NCBI GenBank assembly: GCA_963971285.1
Contig: OZ020245.1
Location: 25,248,983-25,312,982, forward strand
Direction of reading: 5' to 3'
DNA: 64,000 nucleotides
Origin: Astropecten irregularis
Taxonomy: Eukaryota; Echinodermata; Asteroidea; Paxillosida; Astropectinidae
The number at the start of each line of letters is the position of its first letter. Positions within the stretch are counted from its first letter, which is position 1. The position numbers and the translations under genes were made by a program. The notes beneath the pieces are model-generated. The model was given only the letters and a program-made list of their open reading frames with translations. It ran no database searches and was not told the DNA's origin. Below are positions 1-64,000 of this stretch, piece by piece.

Positions 1-26
1 GAAAAATAGATGTAAATATTGTTGAT

Positions 27-240
27 CATCAACTAATCACAAGGGAAACTGACTGAATTTTAAAGTCATTGAAAAGTGATGTTCAAAGAAAAATTGACTG
101 GAGCGGGATTCGAACCTCCTGAATACCGTACAGTTGCTCTACCAACTGAGCCATCCAGCCCTACGCTGTTGGTGACCCCAATAGTCAATTATCTTTATTT
201 ATTCCTTTGGCAGTCAGAAGCCATAAAACCACGCACACCG
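27..240 (-). mobile_element. tRNA-derived SINE, copy 1
   Basis: Read on the minus strand, this copy starts with a tRNA-like head. Its A-box-like stretch is GGCTCAGTTGGTAGAGC and its B-box is GGTTCGAATCC. A non-tRNA tail runs through TCAATTTTTCTTTG to TCAGTTTCCCTTGTGATTAG near base 27. The same head or tail occurs at 55040-55265, 59975-60280, 27885-28180 and 32195-32325. It is a retroposon rather than a working tRNA gene, because no acceptor stem closes after the B-box arm. Confidence 0.7.
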
Positions 241-1309
241 CTATATCCTAAGGATCATTTCATCGATATGCGCAGCAAAGCTGCAACAATAAATATTGTT
301 GAGATGCAGGACCAAAAACCATATTATTAACTTTGGTTTCAGTTATTCAGTTAGCAAATTAAAAAAAATCCACACCGATAATGTAGATTCGCGGTCCTTT
401 AAACGATTACGCATGCAGTCATATCAGTGCCACTTCAAATGCATGCAAAAGCAAGCAGCCATTTCCCATGTTGCTGCCAAGATGTCTTATGAAGGTTTCA
501 TGTATATTCAATAACATTATCTGCATTTGTGTCCTGCTGTACAGGCCAAGCCAGGCACAGTGCAATGCTATTTGCACTTCAATCTTGGACAGCCTCAGTC
601 AACCACAGGACCCAGGAGAGACTCCTCCCTGAGCACAGGTACTTTAGTTACCCCCCATCCCATCCCACTTTCATTCCTCTGCCTTTATTCCCCTACAGGT
701 TCTCATCTGTTGATGTGCATACATGTACAGTATGAATGCATCTAGACGAGCAAGTCAGTGCAGCATTTCAGCCTGACTACAAAGGCTCAGGTGTATTGCA
801 TGACTGGGCCAAATGGCTGGCAAGCTTTTAACAACACCTGATGCACAAAATGGTGTAAAGTAAACCAGTCCGATTAAACTTGGTGGGGTTGTGTGTGGGT
901 GTACTAAGTAAATCGTAATATCTGCAGCAGTTTGTTATACAAGCGCATCATGTAAAATGTACTTCAGGTAATAGTTAGGGAAGATTCACCCCCATTTTAA
1001 AAAGATTTGCTGGAAACATACACCTTTACACGGCAATATTTGCTAAACTTTTTTCATGTTGTTCACAATTTTGAGCACACGATGAAATGTTGGTATTTTT
1101 GTCTGTTAACCGTTAACTGATTTTTAACTGTATTTTTTTTTTACGAATAAATAAACATACCATAAAGCTAGGACAGCAAATATGTGTACATAACAGTACC
1201 ACTTAAATAGTATTCATGACCAATTTGTATATGTACAGTACGCACCGCACGTAAAATATGTTTAAATGTGATGTGGTACAGTCAGTACCTGTACATGTAC
1301 ATGTAAGTA

Positions 1310-1560
1310 GCACTAGGTACAGTGGCTCGCGGCCAGTCTTGGTACAGATTTTGCGGTAAGAAATCTGCTTTTGACATCGCAAAAAGGTACCGTTTGCAGT
1401 AATTAATTTGTCACGCTTTGCAAGTCCGCTTATGACCAACTCCAAATATTCTGTAGGGTTGCACCAGCACCAATATATCACGATATTCCCGATATTTCTA
1501 TATTTTTTTAGGGACCCGATATGATTTTCGATATGTAACGAGTTTCCAAACATCTTCATA
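1310..1560 (-). mobile_element. Fragment of a hAT-like element
   Basis: Bases 1315-1395, read on the minus strand, match the interior of the hAT-like element at 10984-12059. Shared words include TGTCAAAAGCAGAT, CGCAAAATCTGTACC and GCGAGCCAC. The segment at 1455-1540 (GTAGGGTTGCACCAGCACC followed by ATATCGATAT-type sequence) resembles a hAT terminus. A further relative lies at 12350-12610. It looks like a degenerate non-autonomous copy. Confidence 0.4.
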
Positions 1561-1753
1561 TCGAACAAGCTAAATATAATGATGCAGTGTACATGTCGTA
1601 TATACCGTACATAGATTATGTTATGCTCAGCATGTAGACAACTCAGATATGACTCTACAGTAACATCAGACATCACATGTTCCTTTGCAAACCAAGCAAT
1701 GTTGGTGTCAGCCCTTAGGGCAACTGGGAATTGAAACATACATCATGTATTGT

Positions 1754-2103
1754 GGTTTCAGGTCAACTCGGTCCGAAGCCAACTCGGTCCGAGTCAACTC
1801 GGTCCGTAGCCAACTCGGTCCGAAGCCAACTCGGTCCGTGACCAACTCGGTCCGTAACCAACTCGGTCCGATGCCAACTCGGTCCGTAACCAACTCGGTC
1901 CGTGACCAACTCGGTCCGTGACCAACTCGGTCCGTATGGGAAAATGCACGCAAAAACGTCTGGTAATTTTGTTGCAGCAAAACGACTACGTAGTCTCGCA
2001 AATTGCGTGAATTTAACTATTTAATTAAGCCTATTGATTTATTTATTCATTTATTATCTTAAAAACATTAAAAAAAACATTGGCAGGTGCTGCCCAGGGA
2101 TGA

Positions 2104-2137
<34 letters not shown>

Positions 2138-2745
2138 GTCATCAAAAGACGTGCCTTCCCAAACACCTGCCCATTATAAATCTTATATATGTATATACAC
2201 AGATTAATTAAAACAAAGCTAAAAAATGAAAAACAAAAACACAAAACAATCATCATTATTATTCATTAGGCCTAATTGATTTATTAATTTTAAACATAAA
2301 AAGCACGTTTTCATAAGGTATTTGACTTCGTGTATAATTTAATTGATATTTTAATTAAAATTGTATTGTGCCATTTTATCAAATAATAATGATATCAACG
2401 TAATAAGACATAATTTATTTCTTCACGGTTTCAGCCACAAGCAAAACATATTATGTTATGATGACATTAAAAAACATTAATGCAAGTAGCCTACATGTTG
2501 TACACTGCTGCTTCAAACTGGATTCTTGTTTGTGTAGGTTTTCCCATAGGGACCGAGTTGGTCACGGACCGAGTTGGTTACGGACCGAGTTGGACACGGA
2601 CCGAGTTTGCCAAGGACCGAGTTGGCCAAGGACCGAGTTGGTCACGGACCGAGTTGGCTTCGTACCGAGTTGGTCTCGGACCGAGTTGGTCACGGACCGA
2701 GTTGACTCGGACCGAGTTGGTTACGGACCGAGTTGACTGGCACCC
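1754..2745. mobile_element. TU-like foldback transposon (family 1)
   Basis: A 992-bp element is flanked by an exact 8-bp direct repeat TGTATTGT (1746-1753 and 2746-2753). Each end is an array of a 16-bp tandem repeat, with unit CAACTCGGTCCGTGAC and variants. The left array spans about 1762-1935 and the right array about 2551-2739, in opposite orientation, so the ends form long inverted repeats. The outermost bases also pair (left GGTTTCAGGTCAACTCGG, right complement GGGTGCCAGTCAACTCGG), as do the inner edges (TATGGGAAAA). The interior is AT-rich, has a 32-base A run at 2105-2136, and shows no transposase. Terminal tandem repeats with an 8-bp duplication recall the sea-urchin TU elements. Confidence 0.8.
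2105..2136. repeat. Poly(A) tract inside the TU-like element
   Basis: A run of 32 A residues lies in the interior of the TU-like element. It may be length-polymorphic or an assembly weak point. Confidence 0.9.
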
Positions 2746-4564
2746 TGTATTGTACAGTGTACAGTACATAAATGTATAGTGTACATATATGTACTATGTA
2801 TGTACATTGTATAGTGCGTACATTCTCAAGAGCAAAGGTACATGTACATGTATGTACATGTACTGTAAGTGGCAATGGAATGGTGTGCACATACATGTAC
2901 ATGTATCACTGGTCAGCATTGCATGCATCCAGTAATATGCACAGGTCTCGGTACACCTGTCTCTGCATCTTGAATAAAGTATGGCAACAATGTTAATTAG
3001 GGTAATGAAGGATAGTCAGTAATCAGTACATTTAGTCAATTACTTGTACGGGTCTACTGTACATGATGTACATGTACACACATGTACACAAATTATGTCT
3101 GGCACTCAAGTGATTTTCACTGAAATGTACCGTATGGAGTCAGGGATCTGATTGTAATTAACCTTGCACATTCACAAAATGTATACGCGTGTGTACATGA
3201 ATAAAATGCTATCAAAAAGGCACTGGCTCAGTGGACAAAAAACTGATCAGGACCATGTAGTGGGTACATACATAAAGGTACAGTACCAGTATACCAAGTA
3301 TGCATTCAAAAATTGCACAATGCACATTTCTTTTAATCTTTTAACATACATACATATAAAAAGAGGAAACAAATTTGTTTCTACCTTTACAATGTATGCA
3401 CTGTACTGTACACTTACTGTACACCTCATGTAAATATTACACTTATATTACAGTGCGTGTGTACAGTACAGTAACAAACCCTTGATGATCAGTGAATTGA
3501 TACTGGTACTTAGTAATGACAGTATTCACATGTCGAAAATGTCACTCGCAGACATGTGGGAGGAAAACTTGACCCACACACAAGTCTACTCACACTTGCA
3601 CATATACATGTACACTGTCAGCTGACCGTACAATTACTGTGCGTGCAGATGTACATGTACAGTATGGCTAACATGTACATGTATACGTGTGTGTATATTA
3701 CGTACAGTACGTCTGCATACAAGTACTGCTTGTGTTAATTCTTGCACAGTACAGTGTATTATCTGTTTATTTCAGAACAGCTTACTAAACTGGTAAGACA
3801 TTCACATGGCACATCACAAAATTCACTAAAAAAAGTACATGTGTACATCTAGGTCCATAGGCAGGTGCATACTGTATGATATAGGCCTACATATGTACAT
3901 GTACCGTATATAGAGTAGCATCCATTTCACATCCGGGGCCAAAAGCATTCTTACATGTGTAACTACATTTTAAGATAGAAATGAAATAATAATCTATTCT
4001 CATCAAACGTCAGTGTGAAAATATTCATACAATAATTGTTTTATCTCGTAAGGCCTTTAACCTGATATTACGTGTAAGAATAATGATATTTCAATATAAT
4101 TTTTGTGTGACATCTAGGTACTTCCTCATCAACTGACACATGATACTGTAATTAAGATCGTCTAGTTTTATTCTGTGACTCATAATTGTTGTAAATGTCA
4201 GGGCTAGTGCTAATGTTTTTTTATTCCTTGGTGAGCTTAAAAGTCAGGTGCATTTCTGACTAGCGGCATCAGCACTTGCCACTGACCATGCTAGATGTAC
4301 TGTATACTCAATTTATAATGCTTCAGGATCTGTGTGTATTTACATGTAAGACAATGCTGAATCACCACGAGTACTGTTAGAAAATGGACTACTACACATG
4401 TTAATGTATTATTTCACAGTGTCTTAGCACACTGCTTCTGTGTACTGGTATTCTTTACTAGCCCAGGCTTTGGTAAATGTACTGTACATGTACATTATGT
4501 ACATACAGTCTAACGTCTGTTCCTGGCAGAACACTCAAGACTGAGCGTCTGCTAGTGTGGCTGA
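2746..4564. repeat. TGTACA/ACATGT-rich low-complexity DNA
   Basis: There are dense clusters of ACATGTAC and TGTACAGTAC words, for example 2755-2910, 3050-3090 and 3590-3720. No gene is seen. Short open frames here consist of these words and are not credible proteins. Confidence 0.7.
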
Positions 4565-4806
4565 GGCCAATTTCATAGAACTGCTTAGCACAAAAATTTG
4601 CTAAGCATGACATTTCTGTCTAAGTAGTAAAAACAGGATTTGACAACAAAATTTCTGTGCGTTGTATATCACTTGCAATATTGTTCTTTGGCTAATAAAC
4701 CATGAATATCAAATGAAATTTTCAATGGTGGTTTGTTTTATTTGGGCAAGCTATTTTTGTGCTGAGCAATTTTCTTTTGCTAAGCAGCTCTATGAAATTG
4801 GCTCCA
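4565..4806. mobile_element. MITE with terminal inverted repeats (GGCCAATTTCATAGA family)
   Basis: Left end GGCCAATTTCATAGAACTGC and right end GCTCTATGAAATTGGC are inverted copies. Relatives occur around 16130-16490 and at 29095-29320; they share TCTTGCTCAATAAA and CATTTGATATT words. No coding capacity is seen. Confidence 0.7.
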
Positions 4807-5159
4807 GGTGTCTAAATCAATCTCTGAATGTCTTATGTGGCTTGCATGATGTACATCTCCTAAATGGCCATCAAGTCTGATATCACATGATCAGCACAGT
4901 ATGCTGACTGGAACGCAGTCTCTAAAGATCCCACAGTGTCCTAAAATAATGCCTGGATTGAAGTTAGTAACTGATGATTTAATGCTATTAGTTTCTGTGC
5001 CAACAGTAAGTTCAGGAAGTTGGGAATATTATTAGTCACTCCTCGAAGGCTCTGTCGGGAGCACACGTGTCATGTATGCAGTCAACGTTATCCCAAGATT
5101 TACTGCCTTGTACACATGCTGTACAAGTCCCTTACACAAATAATAGATTTAGTGCACAG

Positions 5160-5226
5160 AACATGCTGTGAGAGGCACTGAGACCTGTACATGTACATGT
5201 ACATGTACATGTACTGTACATGTACT
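5160..5226. repeat. (CATGTA)n microsatellite
   Basis: Bases 5187-5225 are a nearly pure run of the hexamer CATGTA ending in TGTACATGTACT. This is the clearest microsatellite form of the word that is scattered through the first 18 kb. Confidence 0.8.
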
Positions 5227-5263
5227 CTATTGTTTGAGACTTGATGACATCATAACAATGTCA

Positions 5264-5985
5264 ATTCATTCATTCATTCATTCATTAAAGGTTTATTAAA
5301 AATCACGTTGCAACAAAAGAGTTGAATTGAGTGATTACAAGAAAAACTAAAACAACATTAAACGATTAACATAAAAATTATTTAACAGCAAAGAGACAGT
5401 ATTCATTAGAAAGTACAAACATACATTTATGTAAATACAAATAAATTAGTTAAATAAATCACAATTTAACAATTGAACATAAAAAAAAGGTTACCAACAA
5501 TGAGACGGTGTTCATTAAAAAGTACAAACATACATTTGTATATACACTTAAAATTTGTTAGATAAATCACCATTTAACAATTGAACATAAAAAGGAATTG
5601 GACTTTTAATTAAGGTATCGTTTTGTGACCCATTTAGGGGTAGTGAGTTTGTTTGAGTTTCTCAGATCCCGATTGTGTTGATCACCCCTAATTGCTGGAA
5701 GCCAATGACGGAACTGATTTGAATGATAAAGTGAGGTAGCAAATGTACGACATAATGCATTCCTACGAGTCTGGAGGGTTTGAATATTGCACAATTTTAA
5801 AGCATCGTCATAACTGTTATAATTATTACCAAAGACAATCCGAAGTGCACGTTTCTGGATTCTTTCCAATGAGGCAGACTGTTTGTCATTGAGACCTGGG
5901 TGCCAAACAGGAGTTGCATACTCAGCTAAAGGGCGTATGTAACCAACATAAACTGTCAATTTCATTTCTACTGGTATAATCTAGA
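5264..5985 (-). mobile_element. 5'-truncated non-LTR retrotransposon, end of reverse-transcriptase ORF
   Basis: A minus-strand frame at 5606-5965 encodes about 119 residues typical of the end of LINE ORF2. It has YIRPLAEYATPVWHPGL, then ERIQKRALRI, then a paired-Arg segment (QTRRNALCRTFA). The 3' non-coding part holds two tandem copies of a unit of about 110 bp (near 5390-5490 and 5500-5595). It ends in a short ATTC/GAAT tetramer run at 5268-5287, as in CR1/L2-like LINEs that finish in microsatellites. The reading frame has no intact start or upstream RT core, so this is a dead 5'-truncated copy. Confidence 0.75.
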
Positions 5986-6053
5986 ATAAACCCCAATAAT
6001 TTTAAGAGAGAGAAGTTCAGAAAGGCCTGTTGGTCATTAATAATTATTAAGTA

Positions 6054-6345
6054 GGGTTTGAAGTTTTGCATGGTGGAGACTAGAATGAGTAAGACTTGCG
6101 GAGACACCATGTAAGCCTACATGTATAATACTCGTAAAGGAAGATGTGTGATTCTGACAAGGACTGATGAGAGTAGATTCTTGACGTTTCGACTAGTGTG
6201 CTGTAGTCGTCCTCTCTCTAGTCACTCTCTCTCCTGAGGACGACTAGAGCACACTTGTCGAAACATCGAGAATCGGTCCTTTTCAGGACCACACATCTTC
6301 CTAAAAGAGTATTATACATGTACATGGTGTCTCCGCAAGTCTTAC
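6054..6345. mobile_element. Foldback element with hammerhead-like modules, copy 1
   Basis: The outer arms pair: AAGACTTGCGGAGACACCATG near 6097 and its complement near 6330. Each inner arm carries a module CTGAGGA, stem CGACTA...TAGTCG or TGTCG, then AAAC. The module lies at about 6181-6213 on the minus strand and 6233-6267 on the plus strand. The same outer words (TTTGCATGGTG, GCGGA.ACACCATGTAAG) define copies at 53405-53735 and 62547-62835. No protein is encoded. Confidence 0.65.
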
Positions 6346-7460
6346 TTATTTTAATAATTAATACAAACAAACATGTAGTACTGTAGCTCCAAAATACGTT
6401 TCAGCTCATAAGGCCTGTGCCCAAAATCATGAACATTAATTTCTGAGCAAGGAGGTACAGTAGTAGACCTACTAAAACAGGTTTAGAAATCTTTCATGAA
6501 ATGACCTCATTCAGTCCTTGTTTTGAATCAGATTCATGTCTTGCCATACAAGTACACAGAATAATGTACAGTACATGTACATGCACAGGTACATATATAT
6601 ACATGTTTTAAGTGTGGATACATGCACACATATCTTCGTGTACAGTACTGTAAGTATGTACTGTATGCGCAATACGCATATAAAGACAGTGTGGAGCAGT
6701 TGAGGCAGGAAAGTGATATATTATTCTGCCATAAATTTTCAAGATGTTTTCATTCCACAGATGCTTCCCCGCAAGCCTCAGATATGTCCAGCACATAATA
6801 TAACTAATACCGGAAGAATTTCATGTTCGCTCTGTTAAAAGGTAATGGCTACACCTGTACATGTACAGTACATGTTGCTTTTAACCTCTGTAAGTGTGCA
6901 GAGGAAGGCAGAAAGAAGATTAGAAATCGTCAAAGTCACTCAAACTCGCAGAAGTTGTGCTTTTCATCAGGCTCATATATTGTAATACAATGTCCATTCC
7001 TCAGTGGGTCTGCTAAGGCAGAGGATCATCCCATGTGCATGTACATGTATCATGTATGGAGGCCTCTTTCTTCACTCTTCAGGCCATCTCAACAAGGATG
7101 CAGAAAGTACATTAAACTGACCTTTTATTCAAATTCTTTAATTGTACATGTACCTCGACGTGGGTCTGTAGATGAAATACATTTGACGGCAGGAATACTG
7201 GCTCAACTGGCCCAAGCACCATTTAGATTCTATAACTTACGTAATTCCTCTGACAAAAGGTTATTGGAAACCTTGGGATTGTTGGTAAACACACGTTCGT
7301 TTGTTTGTTTGTTTTTTTGTTTGTCTGTTTGTTTTCGGCTGATATCAATTAATGTTATTTGATCGTTCTTCCACTTCATCTCCCATTCCCCGTCCCCTCT
7401 CCCCTCCCTCCTCCTACCTTCAGCTAAAAAAATCCTTCACTAATAAAAATACATGTACAC

Positions 7461-7835
7461 CAGGCTTGGGCGATTCCATGTTAGAATCGATGAGAATCGA
7501 TTCCAAATTTGGAATCGGAATCGCAATTCCACTTTGTTGAGGAATCGATTCTGTGAATTGATCGATTTTGAGTTTTGAGTTTCGATTCCAAAATGTACTG
7601 AGCCATTTTTGGGTTGTTGGATCGTTGAACCAACTGACATTCTTCAAAGAAATGAAGCCTGGCTAATTTGTACGCATCAAAGAACTTAACTTGCTGTTTC
7701 AATATGAACTCCGTACATCACCTCCCGAAGTTTGCCATTATTTCAATGTGGTTTTTTTTTGCCGGCGAAAAATTGGAATCGATTCCAGCCTGGAATCGGA
7801 ATCGATTCTGAAAATGCTGGAATCGCCCAAGCCTA
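7461..7835. mobile_element. hAT-type MITE with 8-bp duplication
   Basis: This 375-bp element has ends CAGGCTTGGGCGATTCC and, on the complement of the right end, TAGGCTTGGGCGATTCC. Exact 8-bp copies of ATGTACAC flank it (7453-7460 and 7836-7843). The interior repeats GGAATCGATTCC-like palindromes. The 8-bp target duplication and [CT]AGG start fit the hAT superfamily. No transposase is present. Confidence 0.8.
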
Positions 7836-7843
7836 ATGTACAC

Positions 7844-10800
7844 TCATGTCTCATGCTGCTTGCTCATCAAATGCAGGGCAAAAGGGAACGTATGAGTACA
7901 CTGCACATTCTATCGACAGGCAATTTATGTATGATAATCATCATAATACATACATGTACATGTAATAATCAGCATATTCTTTTCAAATTGAATAGCAACA
8001 TGGGAATACAAAGCACACAAGTTTACAAGCATTGTGTACAAGTGTATATTGCAGGCTTATGATTAGTGGTACATTTTGAAAGAAAGTAAAAAAAAACAAC
8101 TGTGAGATCGTTAACATTCCAAAAGGTTGAAGGTGACTTTCATGTTTCATGTGCATAATACATGTACATGTACGTACAGGCCAGCGCCAGGTACTGTAGC
8201 TGTAAATTGTATAGCATTTATGTGTACACTGTATTTATCTTTAAAAAAAATAAAAAAAATCAGTGCCGAAACACACAAATGTACAGTAGGTATGGCATGC
8301 ATACATACATGTACATTTATGTACAATGTAAATGTAATGTGATTTTTCAAGGGGTAATTTGGAACTTTGTTTAGAAAAACTGTTGTTCGAACAGCCTTTT
8401 CACCAGTATTCTGCATTTATGTGGGTGTGGGTGTGGTGGGGGCTGTATAGTGTATACATGTACGTGTACACATATGTATGCATGTATCATACACCTGTAC
8501 ATGTATGACAGTATGAGTACATGTGTACAACACTAATTGTTTCCAGTGAGGGAAAGATGCAAGCTACATACACAGTAAGTGGGACTGATTTAGGTGTTAA
8601 ATGTACACACACGCATCTCAAGACAATACAACAATATTATATCAACACAAAACGTAATGAAAACACCGAGGAAAAATACATGTACCTGCTGTTCATTACG
8701 TAATTTGATGTTTAATTTCAGGAACCCAAGGTCATTAATTACAGGTATAATGAACTCTATTAAACATTATTGACCAAATATCAAATAGCCAACCTGAACC
8801 AAACAACTTTTTGCAGCTTTCACAACACCAACAATGGAAACCTCGGTATTGATTACTCTGAGAAATCCAAGCTGGTGTAGCTTGTACAGCCAGGTAGTAG
8901 TAATACTGTATTTTCTTTATGTCATAGCCCTGTGGAGTGTGGTACATGGGGACAGAATAAAACTGGCCGCTTCACAAAAGACTACTTCAGAGTGAAAAAT
9001 GTGTAAGCTTCGGTGTCCATATCAGATCAATTTCAGCAGAAAATAATCAAAGATCTTCTGGGGGAGGGGGGTGGGTGCAGCAAGATCGAAACATGATCTT
9101 GTTTCAGTCCTTTGACCCAAATTTGACTTGAAACTTGGTATGTGTCCTACTAAGTATCATACACCATGGAGGTAGCATGCATATATGTACATGTACATGT
9201 ACATGTACGTGTATGATTCTCAAAACAAGCACAGAAAATCAGTCAAATGAACCAATCATTAAAATGATGTCATGATTATGTGGGTTTGTTTAATAATGTT
9301 CACCCTTTCTAACACAGCATTTAGAGATGTGGCCAGTTAATAAAAAGGAATGTTTCCAGGATTTAAGAACAAATTCATATTACATTTTGAAGGACAACAT
9401 GTACAAAATGTATGTGAGCAATATGTACATGAAGCCAGTTATGAGTACTGGTCCAGACCTGTGTTTACATTGTAAATAAAATAGTTGATATATCATGCTA
9501 CAACGTGTATTACTGTAGAACATGTACCCGTATGTTTGTAAAAAACAAAATTGATGTGAATTACGTGTACAATATGAACAGTTGCTGGTACATGTACATC
9601 ACACACATTCTGCAAGGCCAATGTTATTACCATTACTAGGCAGGTACCTGGTACCCACATATATTTGACTATTGTGTAGGTTTTCACAGTCCAATTGACC
9701 TAAACTGCCCGAGGACTCATGAGAACCTCCAACAATTGCAATACTTCTGATGTGCGCAGCAAAATCAATACAAAATGAAAGTGCATGGAGCATACATGTA
9801 TGCATGCATCGTACACAAAACACATGTACATCAAGGTGGGAATGCCAGACTGTCATCATACCATGTACATTATGCATATTATGCAATAGATAAGTCAAAG
9901 TTAAAGTTCAAAAGTGTGCACACACATATGTATACATACAATTTGTACTGTATGTATGTACACGTACATTGTACAGTGTATGCCATCAACATGTACATGT
10001 ATGTACATGTAGATTGACCTCGTACATGTACATGTGTACTGTACATGTACAATTTGGAAATACACAGTGTATGTGGGTGACCATGAGCCAATCCTTTCAC
10101 AAAAACTTTATTATCTGGTAGATTGGTTGCATGTGACGTCAACGATGGGAAAAATGGGCCGTCTTTGATAATATAGAACTTGCTTCCCACTTACATGTAT
10201 ATGTATAGACCGCACAACTGTGCATTAGGCATGTATATATGCAATGCATGCATGCATATCAGGCATTACAGTTCCACAAACTTGTTTTCTTTGGGTTGTT
10301 CAATAAACTTTGTGATTGTTCAGGGAAACAACTCAAGCTGAGTGGAAATAAAGACCTTGTGACGCACCTGATATTATGCGCAAAAATTGTTGATCTTACA
10401 ACCTACGTGATTTTATGTACATAAAATAATTCCAAATAAACTGTAATAATGCATATGATGTACAGTATGTCATGAATAGTACATAATTTTACATATCCAC
10501 TTCATGTACTAGTCTGTGCTTCAACAAAGGGTATGTTTACCAGCGCATCAGTAAGCAAATGTACAGTTTACATCTAGTTTTGAAATCTGCAGTTTTTGGG
10601 GGGCAACTGGGGTACAATGTAACATTGTGGTTTGCCTAGAATTCATTGCACTCAAAGGTTTGAAAATTCAAAAGAAACATAAGATGTCTGGAGTTTGTCG
10701 TTGATGTAATGATCTAGGGTCATTAGTGTAGTTTTACATGCATACATGAACTGTTTGTGTACCCATTTCAAGGCAGAGAGAAAAACAAATCGTGGTTTTT

Positions 10801-10983
10801 TTTCTCCTTTTTTTCAATTTGGCACAACAAAATATGATGGATTTACATATATATTTAAAGCATCTAGCATGTCTTTTACTCAAAACACGCAATGTCAAGG
10901 TGATCATTTGAAAAAATTCTTATCATGAGAAGTTTTGTTCCAAACACTAAATTACTATACACAGGGGCTTACAAAGTTACATG
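7844..10983. repeat. Gene-free stretch rich in ACATGTAC words
   Basis: No gene or clear transposon is recognised. TGTACA/ACATGT clusters occur at 8159-8172, 8455-8520, 9185-9215 and 9945-10050. Frames in this stretch translate mostly to Met-Tyr-Val-His-rich strings typical of the repeat and should be ignored. Confidence 0.65.
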
Positions 10984-12059
10984 TAGGGCTGTGCGTTCTA
11001 CCCGGGTACTCGAAACCCGACCGAAACCATCGAGTACCCGGCTCCATTTTTTCGATTCTATTACCCGTAAAAAAATAACAAACATGCCCTTTTTCATATA
11101 ATACATCACTGACCTGCAAAGTTGGTAGTTTTTTGCAATGTCAAAAGCAGATTATTTACCGCAAATCTGTACCGAAGCCGGCAGCGAGCCACAATTATCG
11201 ACGCAGTCCGGCCGCGATCTACGGTACCCGACAACGCGACGCACCCCGGCCGCGATGTAGGCCTACATGTACCGACCAAAAATCCTACCGTGTACGGCAG
11301 ATCATCGGAACCGACCGAGCCCACACCGTGCACACACAGTACGTACGGTGTATACAGTATGTAGTCTTCCTGCCCACACGTGGTCGAGACTGGTGCACGT
11401 TGTTTTGACATCGTGGCTATTACGCGTTGCCGTGTGTGGGGCGGATACCAGTCATGGAACATTCGGGATTACCATGCTGACCATGTGCACAATGCATCGT
11501 GATTACGTCTTAATAATGCGTTTGTCGCCCTAGTAATTTTTCTCACGTTATTTCTTAAGATCTAGCACATGTACGTGAAAAGTGTGTTTCTTCTAATTGG
11601 CCAACTGGACAAAATTACCGACTGAAATTCAAGTAAGATTTAGCTGATCAGGAAAATGCGATTTACGGGGTGGTCAGAATATTTTACGGGGAACACGCAA
11701 CGAAATAACAACCCTGACAATGCATACATCGTGTTTGATGTCGGTGTTCGATGTCGGAAAAAAGATCACGCTAACTTTTGCTTGGCCTGTCATGTCGGTA
11801 GAAATAGCGTAAACTAAAATTCGGCACCCCTAAAAATAGCCGAAATCCGCTAAAGGTCGGGGTGTTTTGGGGAAGGTCTGGTAATTTTTTAGCACGCCTG
11901 GCTCGGAGCCCCGATACGGTACTCACCAACGGCCATTACGCAACATACTTCCGGGTTCTTAATTTCTTATGTTTTATATTATATCGCGGGTACCCGGGTA
12001 CCCGCCCGTTTGGGCAAAGGGTACTCGGGTCCAAAATTACCAGTGAATGCACAGCCCTA
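10984..12059. mobile_element. hAT-like non-autonomous transposon, 1.08 kb
   Basis: Ends are TAGGGCTGTGCGTTC and, on the complement of the right end, TAGGGCTGTGCATTC. They are flanked by an exact 8-bp duplication GTTACATG (10976-10983 and 12060-12067). Subterminal CGGGTACTCG-type sequence is repeated inverted at both ends. The interior is GC-rich compared with its surroundings and contains open frames, but none shows a transposase or zinc-finger BED motif. An internal part (11135-11200) recurs at 1315-1395 and 12495-12580. Confidence 0.8.
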
Positions 12060-12349
12060 GTTACATGTGTACATGTACAAGTACATGGACATGTATACAT
12101 GTATGCTTCAGGTATATATTCCAGTGTATACGTGCATAAACTGTAGAAATAGTTCTTTTATTTTTGCATCACAAAAAATTATAGGCCTACATGTTGGTGT
12201 GGAAAATCAGGTACCGGTAATTTCATATCCGGTTACTGATTAAAAAAATTCAAGTTAACCATTATCCGGTTTAAACGCCTTAACAAAATGATGGCGCTAG
12301 AGCGTGGTCGCGCATGTTTAGTGCAGAAGAATAGGGCCTGAATAAAAGT

Positions 12350-12610
12350 GCGAAATGTGTTCAATATCAAAAATCATATCGAGCCCTGAATTTTTTTTTC
12401 GAAATATCGCTATTTTTGGATGCTGACTTGCTTAGTGTGGCATGCTTTTTGCGATTTCAAAAACACTATAGATACATTATTGCAAAATTTGTAGCTTTTT
12501 GCGATGTCAAAAGGACAAAAGCAGACGTCTTGTAACCGCAAAATCTGTACCGAGCCTGGGACGTGATCCACGGTACAGTACCGAGCGTAGGCATGTACCG
12601 CTTTGCATTA
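12350..12610 (+). mobile_element. Second hAT-like fragment
   Basis: It shares the block TTTTTGCGATGTCAAAAG, then CGCAAAATCTGTACCGA, with the larger element just upstream and with 1315-1395. It also has ATATCG-rich sequence like that at 1470-1540. There are no clear ends. Confidence 0.4.
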
Positions 12611-12814
12611 ACAAGGCTCTTTGAACAAAACGGTATCACTCAACAAGCATGTTAAGTGTAGAGATCATCAGGAATTTCCACAATGCCCAGCCTCATGCTA
12701 TAGAATCGAGACCTAACACATGTAGACACTCCGCCCACCAATAGACATGTCCTGGTTTTATGCCTGAAACCACCCTTTCAAGTAATTATTGAGGATGGAA
12801 TGGAATTCAATTGA

Positions 12815-12949
12815 ACAGTTGTGAAGGAGCAAGGAGCCATTTTACTAAAGGCGCTGATAGCAATCGGAATACTTGTCATTTTGTTGGTAGAGAAATATCT
12901 TGACAGCAAGAACCAGGACACTGATTTAATGGAAGTTGGTGGTGAATAG
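12815..12949 (+). other. Unidentified short frame with one hydrophobic segment
   Basis: A stop-bounded plus-strand frame reads KEQGAILLKALIAIGILV, then ILLVEKYLDSKNQD, and ends in DLMEVGGE and a TAG. The hydrophobic stretch of about 18 residues would span a membrane. No upstream start or good splice acceptor is present. It could be a terminal exon, a pseudogene relic or chance; I do not recognise the family. Confidence 0.2.
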
Positions 12950-13070
12950 TTGTAGCAACAGTTTGCCTTACAGCATTGTGTCAGCTCATGTGCGCTAAAT
13001 AGTGCTTTCCAGTCATTTTCCACTGTCCCTGTGCCATTTATGATTACTGAAACCCTTTGAGAGAGATTTT

Positions 13071-13168
13071 GGGGTTCCTGAGGTTTAGTACACTCATGAG
13101 GTTTAGTACTAGACTCTATTGGGCCATGGGTACCAGCTAACCTGAGTGTACTAAACCTCAGGAACCCC
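13071..13168. repeat. Foldback hairpin with 26-bp arms
   Basis: GGGGTTCCTGAGGTTTAGTA at 13071 is repeated as its complement ending at 13168. Arms are about 26 bp around a loop of about 45 bp that contains a second partial copy of the arm (GAGGTTTAGTA). Confidence 0.7.
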
Positions 13169-16100
13169 GAGATTTTTGGGTTTGCCTGGCTTCAAATGTC
13201 ATGATAAGGCAGTCTTAACGTTCTAATCTACATTGGACACTAGACAGTACATTGATGTCATACACACCACGTACAGGTGTATCCATTCTGGTTGGTAAGC
13301 AGTTTGCAGGGGTACTAGTTTGTTATCAAAAACATGTATCTCTGAAGTGATTTCACAATGCGCATAAAGCATTTTTACAACATCAGTTGAATTAATTAAA
13401 ATAAAATGTATGCACACATGTTTTATGTCAAGTTCATCAAAAATATAAATGTGTACATCACATGTACATGTACATTACATTATCTCATAATGAGCATGTG
13501 GATAGCAGGCCTGGGGCTTGGCTGTTGAATGGGTACATGTACATAACTTGTACATATGTAAGACTAAATGTGTGTATGTGTAAGGGCACATCAATCAGAA
13601 TTATGTAGTGCCTGTTCACCGTAGAGCTCTACATGAATACACCTTGCTACACGAACACATAATAATTATGGAAACATTGCAAGGAGGCGTCTTGAGCGAG
13701 ACAAGGGCAATGGCCACCACAGACTGTAAAATTCAAATGATATACACCATGTACTGTCCACACGTTCAGGCATGTTCACTACTGCACTATACGTATGTAC
13801 TTTACCGGTATACATGTACGTATAATGTACTGTACTAAGTACTACTAGGACTGAGGGATAGAAATCATACATTTACATTAAAAATTTAAACAGAATGAAT
13901 GTCAATTAAAATAATGCATGCACATGGCATTCACCATACAACGTGTACATATCTGGTTTGAAAATTGAATGATGATCATTTATTCATTCTAGAAAATAAT
14001 TTCACTAAATCAAAAAGCATACTGCATGCCATAATTCACACTCTTGATCAGTTTTGAGATTAACCAATCTTAGTGGGCTTGGCTTGGCACATTAGGGCCC
14101 TTGATCCCATTCAAAGCACCAGTCACATACAAATGTACATGTATACATGATGTAAACCTGAATGTTTGAGACTAGTATACATACACTGTACATGACATAT
14201 AATGCACTATGTAGAGGCACAGATTGTTCATTTGAAAAAGAAAATGTGTAACAATTTCTCGTCATTTGGGTACAAATCTTGTGCTATTAAAGAAGGACCT
14301 ACCCTACCAAAACAACTCTTTTGATGGATTCTGCCCACAGATTTGCCAACATTATAAAAATTAAAAACCAATAACATTTAGAATCTCTTATCAGTAAACA
14401 TAATTAACATATTCCATGTTTAGGCCTATTGACCTTGCTTCAACAGCTATGTTTCTATGAAAAAGGGGACTTTTGCAAAATTACACTTACATGTAGATTG
14501 TACATTAAATCAGGCCATTTTTACATTTTATCCAAACATCACTTTCCCAAATAACCAGAAAACATTTAACAAAATTTGAAAGAAATATTTGTGCAAATTC
14601 AAATTATAAGTTACAGTTTGCATAAAACGCAGAATGCTGTTCGTTTCAGTGCTGACACTGCTGACAAAAACCACAAATAAAGGCCTTCCATTTTGAAATT
14701 TACGTCACTACATGTAGGCCTGTAAACATCAAACTGGTGGGGGACAATTCGACTTGAAAATTGAATACTTAAGTATACAAAGTACTGAGCATTCAAGCAT
14801 TGATAATTGATAATAAGCGGTTCATTAGCGTGATCTTAAAGTGAAAACAGTATTACTATTATAAATGAGTAATAACGCATAGAAGTAAACCTCACAGTGT
14901 GATTTTTACGTGTACCAATTTTGTGTTCAACATCCACCTGACTCAGCAACAGGCTATTCTGCATTTTCAAAGAACTTGACAGAAAATAGGAGTGGCCCGC
15001 ACAATGAAATCATGACACAGATTTCTGAGGACCCCTTTAATGAAAATTAGGCCAGAGCAAAATTTAACCATCGCAGTTAAGTGTCAAGAGACCTGGACCC
15101 AGTGAGTCATCCTTCATCGGTTTGATACATGACCTTGGTATTGCACATATATTATACAGTATGTATACATGTATGTATGTCATATTATAATACATTGTGC
15201 TGAGTAGATGCACAGATGTGCTTTAAAATACATTTGTTATGTGTACAATGTACACATGTACAACATGTACATATAGTATCATGTGTGTTGGTACATGTAC
15301 ATGTTCAATACATGTAAATGCTAAATTAAATGTATGCTGATTCTATCATTGTTTACTGTATGTGTGCTTAGTGGTGATTCATTTATCATGTTTAAATCAT
15401 GTTTATTCTCACTTTTATTATGTACAGTATGTAGTGTATGTACAGTCAGTGTCAGTAACAACTGGTACATTACTCATTGTACTGTACATACATAGATGAG
15501 ACCATTTCAACTGATTAGGCCTATGTTATCTCTGTAAGATGTATAATGTAGGCCAACCAAGAAAAGGGGAATTTATTTCTCACACATTTCATAAACAAAA
15601 ACAAACATTATATCAAAACTGGATAAAAGCAACAGGTAGAACATTACTGTATATGTACAGTATACTGTACATTACAAGTATCCATTAGAATCACACAATT
15701 TGGGTCAAGCAATCAGGTTGCACAATCAACATGCACATTATAAACACATGTACCTTTGTTTGTAGCAATAACTTTCAATAATAAAAGGCTAAATAAGTTC
15801 ATCATGTAGGTTTATTTCTGTTCACCATCTGTATCACTAGTAAAAAAAGGGAATTGAAACTTACAATTTTAAGCTTGAAAATAAATACTCTGCTATGCAA
15901 CTGGTAGTAGTCCCCAGTAATCCCTATATCAACAAATGCATGTAACTGTTCACCTCTACATGTACATGCCCTCAATAATCTCCAATGCAATTATTATAAT
16001 CTACTGAATTGTTACCACATTGTCAAGCCTAGTGCATTAATCAGATTAAACAGCATTAGGTTACTTAGAGATGGCCAGTTGTCCACAAATTTCATTCTCT

Positions 16101-17051
16101 TACCCCCCCCCCCCCCCAGAAGACACTTGACTAAAGCCTCAAGATTGTTGCTTAGCACAAAATGTCTTGCTCAATAAAACAATCCACCATTTTAAATTCC
16201 ATTTGATATTTATGGTCAACGAACAAAAGCTTTTAAAGAGCAATCACATGTGATTGACTATATAGCACACAAGCCTGTGAAATAAATGGAGGCCACGGAG
16301 GCCATGGCCTTCGTTGCCCTGGTTCTTGGCCTTGGTGCCCCCTTCAATTTTGTCCATAGACATTATGATTTTCCAATGGAAGTGCCCCTTGCAATGGAAA
16401 ATTGGCCTTGCCCTCACCAAACCAATTTCCAGCCCTGAGCAAATGGAATTTTTTTAGTTATGTGTAATCCTGTTTTATTAAGTCTATGCCAAGCTTAAGC
16501 TGCCCTACGCTGTGCCTAGTTGCCTACGCTTGGACACAAAGTGGGGTACATGAGAGATCGATGCAAAATCAAACATTGCAATATACATTACACAACTCTG
16601 CATACCACCGGTGGTGTGAATGGGGTATTTAAAGGTATCACCTCAGCAAGCAGAGTAGCAGACCACAACAAACAATAGGCAAAACACAATTAATATAACA
16701 AGATTCCAAAATGGTAAAATCAATGCCCTGTACAAAGGTTGTCTTGATAACAATGTATCAAGACCTTTACAGTCAAAGGCTGAGACTGAAACTACATGCT
16801 ATCCAGACTGAAACAGAAACCAAATCCGTTGCCAGTAAAAACTGGTCAGGAGACTGGTTTGAAATTAACGAAATGCTAATAAATTCCCAATAGACTCAAA
16901 CTGTATGTGTCTGTCATTACATACACAGTATGATCATACTAAGCTGCTAACTAGAGTATCACATGCATCACGCATACCGTACATGAATGTGTACATGGAG
17001 GTCAAATTTTGTTGAATTTTGCTAGCCCAGAAACTCAGAATCTAGGCACGT
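13169..17051. other. Gene-free stretch
   Basis: I see no gene here. It holds scattered TGTACA clusters (for example 15240-15310 and 15420-15490), a C run near 16105-16118, and a degraded relative of the 4565-4806 MITE around 16130-16490. Confidence 0.6.
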
Positions 17052-17215
17052 AATAGCGCTCCGCACTTGCGCTTAAAATAGCACCGGACCTCAGACAAAC
17101 GTTGCAACCATGCACATGTGCGTGGGTGTGCGCGTGCGCATGTACACTACGTATGTGAGTTAATGTTTGTCTGACATCCGGGGATTTTGTGACGTCATAA
17201 GTACGGAGCGCTATT
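17052..17215. repeat. Foldback repeat with CRE site
   Basis: AATAGCGCTCCG (17052-17063) and CGGAGCGCTATT (17204-17215) are inverted copies. Inside, CCGGACCTCAGACAAAC pairs with GTTTGTCTGACATCCGG. A perfect TGACGTCA octamer lies at 17190-17197. Confidence 0.65.
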
Positions 17216-18085
17216 GTCTGCTTCTGATTCTACGCTGATTCTACGCTTATGGTAAACAGTCATGAAATTGCGCCCTTCTCAAAGGACTACTGGAGCATTC
17301 AAAGGTACACTTGTACATGTACACCATCCCCATGACCGTGGCACTGATGACCATGGGCACAAAGGCTGATGACTTAGGGACTGAAGAAACTGACTTGTTG
17401 CTTTCCTGAAGTTCCTGCTTTAATGATTTGTTATGTGTACAAGTATGATACATTGTCTGTGCGACAATCACCTACAGTACTTATAGACCTTTTTCACTGT
17501 GCATCCATCCCCATTCGAAGCAGTGTAATGAAATCGAGGCTTGGATTCGAAATAGTCTGGTACCCGTTTTCTTTTGTGAATTTGTGTTATATTTTCCGAC
17601 GGGTATACAAGGAAGGCAACAAAAATGGATGTGCCGTAAAAAAGGCGTATACAAACCACAGAAAGTCAAAGTTGACAATGAATGAGTTGTTGACATTTGT
17701 CAGGAAACACATGTAGGTCGGCCATAAACAATGAACATCACATAGGGATATACATGTACATGATGTGCAATTGTGTGTACACACGTACTAAGAACCTTGC
17801 TTTGGCTTTGGTGCTGTTTGCAAATCTCCCAGAGTAAGAGTTGTATGTCAAATGTAAAATTAAATCTTTGAAATTGATTTTAACATACCGGTAGTTAAAC
17901 AAACAAGAAGATACCAACTTCTTTGTCTGTTATCTGGTTATGCCTATTTTACAAATAGAACCTGCACTTATAGTGTACACCATACAAACTATTTTGTATT
18001 GATGTAGCATACAAAAATGTGGAATAAATTCAAACACAATGGGTCTTGGCGTCTTAAGGTTATCAGGCGTACAGAGCTGCCTAGA

Positions 18086-18176
18086 CCCGTAAACAAAATA
18101 GGGCCTAGATACATCGCTACATCCAGGATCTGAGAGTAGCGATGTACGGACATGTACCTTGGCCCTGTTTACGGGT
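18086..18176. repeat. Short foldback repeat
   Basis: ACCCGTAAACAAAATAGGGCC is inverted as GGCCCTGTTTACGGGT. An inner pair is ACATCGCTAC and GTAGCGATGT. Confidence 0.65.
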
Positions 18177-18591
18177 TTAAGCACTGCCCTACCCAGTATA
18201 GTACTGTACTGGAGTACTGACTAAGTAATGCTAGGCCCATAATTCCATAAACTTGTTCAGTAATGACGATTGTAATCAACGTTAGTACCTAAATTCCATG
18301 TAAGAACAGTGAGTCACTGTGTGTGACAGTTCTAGTGCATAATACAGGACACAAGATCAATTCTAAACCTGAACGTTCAACTAGAAAATACACACAACAC
18401 ACAACTCTGGACAAACTGTACAAACATGCATGCATGGCCAAGTATAAAGTGATGGCACGCTGACACACGGCACAGGTATCATTATTTATATTTCAATATT
18501 TGACAACAAAACAAAATCAGACATCTTGGAGCTGGAAGCAGGAACATTCTGAAGCGTTCTGGTTTGTATACCTTGCATTTAAAATACTCAC

Positions 18592-18756
18592 TCTTTTCCT
18601 GACCATGTCGTACACTTTCTCTTTGATGATTGTGGATCGACTGTCCGCGACTTCATCTGATATGGAGAACGTCTCCCGCACAAAACCAATCTGGATGGAG
18701 AAACACGACACAGAGCTCCCCGCGTTCGACGTCTTGCTCATGACTTCGTCGCCCAT
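18592..18756 (-). CDS. PRKD-like: First coding exon of a protein kinase D-like gene
   Basis: A minus-strand frame starts at ATG 18756 and encodes 55 residues: MGDEVMSKTSNAGSSVS, then CFSIQIGFVRETFSISDEVA and ends in KEKVYDMVRKR. It stops at a good donor AGA|GTGAGT, phase 0. The CFSIQIGFVRE core resembles the start of the ubiquitin-like dimerisation domain of protein kinase D (SFHLQIGLTRE in vertebrates). PKDs are diacylglycerol-responsive Ser/Thr kinases acting at Golgi and plasma membrane. Only this exon is seen; C1, PH and kinase exons would lie to the left of base 1 or are missed. The match rests on one short domain edge, so the family call is moderate while exon status is stronger. Confidence 0.55.
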
Positions 18757-19046
18757 TTTTGTCGCATTGGTCTCTCCTACAAATCAGAACCAACTCGTGT
18801 CGGGGTAATCATGAAGCTTGTTCTCTACGTGAAGAGTTTCTCACTCTTGTGTGTTTTTAACAGGGCTTCATGCTGATGCACTGGGCACAAATTTACAAAG
18901 GTGACAGCGAACATCCCCCTACTGCCCTGCTGCACGACTTGGCTGCCATTGCTATGCGTGTATAATGCATTACATTGCTTGCACTGTGCATTGCATGCAA
19001 CTCGCAGTGCAAGTGCAGGGGCGAAAGAAAATAGAAATGGCGCAGT

Positions 19047-19058
19047 GGTCACGTGACC
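19047..19058. promoter_or_regulatory. Palindromic E-box upstream of the PKD-like start
   Basis: GGTCACGTGACC is a perfect 12-bp palindrome about 290 bp upstream of the PKD-like ATG. It contains the CACGTG E-box in the GTCACGTGAC context bound by USF/TFE-type bHLH-zip factors. Promoter function is inferred from position. Confidence 0.4.
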
Positions 19059-19832
19059 AACCAGATGAACCAATTAATATAATTTTTTTTCCCAGCATAT
19101 AAAAACTGATGCGGTTCAATAATCACTTCTTTTTTTTAACTCCAAGGGTTTATTAATTTCCACGATGTTCTTTACAAAATCGTAAGAATAATACTACAGG
19201 ATGATTGTCAGTTTCTGTTTGATGGAAGTAAATAATAATGGTGTTTCCTTCCTTGTTTTCCACAAAGAAAACATTGAAGAAAGACATCACTGTCGCATGA
19301 TGACGAACGCCCCGGCATTTTTTTTCTGGCATGATTAGTATTTTTTGTTATCAGTCAAGCTAGGTTCGTTTTGGTGATAAAATGCAATAAAAATTTAAAA
19401 TGAGGTAGTAAGTTAGAAAAAAAAAAGCTATAGGAACATAGCCATGCACAATGCCCACCTCAGTTACCCGTCCCGTAAACTGTCAAATAATGACGGCGCA
19501 CTGCCGTCTCTTAGCTCGATCGATATCAGCTTATCAAACTTTACAAACAAAAACATGAAACCAAAGTCAACCAAACCAAACCAACTTCGAAAATAACTTG
19601 AACCAAACCAAATTCAACCAAACCAAACTCGCCCGAACCTCACCCCCAAAATGATGGCAATAATAATTATGTCTTACCCAGTCATAGACACAATACTTTT
19701 GCTTCGGCCTAATTAATTACAAGTCAATCATAATTATACCAGGCGATCCTCCGGTGTAACTCGATCTTATATATACTGTACACGTTAATTTTCCCGGCCT
19801 AGTTGATTTGTGGGAGAACAGTTTTCTTTGAA

Positions 19833-19851
19833 CCCCCCCCCCCCCCCCCCC
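19833..19851. repeat. Poly(C) tract
   Basis: A run of 19 C residues in the intergenic region between the PKD-like gene and PPP1R36. Confidence 0.9.
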
Positions 19852-19939
19852 TAAGACAAAATCCTAGCTGGCTGCGCCGGTGTATTGAGTAATGTGAACA
19901 CAATCATACACTTTACACGCGCAAAACAATAACTTATGG

Positions 19940-20180
19940 GGCTGGTAGAAACAGTACCGTTAAAATAATTATTTCCGCCTATGAAAATGCTGTATATCAA
20001 GAAATTAGTAAAAGCAACATCCGAAAATATTTTTGATCTATATAAAAGATAAAAAGAATGACGGTCAGTGAAAAGATTAAAGATGGGCGTTTTCACTGTT
20101 TTCTCAAAAAGTCGGAACAACATTCTAAAAAAATTTTTTTGATTCATGGAATCTGCATTTCTTTGACAAAAACCAAAGTG
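19940..20180 (-). mobile_element. MITE of the ACCAAAGTATGATACTACC family, copy 1
   Basis: It shares ACCGTTAAAAT, AAATTAGTAAAA.CAAC, CCGAAAAT.TTTTTGATCT and TTTTCTCAAAAAGT with the copies at 23528, 24359, 44215, 54470, 58961 and 60835. Ends are degraded here. Confidence 0.55.
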
Positions 20181-20189
20181 TGCTCTCAT

Positions 20190-21498
20190 GTGACATTTAC
20201 ATGGATTTTAATTGTATACAGCGTTTTGAGTTCAACTGTAATTTGGAAGTTTAGGTGAACATCTCAGACGGCCAGCCAATTTATATGATGATTAACTCTC
20301 CAAAACAGACAGTTAGGTTGTCATTCCTGTTAAGGGGAAACCACATTAGCTGGTATTTTTGTCTTACTGTTTTTTCTCCCCGACATGCAGCTGGCATATA
20401 GCTGAAAGAAAAATATTATTTGATTGATTGACTCAAAATCACACTGACTCCAGATAAAAGTTTCGTTTGTGGAATATTGCTCCTATTAAGTTGGTGCTTT
20501 GATTCTTGAAGACGGAGCTGAGGCTGCAACTTCCTATTAATAACGTTGTAATTGAGTCACCGGGTTTGTGAAAAAAAGTTTCGGGGGCCGGGGGTCCTCT
20601 TAGGGTAATTATTCTAATTAATTCGTTTTTGCATTTGGGGGTCATTCAAATAATATTTTTTATGATTATGACAAGTTATCACAACCTAGGGCTTCAGTGC
20701 TCCCAGATGTTGTGGAGACGAGAGAAACTTTGGCAAGCTTTTAAAAATAATGTGGGGTTGCTTCACCAGGGAAAACCGCCAGCAAGTGGGCTTGGGAAAA
20801 ATGGAAATTTTGCCGGAGGGTGGTTTTTTTTTCTTGGGAATTAGCCCAAAAACTCTTCAGCTGATTATTAATTATTATTAAAAAAAATTGAAATGAATTA
20901 GTTAGATGAGGGTTCAAACTATCATTGGCAGTTTTGTTAAAAAAATTAGGGACCGTCCTGCATGAATGAGGCTTTTGAGTTGAAGTTGGGGGGAGTAGAG
21001 GCTACGGGTCGAGGATTTTTTTAGTGTGGCGCGTGCAAACCCTGCAATTATTTTACCGTTCAAATGCTTTAGCGCCCTCTTTAGAAAGCTACTGCGTCTC
21101 CTAGTGATTTCGCTGGTACACTCACTACGTACGAACGACGGTCCGTGCACCGTACACCAGTATTTCATTTTTCTTAAAACGACAAATAGGACGGAACACT
21201 TCTGCCTTTTTAGAGGATTTTTTTTCACTATTTGGGCTATATTAGTTATGCTGCTCAAGATGATATGATGGCCAAAACTGTGACAATGCCAGAAGAGGTA
21301 TTTTTTTTGTTGATGGTGTATTACGAAATTAATATTTAGCAAGAAGTTCTTGACCATACGTTTGTGCATAATTTTGTGGCATGATTAACGCATCGTAAAC
21401 AGTCGCGTTAAGAAGTTTTTTGAAGTTCGGTTTGGTATTTCAAAGATAAAATACGTAACAATAAACACCAATGTTTTGTTTGATATTTGTAGGTAATT
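20190..21498. other. Intergenic / 5' region of PPP1R36
   Basis: No gene is recognised. A minus-strand open frame at 20914-21369 lacks any family signature or splice context. A likely acceptor TTTGATATTTGTAG ends at 21492, just before the PPP1R36 ATG, so a non-coding leader exon may lie in this stretch. Confidence 0.4.
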
Positions 21499-24400
21499 AT
21501 GCCAATTTCCGGAAAATGGATTTGGAAGGAAGAATCAAATTCTTTGGAGTTTCAGCCGAGGTAAGGTCCTACATCATTTAAATTATTAAAAACTGTCCTC
21601 TGATTCCAGTAAGGTTTCGTAGTGTAGTGGTTATCACGTCTGCTTTACACGCAGAAGGTCCCCGGTTCGAACCCGGGCGGAACCACGTTTTTTTTTTTTT
21701 CTCAATGGTAATTTTTTTATATTAACAGTGCTAAATGGAAGTTTATCATTGTCATGTCATAAACAATTTGTTAAGTACTTTTCTTCATTAGTGTAACATT
21801 TAAAAAAGAAAGAAAACAGAAGATGAACTGTCCTTCAATGTTTTTATTTTTTTAATTAAAAAAAAGCATCTTTGCCTTGTATAATTATTAAAGAGGATCT
21901 TCAACACTCAACAAACCTCGCTTTATTTGTTAGAACTATAATCATTAAATTACTTGACATGAGAAAAAAAAAAAATTTTCTCACACTGAACACAGAAAGA
22001 GAGTCTTTTTGATGATTTTTCTCTCAACATGCTCAACCCGCAAGCTAACCCAAAATTGAAACTGTCTGAATTTCGTCAATGGGGGCAGCAGACATTTCAT
22101 GAAAAGGCTCCGTAATATGACGTCATGAGCTATTCATTTATTGAAAAGCTCATGACGTCATATTACGGAGCCTTTTCATGAAATGTCTGCTGCCCCCATT
22201 GACGAAATTCAGACAGTTTCAATTTTGGGTTAGCTTGCGGGTTGAGCATGTGGAGAGAAAAATCATCAAATAGACTCTCTTTCTGTGTTCAGTGTGAGAT
22301 AAATTTTTTTTTTCTCATGTCAAGTAATTTAATGATTATAGTTCTAACAAATAAAGCGAGGTTTGTTGAGTGTTGAAGATCCTCTTTAACTACATGTAGT
22401 TAATTATGTTAACTTGGTGTAATTGTTTACTGTGGTATTAATTTTCAAAGTCATTATTTCTTTGACTACTTATCATTCAGTTGTCGAACACCGATGTTGA
22501 GCAGGTGAAATTATCATTCACTCTATAGTCTTAGTGTGTTGTCTGCTTTCAGGAATTATCAATTGTCTGGCCAAATAGAAAAGAAAATCAGATAATTTTG
22601 TCTGCCTGCAGTGCATCTTTATTTAAGCTGCAAGTCAACCCTCCCCTATTTTATAAATATAATTTTGAATGTGCTTTTAAAGCAAAATCTTTGCACGATT
22701 CAGTAAATCAAAATATTTTCCAATGTTTCAGAATTAAACACAGTTAGTGAGCCAAGATTTGTAACAGGCTTTCTTTATGGAAAAGAACAAAATTGGACAT
22801 GCAATCAACTCTTTTTTACTTGGCCATATCACTTTATATCACTCACTGAATATGACACCATTGTGCTCACATCATGAAATCATATATCATGAACATTTTA
22901 TTTTCAAGATTTTTCATGGTCACCCACATACATCGTCATTCACACTCCACCCATTACCCCATTCATCAGCAATTCACTTTTATTATAACCAAATTGTGTA
23001 TGTTCTCAAGTCAAATGAGTGATGTGAATCCGAAGAAAACATATAAAGATGATTGGTGGCACCACACAGATTGCGACACTGCGTTGGTGTCAGTACATGT
23101 ATAATATTTTGCACACTGTCATTTGAATCATCTTTTATTGAAATCTTGGAAGCCGGAAGGCTTATCATTAGCGGGAAAATCTGGGGGATGTTGATCATGC
23201 CGAATATTCTTCTACATGTAAGTGCTTAGTGCGCCACGTACCGAACCTGAGTTGTAATGCATGTGGATGAAAAAACACCACTACAGTTTCTTTCTTTATC
23301 AAAAGAGCTAGGGCACCATTCAATTTGAATGATTCAAAAACTTGCATTTAAATTCCAGTACTGTAAAGAAATAGAAAAAAATTATACAGATTTATTTGTT
23401 TGGGGGGAGACAGAACTAAGTTTGCTTACACAGTGTTTAATTGATGACTAGTGTATAACTGAATGTCGATCAGCATTCTCTCCAAGTATTGACCTTATAT
23501 TAGAATGAGTCACTTTGTAACTTTAAGTAAAAGGTAATATCATGCTTTGGTTTTTGTAAAAGAAGTACAGATTCGTGGGCAAAAATATCAAGGAAGATAC
23601 AGTCACAGTCATCTGTGAAAATTTCAGTCCCATACGGTGCCCATTTTTTTTAGAAAATCGTGAAAAACGGCCACAGTATTTCTTAAGTCTTTTCTCTTTT
23701 ATTTTTTATCTTTTAAAAGATCAAAAAGATTTTCGGTCGTTGTTTTACTAATTTCTGGATAAATTTCAGGCGGAAATATTTTAACGGTAGGTTTCTACCA
23801 GCACCATCTTCATACCCTGAAAGTTATACGTAAATCTGTGAACATGTCTGTTTTGGTTTCTTACCAAAGTATGATACTACCTTTAATAATGAAAGGTCAC
23901 AGCTTTTGTTGAGTCCTGATTCAATCTGTGTCAAATTTTCTTTGTGCCTAAAATCCTTCAGGTCTGTACCCCAGTCACTCTCTTAACTTTGTTTTTGATG
24001 GCCGGGGTTTCGTAAATATTTTCAATTTTCAATTGTATTCATTTTCAGTGGTAACCTTGCAGTAGATCAGAAGGATAAGAGGGGCCACAGGAAGAAGAAT
24101 ATTACCTTCAGTGACCATCCAGGGAAGAAGGACAGGTAAGCTAGCACATTCAGAGTTACATGCAAAACAGCTTGAGGATTCACAAAGTTCTGACCTGGGG
24201 CCTGTTTGTTTAACGCACAATATCACAAATCTTGCTTATCCGTATACCATTTTAGCGTACCCTGCATAGGACGTGGATCAGCAGATCTGGGATCCTGTGC
24301 ATTGAACAAACAGGCCCCCAGTTAGTCAAGATTTTAGATTAGAAGTAGAATTTTCTTTAAAGGTAAATACTTCGGTGTTTGTCAAAGAAATGCAGATTCA

Positions 24401-27400
24401 TGGGCAAAGATATGATACAGTAACAGCCATCTGTAAAATTTCCAGTCCCATATGGTGCTCACATGTTGAGAAAATGGTGAAAAACGCTCATTGTATTTTC
24501 AAATCTATCAACAGGAGATTTTGATCTCGCCCCCTAATCAAAACTGGTTTTGGTCTTTGGTTGTACTCTTGTTTTGGAAAAATACAGCATTTCAGGCAGA
24601 AAAATGTAAACAGTAGGCCTATGTTTCTTCCATCACCATCTTTATACCCTGTAAGTTAAGTGTAAATCTGTGAAGACTTTTGGTTTGGTATGTTTTAGCT
24701 ACCAAAGTATGATTTTTTACCAAAGTACCTTTTTTCAAGCTATAAGTTGGTTTTTGTTTATAAAAAACCACGAAATGGATTCCTCATGTTTCTAGGGTGC
24801 CATCCGGACGCTATGAGATTGACAGGGGTCAGGGGAAGGGTGGAGGTACAAGCCGTGGAGGGAGACCAGGACTGACCTCCAAATCTGCCCGGTCAAAAGC
24901 AACCAAAGAAACAACGGTCACTCTCCAAAGGGTCAAATGTAAGTGATGGTTTGCCATATTGCTTAAAATACTTACCTATACAGTACAACATTATAATGAT
25001 TAATGTGATAAATCATCACTAATTAGCTACAATGAGCACTTTTCTTCTTTATGCTGATTTTGATTGTTGGAAGAGATATGATCGATAATTTTTATGATTT
25101 TTCTTTTGGGGGCAAAGTTTTGAATTTATAGGTTTTATAACATTTTAAAACTTGATGCTCTTTGTGCATTATAAACATTAAGCACTAATTCTTACAGAGT
25201 TAAACATACGCTGTCCGTGCACACACAAATCTTTTGTTTTTTGTGTGTGTTAACTTTTATTAAAGTAATTAATATTAAAGATTCAATTGCAAATTAACCA
25301 TGGTTTCAAGTGATATTTTGTCATTTTGGTTGGCGAGCAGTTTGAATTAGCATGGTGTAATTAGTTTGGTTGCATTAATATTGACACGTTTTATGCATTT
25401 ATATTTGTATGCTTCAGTGTACAAACATTTCATGCAAGAGACACAAAACCTACCCTGTTTAGAAACCATTTTCGGAGTAGTTACGTTGACTTCAGTTGTA
25501 ACTAGCCAGATTTATTTGTTCATGAGCAACACATACTATGTTCAAAAGAATCGTTGGTGGACCATTTGTTTGTGAAATAATGAATTGTATACTTTTGGTT
25601 TTGTTCATCAGCTGTGGTGATCTCATCACTGAATGAAGTCGGTATGCAGACCCAATCATTTGAGACGTGTTTGTTTGAGTAAGTAGTTATGATTTTATCA
25701 TAATTGTTTGATTTGTTTATGGCTAGCTCCATTGTTTTATTGGTAAATTGATGATTACCTTTTGAATGCTTGGATATTGGCGATGATCTTATGAGCTGGA
25801 GGGGATCATGCAGTAATTGTCTTCTTGGAAAAGAAGCTTTTAATATAGACTGATCCGATGGCAGAATATACATGTACCCTCTGCCATTTAACTACGGTGC
25901 CCCGCCCACCTTTTATCTGGCAACAAAAGAATTCTTTTGTTACCACACAAAAAAGGATGGGGACACCGCAGTAATGGCGGATGATATTTTGTGCCGTTGG
26001 ATCGCACTACAGTTGATGTTATTTGTTGTCACTTGAGAAAGAAGGGAAAGTGAGTACCGGGTAAAATCTTCAGATAAATTCTAGTGGAGCAAAGAAAATT
26101 TGACTGAATTTTCACCAAGCTCAAGCTCATGTATACTCTTTCAGTGTAGCTGTATCTCTCCCTGTTTTTGTGCGCTGTGTGAAATTCCTTGTGGAAAAAG
26201 AGGTGGTTCTTAAGGAGGTGATAAAGTAAATGAAATTGATGCTTCAACCAGAATGCTCTACTGAGAAGAATGATAATGACCAGATGAAACTGGCTCACAT
26301 GCATTGAACCAATAACTCCAATTTCTATACACTTGAATCTAGTTTCCCAATACAAGTTATTCACACTTTGCACGATAAACCATAGGCCATGCCTCAATTC
26401 TCTGGCTGCGACTGCAAATAAGACACAAGTCTATGGAAATGGCTGCAGTCACTGGCTAGTGGCTGCCATAGGTACATGCGTAATTTGTAGCTGCAGCTAG
26501 ATAATTTGGACACGGCCTCAAACAGTATCCTAGCTATTGCCTTCATCTAACAAACATTGTACAGTATTGATATACTAATTATACATTTTATGACCTTTAA
26601 ATAATTGCAGGTTGGACCAGTTTGATGAATTCCTTCTGGGCCTCCTCAATTACTTCTCCTCGTTTTTTGAGCAATTAATCTTGGAGAGTAAACCAAAGAC
26701 GATGACAACGTGAGTACCCAGTCCCCAATGCCCTCATTTTGTTGCTAATCTGTGCGTAGTTAATGCTGGTAGTTGCCTGAAATACCAAAATATCAGTAAA
26801 AATAAGCTTTGTGGCACGAAAATGACAATTATGCAGATGTAGATAGATTATAAGGCAAAGTGGTAAAAGGCAAAATCTGCCTTCTCTTCCAATTTTCTGG
26901 TTCATATCCTTTCCATTGGTGTCTCATTTCTAACAAAGAGTATGACTTTTGAATTAATGTTGGTTTTCCATAAATATTTGGAGTGAAAACTGAAATGCAT
27001 GGATTTCAATGGCAATTTTAAATACTAGGTCAATATAATAATAACTGGTATCATTTATAAAGCGCCTTTTTACAAGAAGATCAAAGTGCTGAACAGAACG
27101 TATAGACAAACAACAAGACAAAGACAGGCGTTATGGGAACAAATATGTTTGAAGTCGTTTCCTAAAAATCATTGATAGAGGGTGAATTCCTGATGTTGAT
27201 GTGGACAGAGTTCCACAGTTTGGGACCAGCTATAAAAACTATTTTTCAAATGAAAGCATATTCACTATTGTAGAGCTACAGTATAACAAAACTGTTTCGA
27301 GTTTACTACAGTTTGGTCCAAGGTTGCTTAGCCTTACATCGAGTCACAGAAAGCCAATTGCTCAGTTGGAAGTGAGTAGTGCATACAGGTGTATGTGCAC

Positions 27401-30400
27401 TTGCTCTGTCGAGTGAATGTGTGGCTGTCCTTCCAGTACTCAAACATTATTATTTCCTATCCTTACGACATACATTATTACTTGCATACATTGTATACCA
27501 TTACTGCTTATATCTAGAGAACCGAGCCAAGCTGAGAAGAAGGCCATGGCAGAAATCAATGCTTACATGGAGACGGCACAGCGCAAACTAGCCAAGTGTT
27601 ACTGCGTGCTCATCTTAGGCTTGGGTCTACCAGAGCATCATCACATGGGATGTGGAAGGTTAGTCTACTGCATACAATGAATTCTATTACCATGGTATTA
27701 CCATAGCAACCATCATATCAACAAAGTCATTGTAATAAAAACCATTGTTTATTTTGTTTGTTGTTTACATTTTAATTTGAATGTGCAGTGACAGGGTGTC
27801 GTCAACTTATAAAGACAGAGATATATATGAGGTGAGTACATTATTATTGGTGTAGCGTTAAGTATTAACTTTGAAATATGTCATTGAAAAATGCACACAA
27901 ACATGCTCTCTTACCAACTAAGCTACCCAGCCTTATGTTGGTGGTGTCTCTAATAGTCAATTATTTGTGTTCGTTTGGCTATAGAAGCCATGAAACCACT
28001 CACATATATACCGCTATATCCCAAGGATCAGTTAAGATATGCGCAGCATTAACACGGAGTTGAGATGGTTTCAGGAATGTAAATTATGGCTCGATGACCA
28101 GGGATAATAATATGTGCGCCACAAGTGTCTTTGGACAGACGTGTGCGCGGAATAAATTCCGAATTATTATTATTATTATAACAGTGCTGCCCGCTGAAAA
28201 ATGGTTGAAATATGTGTTAAACTGAGTACGAAAATTGAAGCCCAATTTTCCGCCCTTTTAGTACCATAGATACTGGTACCTCTTTACCTCTATGTCCTGC
28301 ATACTTTGAGCATACACCACATAGCTCTTTAAAAATTTCAAATATGTACATTTTGCAGTATGAAATTCTCATATCATGCTAAGAATTATGACTGCGAGGG
28401 CCTGATGTTTCAATCCCTAGCAGAATCTTTCACAAAGGCTTTAAATTAAGCCCTTGACAAAGTTCCTGTTGCTAGAATAGAAACATCAGATCATGAGCAT
28501 TAGATATTTTAGGTCATATTGTTTTTGTTGATGATTTTGCTGCAGTTTATTACTTAAAATGAATGAATGATGACAGCTAATATTTCTAATCTTCTTGTTG
28601 ATTGTAGACACTGTACAGATTCTGTGTCTATTTGGTCTGGATTGTCTTTCGCCGTAAAGATTATGATCTCATCAACAAGGAGATGGGAAGGTAAGTAACC
28701 TCAGAGTTTTATTGATTTTGTTCCTTTTCTTCTTTTAAAGTCAGCATGATAAAATAGATCTTTGTTGTAAAAGAATATCTCAAGAGGTCTTCAAAGAATT
28801 CAGAGTAAAGAATGTGTTTTTATGCAGTCACTGTGAGGAATGTTCATTTTTATGGCCATTTGTTTCGGACATCAATTGATATTCTTATCTACTTGGGGCT
28901 CAAAATAGTACTAGCTTTTAGCTACTTTTCAACTATTCATCAGCAAGAGCACAAGGGTTATTTTAGTGGGGATTATTAATAATTATTTTTCTACCGACCC
29001 GGCACTTTTTTGAAAAGCAACCTAGTCTACATCAACTGTGCTGATTGGAGGAGTAATAGTAATTTAAATAGGGCTCAGAACCTGGGGCCAATTCCATGGA
29101 GCTGTTGAGCAAAAAAAAAAACTACACCAAATGTCTTGCTCAATAAACCAACCACCATTAAAAATTCCATTTGATATTCATGGTAAGCGAAGAACAGCAA
29201 AAGAATGATCACAAGTGATACACAACACATGGAAATTTGGTTGTTAATCCTATTTTTATTAAGACAGAATGGTTAGCAATTGTGTGTGCTTAATTAGCAT
29301 GGCCATGAAATTGACCCCAGAATCTCCCACCCTTCCTATCTAATCCAACCTTGTGTGTGGCCACAATATTGAACCTCTTCCCAGAATGCTACGATCCGAC
29401 GTGTTCAACCCGGCCCTCCGCATCAAGAACGTTCCAGAGGAGGAGGAGGAGGGAAATGAGTCTGAGAAAATCGATTCCGACTATCTCAGCAAGAAGCTGC
29501 TATCACCAGCCGAGTACAGGAGAAGAAATCCGTAAGCATGAATCAAAAGTGGATTAGTATTAGTGTATTAGTACTAATCTACTGTATACTACACAAGGGC
29601 AAGAGTTTTTACGGGAAAAAAAGAAGAAGTTGTTAGGAAAGCCATATCTTTCTTAATACGTTCATACAATAAGTGGTTACTTCTTTCTTTTTTTCTTTGC
29701 AGTAAACGTCCAGCAATTACTCAGATTATAAAGTAAGTGAAGCCCACTATTTTTTCGTAATTTCTAAGTAAAAAATATGTCGTTTTCATATTTTAAAGAG
29801 CAGTGTGATGACTCTTTTTCACTTAGAATTTAGAAAATAGTGACATTTTTTGCACCTCTATGACATGTATTGCGTTTGCCTATTATTATAAATATATTAT
29901 TTTGTCATGTTAGAAATGATTTTTTATTAAGTGGAATATGACCATAGAGCTATATTAAAATTACTAGAGCGCTAGCTCTGCGTTCTCCGTGAGTAGACGT
30001 TTTGAAGCCGTCTGGGCCCAGTCATTTTGAATTTGTGTGCGTGTTTGTGGAACAAGAACACTTTGACTGGAATGCCTTTCGAAGAGTGTACTCTATATGC
30101 AACGCTCAAGTATGCGCGAACGGTACCTAGCGCATCTTTACGACGCATGCAATCATTGCGTGACTGAAGTGCAGAGCGTGTTCGCGCACGGCCCTAAATG
30201 AAACGCGCATTTACCGAGGGTGCGTCGGATTTCGGGCGTATTTGGCTTCGATGACGCACCCGTATAGAACACACGCAGTATGCAATTGAACGTACACAAA
30301 ACGTACAAAATTGTGGGCTTTCCATAGATTTGTGAACAAACATGGATGCGCCCAGCAGGCATCACTTTGTACACGGAGCTAGCGCTCTAGTAATTTTAAT

Positions 30401-33400
30401 ATAGCTCTATGAATATGACACACTCTGAGAGTTGAAGTTTGGCATTAATTGGGAAAACAACAAAATGATTCATTTTGTTATTTTAACATGTTTAACAGAA
30501 GAAATTATTACAAATTCCATTTCACTTTATTCCAATGTTACAAGCCCATGTACCGGTATCTGTATTGCATTTTTTGACCATATAGAATTTGTTTCCAAAT
30601 AATAAACCATCCTTTTCGCCATTAATACATTTTTTTATGATGACATCAAACTGTATTTTTATGACATCTGATGACATGCTCTATTGTCCCTCCAACAGTC
30701 AACGATCTCCAGTTTTGGTTTCGCTACTCCCAACGCCAAAAGAAGAAAATGACTACCTGTTTGAGAGGATGACCCTCGAATCTACAGGGTAAGAATATTG
30801 GTTACTCACAAGTTTTCAAGAAATAAAGTTGCAATAATTTTTTTTAATTAAACTAGTTCTTTCTCCTGAAGATGGCCAGAGTATACTGGTTGAAACGTCA
30901 AGTTAACCATCTCTTTTCAGAGCCACCGAAACTCATAAAAGAGTAAAATTGTCTCAAAGTGTTACCGCAAAATCAATTATCTTATGTACTTCTACTATAC
31001 TATACATAGCCTTAAACATAACTTAGTTCTTTGACCTTACAAATTTCGAATAATTTGAAAAATATTTTTTCATTTTATTCTAATGCTAAATGCATCTCCC
31101 ATTCATTAGGTACAAATATAAACGCAGTTCAGTATTTAGCTTGGGTATTTTTTTGTTTGTTCAGGATTCAAGATTTTCACTTTATTAAATTTTATATTTG
31201 TACTTTTGATAAAGGATTTGGAGTGTAAGAATTTATATAACGTATAGCAATTTGTTTTTGTCTGAACAGAAATAAGGCTTCAGCTCTTCAAGATGAGGAT
31301 GGCGGTCATAAGATCAAGTTAAATCACAGGTCAGTATTGTCACGACATTAGTATTTGTGTGCATGTATATATTTGTTTTCCCGATCATCCATTTGTTGTG
31401 GAAGGTTTTATTCGGTGATGCACACAATACACCGATCCATTAAGCCCCACCCATTTGATTCTGACCAATTACAGGTGTGATTTATGTCGAACGTGCTGTT
31501 CACTAAAGACCGACATGTGTATGCATGTCCATGTATGACCCATGCAAATGTGGCTGTGGCATGGAAGAGGAACACCTGGGTGCTATCTAGAGACCGAGCA
31601 CCATAGGTTGAATATGTTTCCACAGGAAAATTCTAAAGGTGTATAGGTCTCTGCAAGGTTTTCACAAAAGTGATATTTGGAATTGACTAAAAAAGATGGA
31701 ATTGCCAAAGTATGCTTTTTCTATGTTGAAAATGATATTTATTTCCACACAATTAAGGGACATTCACTAGGAAATGATTCTGGTTCAAATGGGAGCGATT
31801 TCAATTCTGCTCTTTGGAGATCATTCATCAGTACATGAGAACAAAGCCATGTCTCCACAAGGATACACATTTCGGTGTTGGTGTTCATTGATCATACATG
31901 GAGTGGGAGAGGCTTAATTACTGGATCAGTCTAAAGTTCAGTTTCTGTAGAGATCACTAGCTTGCTTTAGTCTTTGCATCATTTTACCATGCAGCATATT
32001 GAGCGACTGAAATTACTTCATTGAGAAGGTTTTATAATAATCCTTGCTTTTGGTTGTTATATCTGTTCAGAGTTGGAATCATTGGAGAGCCTTTAGATCA
32101 GTTCAACCCTCTAACTCTAGCGCCTCTTGGCTCTGAGCAAGATGAAGAGAATGATGATGAACAGGGCAAACCAAGGTACTACAATCTTCCTTTTTTTTTC
32201 CATCAAATAACCACAAGGGAAACTGACTGAATTTAATCCAGTCAATTTTTCTTTGTTCACTTTAAAATTATTCAGGAGGTCGCCGGTTCGAATCCCACTC
32301 CAGTAAATTTTTTCTTTGTTCACTTTTCTTTTTTTTTCTTAAATATTTTGAAAATACATTTGGTTTTGATTCCCGTGTTTTGTAGAAAGCTTGAACGTTG
32401 GTTGTCAAGTTCACTGACAATTGAACCGTACTCTTCACTAGGCATCTTGAGCCGATTTCACTAACGCTTTGCGATCATCACTAAAGGCCAAATCCATCGC
32501 TAAACGGGAAAATCGATTGCTATACTTTGCATCGCAAATGTCTGCTGTCCGGAAAACTGCTCACCATTATTGGCATCTTTGTTTGAGACTGAACATAGAG
32601 AGACGCATGCAAATTTGTATAATGTGATGTGTTAAAACATTGACCATATGTTGACATTGCCACTTTGTTCAAACTTGGTCATGTATTCATTTTTATTGCT
32701 TGCTTTTCAAATGTATAATGCCCCGGTCACAACCGGGTTGCGTGCAGTCTACGGGCACTTTGCGATCAAATTCGCATACAAACGTGCATTCTATGCAAGG
32801 GGCCCTCACGATATTCGCAATGGTCCGTGCGGGAAATCTAATCGCTAACAAGCCGCAGAGGGGAATTGAACGTGCTCAATTTTTGCAAGCGATTCGTTTG
32901 AGATTTTCTGGACGCATACAAACCGCATACCACCGCAAGGCAGACGTACATGACCCTTCAGTCAAACGTGCGAATAACGTATTAAACGTGCGAATAACGT
33001 ACCTATAACTCAGTCGTACTTGCGATTGACAATTTGATTCCATCGTACGTTTGCCTGTGCGACACAGCGCAACGCCGCACGGCTACCTCACGGCCCTCAC
33101 ACGACACTCGCAAGTCTTATGAGAACAATCTTGCGAATGTACGTGCATAAAACGTGCATCACATGTGCGACAAACTTATAGTCCGTACGACCAATCGCAT
33201 AGCCGGACGGGCAGTCGCATGATCTCACGGTTTTTCGCACGTGATATGCACGTTATATGCACGTTATATGCACATGATCCGCACGTTACCTGCAAGTGAG
33301 GCCGCGTGACACCTCCCCGGTCAACCGCGGGCAGACTCATATGACGCTACACACAATCGCAAATGTGACCACTGATGAGAATATCGTACGTCATTCAACA

Positions 33401-35008
33401 ATCGCTGTCCCCTGCGTTTGACCCTGAGATTTTTTTTCGTACGTCCACCGCACCCGGTTGTGACCGGGGCATAAAGTAAAAAGAAAAAGTGGACCACATT
33501 TTGTGTTTGAAGTTTCATAAACATTTTATTTTCATTTGGATGTCCATTTACACACAGTGATCCATAATAATGGGAGAAAAGTAAGACTGTTATCAGTTTC
33601 ACCTTGTCTTGAACACACACTGTGAAGTTTCTTATTCACTGCACTCTGTGCACAGATATTACATCACTGATTGAGCATATTTGTGTAGCTCGCTGTATCA
33701 TTTGTGGAATGTCATCACCAACACTTGGAATTTCTAAGACTTTGTGTAGTTTTCATAATGATAATACATGTATAGACATTTATAATGCGCAACATATCCA
33801 CCCAGAGGGTGCTCAAGGCGCTTACCATTATTATCCCTGGTCAACGGGCCCCACTTACATTCCTGAAACCATCTCAACTCCCTGGGGAGTATACAGCCCC
33901 TGCTACTTTAAAGCGCACAGAGGCTAAACAAACCACAAAGCCATCTCTACCCTCACAGGTACCCATTTACTCCTGGGTGAAGACAAGGTTATTAAACACT
34001 TGGGAGCAGCCAGCCCTTACAGTTTTGGCCAATTTACACCCTTCCATGTCTGATTCACAGTGTAATCATTTTACCAGTCAATCTCAATGAGTATTGTGGA
34101 TAAATTTGTTCATTTGTTGCTTTTTTGTCACTTGTTTGAATTTCCTTCTGTACCTCTATCTGGTTGATTTATATCACAGGTTGTATGTCATTGGTCGGTC
34201 ACTCTGTCCTTGTCACTTTTATGCTGTGTTTATCATCATCATACTCCACCACAAATTCATGGTTTCCCTCAGTTAATTACACACCAAATGTGTGTAGAAT
34301 CATGTATCATTGAGTTGTTGACACTGTGTGTATCGCTCCAGGGTCTGTTATTGAGGTTTAAGTTACCTGACAAAGAAAAACAATCAATTGAATTGAGTCT
34401 TGAGAATATGAGGTGAACAAACATATTGTTGTGAATGATGGAGTCATTTGAAATGAGCACTTGTAAAAACGTTGTTCTTATTTTACATTTTGTGTTATTT
34501 ACATTGCAGTTCACAGTTCGGAACACCAAGTCCTGAACACGGTACGTTGTGTCTTACTTTGAATTTTTGATAACACTCCTTTTTTCATAATGATAACATT
34601 GCGCTAGATGTCAGTTTTAAAGAGTGCAAAAAATGGAAAAAGAAAATATTTACCGAAAATGTATAGGCTCCTTGAAATATTTCCAGATTCGTAATATTGA
34701 TCAGAAATGTGACTTAAATATAAAGATTTGCTTTAATATTACTCAAATATTGAATATAAGTTTTAAGAAGAAATGGGAAAAATAATGTGTATCTATCTAT
34801 AACTCTCCACGCACATAGTTGCAAAAATCTGTTTAGCCCTTGAGAAAGATCCTGCTAGGATCGAAACGTCAGGCCTTCTTTTGACCTTGATTTTGTTTTG
34901 ATTAAATTTCTTACCTCAACAGGAGGTTTGACCAGACATCAAACAGATATGTCCCAAGCAACCACGGAGGTATTCTCAGATGATGATGATGATGATGAAG
35001 AATTCTGA
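21499..35008 (+). CDS. PPP1R36: Protein phosphatase 1 regulatory subunit 36
   Basis: Sixteen coding exons join in frame to 443 aa (human protein about 420): 21499-21560, 24049-24135, 24796-24938, 25612-25678, 26611-26709, 27518-27658, 27789-27831, 28608-28690, 29385-29531, 29703-29732, 30699-30788, 31270-31329, 32071-32175, 34356-34412, 34510-34541, 34923-35008. The N-terminus has WIWKEESNSLEF. KNITF at residues 37-41 fits the PP1-docking RVxF pattern. The diagnostic core runs through LILGLGLPEHHHMGCG, STYKDRDIYETLYRFC and FRRKDYDLINKEMG to RSDVFNPALRIKN. The tail ends in SDDDDDDEEF. All splice phases agree. The acceptor of the fourteenth exon (TTATTGAG|G) is the weakest; the stronger CAG 14 bp upstream would give a stop. 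The family binds PP1 and is linked to spermatogenesis. A donor-side SINE follows exon 13 directly. Confidence 0.85.
21613..21685 (+). tRNA. tRNA-Val (anticodon UAC)
   Basis: The acceptor stem GGTTTCG pairs with CGGAACC (one G-U). The D arm includes the A-box TAGTGTAGTGG. The anticodon stem TCTGC/GCAGA closes a loop TTTACAC, which puts TAC in the anticodon. The T arm is CCCGG/CCGGG around TTCGAAC. A Pol III terminator of 12 T residues follows at 21688. It lies in intron 1 of PPP1R36 on the same strand. All expected stems form, so it looks functional. Confidence 0.93.
21892..22385. mobile_element. Near-perfect 494-bp inverted repeat at a TTAA site
   Basis: The whole element is a hairpin with arms of about 240 bp and only a few mismatches. 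It begins AGAGGATCTTCAACACTC and ends with the complement. TTAA sits on both sides (21888-21891, 22386-22389). Near the centre each arm carries ATGACGTCA. The TTAA duplication suggests piggyBac-type mobilisation; the arm similarity suggests a young insertion. It lies in intron 1 of PPP1R36. Confidence 0.8.
23528..23885 (+). mobile_element. MITE of the ACCAAAGTATGATACTACC family, copy 2
   Basis: It runs from AAAGGTAATATCATGCTTTG to ACCAAAGTATGATACTACC and TTTAA. Internal words CAGTCATCTGTGAAAATTTC and ACCATCTTCATACCCTG are shared with the other copies. It is in intron 1 of PPP1R36. Confidence 0.7.
24197..24318. repeat. Foldback repeat in PPP1R36 intron 2
   Basis: TGGGGCCTGTTTGTTTAA pairs with TTGAACAAACAGGCCCC at the other end. 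There is no coding content. Confidence 0.65.
24359..24740 (+). mobile_element. MITE of the ACCAAAGTATGATACTACC family, copy 3
   Basis: Same internal order as copy 2: a CAGATTCATGGGCAAAGATA block, CAGTAACAGCCATCTGT, then TTTATACCCTGTAAGTT and ACCAAAGTATGAT. It is in intron 2 of PPP1R36, about 50 bp before exon 3. Confidence 0.7.
25899..25969. repeat. Palindromic hairpin
   Basis: GGTGCCCC...CAACAAAAG and its complement CTTTTGTTACC...GGGGACACC meet at a central GAATTC. It lies in PPP1R36 intron 4. Confidence 0.6.
27040..27400. repeat. Interspersed repeat with AAAGCGCC module
   Basis: ATTTATAAAGCGCCTTTTTAC, then GTTCCACAGTTTGGGACCAG, are words I associate with dispersed repeats in marine deuterostomes. 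It lies in intron 5 of PPP1R36. Ends are not defined. Confidence 0.35.
27885..28180 (-). mobile_element. tRNA-derived SINE, degraded copy
   Basis: It has the complement of the SINE A-box (CTTACCAACTAAGCTACCCAG) and the same flanking TTGGTGGTGTC...ATAGTCAATTA block as the SINE at 55040. The tail joins a GAGATGGTTTCAGGAATGTAA module that recurs inverted near 33860. It lies in PPP1R36 intron 7. Confidence 0.55.
29095..29320. mobile_element. MITE of the GGCCAATT family
   Basis: Ends GGCCAATTCCATGGAGCTG and CATGGCCATGAAATTGACC are inverted. It shares TGTCTTGCTCAATAAA and CATTTGATATTCATGGT with 16130-16490 and relates to 4565-4806. It lies in PPP1R36 intron 8, ending about 65 bp before exon 9. Confidence 0.6.
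29943..30411. mobile_element. hAT-type MITE with 36-bp inverted ends
   Basis: The perfect terminal inverted repeat begins CATAGAGCTATATTAAAATT and extends 36 bp (29943-29978 and 30376-30411). It is flanked by an exact 8-bp duplication AATATGAC (29935-29942, 30412-30419). The interior is GC-richer than the intron and non-coding. It lies in PPP1R36 intron 10. Confidence 0.85.
30866..30900 (+). repeat. Hammerhead-like CTGAAGA...GAAACGTC module
   Basis: CTGAAGA is followed by a GGCCAG/CTGGTT stem and GAAACGTC. This is the same short module as in the foldback elements at 6054, 53405 and 62547, here standing alone in PPP1R36 intron 11. Confidence 0.5.
32195..32325 (+). mobile_element. SINE tail and B-box fragment
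   Basis: ATCAAATAACCACAAGGGAA, CTGACTGAATTTAATCCAG and GTTCGAATCCCACTCCAGT match the SINE copy at 27-240 in rearranged order. It begins 20 bp after the exon 13 donor of PPP1R36. Confidence 0.55.
32719..33471. mobile_element. Harbinger-like non-autonomous element, GC-rich
   Basis: Terminal inverted repeats TGCCCCGGTCACAACCGG and the complement CCGGTTGTGACCGGGGCA are flanked by TAA on both sides (32716-32718, 33472-33474). A 3-bp TWA duplication is typical of PIF/Harbinger. The interior is packed with ACGTGC, CGCACG and GCACGTTATAT words in both orientations. No transposase is present. It lies in PPP1R36 intron 13. Confidence 0.7.
33770..34070. repeat. Interspersed repeat (GCTCAAGGCGCTTACC type)
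   Basis: The block ATAATGCGCAACATATCC, GTGCTCAAGGCGCTTACC, then CAGGTACCCATTTACTCCTG is a dispersed repeat. One stretch (CCTGAAACCATCTCAACTCC) recurs inverted near 28055-28080. Open frames across it are not a gene. Confidence 0.5.
34840..34875 (+). repeat. TTGAGAAAGATCCTGCTAGG...GAAACGTC module
   Basis: TTGAGAA, then a perfect GATCCT/AGGATC hairpin, then GAAACGTCAGGC. The same module is at 47923-47955 in STPG4 intron 1. It lies in the last intron of PPP1R36. Confidence 0.55.
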
Positions 35009-35614
35009 AGATGAAGCTGCAAGATCATGCTCAAGGGTTCCCAGCCAGTTCTGTAATGCATTCCTTTTTTTGTTTTTTTTTTCATCAGTGCAAGGGCATA
35101 TATTAGACAATGCATGGCATATTTGAGAGGATACATGCAAAACAAAAATTATTACTCAAATCCATTCAAAGCAATAATTAGAATGTATGCAAAGTTGCAT
35201 TTTAGTATTCATGGATTAAAATGTAATTTTAAAATGTGCTGTTATGGACCTTAGAGGTTGGCCTTCAAAGATGAAATACTCTACTTCCATAAAGTGTCTT
35301 GCTCAAGCCCCAAGGATGTAAAAACACAAACCACAGGATATGGGTTCATGCAGTCTCCGGTCTCACCGCAATATTGCACATGATGTTATTTGACAAGCCT
35401 AGTATCCCCCATCCGCTGAGTTCAGTGGTAGCTCATTGGCCCATCCTTGGGCTACGTATACCCCATGAATGAGCTTTGTTTTCATGTTTCCAGATTCGTC
35501 ACTTTTCATCATCAATGCCTATAATATTAGCTACTGCAGGATTGATGAAATGCTGTCTCTTTACTAATTAACAAGCAAATGGAAAAAAGAAAACAAAACC
35601 AGGTGCCGATTTCA

Positions 35615-35748
35615 CTTAAGTCGTATTTTGCAATCATCGCTATCACTCTTGATATGAGATGGCTACTTTACGATCGATTCTCCATTTAGCGTTTATTTTT
35701 GGCTTTAGCGATGATCGTAAAGCGTTAGTGAAATCATCCCTAGAATTG
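35615..35748. repeat. Foldback repeat, GCCGATTTCACTAACGC family, copy A
   Basis: GCCGATTTCACTTAAG...GCAATCATCGCTA is inverted as TAGCGATGATCGTAAAGCG and TTAGTGAAATC. It lies in the 3' untranslated region of PPP1R36. A half copy lies at 32452-32530. Confidence 0.65.
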
Positions 35749-35898
35749 TGCCACTGTGGATGTTACATTGTATGATAAATGACTAAGAGCTAATATTGAT
35801 TGATGTACGTATAAAGAATATTGTGTATATTTAATATATTATTAAATTTCCATGTATGAAGAGATTTTTTGCAGTTGAAGTTTACAAAAACAAGACCA

Positions 35899-36053
35899 AG
35901 GACCGATTTCATTAACGCTTTGTACAATCATTGCTAAAGCCTAAATCCATCGCTAAACGGAAACATTGATTGCTACTTTGCTTAGCAATTTTCCGGTTGG
36001 CGATGGATTTGGGCTTTAGCGATGATGGCAAAGCGTTAGTGAAATCGGCCCCA
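35899..36053. repeat. Foldback repeat, GCCGATTTCACTAACGC family, copy B
   Basis: ACCGATTTCATTAACGCTTTG and CAAAGCGTTAGTGAAATCGG are inverted ends; AATCCATCGCTAAACGG pairs with CCGGTTGGCGATGGATT. It lies in the PPP1R36 3' untranslated region, so the mRNA could fold into a hairpin of about 150 nt. Confidence 0.7.
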
Positions 36054-36456
36054 GGGCTGGATTTCACAAAACATTAAGATCAACTTTAAGATGAGTTGTC
36101 ACTATTTCCGATGGGGACATTTTTAAAAGTTTGACTTGTATTTGTTCCATTGTTGTTTAATAGGGCAAACATTGGATGTCTTTTTTATGTAGGCATATCT
36201 TTAAATTGTTAGATATAATAGGTGTTCTTTCAATGGAGTGTAAAATTAAGAGCAATATGACATTCAATTGTAAGAATGAACTACCTGTATATGCAATTTT
36301 CTGCACAGTTCACCTTGATGAAAACTTGAAAAGTTAATATATTTAGTTTGTTCATACAGTACATTGATTAATTCTGTAATTTTGTATTAACCAAAAGAAT
36401 CCGTCCTTTGTTTAAAGAAACCTATGTTTATTTGCACTTTTATACCAAGTATTATT

Positions 36457-36462
36457 AATAAA
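36457..36462 (+). terminator. AATAAA polyadenylation signal, PPP1R36
   Basis: AATAAA lies about 1.45 kb after the PPP1R36 stop codon, in an AT-rich stretch and before the next repeat array. It is the best candidate end of the transcript. Confidence 0.5.
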
Positions 36463-36762
36463 TTGAAACAAATTAAATTGTGTGTATTGTCAGAACTATT
36501 CATTTTATTGGGTCACCTTCCTCCATAACCCAATACTACCCCTTGACACACCTGGCATGCAAAGTTTGAAAACCACTTTAATTAAAAAAAAAAAATAATT
36601 ACTTGGAATACACTAAAAATGTATATGGGTTTCTCAGTTGGTGGATTTTGTATGAGTGGACTTGATGACCTGCAATCAGAAAAGAATTTTGTTTTAATTG
36701 AGCTATTTATAGTGGAAGTATCCCCCCCAATTATGTTGTTTATATTCCTAGCAAAAGTACAC

Positions 36763-37325
36763 ACATTTCAAGCGAGTCGGATTTGATTTTTGGGACCGGG
36801 AACTGTTTTTTTTTTCCCAGTCCCAAAAATCAAATCCGACTCGCTTGAAATATGTCGACATTTCATCTCAACCCGGCCGGAACCAGTTTTTTTTTTCTGA
36901 AAAAGTGGCTCGACCCGACAGGTCCGGACCTGCGAGCCGAACGTCCCGGGTTCAAGACCTGGCCAGAACCGGGTTTTTTTTTCCCGGTCCCAAAAATCAA
37001 ATCCGCTCGCTTGAAATATGTCGAAATTTCATCTCATCTTCAAGTCGGAAAAAGTGGCTCGAGCCGACAGGTCCGGACCTGCGAGCTGAACGTCCTGGGT
37101 TCAAGACCTGGCCGGAACCCGTTTATTTTGTCGCGGTCCCCAGAAAATCAAATCCGACTCGCTTGAATTAAATACGTTGAAATTTCATCTCACCTTGAAG
37201 TCGGAAAAAGTGGCTCGAGCCGACAGGTCCGGACCTGCGAGCCGAACGTCCCGGGTTCAAGACCCGGCCGGAACCGGTTTTTTTTTTCCGGGCCCAAAAA
37301 ATTAAATCCGACTCGCTTGAAATGC
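36763..37325. repeat. Tandem array of ~150-165 bp units with tRNA-like segments
   Basis: The block AAAATCAAATCCGACTCGCTTG recurs near 36828, 36992, 37146 and 37298, and once inverted at 36765-36797. Each unit has AGTGGCTCGAGCCGACAGG, CCGGACCTGCGAGC and CGGGTTCAAGACCCGG, then a T run. The GGTTCAAGACC word fits a Pol III B-box and CCGGG/CCCGG forms a T-like stem; T runs could act as Pol III stops. The array ends about 150 bp before the CCDC32 start codon. Confidence 0.75.
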
Positions 37326-37478
37326 TTGTGCATGGTTGCTATTTCTGATTTTGCATAATTCTGTACACAATGGCGTGCCATACAAGTCCTGCTTCGCAGT
37401 CACTTCGCCCCTGTTCATTTCGCCCCACGTAACATTGCATGGAGATATACACCATTTTCGCACATGGGTCTTTTAAAA

Positions 37479-40400
37479 ATGGCGAACGAAGGAGGCAATT
37501 GCGCTGGAGCATCGGAACGAATTGAAGCCAAATTTGAGGATGATTTCAATCCGTTTGCCGTTGATCAAAATGAAGTGACCACTCCTGTGCAATTGACACT
37601 GAAAGAAACTACTGCATCTGAGCAATCTGAATCTTATCTTGCGTCTTTGGGTAGGTTTTATAGCTCCATGGTTTGAGCATGATTTGGTGGATGAAAAAAC
37701 TCACAATACACATGCCTGGTCCACTTTCTACAGCGCTCGAGGACAAGGTCTTCTTATCAATGGCAGATTTAGAAGGCCCACTTGCTCACGAAGTATTTAA
37801 GCCTTCTAAATCTAGAACTTGTGTATACGTGTAGACCCAGTAACTTCAGCGCCCCAGTTACTGGGTCTAGTATACGTGCAATAATGCATGACATGGACTC
37901 AATGGAGCTGAGCTGTGTAACGTTAGTCAGTGACAAAATCACTGAATCTAAATAATGCTAAGTAATGAATAATGTAATAATCAAATAGGAAAGAATTCCA
38001 CTGATGACCATAATTTGTGCACAACTCTATGGAACCAATAGAGGGCGTTTTGAGCAAGATGGCTGCCGGTATATTGGAAGTGTACAATTTGTAGCCTGTA
38101 AAAAAACCCTGTAAAACTCACTTTTCAGATATGCTACCCAAGTTTTCCACACCTGAGATTGAAGTTCATCATAATTTGTATCCAATAAGTTAACTCTTGG
38201 AGGATATATAATCCTTTTTCCGTAATGGTCATCAGTGGAATTCTTTCCATTAAATATTAGCCTATAACTTTTAAAAAATAACATATTAATCAGCCAGTTA
38301 TGATATTTTTAGGCCTAGGCCTAATTCCACTTTCCAGTCATGTTTGTCTTGTTATTGCTTTTGATTTGTATACATCAGATTTATTCACAGTTGAATTGGA
38401 AGAACTTGAAGTCTAGATCCAGTAACTCCAGGAGCCCTATAGGCCTACTACTACTGAGTAAGAGTACTCCTAATTAACGGTTTTGACATTTTTGGTATGC
38501 AACTGACCACGTTAAGGGAATTATTGTTAATTGTTAATTTAAGGAAGAAGTAATATAAGGCTCCAGTTACTGGATCTAGTTCAAGTCTAGCCTTGGTCAA
38601 GGCGTTATCGTATTCGTACCATGTGCATTATTGTTCACAGTGCTCCCGATCCAATCCCCCGCACGATCCCGTCGCGATCGTTTGCGCGTACAATTAATAT
38701 AATGCACATTAGGCAAACAGCGACCGTGTGAAATATGCAAATTAGGTCTACTGTACGTTGTGCAACATCAACTGCTATAGCTAGACGTCTCGACAGAAAT
38801 GCCATTCATACATTGTTTATGCTTGTATACTGTGCTGTGATTGGACACTGCACACACAATGGCCCGCCCCCACATTTCATATTCGCATACGAGGGCTTCG
38901 CTGGAAATCCGGCAAAAAAGTAAAGAAACACATAAGCTTTCGTCGACGAGTGGTAAAAGGCGTGATAACCAGTAGACCTAATTTGCATATTTCACACGAC
39001 AGCGAGAGGTCGCTGTTTGCCTAATTATATTATTGTACGCGCAAATGATCGTGACGGGATCATGCGGGGGATGGGACTGGGAGCGCTGTGAACAATAATG
39101 CACATGGTACGAATACGATAACACCTTGACGAAGGCTAGTTCAAGTCATGCTTGCTTTCTCGGTTCATGCTTTTGTAACAACTACCGGTATTAACTTAAT
39201 GTTGTCGTTATTTTGGTGCCTGACTACAGATACTTTGAACATATGATCCTGATATCTTGATAACGAACATGGCAGATGAGGAACCGTGCAGCAGTGTTAA
39301 TCTGCAACATCAGTCTGTCAAAGATTTATTTGCAGACAAGAAACCCGTGAAGATCTGTGCACCGATGGTGCGATACTCAAAACTGGCATTCAGAACACTC
39401 GTGAGGGAGTATGGCTGTGACCTAGCATTCACACCCATGATCATGTCTAATAGTTTTGTCAGGTCGATAAAGGCAAGGGACAATGAATTTACTACCAACA
39501 AAGGCGATAGACCACTTATCGTGCAGTTTGCGGCCAAAAATGCTGGTGATCTGGCCGATGCAGCTGAACTGGTCGCTCCCTATGCTGACGGTGTTGACCT
39601 GAATTGCGGCTGCCCACAGAAATGGGCAATGTGTGATGGCTACGGTGCTCATCTCATTAAGAGTCCAGAGCTGATCAGCGACATGGTCCGGCAAACCCAG
39701 GCCAGGGTTGGGAGACCGGACTTCACCACTTCCATCAAGATCCGCCTCCATTCCAATCTTAGAGACACAGTGGATCTCTGCCGGAAGGCGGAGAGTGCCG
39801 GGGTGTCCTGGATTGCAGTTCATGGCAGAACTGCGAGGGAACGAACTGAACCTGCCAATTACGATGCAATCAAACTGATCAAGGAGAATGTAGCCATCCC
39901 TGTGGTTGCAAATGGTGACATCAAGTGTTTAGAAGACGTACAAAGAGTATACGATCAGACAAACGTAGATGGAGTGATGGCCGCCAGGGGCATACTTGAA
40001 AACCCAGCTATGTATGCAGGCTACACCCTAACCCATGCACACTGTGTCCAGAGATGGCTTGACATCTCCTTGTCACTCGGTACCCCGTTCCAGTGCTTCC
40101 ACCATCATCTTATATACATGATGGAGAAGAATATCATGAGAGCAGATAAGAGAGTCTTCAATGTGCTGACAAGCACTACTGCTGTCCTAGATTATCTTGA
40201 GGAAAACTATGGCATCGCTTGCTCACCTCAACTCTGACAGTGTGAGTGAGAGCGAAATTTAATAATGCATTTTTTAAGAAGGGGCAATGTTGTGGGAACC
40301 AAAACGCCCTCACAAAGCAGGGAGGCAGATGGAAACATATTTTTTGCTGTGATGTTTAGTTTGTTCACCTGTTACACAAACGTGTGCTTTGCCTCATAAT

Positions 40401-41226
40401 TTGAAATGTGTGTGCAAGGAGACATTGTTGCATGCAAAGGCAAATGGTCTTGCAGCACAGAACATTGAGATAGGAATTTCAATTTCCAATCCCAAAATTT
40501 CAGTGCAATGAAATTTGCCTATGAATATAAATTTGAGTCATTCGACATGCAGGTGCTTTATGCAATTTTCCATTGGATATTGGTGATTAAAAGTGTTAAA
40601 AGAATAGTTTGTTTGGACATGTACATGTACATCAAAGCTTCAGTCAAAGTACATGTACATGTAAGAAGTTAATAGGTTGGTAAATTACTGTATTCATAGC
40701 TATTGTTTTGATTTATTTTAAAACAGTTTTCGGTGGTTTACTGCAGTTAATCAAAATCAATAACAAACAAACTATGACTGGTGTTACCATATGAATTTCA
40801 GAGTGCATTCGAGACTATCAAATGCAGTCCAATCCAATGTGATGTATGGGATTTTATGCTTACTCAGGTTCTAATTGCTCTTTCTTGTTTGTTTGTTTGT
40901 TTTGTTTTTTGATAGAGGCAAAGCTGAATCGTCTTAAAGGAAGAACTGGCCCGAAAGTCACCTCAAAAGAGATGATGAAGTCCCTACTTCAAAGCAAACA
41001 GGATGCCATGACACGTTTCATATCCGAAGATTCTTCCACGACCACATTGGACTTGTCGGACAGTTCAGAAGAGAGGACTATCAGTGATCTGAAGCGACGG
41101 ATGTTCCCTGAGCAGCCCTTGACCTCAGAGGAGACAGTGTGTCTGTTGGAGAAAGACTGTCTGAATCTGGTTGGGAAGGTAGAGGATGACATCCAACCCA
41201 TACAATCTAATGGATCTTCCTTGTGA
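37479..41226 (+). CDS. CCDC32: Coiled-coil domain-containing protein 32
   Basis: Two coding exons, 37479-37650 and 40916-41226, join in phase 1 to give 160 aa (human 185). Across the junction the protein reads SESYLASLEAKLNRLKG, then VTSKEMMKSLLQSKQDAMTR, which matches the CCDC32 core (EVYLASLEKKLRRIKG...VTSKDMLRTL). A later block SDLKRRMFPEQPLTSEETV fits the human C-terminal half. The acidic FEDDFNPFAV near residues 19-28 is like adaptor-binding peptides. CCDC32 is known as an AP-2 assembly/clathrin-endocytosis cofactor. An in-frame ATG at 37464 would add five residues; the 37479 start is chosen by its AAAATGG context. The single 3.27-kb intron contains the whole DUS4L frame. Confidence 0.85.
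37988..38250. mobile_element. MITE, GAATTCCACTGATGACCAT family
   Basis: Inverted ends GGAAAGAATTCCACTGATG and CATCAGTGGAATTCTTTCC. A reverse-oriented relative lies at 51450-51655. It lies in the CCDC32 intron. Confidence 0.75.
38412..38578. repeat. Foldback repeat (CTAGATCCAGTAACTCC)
   Basis: TCTAGATCCAGTAACTCCAG and GGCTCCAGTTACTGGATCTAG are inverted. A shorter relative with ACCCAGTAACT...AGTTACTGGGT is at 37834-37869. It lies in the CCDC32 intron. Confidence 0.65.
38588..39138. mobile_element. MULE-like foldback element with 9-bp duplication
   Basis: Arms of about 155 bp (38588-38750 and 38972-39138) start TAGCCTTGGTCAAGGCG and TAGCCTTCGTCAAGGTG on opposite strands. GTTCAAGTC is repeated exactly on both sides (38579-38587, 39139-39147), a 9-bp duplication as in Mutator-like elements. 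The element ends only 130 bp before the DUS4L ATG. Confidence 0.8.
39269..40237 (+). CDS. DUS4L: tRNA-dihydrouridine synthase 4-like (20-type)
   Basis: A single uninterrupted frame of 322 aa, full family length. DUS enzymes use FMN and NADPH to reduce uridines in the tRNA D-loop. Visible landmarks: KICAPMVRYSKLAFRTLV (28-45, FMN-site start), the active-site loop DLNCGCPQKWA (110-120) with Cys115 as the catalytic cysteine, SIKIRLH (155-161), HGRTARERTEPA (185-196), VVANGDIK (212-219) and MAARGILENP (237-246). ATG 39269 is used because the frame upstream has no other ATG. A good acceptor CTGACTACAG ends at 39229, so a leader exon may be spliced on. The gene sits on the same strand inside the CCDC32 intron. 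The lack of introns contrasts with multi-exon vertebrate DUS4L. Confidence 0.93.
   Translation: MADEEPCSSVNLQHQSVKDLFADKKPVKICAPMVRYSKLAFRTLVREYGCDLAFTPMIMSNSFVRSIKARDNEFTTNKGDRPLIVQFAAKNAGDLADAAELVAPYADGVDLNCGCPQKWAMCDGYGAHLIKSPELISDMVRQTQARVGRPDFTTSIKIRLHSNLRDTVDLCRKAESAGVSWIAVHGRTARERTEPANYDAIKLIKENVAIPVVANGDIKCLEDVQRVYDQTNVDGVMAARGILENPAMYAGYTLTHAHCVQRWLDISLSLGTPFQCFHHHLIYMMEKNIMRADKRVFNVLTSTTAVLDYLEENYGIACSPQL
40586..40591 (+). terminator. Possible ATTAAA polyadenylation signal, DUS4L
   Basis: ATTAAA, the common variant signal, lies about 350 bp after the DUS4L stop and before the CCDC32 second exon. Confidence 0.3.
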
Positions 41227-41557
41227 CTGTTGGACTAGTACTGTACGTCTTGCTGATTGGCATGGTGACATGCTTAATTGTGATTCCCAATCTGCAGGCT
41301 TAGCTGAACTCGCATCTTGTGGAGTGGATGGCTTGGTGTGAAGTCAGATGATGAGATTCCCAGCCATACATCTCAGTTACTGGGGTAAACATGTACAGTG
41401 TACCTGAATTTTGAATGTCTTCCCAGCAAAGATAATAGAGGATCTTCTTTATAATCCTGGATAGAGCTCTGGTTAGCAGAATTCCAAATGCCTCAAGGTT
41501 GAAAATGTATTTCTAGTCGGTTTTCTTAATTCTAATTCAAGCTTTATTCATTATTAC

Positions 41558-41837
41558 TATACCTCATAAATATTCATGACCTAGAGCCAATTAGTCAATT
41601 CACCATCACGTGCCAGTGGATATATTTGCTGATCACCAGCGAGTAGGCCGGGAATCTCCCAAGGAACTGTTACACATGTATCATCTCACTGCGCATGGAT
41701 CATCTCACTGCGCATCTATCCTAGTTAGCATGCGTGCCCGTGTGTGAACTTCGCCCTACATGAAGTTCACGAAAACGAACGTTTTGCTTCACTTCTCTAT
41801 GAAATTGTGAACAATAAAGAATATTTATGAGGCATAG
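41558..41837. mobile_element. MITE with TA flanks (CCTCATAAATATTC)
   Basis: Inverted ends TACCTCATAAATATTC and TGCCTCATAAATATTC (complement of right end) are each preceded by TA, fitting Tc1/mariner-type insertion. Its right end carries an AATAAA (41813-41818) that could serve CCDC32 as a polyadenylation signal. Confidence 0.65.
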
Positions 41838-41871
41838 TCAAACAAATATCACATGGTTTATTTAGTGTGGA

Positions 41872-41986
41872 CAGTCGATTGTAGCTTCCCTCAGTGTTGT
41901 AAATTGACAAACTAGTTCGCTCGGCTTTGCCTCAGGAACTATAGTTTGTCAATTTGAAACACCTTGGGAACTACAATCGACTGTCT
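41872..41986. repeat. Foldback repeat (GACAGTCGATTGTAG)
   Basis: GACAGTCGATTGTAGCTTCCC is inverted as GGGAACTACAATCGACTGTC; an inner pair is AAATTGACAAACTA and TAGTTTGTCAATTT. Confidence 0.65.
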
Positions 41987-42897
41987 ACCATCAGACCATT
42001 CAATTTTGAATTCCCACTCATGAAACCGAGGTTACATGTACCGGTAAGTCATGGATGCCTTGGAAAAGCTGCTACATGATGTACCGGTAGTTCAGTTACC
42101 CTTTGAAATGTTGAATTTGGGTGCAAAATAGATCATTCTTACAGAAGAAAACAGAAAATTCTCTCTTTTTTTTCTATTCAAAGATTTATTGCAACATTTA
42201 GGAAAGCAAGTATTTATATAATACATAGTAGAAATATAAATGATACTTCAAATCAAATCGTGCAAATTTAGCATTTGGAAAGTTTTATGGATAAATATTG
42301 CTAAAAAGCTGCATAAAATTTTGTACAAGATTTTTGGAGATTTTTTATTATTAACACTGATACAAATTTGCACACTCACATATCAATCAGAACTCAAACA
42401 GTTTTGCATTTGTTGCCAAAGAAATTTTAAAATACTTCATAAATGCAGTAAATTCCCTACAGCTGAGTCAAATGGGAATTTTCAAGGCGTTATAAGCATA
42501 AAACAGTTTTTTTTTTAGAAGTCTTCCTGTAAAAATGTGCCGTTAGATATTCAAATACAGTACAGGTGGGGGTACAAAATATTAAAATTTCTTTATTTGG
42601 AGAGATGGCATATATAAGTCACATTCACATGTGTGTGGGCCGGCCCAGAGATTTGCTGGGTCACTCTACCAGGCTGAGGCACAATTGGTGACGGTGTGCA
42701 TTGTTTAAAATTAAGGTGCAAAGATTGATTAATTTGATTATTTAAAGAACATGTGCAATATAGTACATTTTACCTATCAGCAAGGACACCATCACCATGT
42801 ACATGTATACCGTCACCTGGTCTCTTCAAAGTGGTAGATGGACCCATGAAGTTGAAACCATCCCGCTTGTCTATGTTCAGTCACACTGAACACAAGC

Positions 42898-43155
42898 CTA
42901 AATGCAAAATGTCGATAAGCTATATGTCCCTCGGGTCTGGCCACCTTCAGCTACAAATCGCGGACCCCATAATTTATAATGTTCCTCCTTGAACTTAAAC
43001 TGTTTGGCAGCAGCTCCATTGGTTAAGTACATGCTTTCCAAACTCGGACCTTTTCCCAATCGTGGACAATTTTTGTCCCTTTTGTTATTAGTCCAAGGTT
43101 TGAATGTCACTACAAACTTAGATGCACCAATGGTGAGGAAGCTGCAGACCTTCAT
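42898..43155 (-). other. Unidentified 85-codon frame downstream of STPG4
   Basis: The minus-strand frame starts MKVCSFLTIGASKFVVTF and contains KFKEEHYKLWGPRFVAEGG. Composition looks protein-like and not repeat-like, and the frame has a stop and an ATG. I do not recognise the family. It lies between the STPG4 stop and the possible end of that transcript (TTTATT at 42183), so it could be 3' untranslated sequence, a separate small gene or a pseudogene. Confidence 0.25.
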
Positions 43156-43159
43156 TTTA

Positions 43160-43600
43160 ATAAAAATGAGGAGAGCTGCAAATCACTCTCCTTAAATCAA
43201 CGTAGAGAATTTAGGAGAGTGATTTGCTCTCAATAACAATAATCAAGTTTGAGCTGCAAATCCATCTCCTTAAACCAACATAGGGCCTACTCATACTAGT
43301 GAATAAAGAGAGCAGTTTGCTCTTGCTAAACCAAGTTTTTGCATGTGTCCAGTGTCAGAAAAAGATAAAATTTTGCTTTTCCTGTTGAGAAAGATTATAA
43401 AAAGATAATACTATTTTTGTATTTTCCATAAAAGGTAAAAAATGTCAGCTGGAAAAATGTATGTGATATTTTGAAAAAAAAAGCAGCTCTCCTTAAATTG
43501 TTTACTAAGGAGCTCTTTTTTCGCTCTCCTTGGAAAACATTAAGGAGAGCGGAGGAGAGTGATCACTCTCACTCTCCTGAAAAAACAAGGCCTGAAGCTG
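43160..43600. repeat. GGAGAG-rich foldback repeats
   Basis: GAGAGCTGCAAATCACTCTCC is inverted as GGAGAGTGATTTGCTCTC (43171-43232). A second pair lies at about 43250-43323, and more CTCTCCTTAA and TTAAGGAGAGC arms at 43487-43580. It appears to be a cluster of related hairpin elements. Confidence 0.55.
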
Positions 43601-43954
43601 GTTGGAAAGAAAGGTGTATGCAAGGGTTCAGTATCTAGGTTCTCAGCATTGTGCTTGAATGGTTTCAAGAGGTCCTACTTGCAGTGCATTAATACTTGAA
43701 CAGATTGGAATTGTTTTCAGCCTTTTGCTTTGCAGCAGATTATTATTATTATAGACTTTCATTGGCTGTTTAGGAGCACCATCATACATGTACATAAAGA
43801 AATACTGATATAACAAGTCCAAAATACATTTTGTTTCTTTCATTTATGCTGTCCATCACAATACTAAGAGGTCATATTATAACAAAGTACACTGTATAGT
43901 TTACCGGTATCTGGCTACAGTGACCTTGCTATAACAAGATTAATAATGCAATAT

Positions 43955-46900
43955 TCATAAATTGAATGCACTTGTGAAGAATAACCCATGGTTTCTGCCC
44001 ATCTTTGATATCGTGGCTGGCATCGGTGACTGGAATGTCTTGTCGTATGAACCTGGTCCGGGTACTTTCTGTACAAAAAAACCAAAAATAATGTAAATTG
44101 ATGAAATAATGTAGGCTAGAAACACATGATGATTGTTAAAATTTTGATCCCCAGTTGATGTGTAGTTATTAATATCATAATGTATTTTTGTCATTACTCC
44201 AAGGAATCTGAAACCTTGAGGGTAGTTTTACACCTTTTTTCAAACAAATGCAGATTCATAGGCGAACATATCAAGAAAGATACAGTAACAGTCATCTGTG
44301 AAATTTCCAGTCCCATACTGTGCCCACTTTTTGAGAAAACAGTAAAAAAGCCCATTTTTCGAATCTATTCATAGGAGTTTTGATCTCCCTGAAATCTTCC
44401 TGAGATCAAGACTGTTTTGTTTTTCTTTGGTTGTACTCTTTTCTGGATATTATACAGCATTTCAGGCAGAACAATTGTAACGGTTTGTTTCTACCATCAC
44501 CATCTTTATACCCTGTAAGTTATAGGTAAATCTGTGAAGATTTCTGATTTGGTATGCTTATACCAAAGTATGATAGTACCTTTAAAGGAATAGATCTTTT
44601 GGTCAACACTTACCGTGTGTGATGTTGAAAATCGGGGTGTTTTTGATTTGAAACTGGATGAAATAACGTGCATGGTTTCTGGGATATAAGCCTTGTAACG
44701 ATCCGGCGGAGGGTTCTTTGTCTGTGGAACAATAAAACATTTTACAAAGTTTGTGATTTCATAACAAACTTGGCGTGAAAATTTAGCAATCTTTTTAACA
44801 CATGCTGCGGCCCCGCCCAGGGCATCACAATTGTGATTTTCGCTTGACGTACGTGCACATGCACCGCTTTAGAACATGCTGGGGTGCGTTGCACATTATT
44901 ATTCATTTGGCGGCATTATAAAACGTTTTGTGGCCCCGTTCGACCTGAAGCTGGTTTCATCCTTTGCCATAGAATGAAGGGACATAAGATGGAGTTTAAT
45001 GATTGAATGTGATGTGGCTTATATAGTTCGGAGAAATGAAAACATTTTTGGTCATGGTCGCAAAATTAATGTGCCCCACACTGAAGATCAAGAGAGGTAA
45101 ACTTATATAACTGTAGGCCTACATTGCTCACCTGTAGGATAGAGGGAGATTTTTACTCGATCGTTTTGGAACTAAAACGATTCATATTTGATTTAATGTT
45201 ACTGGTACATTACACTTACCCCTTGGAAATATATCGTCGGGAATCTTTGTGATGCAGATTTAAACATCATGTGTCTGTAAGAAGGAAATGGAAAATAAAA
45301 TAGAAAAAAATTATCCTCTATTGAACTTCACGGAATACCTCGGGCTTTGCAAACAAATATGTCATATACGCCTCAGTACTGATCACCCACGATCGGCGAA
45401 AATGTGGAAGATTTCATTTAGTCTTTACTGTCATGTTGCCGCTGAAACCCCGCGACAAAGCGGTTTGTCGTCCTACCGTGCAGAGTAAAATCTCAACCTT
45501 AGACTGAGTAAACTTTGCCTGATCGTCCGTCACCAGTATCGGTCGTGAATTTCTGCGATGTCTCATGCATCATGCAAAATTCTGCATTATCAACTGATAA
45601 AAATCTGCTAAAAATTTTGCAGGTCATGAAATTTATGACTATAGAATCGGACCCATCATTATATCTTAATGTAGGCATACGTTGTATAAAGCAAATTACT
45701 GTTCTTAAAGACAACATGACATCAACAATCAGACAATACTTACTTGGATGGTTGCTTTTCACAGGTGAGTGATAAATGTTTTTCCATCGGGTATTGTGTC
45801 GGACAAACATTGCACCCCTGCAGGTCCGTAAAGAAAGAGAGAGACAGAGAAAAGTTAGTCAAACTCTAACCTCCTAAATCATCCAGAAAACTGTGTAAAG
45901 AAAAGAAACTAATGGATTGTGGGTGGATATATTACCGTAAGCTTCATGACGGAGCGCTGGCGTTCGGGTTTCCTTGAACTCGGTTCTGCTTGTAACCGGT
46001 CTCCTTTCACGATATGTGCTTGTACAAAACTGTCTTTATGATCGTTGGGATGCCTTGAATACATTTAACTTTCCAACTTCATCTTACAGTAATACATGTA
46101 TACTGATTATACTCTAAACAATGATGTGAGACTATAATCATGGAGGTAGAAATGGCATGTTCCTAACGGTGACGCATTACGTCTGATAACGCAAAACCAG
46201 GACGCGTGCCCAATGCCGGCAATGAGTTTTCTCTTCCTCCATTATGACATATCTGTCGGCGCAAAAGTTTCAGTTGATCAATAGAATTGAAGAACAGGGT
46301 TAATTATAATTTGTGTTTAGGTATTATCATGTTGTGTACCAACCTTATCTTTAACTCCTGGCAGTTCATTCTCAGCTCGTGACGTATTCTTCATTGAGTA
46401 TGTGTATCTCATATGGTCTAAATCGTATACAAGATCGTGTGTGCCGTAGGCTCCTGGTAGTAAGACGGCACCTTTGCGCTGCCTGTCCGCATCCTTCTTG
46501 CGACCTTCGCCTTTGAAGTTGTAAGTGTCCTGTCGCTCTTCAAAGCCCGATAGGAAATCTCGACTCCCATAGGCGCCAGGAATAGGTGTTTCCTGCAGAA
46601 ATAAAAATGACCGCATTCAATTGGCCATAGCATCAGACATGTTCTATCGCCGCATGCATGGGATTGCCATCATCAGCCTCACGAGCTACATGTTCAAATC
46701 CGAGGGGGACTTGGGTTGTAACGTGATTTGTATGGATTTCCTCAATTATTTTCAATCAAAATGGGTCAAAACTAAACGTATTACAAGGGACTCTCGGCGC
46801 CCGCCCGAGTGGCCGGCCGGCAGCACGGCATGGCCGCTTATGGTCACTCTTGAATCCGACGGCCTTCTGACCAATTTTGTTCGAAAAGTACCACAGCAGT

Positions 46901-48325
46901 GTTGTGATTGAGGGGTCAGACAAGTTCATTAATCTTTCCTCCATACAAACATTAAGATGTCACCAGCCTACACTTCACGATCTGGTATACTTACCCTAAT
47001 ATGCGCCCGCCACCACTGCTCACGGCCAGATACAGGTTTTTCATAATTTTCTTTCAGTGTTTTACGTCCCTGAAAATAAAATTGAAAAGGCAAATTGAGT
47101 TGCAAACAAACAATAACATTACTGTACAAACACTCTTTTAATTTTGTATTTAATTTTTTTCAGTTTCAAACGATTCTTTTCGGTTGTATTACCGCGGTAC
47201 ACAAATTGGCTTAAAAAGATTTAAACCTTTTATAAAGAGATGCCGCCTTATAATATTAGGGGAGGAAGAAATTAAGTGATAACAAGAACATTTTCATGGA
47301 CTGATTTTTTTAATCGATTTTGTTACTCCAATGGACTTGGTACATAGTGTAATAATACATCGTATACCGCACATGGCTGCATCTGTAACGTAAAACTTGT
47401 CTTGTCTTGTCTAATTCGAACGACACAGCCTTACCATTTCTGACATAATTATTGCATGTTTTCCCTGTTTCCCTGACCATTCTGTGTGCCCATTTATTTT
47501 GTTCTGATCCTCTCATCCATTGCAGCACTAGTGTCGATTTCTTTTCATGATTGGGGGGATGATCGGTGATTTGGTGTCCTATGCGAGGGAGCGAAGCGGG
47601 AGGTGGGATATCCCCCCCTACCAAACCAGGGATTTAAAAAAAAAAAAGAGTCGAAACGTCGCATTTTAAAACGATATTCAGAAGAAATAAACATTATATG
47701 CGTAGTATAAATTCACTGCGAAGACAAAAAAACAAGGTTCATGTAATATTTCTATACAATAAACTTTAATTATATTCAACCTCGAAATATTGGGGGGGGG
47801 GGGGGTGATAATACACGCCATCCCCCTACCTCAAATATTTTTTGGGGGGAGGATATATCCCCCCATCCCCCCGGAATCAACACCCATGCATTGCAGCTAT
47901 AGGTCTTCTTGTCACTTAGCCTTTGAGAAGGATCCTGCTAGGATCGAAACGTCAGGCCCTCCCAACTCCCATCATAAAATAAGTATGTTATACCTGATCG
48001 TAATTTGTGTATATAAACAATGATCTTTTTCAAGTTGGAAGGAAAGAAGAGCACGGCAGATGACGAATTTTAAACATTCTTCCGGGGAATTATAGTGTGC
48101 GGTTCAGTTGCCTGGTACTCCATGGTCCGACCACAGAGGAAGGACCGACATAAACTGATGCTACCCAACAATCAATGCGTTTATCCTTCTATGTTGGCCT
48201 ACCTTGAATGGCGTTTCTCTGTCCATAACATTCGTCCGTTCTTTCTGCGTCCTCAAGCGACTTTTGGCCGGTTTCACTTTGCCAGCTTTAGCCGGTGTAT
48301 TTTCCGATGTAGCTTCGGGAACCAT
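43955..48325 (-). CDS. STPG4: Sperm-tail PG-rich repeat-containing protein 4
   Basis: Seven coding exons on the minus strand join to 265 aa (human 248): 48325-48203, 47069-46995, 46592-46344, 45817-45744, 45274-45220, 44721-44614, 44068-43955. Phases agree at every junction. Matches to STPG4 include REQWWRAHIRETPIPGAYG (residues 58-75), TYNFKGEGRKK (89-99), a second LPGAYG (111-116), FKSASQRFPTIYF, and the C-terminal VPGPGSYDKTF...TISKMGRNHGLFF. The P-G-x-Y repeats mark the sperm-tail PG-rich family; mammalian STPG4 (GSE) is reported in germ cells and early embryo chromatin. The first exon is Lys-rich. The only unusual junctions are a GTTGGT donor after the third exon and a short fifth exon (55 bp). 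Confidence 0.92.
44215..44585 (+). mobile_element. MITE of the ACCAAAGTATGATACTACC family, copy 4
   Basis: It contains CAGTAACAGTCATCTGTG, AAATTTCCAGTCCCATAC, ACCATCTTTATACCCTGTAAG and the end ACCAAAGTATGATAGTACC. It lies in the last intron of STPG4, ending about 30 bp from exon 6. Confidence 0.7.
47070..48202 (-). other. STPG4 intron 1, no other gene
   Basis: It holds a G run (47790-47803), C/G-rich patches and a TTGAGAAGGATCCTGCTAGG...GAAACGTC module at 47923-47952. An open frame on the minus strand at 47310-47624 has no family features. Confidence 0.5.
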
Positions 48326-49429
48326 TTTTCCTTAGTAACTCGTACAGTATCTGTGAGCTTGTAAGTTGTATAGGACCAGACCCTGTGGGTATACGGTGCA
48401 TTAAAATACAGGCCTCCGGATCGGTTTATGGGGGCATAGGGCATACCCCACGTGAAGTGTTATGGATTCGTTCCCTCAACAGCGTCCAGAGCTCACTATG
48501 GTTACGAGATCATTGATCTGTGTCGCGGTACGTGTGTGCTGTGTGCTCATAAAAGGACTTGTCATGCAAATCGTTTTATTGATAAATTGTCTGGATGGTT
48601 GTGTATACAGTCCAATACCCACGGCGTGAAAACATACACAATCATGTACCCCTCGGCCTCATGCGTGGCGTATAGATAAGTGGGTAATGATGTTAAACGA
48701 AGAGGGGACAAAGTTTCTGTTTTATCTTTTACGTCATGATATTATTGTGTATTGTGAGATAATGGTAAACCCATCGTTGTTGCTTGAAGTTAAAACAACA
48801 GCTATAGGCCTGTTTGAAATGGTAACAATGTAATTTTATACATGAGGACATGGCACCGTATATAAGACTAAGAACATCATTCCTTGCATTCATGTGTTAA
48901 TTTCCCCTAATGTTAAGCTTCTACTACATGTATATATTTTTTTCATTCATTTATTTTGGCAACATACAATAAGAAAGATACTGTACTGTACACACACAAA
49001 TTATATACAGGAGCTGCGGATCCAAGATTTTCCGGGGGGGGGGCGTGGAAATAAAATATGCGCCAATTCAATACGGATGCATTTCGGGGCGATCAAATTA
49101 AGCTATTTAATTTTGTCTCTCCTCCCTCTTTCTTCTATTTTTGTTTTTGCCTCTTTCTTTCTTTTTCTTATCTTTCTTTTTTGCTGGAAGAAAAGGTGAG
49201 GCGTATACCCACCCCCGCCCCGCCCCTGATTACATGAAGAATAACAACAGCCAAGGATAGCCCATAAAGCACAATACAGCTCATTATTTCCATTGGGGTC
49301 CATAAGAAAACACTATGTACGTCATAGAAAGACAAGAATTGCACAGATTAAGGACATAAAGAGCTATACAAAGATAAAACGATATAATTAAGGATAAAAG
49401 GGAAAAAATACCACTATAATTAAAAATGT
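48326..49429. other. Intergenic region upstream of STPG4
   Basis: No gene is recognised. It contains a G-rich patch at 49025-49045 and pyrimidine-rich sequence at 49110-49180. The STPG4 promoter should be in the first few hundred bases; no TATA box is evident. Confidence 0.4.
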
Positions 49430-49840
49430 TAAAGTTCAAGATTCAGATTTAGAGGACAAGTGTGTTTTAGCTGCTTCTTTGAACTTGTGGAGTGATTGCT
49501 ACAACATTTCACATTGTTCGGAAGTGAATTCCATACAAATGTACTCCGGCCAGTATAATAAAGAAATATTGCACTCAGGCTAGGCCCTTTTATGCAAGGG
49601 ACAACAACATTGGTTGAACCATGGAGGAAGGAACATGTGTTCCTTCCTCCATGGTTGAACTGTACCCCTCGTGGAATAATTGTGAATATTTGAAACTCTC
49701 TTGAAATCAACTGAGAAAGTGAACTGGTGCCATGAAAAAAAAGTTCTCCGCGAGTACCAAAATCTCCGAAGTATTTTTGAAAAAGACATAATAAGTGAAA
49801 CCCTACTAATTAAAACTTTCCTTCTTGAAAGAAACATAAT
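49430..49840 (-). mobile_element. Degenerate LINE tail
   Basis: The minus-strand frame contains TFVWNSLPNNVKCCSNHS followed by KKQLKHTCPLNL. This is the WNSLP...FK..L.H ending typical of CR1/RTE-type reverse-transcriptase ORFs. Upstream sequence is frameshifted between two frames, so the copy is dead. Confidence 0.5.
49617..49656. repeat. 40-bp palindrome
   Basis: AACCATGGAGGAAGGAACA and its exact complement TGTTCCTTCCTCCATGGTT are separated by two bases. It lies inside the LINE relic. The CCATGGAGG word recurs in other hairpins at 51237 and 51351. Confidence 0.75.
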
Positions 49841-50066
49841 GTAGACACAATATCAAAATTGTCACTAGTGGATTTGCCCACTTCGGCTTTCCATATGTTT
49901 TTCTGCAATAGACAGATTCCCAGACGACATTTTTAGCTTCTAAAGCACACTTTTTTCCAGCGCACAGACTATAGTTGCAGTTGTGAATGGAACTAGCTTA
50001 CGTTGGCAAAAATGCTTTAATTACACGTTGATATAATCATTCGTAGCGCAATCAGGAACAGATGAA

Positions 50067-53000
50067 ATGAAGAGTATTTTGCGCCCACGGACATTTGTCT
50101 ACTTGTACTTTATCTTATCAACCGGTGGGATTTTGTGGTTTATCGTGAATTATGGTGAGTTGCGAATAATTATGTTACGTGCACAGCTCAGCTCGAAATG
50201 GGTCAAGTCGTACCCAAGTTAACTCGTACCCAAGTCAAGTCGTACCCCAAAAATGACACCCAAGTCAACTCGTACCCAAGTCATCTCGTACCCAAGTTAA
50301 CTGGTACCCAGGTTAAGTCGTACCCGAGTCAAGTCGTACCCCATTATTGCACAAGGCATGCGGCTGCCGCCAACAGACTTCGAAGCTGTCATACTCCGTA
50401 CTTGTATTAAATTGACATCTATGTAAAGGTTGAATTAAGATGAATATAAAACTACAACTAGGCTTACTGTCTGGCTGTTTTAATTTTGCTGTGTTTTAAT
50501 CGTTTGTCGGGCGCGGGGTATGAACAGGGATTATGTGGGCAGGTGGAATGCGCAATTGATTTTGATTTTGAAACGGACGGTGAGGGATGGGGTGTTTTGT
50601 TCAATTGATTTTGAAACAGGAATTTGTTGGAGGCGGGTTCTCGAATGATAAATAATAATTTTGAAATTAATGTGATTTTTTCGATTAAAAGAGACATTAG
50701 AATACGATAATTAAAATGTCACGGTCTACACGAACGAGATTTTATTCACAATTGCATAGGGGTACGAGTTGACTTGGGTACGAGTTGACTTGGGTACGAG
50801 TTAACTGGGGTACGACTTGACTTGGGTACGACTTGACTTGGGTACGACTTAACTTGGGTACGAGATGACTTGGGTACGAGTTAACTTGGGTACGAGATGA
50901 CCCAAAATCGCTCAGCTCAGGCTCTTGGACTGTGCAGACGAAATCGCACAGTGCAGGGGAACTCCCCTGGGCCCTGCCACTGCCACTGTACAAGTACAAG
51001 TGTACATGTGTGCCAGACTTGTCGTTTCAGTACGAAAGATGAACATGCAGTTCAACTTACACACATTTGTTCGCAGAGAATAATGTAAATCCCACTTTAA
51101 AATAAGTTAAATTATGTAACATTAACATGTTCTTTTTGTCAATTTTATATCATGCAGATAACCAGTTTTGCCCTTTTTTAGCAGATAACTTCCACTGTTT
51201 TCATTTTTATATAGAAACTTTGAACAGTCACTATTACCATGGAGGAATAAAACATTTCCCCCATGGTGTTACATAAATACATCACAAAAGTGATAGTACC
51301 CTGTATATCATCATGAAGTGACTGCTGCTATATTACTTTAATTATTAATACCATGGAGGTAGAAATAGATTCCACCTCCATGTTAATACCAACCACTAAC
51401 CTTTGGGTAGGCCTACTATTGGTTTACAAAAGTTCCAAAAATGTACAGAAATTCCACTGATGACCATTACGGAAAAGGGATGATATCCTCCAAGAGTTAA
51501 CTTATTGCTTACAAATTGATGAATTTCAATCTCAGTTGTATAAAACTGGGGTAGCATATTTTTGGGGGGTTTTACCTACAATTATACACTCCGAATGCCC
51601 TCTGTCAGTTCCATAGGTTTGTGTACAAGTAATGGTTGTCAGTGGAATTCTTCCCAATTTTACTGTTGACAGATTAGTATGTGTGTGCAGTTAACTCCAG
51701 TGTCATTTTTGTGTGTGGCTAACTCACTCATAATTTCACTAAAAAGCTTAAAACTCTGCCAAATTTCCAAAGCCTAGGTAGCTTGCGAACATCAAAATGG
51801 ATATCAAAACAGTTTCTGTGAGTTTGGAAAGAGCAATGCAATGGGAGACTTTGGAGAACCGGTCTTCTAGTCAACAGTGCACGTGCACGCATGTGCAAAA
51901 CAACGCGCACATGCTCACAATTGCGTGCGCGTGCGCTGTTTTCTTGAAGACTGGATTTCCAAAGTCTCCCATTGTCTTTTGCCTTGAGGACAGGGGTGTT
52001 ATTGTAAGCCAAAGCCAACCTTTTTGTCCTAAATCCAGTAGTATTCACCAGACCATTTGTCCTACCTCCATGCTGAAAGTTAATATCATCTAATGTATTT
52101 GTTCTTTGTTTCCTAGATTCCTTTTGTTCCCAAGACTCTAAACATGGCAACCACAAACACCCGTACCTCATGCAAGTTATCAATGACAATTATAAAGCGA
52201 AACAGGCGGAACTCCTCAACAGACAGAAGGAACTCCAAGACCAGAGGAAAGCTCTTGAGAATATGTCGGAGCATCTACGGCAACAGTATCCATGGAATGT
52301 GGACAATACCACCAAGCTAGTGAACATCATCAATGCGAGTATGCCCACTATATATGCCATCACCCCAACACACACACGGCCTGTGCAGAAGGCAGAGTTG
52401 ACAAGGATATCACAGACATTCCTTCATGTCAAGAACTTTCACTGGATAGTTGTGGAAGATGCCAAAAATAAGACGAGCCTTGTAACAAGATTCTTGAAAA
52501 AGTGCGGGCTGAAGTTCACCCACTTGAATTGTAGGACACCCGAGCCTCACAGAATGGGCGCTAATGATCCCAACTGGTTGAAACCCAGAGGGGTTGAACA
52601 GAGAAACACTGCTATCGAGTGGTTGCTGAAGAATATTGATGTTGAGAAACATCCAGGAGTTGTCTATTTTGCTGATGATGACAACACTTACGATCTACGA
52701 ATATTTGAAGAGGTAGGCCTACAGCATGCACATGCACACAACTTATAAGAAATATCCCACACTTGCAGGTATATATTTGTAAGTAAACTAATGCCGTGTC
52801 CCAAATATCTGGCTGCTGCTGCAAATTACACAAACACCCCACTAGCCAGACTTGTGTGTTGCTTGCAGTCGCAACCAGAGATTTGGGATACCAACCCAAG
52901 TTAAAGGGCTGTCCCTTCTTTGATAACAATGTCCTTATGCTCATACTATCTTCTGCGAAAATTGTAATTTTATCAAACTTGCTCAATTTGAAGTTGAAAC

Positions 53001-54131
53001 GGATAAAGTGATTCACACATTGTACAGTATTTTCATTAATTTGCACTTGCTTGACTGTGTTGTGTTTTTGTCTTGTGTTCATCTACAGATGCGATACACA
53101 CAAAAGGTATCCATGTGGCCGGTGGGTCTTGTTGGAGGTCAGATGTATGAGAGCCCTCGTGTGGACCAATCTGGCAAGGTGACTGGTTGGAACGTTGGCT
53201 GGCAACCAGGGAGGCCATTTCCAATGGACATGGCCGGCTTTGCAATCAATCTCAAACTGTTGAAGGAAAAGTCCTATGCAAGGTTTTCACCCAGGGCCAA
53301 GAGAGGCTACCTGGAATCGTCCCTGCTGATCAGCCTAGTCAAGCTTGAGGACTTGGAACCCAAGGCTAATATGTGCACAGAGGTAAAATCAGTAACATAA
53401 GCATTTTGAGAAAGATTTGAGGCTTTGCATGGTGACAATTGGTATGTGGATCAGTTTGCGGAAACACCATGTAAGAATCGTTCATACTTTCGCACTTATA
53501 TTTCATTCGCACTTCTAGTGAGGTCTCAACGTTTCAACTAGCCTGCTCTAGTCATCATCAGGAGACCTCCTATGACTAGCCTGCTCTAGTCATCATCAGG
53601 AGACTCCTGAACGATAGAGCAGGCTAGTCAAAATGTTGAGACCTCACAAAAAGTGCGAACAAAATAGAAGTGAGAAAGTATGAAAGATTCTAATATGGTG
53701 CTTCAGCAAACAGATCCACATACATGGTGTAGTCACATTTTAGCAGTTAAGTCTTGACATAAAGCCAAATTTACTGTAAAATCAATAAACATTTGATATG
53801 ACTTCAGATACAAATCAGACTCTGATTGTTCAAACCTTTTTGTGTAAATATAAAAGATCTTACATCATCAAATATGTACCATATTAATAATGGCACAATC
53901 AACCAGAGCACACATTTCTTATTGCATCATTCACCCTCGATTTATTTTTCACTGAACAAGTTGTGTGTTCAATGGATATTGTGAGTTCTTTGATGCACAA
54001 ACCTTGTCAAAGTTTCTAAATCGTCCAAATTGTTGTTTTTATTTCCACAGATCTTTGTATGGCACACAAGGACCGAGAAACCAAAGTTGAAGTATGATAT
54101 AGGTGAATCTGAGGTGCATATGGAAGTGTGA
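50067..54131 (+). CDS. B3GAT3-like: Galactosylgalactosylxylosylprotein 3-beta-glucuronosyltransferase
   Basis: Four coding exons (50067-50154, 52117-52712, 53089-53382, 54051-54131) give 352 aa with consistent phases. It is a type II Golgi glycosyltransferase: short basic tail, signal anchor at about residues 9-27, and a charged coiled-coil stem (55-85). The catalytic domain begins TIYAITPTHTRPVQKAEL. The DDD metal/UDP-glucuronate motif is at 216-218 (VVYFADDDNTY), and the catalytic Glu304 sits in GYLESSLL. The protein ends near VWHTRTEKPKLK. GlcAT-I (B3GAT3) completes the proteoglycan linker; PVGLVGG, GRPFP and R-G-x-LESSLL favour it over the B3GAT1/2 brain forms, but orthology needs a tree. 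Intron 1 holds a TU-like element. Confidence 0.9.
50195..50909. mobile_element. TU-like foldback transposon (family 2)
   Basis: A 715-bp element is flanked by GCTCAGCTC on both sides (50186-50194, 50910-50918). The left end is an array of a 16-bp unit, AACTCGTACCCAAGTC and variants (about 50200-50341). The right end is the same array inverted (about 50758-50900). Outer ends pair as GAAATGGGTCAAGTCG and GATTTTGGGTCATCTCG. The interior is AT-rich and non-coding. The architecture equals that of 1754-2745, but the repeat sequence differs (GTACCC in place of GGTCCG). It lies in intron 1 of the glucuronosyltransferase. Confidence 0.8.
51235..51390. repeat. CCATGGAGG hairpin repeats (two)
   Basis: CCATGGAGGAATAAAACATT...CCCCCATGG (51239-51268) and CCATGGAGGTAGAAATAGATT...CACCTCCATG (51353-51382). 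Related single arms are near 9167 and 46140. Each folds on itself. Confidence 0.55.
51450..51655 (-). mobile_element. MITE, GAATTCCACTGATGACCAT family, copy 2
   Basis: Ends AATTCCACTGATGACCATTA and GGTTGTCAGTGGAATTC. The interior matches 37988-38250 in reverse (CTCCAAGAGTTAACTTATTG). It lies in intron 1 of the glucuronosyltransferase. Confidence 0.7.
53405..53735. mobile_element. Foldback element with hammerhead-like modules, copy 2
   Basis: It begins GAGAAAGATTTGAGGCTTTG and has CAGTTTGCGGAAACACCATG inverted near its right end. Three CTGATGA / CTGAACGA-stem-AAACGTT-type modules lie at 53529-53640, one of them tandemly duplicated. It starts just after the third exon of the glucuronosyltransferase. 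Confidence 0.65.
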
Positions 54132-54469
54132 AACAACTTGAAACACCCTATAGGACAAAATGCAGTTTTATCTCAGCCCTGGACTTTGAATGAGGTACAG
54201 GGTCGAGTGGTTTGACTGAGAGTTCAGAACATGGTGTTTTAATGAGGTATAGGGCCAAGCAGTTGATTCCACAAAGCACTAAGATTAATCTTAAATGTAT
54301 ATCTGTTTTAATTGCTGAAGCAAAGTGTAATGTCATAGTACAGATCTCTTTCTTGATATTAACAACTCATCTTGTTTAATCTCAGTGGTTTGTAAACTCC
54401 AGCCCTGGTGTTGCACTGTGGTGTAGGGCCTGATGTTGCATTGTGGTGTAGGGCCTAGTGGTACTACTT

Positions 54470-54825
54470 TAAAGGTAGTATCATACTTTGGTAAGACACC
54501 AAAACAGAAATGTTCACAGATTTACGTATAACTTACAGGGTATGAAGATTGTGGTGGTAGAAACATACCGTTAAAATATCTCTGCCTGAAATGGTGTATT
54601 TATCCAGAAATTAGTAAAACAACGACCGAAAATCTGTTTGATCTTTTAAAAGATCAAAAATAAAAGAGAAAAGACTTAAGAAATACTGTGGCTGTTTTTC
54701 ATTGTTTTCTCAAAAAGTAAGCAGCGTATGGGACTGAAATTTTCACAGATGACTGTTACTGTATCCGTCTTCATATTTTTGACCATGCATGTGTATTTCT
54801 TTGATAAAAACCAAAGTATCTTCAA
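54470..54825 (-). mobile_element. MITE of the ACCAAAGTATGATACTACC family, copy 5
   Basis: It begins AAAGGTAGTATCATACTTTG and ends ACCAAAGTATCTTCAAT. This copy shows the terminal inversion best. It is downstream of the glucuronosyltransferase stop and contains an AATAAA that could end that transcript. Confidence 0.7.
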
Positions 54826-55039
54826 TGTAATTTTTTTCTATGCACGATAAGCGGGGACATTCCATATACACCATGGAACACAGTATTATGAATAATTTTT
54901 TTTATTTGTGATAAATCACGAATATGGTGATTTCCATACTAAGAAAGATATATTTAACTTTTATATTTTGTATGTACACACAAAGTAGAAAAAGTTAGTT
55001 GATCCTGAGACTGCAACTTATTCTAACAACATCCTTATT

Positions 55040-55265
55040 GTTGAAAAAAATAACAAAGACAAATTGATTGGAGCGGGATTGGAACATGCGACCCAATGAA
55101 TACCGTACGGGTGCCCTTACCAACTGAGCCATCCAGCTCTATGTTGGTGATGTCCCTAATAGTCAATTATCTGTGTTTGTTTGGCAGTCAGATAATCAGC
55201 CAGTCAGCCATGAAACCACTCGCATGGCACTGTATCCAAAGGATCATTTAAGTTTCCAAAGATTT
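55040..55265 (-). mobile_element. tRNA-derived SINE, copy 2
   Basis: On the minus strand it has GGCTCAGTTGGTAAGGGCACC, then a mutated B-box (GTTCCAATCCCGCTCCAATC), with the same flanking block as copy 1. Confidence 0.65.
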
Positions 55266-55439
55266 AGCCTTGTTTGTTGTATTTTCTACCTGTTATGTGC
55301 TTTTATATTTGAATTTTTTATATATTATGTCGGCTTGTCATCTGTCAATGTCCACAAACATTTTTTTAAGCCAGAGCTGAAGACTGGAACATTTTGCATG
55401 TGGTGCTGTGTAAAAAACTTATATTTTTTTATGTTTACA

Positions 55440-56010
55440 TGTATTTATCAAAGAAAAGAATGGATTTCACTAGTCCACAAAAGCAAAGCAACTGAACGAC
55501 AGCTCTTAACCCCCAGAAAAGTTTATTGGAGCTGAATTTTATTACTCCCAGCATTCAGTATCAAACAGTGAAACTGAATATTCTATTTGCTGTATATTTT
55601 GTTCACTACAATGCTAAATCATCACATGTATTTATTCTTCACAAATTTTACTTATCTCATAAAACTTTCATTAAAACAACAAGGTATCTGCAAAAGAAGT
55701 ATAGATTTAGAAATATTAAACATGCACATGTATGTATTTTTTTTACAAAAGTTCACAAAATTATGTCAACTCACAGTGAAAAATAAAAATGAAACAAACT
55801 CTTCATTTTTAGAGCATCTCAACACTGGTATCTCGCCATATTTGTTTGACTGGTTGTATGAATATAAATTTTTTGGTTGTATTTTAGTTTACAAAAACAA
55901 AACAAAATGTTCAGCAATAGGCCTAAATGTTCAGATTTACCCTACCCGAAAACAGGGTATAAAAATGGTGCTTATACCGTTAAATTTGTTTTGCCTGATA
56001 TGCTGTAGTT
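55440..56010 (+). repeat. Long direct repeat, upstream copy
   Basis: GGAGCTGAATTTTATTA, CAGTGAAACTGAAT, TTTTGTTCAC, AATGCTAAATCATCACAT and ACAACAAGGTATCTGCAA follow in the same order and spacing at 60255-60750. The two copies bracket the sulfotransferase gene and each is preceded by a SINE. No gene is recognised in this copy, although several short frames are open. Confidence 0.6.
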
Positions 56011-56225
56011 ATTTCACTCTGGCGACCTTGTAACATTCGTTTTTTCTACAAGGCTTCCCAACCTGGACTCGCCAAAATAATGCATAAAAAATTGATGGTA
56101 TACGATTCCTGAAAACAATGGGGGTCATTATAATGTTTATACTTTAAAAACCTCTAATGTTCGTTATTGTATGAGTTCATAAAAATGGTCGCTGCCTGGC
56201 TCAATCCATGCAAGAGAGCCTAGAG

Positions 56226-56238
56226 AGGGGCGGGGCGG
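56226..56238 (+). promoter_or_regulatory. GC-box in sulfotransferase upstream region
   Basis: GGGGCGGGGCGGA is a double Sp1-type GC-box about 285 bp upstream of the sulfotransferase ATG in otherwise AT-rich DNA. Confidence 0.4.
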
Positions 56239-56519
56239 ATTACTTTTTACACTGGCTATGCGACAGCTATTGTTCACATTGATGTCCATTTAGCCGAATG
56301 GAAATGTATTATAATGGCACTGCGTATCAATGGGATTGATCTGTACCATGACGAATCTAGATGACCTTTGATATTATGTATACATGTACATGTAAACCGT
56401 TCGTGTGTTAGGGGAGCCCACGATTCTCGTCGTGTTTCTCTAACAATTCAGCTGGTATTCACTGCATTACAGAACCATAGATAGCTAGCTAGGCTCCATG
56501 AAAAGAACGGCGGAACAAA

Positions 56520-59500
56520 ATGTCACAGGATACCGGCAAATCTGGCCAGTCTTCTGGGTTTGCACACCCGGATACAGTTGATATACAAGGCGTACGATGG
56601 CCCAAGATGGTAACCCAGGAAGCTCTAGACGCCATGAAAAACTTCCAAGTAAGAGATGATGACGTATGGATTGCAACTTGGCCAAAAGCAGGCATGTATA
56701 ATATATCGAGATTAATTGGTGGTGCTGTTAAATTCATAATTTTTCATTTTGCTGAAAATTAACATTATAACACAAACATTTCGATTGCATTTTAAAGGCA
56801 CTCATTGGGTTGCTGAAATCTGTCATTTGATTCTGAACAATGGCGATCTGGAAAAAGTTGACAGACGTCAAGCTCCAATGCCACTTGAGTTTGAACCTCC
56901 TCCTGATCGGAATAAGATACCCAGATACAAGGATGCACCTCACTGGAAGTCACCACGCGTTCTCGTCACCCACGTACCTAAAAGATTCCTTCCTGACCAA
57001 GTTCTGACAAAGAGAAAGGCAAAGGTGAATTTTAGAGGAAAAGTACATTATTCAACGTTCAGTTTATATAGATTTATTGAAGTATAAGACTAATTACTGG
57101 TAAGGCATTCATGCATCTTAATTACGAGAAAGTAAATTTGATTATTAATACAGAGTTGAATTAGTACAAGCTATTTGTTCAGAGGCGATCAACACATATT
57201 CACTTGCCCTATAAGTGATGCTGCTTCGTAGTTGGCATGCTGATTATTTTTTTGATACAGTGAGTTACTGAAATCTTTACTCGGATAAACAACATCTTTT
57301 GTTTGGAATTTGTTTAATTCAAATTGTTGAATTGATAAAGTCCATATTTGGAATTGAATTATAAAATCCTTACTTTGTTTTCTTATGTCAAGGTGATCAG
57401 TGTCATTCGAAACCCCAAGGATTCGTTAGTATCCGATTACTTTTTCGTCAAGGGAATGACTCCAGGATAAACAACATCTTTTGTTTGGAATTTGTTTAAT
57501 TCAAATTGTTGAATTGATAAAGTCCATATTTGGAATTGAATTATAAAATCCTTACTTTGTTTTCTTATGTCAAGGTGATCACTGTCATTCGAAACCCCAA
57601 GGATTCGTTAGTATCCGATTACTTTTTCGTCAAGGGAATGACTCCAGGATTCACAGACACATTCGAAGACAGCCTGCAGAGATTTCTGTACTCGGACATG
57701 GGTAAATTATACAATGATATAAAATACATGTCATAATTCGTCTATATTGTTGCGTGGTCATGTCAAAATAATATCTTTGTGGTGTTCAACAATAACTAGG
57801 ACGTACACAGCACATGACTCAAGTCAGCTACACTGCATAATCGGCGGCGTATCTACGTGAAACGGTGCCCGGGGCAAGCGCTAAAATTGCGCCCCTAAAA
57901 CTAATGTCAATTAAAAACTGAAAAGAATATCAGACGATTTGAAATTGGACCTTTTTTTATTCATTGGTTCATACAGTACAGCTAGATCACAGCACACATG
58001 ACACAGGAGACAACAACATAGGGACATAATTACACGTCACCCATGCAGGACAGCATTATTACACAACTTTCGCAAAAAAAAGTTCTTCACGGTTCTCGGG
58101 CAGCCACAGACGTAAAATGTTTAGTTGTGTTCATGGGCGTAGATCCCGGGGGGCTAGGGGGGTTGCAACCCCCCCCAGGTTTTCACTTTTTATATATAAA
58201 ACATGTTTTTGTGCACAAAAGTATATGGAAGAACGACCCAGTTACACGATCAACCCCCCCCCCCCCCCCCCCCCAAGCAGGCGCGGTTCTACGGGGGGCT
58301 AGGGGGGGGGGCTGTAGCCCCCCAAAATTTTTGTCTAGCCCCCCAAAAAAATGCAAGTGAAAAAAAAAATCTTGAAAATACTGGATTTTTTTAGTTATTA
58401 AGCGCCAATTACACTTTAAAAAAAACGCGTTGTGTGGCCTATAATGTGCATGTTTTTCGACCCCTATTATAAGACATAGCAGAAGCGAGTGTTAGAAGAA
58501 CCCAAAATATTGGGTCTTCTAGCCCCCAAAAAAATAATGGCTCTTCTAGCCTCCCCAAAAATGTTGGCACTAGAACCGCGCCTGCCCCCCCCCCCCCCAG
58601 GTCTGAGGACGTGTCTACACTACTGGTTGTGAAAATACATGTTCAAAATGAACTAATAAAATTGTCTTTGTGTAAATTCATTGATCGATTTTTGGGGGTA
58701 TATTATTCTTGTTCTAGTTGAGTTTACCTCATGGTTTGATCATGTCTTGGAGTATTGGGCAGAACGTCACAACAAACGTCATCTGATTCTTAAATACGAG
58801 GATATGAAGGCGGTATGTATTAGACTGTATATACATAATGAAACTATACATTGTAGCTGTGTATAAAGACATTTGGGGTTTAGGTGAACAAAAGCTAATT
58901 GACTTGACTATAAATATGACATATGGATTACTGTCCCAGCAAGTACTGTCCAGCAGTATTTAAAAAAAAATCTTTTCCCCATTATTTTTCATCTTTAAGA
59001 GATAAAAAAAAAGATCATTGGTTTTACTCTTTTCTGGATAAATACAGCATTTCAGGCAAAACTATTTTAACGGCAGGCTATGTTTCTACCATCATCATCT
59101 TTATACCCTGTAAGTTATATATCTGTGAAGAGTTCTGTTTCGGTATGCTACCAAAGTAGTACCTTTAACACGGGAGAAGAAGACTTTATATGCAGCCTGT
59201 TATATTCAGTATAAACATTTCTTGCAAATAGGACACACGAGGAGCAGTCGTACAGATCGCCGACTTTTTGGAATGCCCCTTAGAAAACGGAATCATTGAT
59301 AAGATTACAGACCTGGTGACTGTCAAGAGCATGAAGACCCGATACCACAAAGAAGGAGAACTTCCAAAGCCAGGAGAAACGGCAAGAAAAGTGGGCGCAC
59401 CGAACTTGGTTCGAAAAGGTTGGTAGTCACAAATCACAATGGACAACAAATAAACAATTTAATAACGTCAATTAGATTATATCTGTTCTGTTCTGTGCAA

Positions 59501-59759
59501 CCCAGTGAATTGAGCTGCTTTAGCACAAAAATCACTGTTTAAGAACCAAAAAACCTTAGTAAATAAAATCAGTATGCCAGTCACAGTAGGCCTACACTTA
59601 TTTGCAATGGCCTGGCATTTACACAAAATTTTTTGCTGTTGTTTTTCAGGGATAGTTGGTGATTGGAAGAATACATTCACTGTTGCCCAGAGTGAGCTAT
59701 TTGATGAGTTGTACCGACAAAAGATGGTAGGTTCAGGTCTAAAATTGGAGTTTGAGTAG
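56520..59759 (+). CDS. Cytosolic sulfotransferase (SULT family)
   Basis: Six coding exons (56520-56691, 56798-57024, 57575-57701, 58718-58812, 59232-59418, 59650-59759) give 305 aa, normal SULT length. These enzymes move sulfate from PAPS to hydroxyls or amines. Visible: PAPS loop TWPKAGTHW (53-61), catalytic-type His116 in [11 protein letters not shown], the 3'-phosphate site [11 protein letters not shown] (137-147) with Arg139 and Ser147, KYEDMKA, and the C-terminal [13 protein letters not shown] (268-280). Intron 1 starts with GC, not GT, and splits the PAPS loop (phase 1). Part of exon 3 is duplicated upstream at 57393-57467. I cannot assign a subfamily or substrate. AATAAA is at 59817-59822. 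Confidence 0.92.
57283..57646 (+). repeat. 182-bp tandem duplication covering intron end and part of exon 3
   Basis: Two adjacent copies (57283-57464 and 57465-57646) differ at one visible base (GATCAGTG versus GATCACTG). Each carries the acceptor TTATGTCAAG and the first 72 exon bases. The upstream exon copy (57393-57467) runs into TAA at 57468-57470, so its use would truncate the sulfotransferase. Confidence 0.9.
58254..58274. repeat. Poly(C) tract
   Basis: A run of about 21 C in the third sulfotransferase intron, next to other G/C homopolymer patches (58149-58180, 58588-58600). Confidence 0.85.
58278..58586. mobile_element. Foldback element with GGCGCGGTTCTA ends
   Basis: CAGGCGCGGTTCTACGGGG and its inverted counterpart TAGAACCGCGCCTG frame a G/C-homopolymer-rich, repeated TAGCCCCCAAAA sequence. 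It lies in sulfotransferase intron 3. Confidence 0.6.
58961..59170 (+). mobile_element. MITE of the ACCAAAGTATGATACTACC family, partial copy 6
   Basis: It keeps TTTCTGGATAAATACAGCATT, ACCATCATCATCTTTATACC and ACCAAAGTAGTACCTTTAA; the left part is missing. It lies in sulfotransferase intron 4. Confidence 0.6.
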
Positions 59760-59816
59760 GGATTGTTTGGAAATGGTGTGTGGCGACAGCAATTGCGAAT
59801 CAATTATAATCCTTAT

Positions 59817-59822
59817 AATAAA
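59817..59822 (+). terminator. AATAAA polyadenylation signal, sulfotransferase
   Basis: AATAAA 58 bp after the stop codon gives a very short 3' untranslated region. Confidence 0.6.
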
Positions 59823-59974
59823 TAGCATGCCCGGTGTACCCAATCCAATTGTTTACATACACTAGTTTGTCGTCCGAATGCTACATGATGCATGGCTTTT
59901 CGGTGTATGCAACATACAATGAACTTAAACAAACTTGTAATGTAATTTTTTACTGAAATAATTATTTTTTGAGT

Positions 59975-60280
59975 CATTGATAAGTGAACAAAGAAACATT
60001 GACTGGAGCGGGATTCGAACCTGCAACCAAACAATTTGACGGTATGCGAGTAGTTTCATGGTTTCTGACTGCCAAACAAACAAAGATACTTGACTACACG
60101 TACCATGGCCAATGGGGACACCACCAACATAGGGCTGGATATAGCTCAGTTGGTAGAGCACTGGGACGGTATTCGAATCCCACTCAGTCAATTTTTCTTT
60201 ATTCACTTTTCAATGACTTGAAATTAATCCAATTTTTTTCTCTTGTGGTTATTTGTTGTTTATATTTATAAAAGAAGAGA
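59975..60280. mobile_element. Composite SINE: a minus fragment and a plus copy
   Basis: At 59986-60030 the complement of the SINE B-box region appears (GGAGCGGGATTCGAACC). At 60132-60255 a plus-strand copy has GGGCTGGATATAGCTCAG, TTGGTAGAGCACTG, TTCGAATCCCACTCAGTC and the TTTCTTTATTCACTTTTC tail. Confidence 0.65.
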
Positions 60281-60750
60281 ATGGGTTCGGAAAAGCAAAG
60301 GAACCAAACTACATTTCTTATTCAGGCTTGATTGAACAATTGGAGCTGAATTTTATTATCCCAGCATTCAGCATACACACAGTGAAACTGAATTTCTATT
60401 GACTATATGTTTTGTTCACAGCAATGCTAAATCATCACATTATTTCTTCACAAACTGTGCTTATCTTATAAAACTGTTATTCAAACAACAAGGTATCTGC
60501 AATAGTAATTGAGATTTCAGATTTACAGTAGATTTAGACATTGTTAACATGTGCGTGTATGTTATATAAAGGTTCACAAACATTTCAACTCACAGCGAAA
60601 AATAAAAATGAAACAAACTCTTCATTTTCAGAGCATCTCAACACTGTTATATCACCATATGGTTTTTTTCTGGTTGTATTTTAGCTTATGAAAACAATAA
60701 ACTGTTCAGTAATAATGTGGCAATCACGAACATGTAATGGGGCATCTCAT
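60255..60750 (+). repeat. Long direct repeat, downstream copy
   Basis: Colinear with 55440-56010 (see that entry). It is slightly shorter and diverged by substitutions and small gaps. It lies between the sulfotransferase and ATXN3. Confidence 0.6.
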
Positions 60751-60834
60751 TTCACCTTGCAATAATATCAGTGGTCATTGGGCTAAACGATTACTCCTGA
60801 AACCCTATTAACTGCCCAGGGCATATCTAATTTC

Positions 60835-60975
60835 TGGATAAATACACCATTTAAGGCGGAACAATTTTAACGGTATGTTTCTACCACCACCATCTTCATA
60901 CCATGTAAGTTATACGTAAATCTTTGAACGTTTCTGTTTTGGGTTCTTACCAAAGTATGATACGACGACCTTTAA
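60835..60975 (+). mobile_element. MITE of the ACCAAAGTATGATACTACC family, partial copy 7
   Basis: TTTCTGGATAAATACACCAT, ACCACCATCTTCATACC, and ACCAAAGTATGATACGACG before CCTTTAAA. Right half only. Confidence 0.6.
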
Positions 60976-61118
60976 AGTAGCATGGTGGCAATTACTTAAT
61001 ACTGCAAAGGTATAACAGTGTATCAATTCATTTCATTATAGTGTCAAGGGAATGAATGCTCTGCCTGTACATACTAAGGGCTTGCTTCGTGTCTTAGGCC
61101 ATGTACGAAACAGACTTC

Positions 61119-61186
61119 CAGAGCTACGGCTAGGTCTTGGCGTCCCCATTTATTTTCAATGGAGTGAAGACCTAGACCTAGCTCTA
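61119..61186. repeat. Short foldback
   Basis: AGAGCTACGGCTAGGTCTT pairs with AAGACCTAGACCTAGCTCT, allowing one bulge. Confidence 0.55.
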
Positions 61187-61502
61187 GAAAACATATTCGG
61201 ATGCAGCCTTACATACCAGATCAATAGTTGTATACTTGTATTCCATCAAGGCACTTGAAATTCTCAATAACTTTGATAAGTACAATTAATTATGCAATTT
61301 AAAACTCATAATGAATAAATGATGAACCGTGTTGAGAGTGTTTGGCCAATATTTCACAACTCTCAAACACAGCTATGTTGCATTGTATTAAGCAATCAAA
61401 CAAGTTATGTTAAATATTTGTTTGATGGAAACTTCACCAGATTTTACTGAGTTAAATGCATGTCATGCAATCTGTATTGAGTTTTATTTCTGTTAGACTT
61501 GC

Positions 61503-61542
61503 TACATTTGTAGTGCTTCTGCCAGAAGCACTACAAATGTGG
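61503..61542. repeat. Near-perfect short hairpin
   Basis: TACATTTGTAGTGCTTCT and AGAAGCACTACAAATGTG form an 18-bp stem with one mismatch and a 4-base loop. Confidence 0.7.
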
Positions 61543-61683
61543 CAAATCACTTTAAGGATTTTTCAGAGTTTCTATGCGCACACTTTCATTTCAAAAAGAA
61601 AAAAAAAAAACTTTTTTTTCAAAAGAACATTTGACAAGGCAGTCCACTGCAATGAATAGCATTTAAGTGATAAGTACACAATA

Positions 61684-61689
61684 TTTATT
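61684..61689 (-). terminator. AATAAA polyadenylation signal, ATXN3
   Basis: TTTATT on the plus strand is AATAAA on the minus strand, about 380 bp after the ATXN3 stop. Confidence 0.5.
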
Positions 61690-62066
61690 ATTTTCAAAAA
61701 TGTTACTTATTTTTTTGTTACTTACAATTTGTTTACAACTTTTAAGGACAGTATGAAAAGGCAATGTGCACTTGTGCAGCAGCAGTTTGGTTAGTAAAAT
61801 CTAAGTAATAACCTAAAATAAGTGAATTGTGGTGCTATTCTTTTGAAATGAAACCATTTCATTTCCACCAAAAATCAATCTCTGGTATTGTTGGAAGTTT
61901 GAAAGACGCAAGCGTAGAGCCAAGGCACCGTAGCTTTATACAAGCCCAATTTGGGATAAAGCCAGAGAAACTGCTATGTGGATACTGCACACACGGTGTT
62001 GGATTATAGAATGTTTTAGGGTCATTCATCTGCCCAACAGGCAGAATGCATCTTGCGCATGCTTCA

Positions 62067-64000
62067 TCACGATCCACTCCCATGCTGCGGTTGGAGTTGC
62101 TGGCCATCCAAGGACATCCGGATGGCAATCTCAAGCATAGCTTCTTCGGTCATTTGTTCATCGTTTGCATAGTTTTCCAGTCCTGGCTCGGGTGCTTGAC
62201 CCGATGCAGCCGCTGGGTCAGTATAGTCTGTTTGCTCATTGATGGGTTCAGACATTGCTGACGAAGGCTGATGAAGAGACTGGTCTTGGTGACAGGTGAG
62301 AGCTGATGGAGTATGTTGTTGCACTTCTCCAGGGTTCAAGGTTTGCATAGGTGAGGAGGCAGCCGCTGGTGATGGAGACTGTGTGGCTCCTGCTGTTCCT
62401 TGCCTGTTGGACCAGTCATTAGCATTAGATTAGTCTCTTGGATCTTGGGACGTTAATGAACCCATAGGTTTCTCCACACATAAGTGGACTAATTGCACCA
62501 CACACAATGCAACATCCAGTAATGTTGTTATACCATAATATTCAAGAAAGATTTTGAGGCTTTGCATGGTGACAATTGTTATGTGGATCAGTTTGCGGAA
62601 ACACCATTTAGTATCGTTTGTACTTTCGTACTTCTTATTTCTCGTAAGGTCTCAACATTTCGACTAGCCTGCTCTAATCATCATTAGCAGATGATCATCA
62701 TCAGATCTCCTGACGATGACTATCTGGGCAGGCTAGTCCAAACGTTGAGACCTTACGAGAAGTGTGACGAAATAAGAAGTACGACAGTACAAACGATTCT
62801 TACATGCCGTTTCCGCAAACTGATCCACATGCCATAATATTACAAGGCACAGCAATTAAATGGTTGTCTGTCCATGAGGGAAATTTGTATTTGTGCTCTC
62901 AATTGTTTTGATTGCCATGCTTGTTATAAAACTGTGGCATAATACATGTATAACTGAATAATTGTTAAAAGCTGTGAAGTGATGCATGGAGTTTTGTATG
63001 CTGTGATAAAATACACTTACTTGATCTCCTAATGTGTACAGTATTACATGTACCACCTAGATATTGGCTTACAAAATGGATGCATGAGGTCAAAGGCTCT
63101 GTTAAACTGTAGTGCCTGACTATAACCCTGTAAGACAAGACCTTACCTGTCAAAGAAGGCTTGTCTCTTCCTTCTCAGGTCCTCAACATCCACCCTCTCA
63201 GCCTCAGGACTGGCATCAAGCCCTTAACCATAAACAGAACAAAAAGATGGCATGTTTTAAAGGTCAGGCAGCCGCTGTGTGTGTCCCTGATTATAAGACC
63301 ACTGGGTTTGCTTCAGGGTACAAACTTAGACACTTAAACAGCTGAGACTGTGACAGACTAGATTTACAATGGACAACACTCACACACCCGATGCTTAAGA
63401 GTCAGAGCAGAGTAGTCCAATGGGCCAGCAACACAATCAAATATATTGCTAAAAACCTGTTCCTGTCATTGGAGGGTTGGAGTGCACAGTGCAAGCAGTA
63501 AGAACTTGGTTGTTTTTCTAAGTTCTTGAGCACAGTGTGAATGCAAAATAGATTTACAGTATATGATGTTGATGAGTTTCATGTAGAGCCACACCAAATA
63601 TCGTCTCAAATCAACAAGCTAGCTTGCCAAGCTCGAGCCTGACATGAATTCTAACTAAGCAGGTCAACTTAACTACAAAAAAAGGACTAGTAATATGTTT
63701 ACATGAATAGTTATCACGTCAAACATAAAATTTATGATATTTTGTAACTCTACATTAGTTTTAACTATAATGTACACATTTGTTTAAAAACAAATGTGTA
63801 CATTATTATTTTAGTTTCTTTACTTCAACAAAAAAAGGCTTTCATCCTCTTAAAGACTCTGAAAGAGTTCTTACTATCTCCTCACAAAAAACCTTACAAG
63901 GAAATGTCCAACCTTGCATGCTATGTTCAAGAGCATCCTAAAAAAATACTTGTTTGGCCAACCATACCTCCAAGTTTTTGGCCTCCAGTACTGGCCCCAG
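62067..64000 (-). CDS. ATXN3: Ataxin-3 deubiquitinase, C-terminal exons (partial)
   Basis: Three minus-strand exons are seen: 64000-63968 (cut by the window edge), 63222-63147 and 62403-62067. They join in frame. The middle exon encodes VDVEDLRRKRQAFFDR, which matches the LTSEELRKRREAYFEK block that precedes the polyglutamine run in vertebrate ataxin-3. The last exon ends in EQMTEEAMLEIAIRMSLD, the third ubiquitin-interacting motif. Ataxin-3 trims ubiquitin chains with an N-terminal Josephin domain, which would lie beyond base 64000. Between the two motifs this protein has a Ser/Pro/Ala/Gln-rich linker of about 75 residues with no glutamine run longer than two. Confidence 0.85.
62547..62835. 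mobile_element. Foldback element with hammerhead-like modules, copy 3
   Basis: It begins AAGATTTTGAGGCTTTGCATG and carries CAGTTTGCGGAAACACCAT, inverted near 62805. CTGACGATGACTA...TAGTCC AAACGTTG and its inverted partner lie near 62645-62745. It lies in the last ATXN3 intron. Confidence 0.65.
63223..63967 (-). other. ATXN3 intron, no other gene
   Basis: No further exon is recognised. It contains a perfect palindrome at 63767-63806: ATAATGTACACATTTGTTT, two A, then the exact complement. Confidence 0.5.

Follow-up and report, generated by a model that had tools for sequence, protein, structure and literature searches.

The 716-bp element at positions 50194-50909 of the window, by which we mean the whole 64,000-nucleotide stretch of Astropecten irregularis DNA analysed, is very probably a MITE-like, internally deleted derivative of a foldback-ended MULE, that entered this site by cut-and-paste transposition, most likely through a transposase acting in trans. 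We observed its fixed ends, inverted arrays and target-site duplications, a family of copies across the genome, and a longer relative that predicts a transposase and whose middle part the window element has lost. The element and its parts are as follows.

50194..50909, plus strand: whole element of 716 bp, classed as non-autonomous and MULE-type, A end on the left and B end on the right, with ends matching other genomic copies
50186..50193, no strand: left target-site duplication GCTCAGCT, from sequence and flank comparison
50194..50204, plus strand: A-end terminal motif CGAAATGGGTC, 11 bp, genome pattern CGAAATGGGTCAAGTCG
50205..50341, plus strand: A-side array of eight 16-bp units, one step measuring 30 bp, from Tandem Repeats Finder and core positions
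50342..50759, plus strand: internal part without transposase, from the alignment to the longer relative L089
50760..50901, minus strand: B-side array of 9 units of 16 bp, inverted, from Tandem Repeats Finder and core positions
50899..50909, minus strand: B-end terminal motif GATTTTGGGTC, genome pattern GATTTTGGGTCATCTCG
50910..50917, no strand: right target-site duplication GCTCAGCT, from sequence and flank comparison

A sequence-only reading of this DNA had proposed inverted 16-bp arrays between direct repeats, and these are real. Tandem Repeats Finder detected a period of 16 at 50202-50341 and 50760-50901, and each array repeats the other in inverted orientation. Cores of TCGTACCC, with at most two mismatches, occur eight times on the plus strand of the element at steps of 16, 16, 30, 16, 16, 16 and 16, and nine times on the minus strand at steps that are all 16; about 420 bp lie between the arrays. 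The words CGTACCC/GGGTACG were found at 17 places in the window, 16 of them within 50194-50909, against a mean of 3.3 in 200 mononucleotide shuffles of the window, and folding of the element strand gave z = -16.6 relative to 20 shuffles. Taken alone, the window element fits two choices of edge, either the 8-bp duplication GCTCAGCT with an initial C at 50194 or the 9-bp duplication GCTCAGCTC with a start one base later. We set the edge at 50194 with the 8-bp duplication because 89 of the 93 A ends matched in the genome start with C and the other copies mostly have exactly 8 bp outside. The coordinates, unit and direct repeat proposed earlier were right to within one base; the start is corrected to 50194.

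The genome searched comprises 475.7 Mb (G000, 475.73 Mb), and the window sits in its contig C8. The exact 16-mer of the window element was found at 213 places on the plus and 179 on the minus strand (392 genome-wide) and its reversed pattern at none. The A-end pattern CGAAATGGGTCAAGTCG, which consists of the A-end motif plus the first core bases, has 93 genome places and the B-end pattern GATTTTGGGTCATCTCG 110, each with at most one mismatch, against 1 and 2 for the reversed controls. With these A and B ends, the possibility raised beforehand that no element with matching ends exists elsewhere does not hold. The window element belongs to a transposon family with the fixed, asymmetric ends CGAAATGGGTC and GATTTTGGGTC, which we call family 2.

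For the comparison of loci we used 20 places, 8 further short loci, and A ends with a longer or shorter adjoining sequence (20 with 7 kb, 40 with 941 bases), leaving out 14 one-mismatch A ends; in 21 of the 40 shorter stretches no B end was present. Spans from an A to a B end were then counted with at most three mismatches at each end, and L004, L005, L006 and L008 were omitted because they overlap other loci. The resulting 56 distinct spans, which include cross-spans over neighbouring or nested copies and two apparently duplicated locus pairs (L011/L012 and L029/L030), carry a perfect 8-bp duplication in 38 cases and a perfect 9-bp duplication in 2; 6/56 have one mismatch at 8 bp and 10/56 neither. 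Perfect duplications of 7 or 10 bp occur in none of the 56. As a control, randomly re-paired left and right flanks matched perfectly 81 times in 55,005. Three of the ten spans without a duplication run across two copies (L019), run across a nested copy (L045) or have extra edge bases (L021). Separately, four A ends lie within 66 kb on C19 (4.27-4.34 Mb, L059-L062) and are 95.6-99.6% alike over the aligned stretches, with no B end in the fetched part; this looks like a local segmental duplication.

Pairing the lists of A and B ends led to L089, a 4,024-bp span on C11 with the window element's ends, arrays of 12 and 13 units, and the target-site duplication AATCTGAA on both sides. A MULE-like transposase with matching ends, envisaged by the sequence-only reading, is thus present in the same genome. 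Two reading frames across a GT-AG intron form the model of a spliced predicted transposase of 591 aa, and the whole model matches the Pfam family MULE (PF10551) with E 4.3e-9 and 37.2 bits against a cut-off of 27.6. In the same whole model, PHD (E 0.011) and C1 (E 0.0043) are both under the Pfam cut-off. FLYWCH is absent from the full-length scan; an isolated segment reached E 1.3e-4 and 22.5 bits against a cut-off of 23.6 and can be called FLYWCH-like. The N terminus resembles the PHD fingers of Pygopus (4.7e-5) in a sequence search of solved structures. Two kinds of finger thus seem to be combined in the predicted L089 transposase, a FLYWCH-like one that recalls Phantom and a PHD-like one that recalls Rehavkus, although each scores close to or under its Pfam cut-off. 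When L089 is aligned with two paralogues, common blocks stand out around WYxDGTFK, DFE/DFK and NNDxEGWHRRLN, which may hold the catalytic D, D and E.

Bases 9-474 of the window element align with the A side of L089 at 75% identity, bases 1-85 also at 96%, and bases 521-716 align with the B side at 88-90%. Within the internal part, 50342-50667 corresponds to the A side and 50714-50759 to the B side; positions 50668-50713 (element bases 475-520) have no match in L089, and L089 551-3809 has no match in the window element. Matching both ends of L089 without its middle, the window element fits an internal deletion, and it is best classed as a deletion derivative of a Phantom/Muta/Tm1-style MULE. 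Because identity is about 75% over most of the A side, L089 may not be the mobiliser itself but only a relative.

Further transposase genes are present in the genome. Exon 2 of L089 has 66 matches, comprising itself, a 93-residue fragment at 94% and the rest at 33-62%. The paralogue L091 on C9 is 54% identical to L089 over 419 residues and matches MULE in Pfam at 1.6e-10; a separate N-terminal frame reaches 6.6e-5 for PHD (23.3 against a cut-off of 24), and Pfam reported no FLYWCH for this locus. After the L091 gene come an array of 16-bp units (CAACTCGTACGCCGAC) and a family-2 fragment, in this order, while the other side of the gene has no array or A end within the 4.6-kb locus; a tie of this gene to the unit CAACTCGTACGCCGAC would be tentative. 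A second paralogue, L092 on C8, contains an open reading frame of 514 aa (1341-2882, minus strand) with FLYWCH (4.2e-8, 33.7 bits) and MULE (1.1e-12) domains, both above the Pfam cut-offs. No ACTCG arrays lie within about 1.3 kb of L092, and therefore the arrays are not companions of every such gene. Copies of the L092 type, three on C8 and one on C11, have nearly equal scores; L092 and its sisters could be a separate MULE family or genes used by the host.

MULE target duplications are about 8-11 bp, and those of family 2 (8 bp in 38/56 spans, 9 bp in 2/56) agree in length with this superfamily and with the 8-9 bp of the Muta families; a MULE/DDE transposase in a same-ended element is provided by L089 with its PF10551 match. 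Both the window element and L089 have ends of the foldback type, with tandem repeats in subterminal position like those of Muta1 and Tm1. The 9-bp duplications of the Rehavkus type are not characteristic of family 2, given their two occurrences in 56 spans. The TU elements of sea urchins have inverted short-unit arrays and 8-bp duplications, and judged by this general description they would resemble family 2 in build; their unit, of 15 bp, differs. Sea urchin is also named in the literature as one of the hosts of foldback elements.

Muta1 and Muta5 of Aedes aegypti are MULEs that group with Phantom according to the available sections of PMC6446971, whose table has PHD as the finger of Rehavkus and, for Phantom, either FLYWCH, SWIM or no finger, lists FLYWCH also for some protist and flatworm groups, and has target duplications of mostly 9 bp in its MULE rows. 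The same source detected no MULE transposases for Branchiostoma floridae. As described in the accessible part of PMC5225508, Muta1 and Muta5 share with family 2 duplications of 8 or 9 bp, many non-autonomous derivatives, MULE transposases, and a short terminal motif followed by 9 subterminal tandem units, which measure 12 bp plus a 3-4 bp spacer in Muta1 and 15 bp in Muta5; unlike family 2, Muta1 has a 10-bp imperfect palindrome as its terminal motif and an insect host, and neither FLYWCH nor PHD is named for these elements there. Tm1 of Meloidogyne, a Mutator/Foldback element of the Phantom subclass, likewise combines asymmetric motifs with tandem repeats of variable number, and has MITE-like as well as transposase-bearing members with FLYWCH and MULE domains, whereas its terminal motifs are 7 bp, its units 13-15 bp and its duplications mostly 9 bp (PMC3169594, in part). 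Rehavkus, an outgroup or early branch of MULEs, has a PHD finger in its transposase, to which the PHD-like segments of L089 and L091 may be compared; it differs in its 9-bp duplications, in a minisatellite before the 3' end and in PHD being the sole finger in its table row (PMC6446971, same sections). Galileo/Foldback of Drosophila, from the P superfamily, also has long, internally repetitive ends, in which the repeats hold several transposase sites, and it differs by its THAP/P transposase (PMC3688188, in part). The element shares its plan with Muta1/Muta5 and Tm1, MULEs that are placed in or near Phantom. We found no publication describing these unit families among titles and abstract openings, and they may well be catalogued in Repbase.

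Among 16 copies of family 2, the first core begins at base 15 from both edges in all 16, and the steps between neighbouring cores are 16 in 206/230 cases and 30 in 11/230. Of the 16, 15 have CAAGTCGTACCCAAGT as the A unit nearest the edge. Such position-bound unit variants, common to the copies, suggest that the array was for the most part passed on intact and that some copies expanded it later. The number of units varies between copies, reaching 12 to 21 on the B side of L011, L012 and the second L019 copy, and long uniform runs of units occur in some of the 16 copies only. The position-tied variants speak in part against the earlier idea that sequence drifts together across all units. L011 and L012, one insertion that was duplicated, have only two A-side units and yet a perfect 8-bp duplication, and long arrays on both sides are therefore unneeded or shrank later. 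A 32-bp super-period of units is not supported, mean identity being 0.830 at lag 1 against 0.834 at lag 2.

The window also holds a second 16-bp family, as had been noticed from the letters alone:

1754..2745, no strand: family-1 element with unit CAACTCGGTCCGTRRC, target-site duplication TGTATTGT at 1746-1753 and 2746-2753

We distinguish four unit families: family 2 with CAACTCGTACCCAAGT, in which the variants CAAGTCG and CATCTCG also occur; family 1 with CAACTCGGTCCGTRRC, in the window and in L022; family 3 with CGACTCGCCCCCTGNC, in L013; and family 4 with CAACTCGTACGCCGAC, in L091 and L001. The consensus CRACTCG is common to all four, its conservation in families 1 and 3 being inflated because their units were selected by the core, and the next five bases (TACCC, GTCCG, CCCCC and TACGC) differ by family. 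Signature words of families 1, 3 and 4 have 1,142, 385 and 1,161 genome places, with reversed controls at 0. The ends of families 2 and 1 and one family-3 end align without gaps (CGAAATGGGTCAAGTCG, GATTTTGGGTCATCTCG, GGTTTCAGGTCAACTCG, GGGTGCCAGTCAACTCG and GGAAACAGGTCAACTCG), and target duplications were found for family 2 and for two copies of family 1 only. Steps in family 1 are 16 in 39/42 cases and 15 in 3/42 (window and L022); in family 3 they are 16 in 10/15, the others being 15, 15, 23, 24 and 37 (L013). Family 4 has a period of 16 over 6.2 copies in L091 according to Tandem Repeats Finder, and in L001 a 29-bp period outscores 16 (159 against 83). L001 was also tried as a hybrid of two unit families, and a target duplication was not found.

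Triples of AACTCG separated by 6 to 24 gave 100 listed places, all on C1, of which 43 have length 38 (step 16), 8 have 37, 31 have 44 (step 19) and 18 have other lengths; the whole counts of these triples fall under the reversed control and are uninformative. The 19-bp AACTCG unit CAACTCGCAAACRTTGCRT has 772 exact genome places (e.g. C1:179065-5571567; control 0), and inverted pairs of its arrays number 0 among 50 listed clusters; these arrays are probably another kind of element. In the part seen, the inverted unit families met all have 16 bp as their predominant step, so that a common register of inverted ends is supported there. The proposal of a fixed period with a varying unit stands for the step and the differing middles of the four inverted families; the 19-bp arrays and the irregular family 3 depart from it.

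Nested insertions point to past mobility. At L022 1440-2660, a family-1 element lies within a family-2 element with the 8-bp duplication ATTTTAAT on both sides, and L013 has a family-2 copy in a family-3 array with the duplication GAGTTGGC. The order of the arrays in L046 suggests one family-2 copy nested in another, the outer copy having one mismatch in its duplication.

Could the arrays be ordinary minisatellites, expanded by slippage and inverted by chance, with no transposition at all? The unit number that varies between copies would suit such an origin, as would the 19-bp-step AACTCG arrays without an inverted partner and the single-strand clusters, of which 13, 17, 34 and 28 are among those listed for families 2, 1, 3 and 4. 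Yet the same lists, made from the first 100 places of each family and spanning the first contigs only, contain inward-inverted clusters in 13/27, 21/38, 31/66 and 14/42 cases, with other mixed orders amounting to 2 in total across the four families. Together with the fixed termini, the 8-bp duplications in 38/56 spans, and the nested copies in L022 and L013, each flanked by a duplication of its own, this leaves the minisatellite origin with a negligible probability, and fixed ends and target duplications refute simple minisatellites for families 1 and 2. That the element comes from hAT, P/Galileo or Merlin, superfamilies that likewise make 8-bp duplications, and resembles MULEs by accident is also very improbable. 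Target duplications of 8 bp do occur in hAT and P elements. Merlin has 8-9 bp duplications and 5'-GG ends (PMC8101967, in part), and in Galileo the ends are long and repetitive and contain several THAP sites (PMC3688188, in part). However, the sole family-2 element found with a transposase gene, L089, carries MULE, for which reason we reject an identity as hAT, P or Merlin; no THAP or P family is among its Pfam rows, duplications of 9 bp occur too (2/56), as in Muta1, and the family-2 ends have no initial GG.

We regard it as unlikely, though distinctly less so, that the arrays mainly serve a role other than transposase binding, such as promoter activity or evasion of silencing, and that the transposase reads the terminal motif alone. 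The terminal motif is fixed as strongly as the units, and the duplicates L011/L012 keep a perfect duplication with 2 A-side units, as this role would allow; against it, several families have a common block at an equal distance from the end as well as the 16-bp step, and the THAP domain of Galileo binds sites within repeats of this kind (PMC3688188, in part).

We therefore return to an array-bearing MULE derivative mobilised in trans. Each of its ends has a terminal motif of 11 bp, whose sequence is not the same at A and B, and at a fixed distance from it an array of 16-bp units; the arrays of the two ends are inverted relative to each other. Cut-and-paste transposition with an 8-bp target duplication would have placed the element at 50194-50909, and the transposase of a longer relative of the L089 kind, with MULE, FLYWCH-like and PHD-like zinc-finger domains, most likely recognised it in trans; L089 or a close relative might have been the actual mobiliser. 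Every unit might offer the FLYWCH-like finger one putative binding site, around CRACTCGnnCC. A series of such sites at 16-bp intervals might raise the affinity, so that a transposase with small fingers could grip the end tightly, and 16 bp, about 1.5 turns, might set neighbouring transposases on opposite faces. Relevant precedents in the available parts of the sources are the Galileo THAP domain, which binds sites within such repeats (PMC3688188), and Muta1, which is mobile in yeast with its 12-bp units and 3-4-bp spacers (PMC5225508).

The transposase might read each unit, and units and transposase might co-evolve. Tentatively, and with more doubt than confidence, we consider that a foldback MULE clade split into at least four parallel transposase-array pairs, which kept the register, the end distance and CRACTCG while the adjoining bases came to differ. 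The FLYWCH (and PHD) transposase would then change its specificity and about twenty sites per element would follow, and the register might be kept as transposase units pack side by side on DNA. A transposase is tied to arrays at both ends in family 2 only. A common register and half-site, differing variable bases and several related transposase genes make this one genome a testable co-evolution series.

Other long copies vary in content. L090 (4,711 bp) is a family-2 copy with a non-LTR retrotransposon inside and the 8-bp duplication CCCTAGTA still present; the frames of the retrotransposon occupy 668-3753, and 668-2569 matches the Pfam endonuclease above and RT just below the cut-off. Reading frames in the long copies L045-L047 and L019 have at most 150 residues. 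For L048, a 6-kb array-flanked candidate, 5 of the 35 listed reading frames were compared with Pfam and had no match; its three longest frames are a long tandem run at 4566-6197 that is open in three frames, with repeats like SDGCPNCYPPGPNCRVRRVSQLL. Elsewhere, the window has genes for a dihydrouridine synthase and for a GT43 glycosyltransferase, and it contains a tandem repeat of 156 bp in 2.8 copies at 36899-37322 and a tandem duplication of 182 bp at 57283-57650, the two copies of which are 99% alike.
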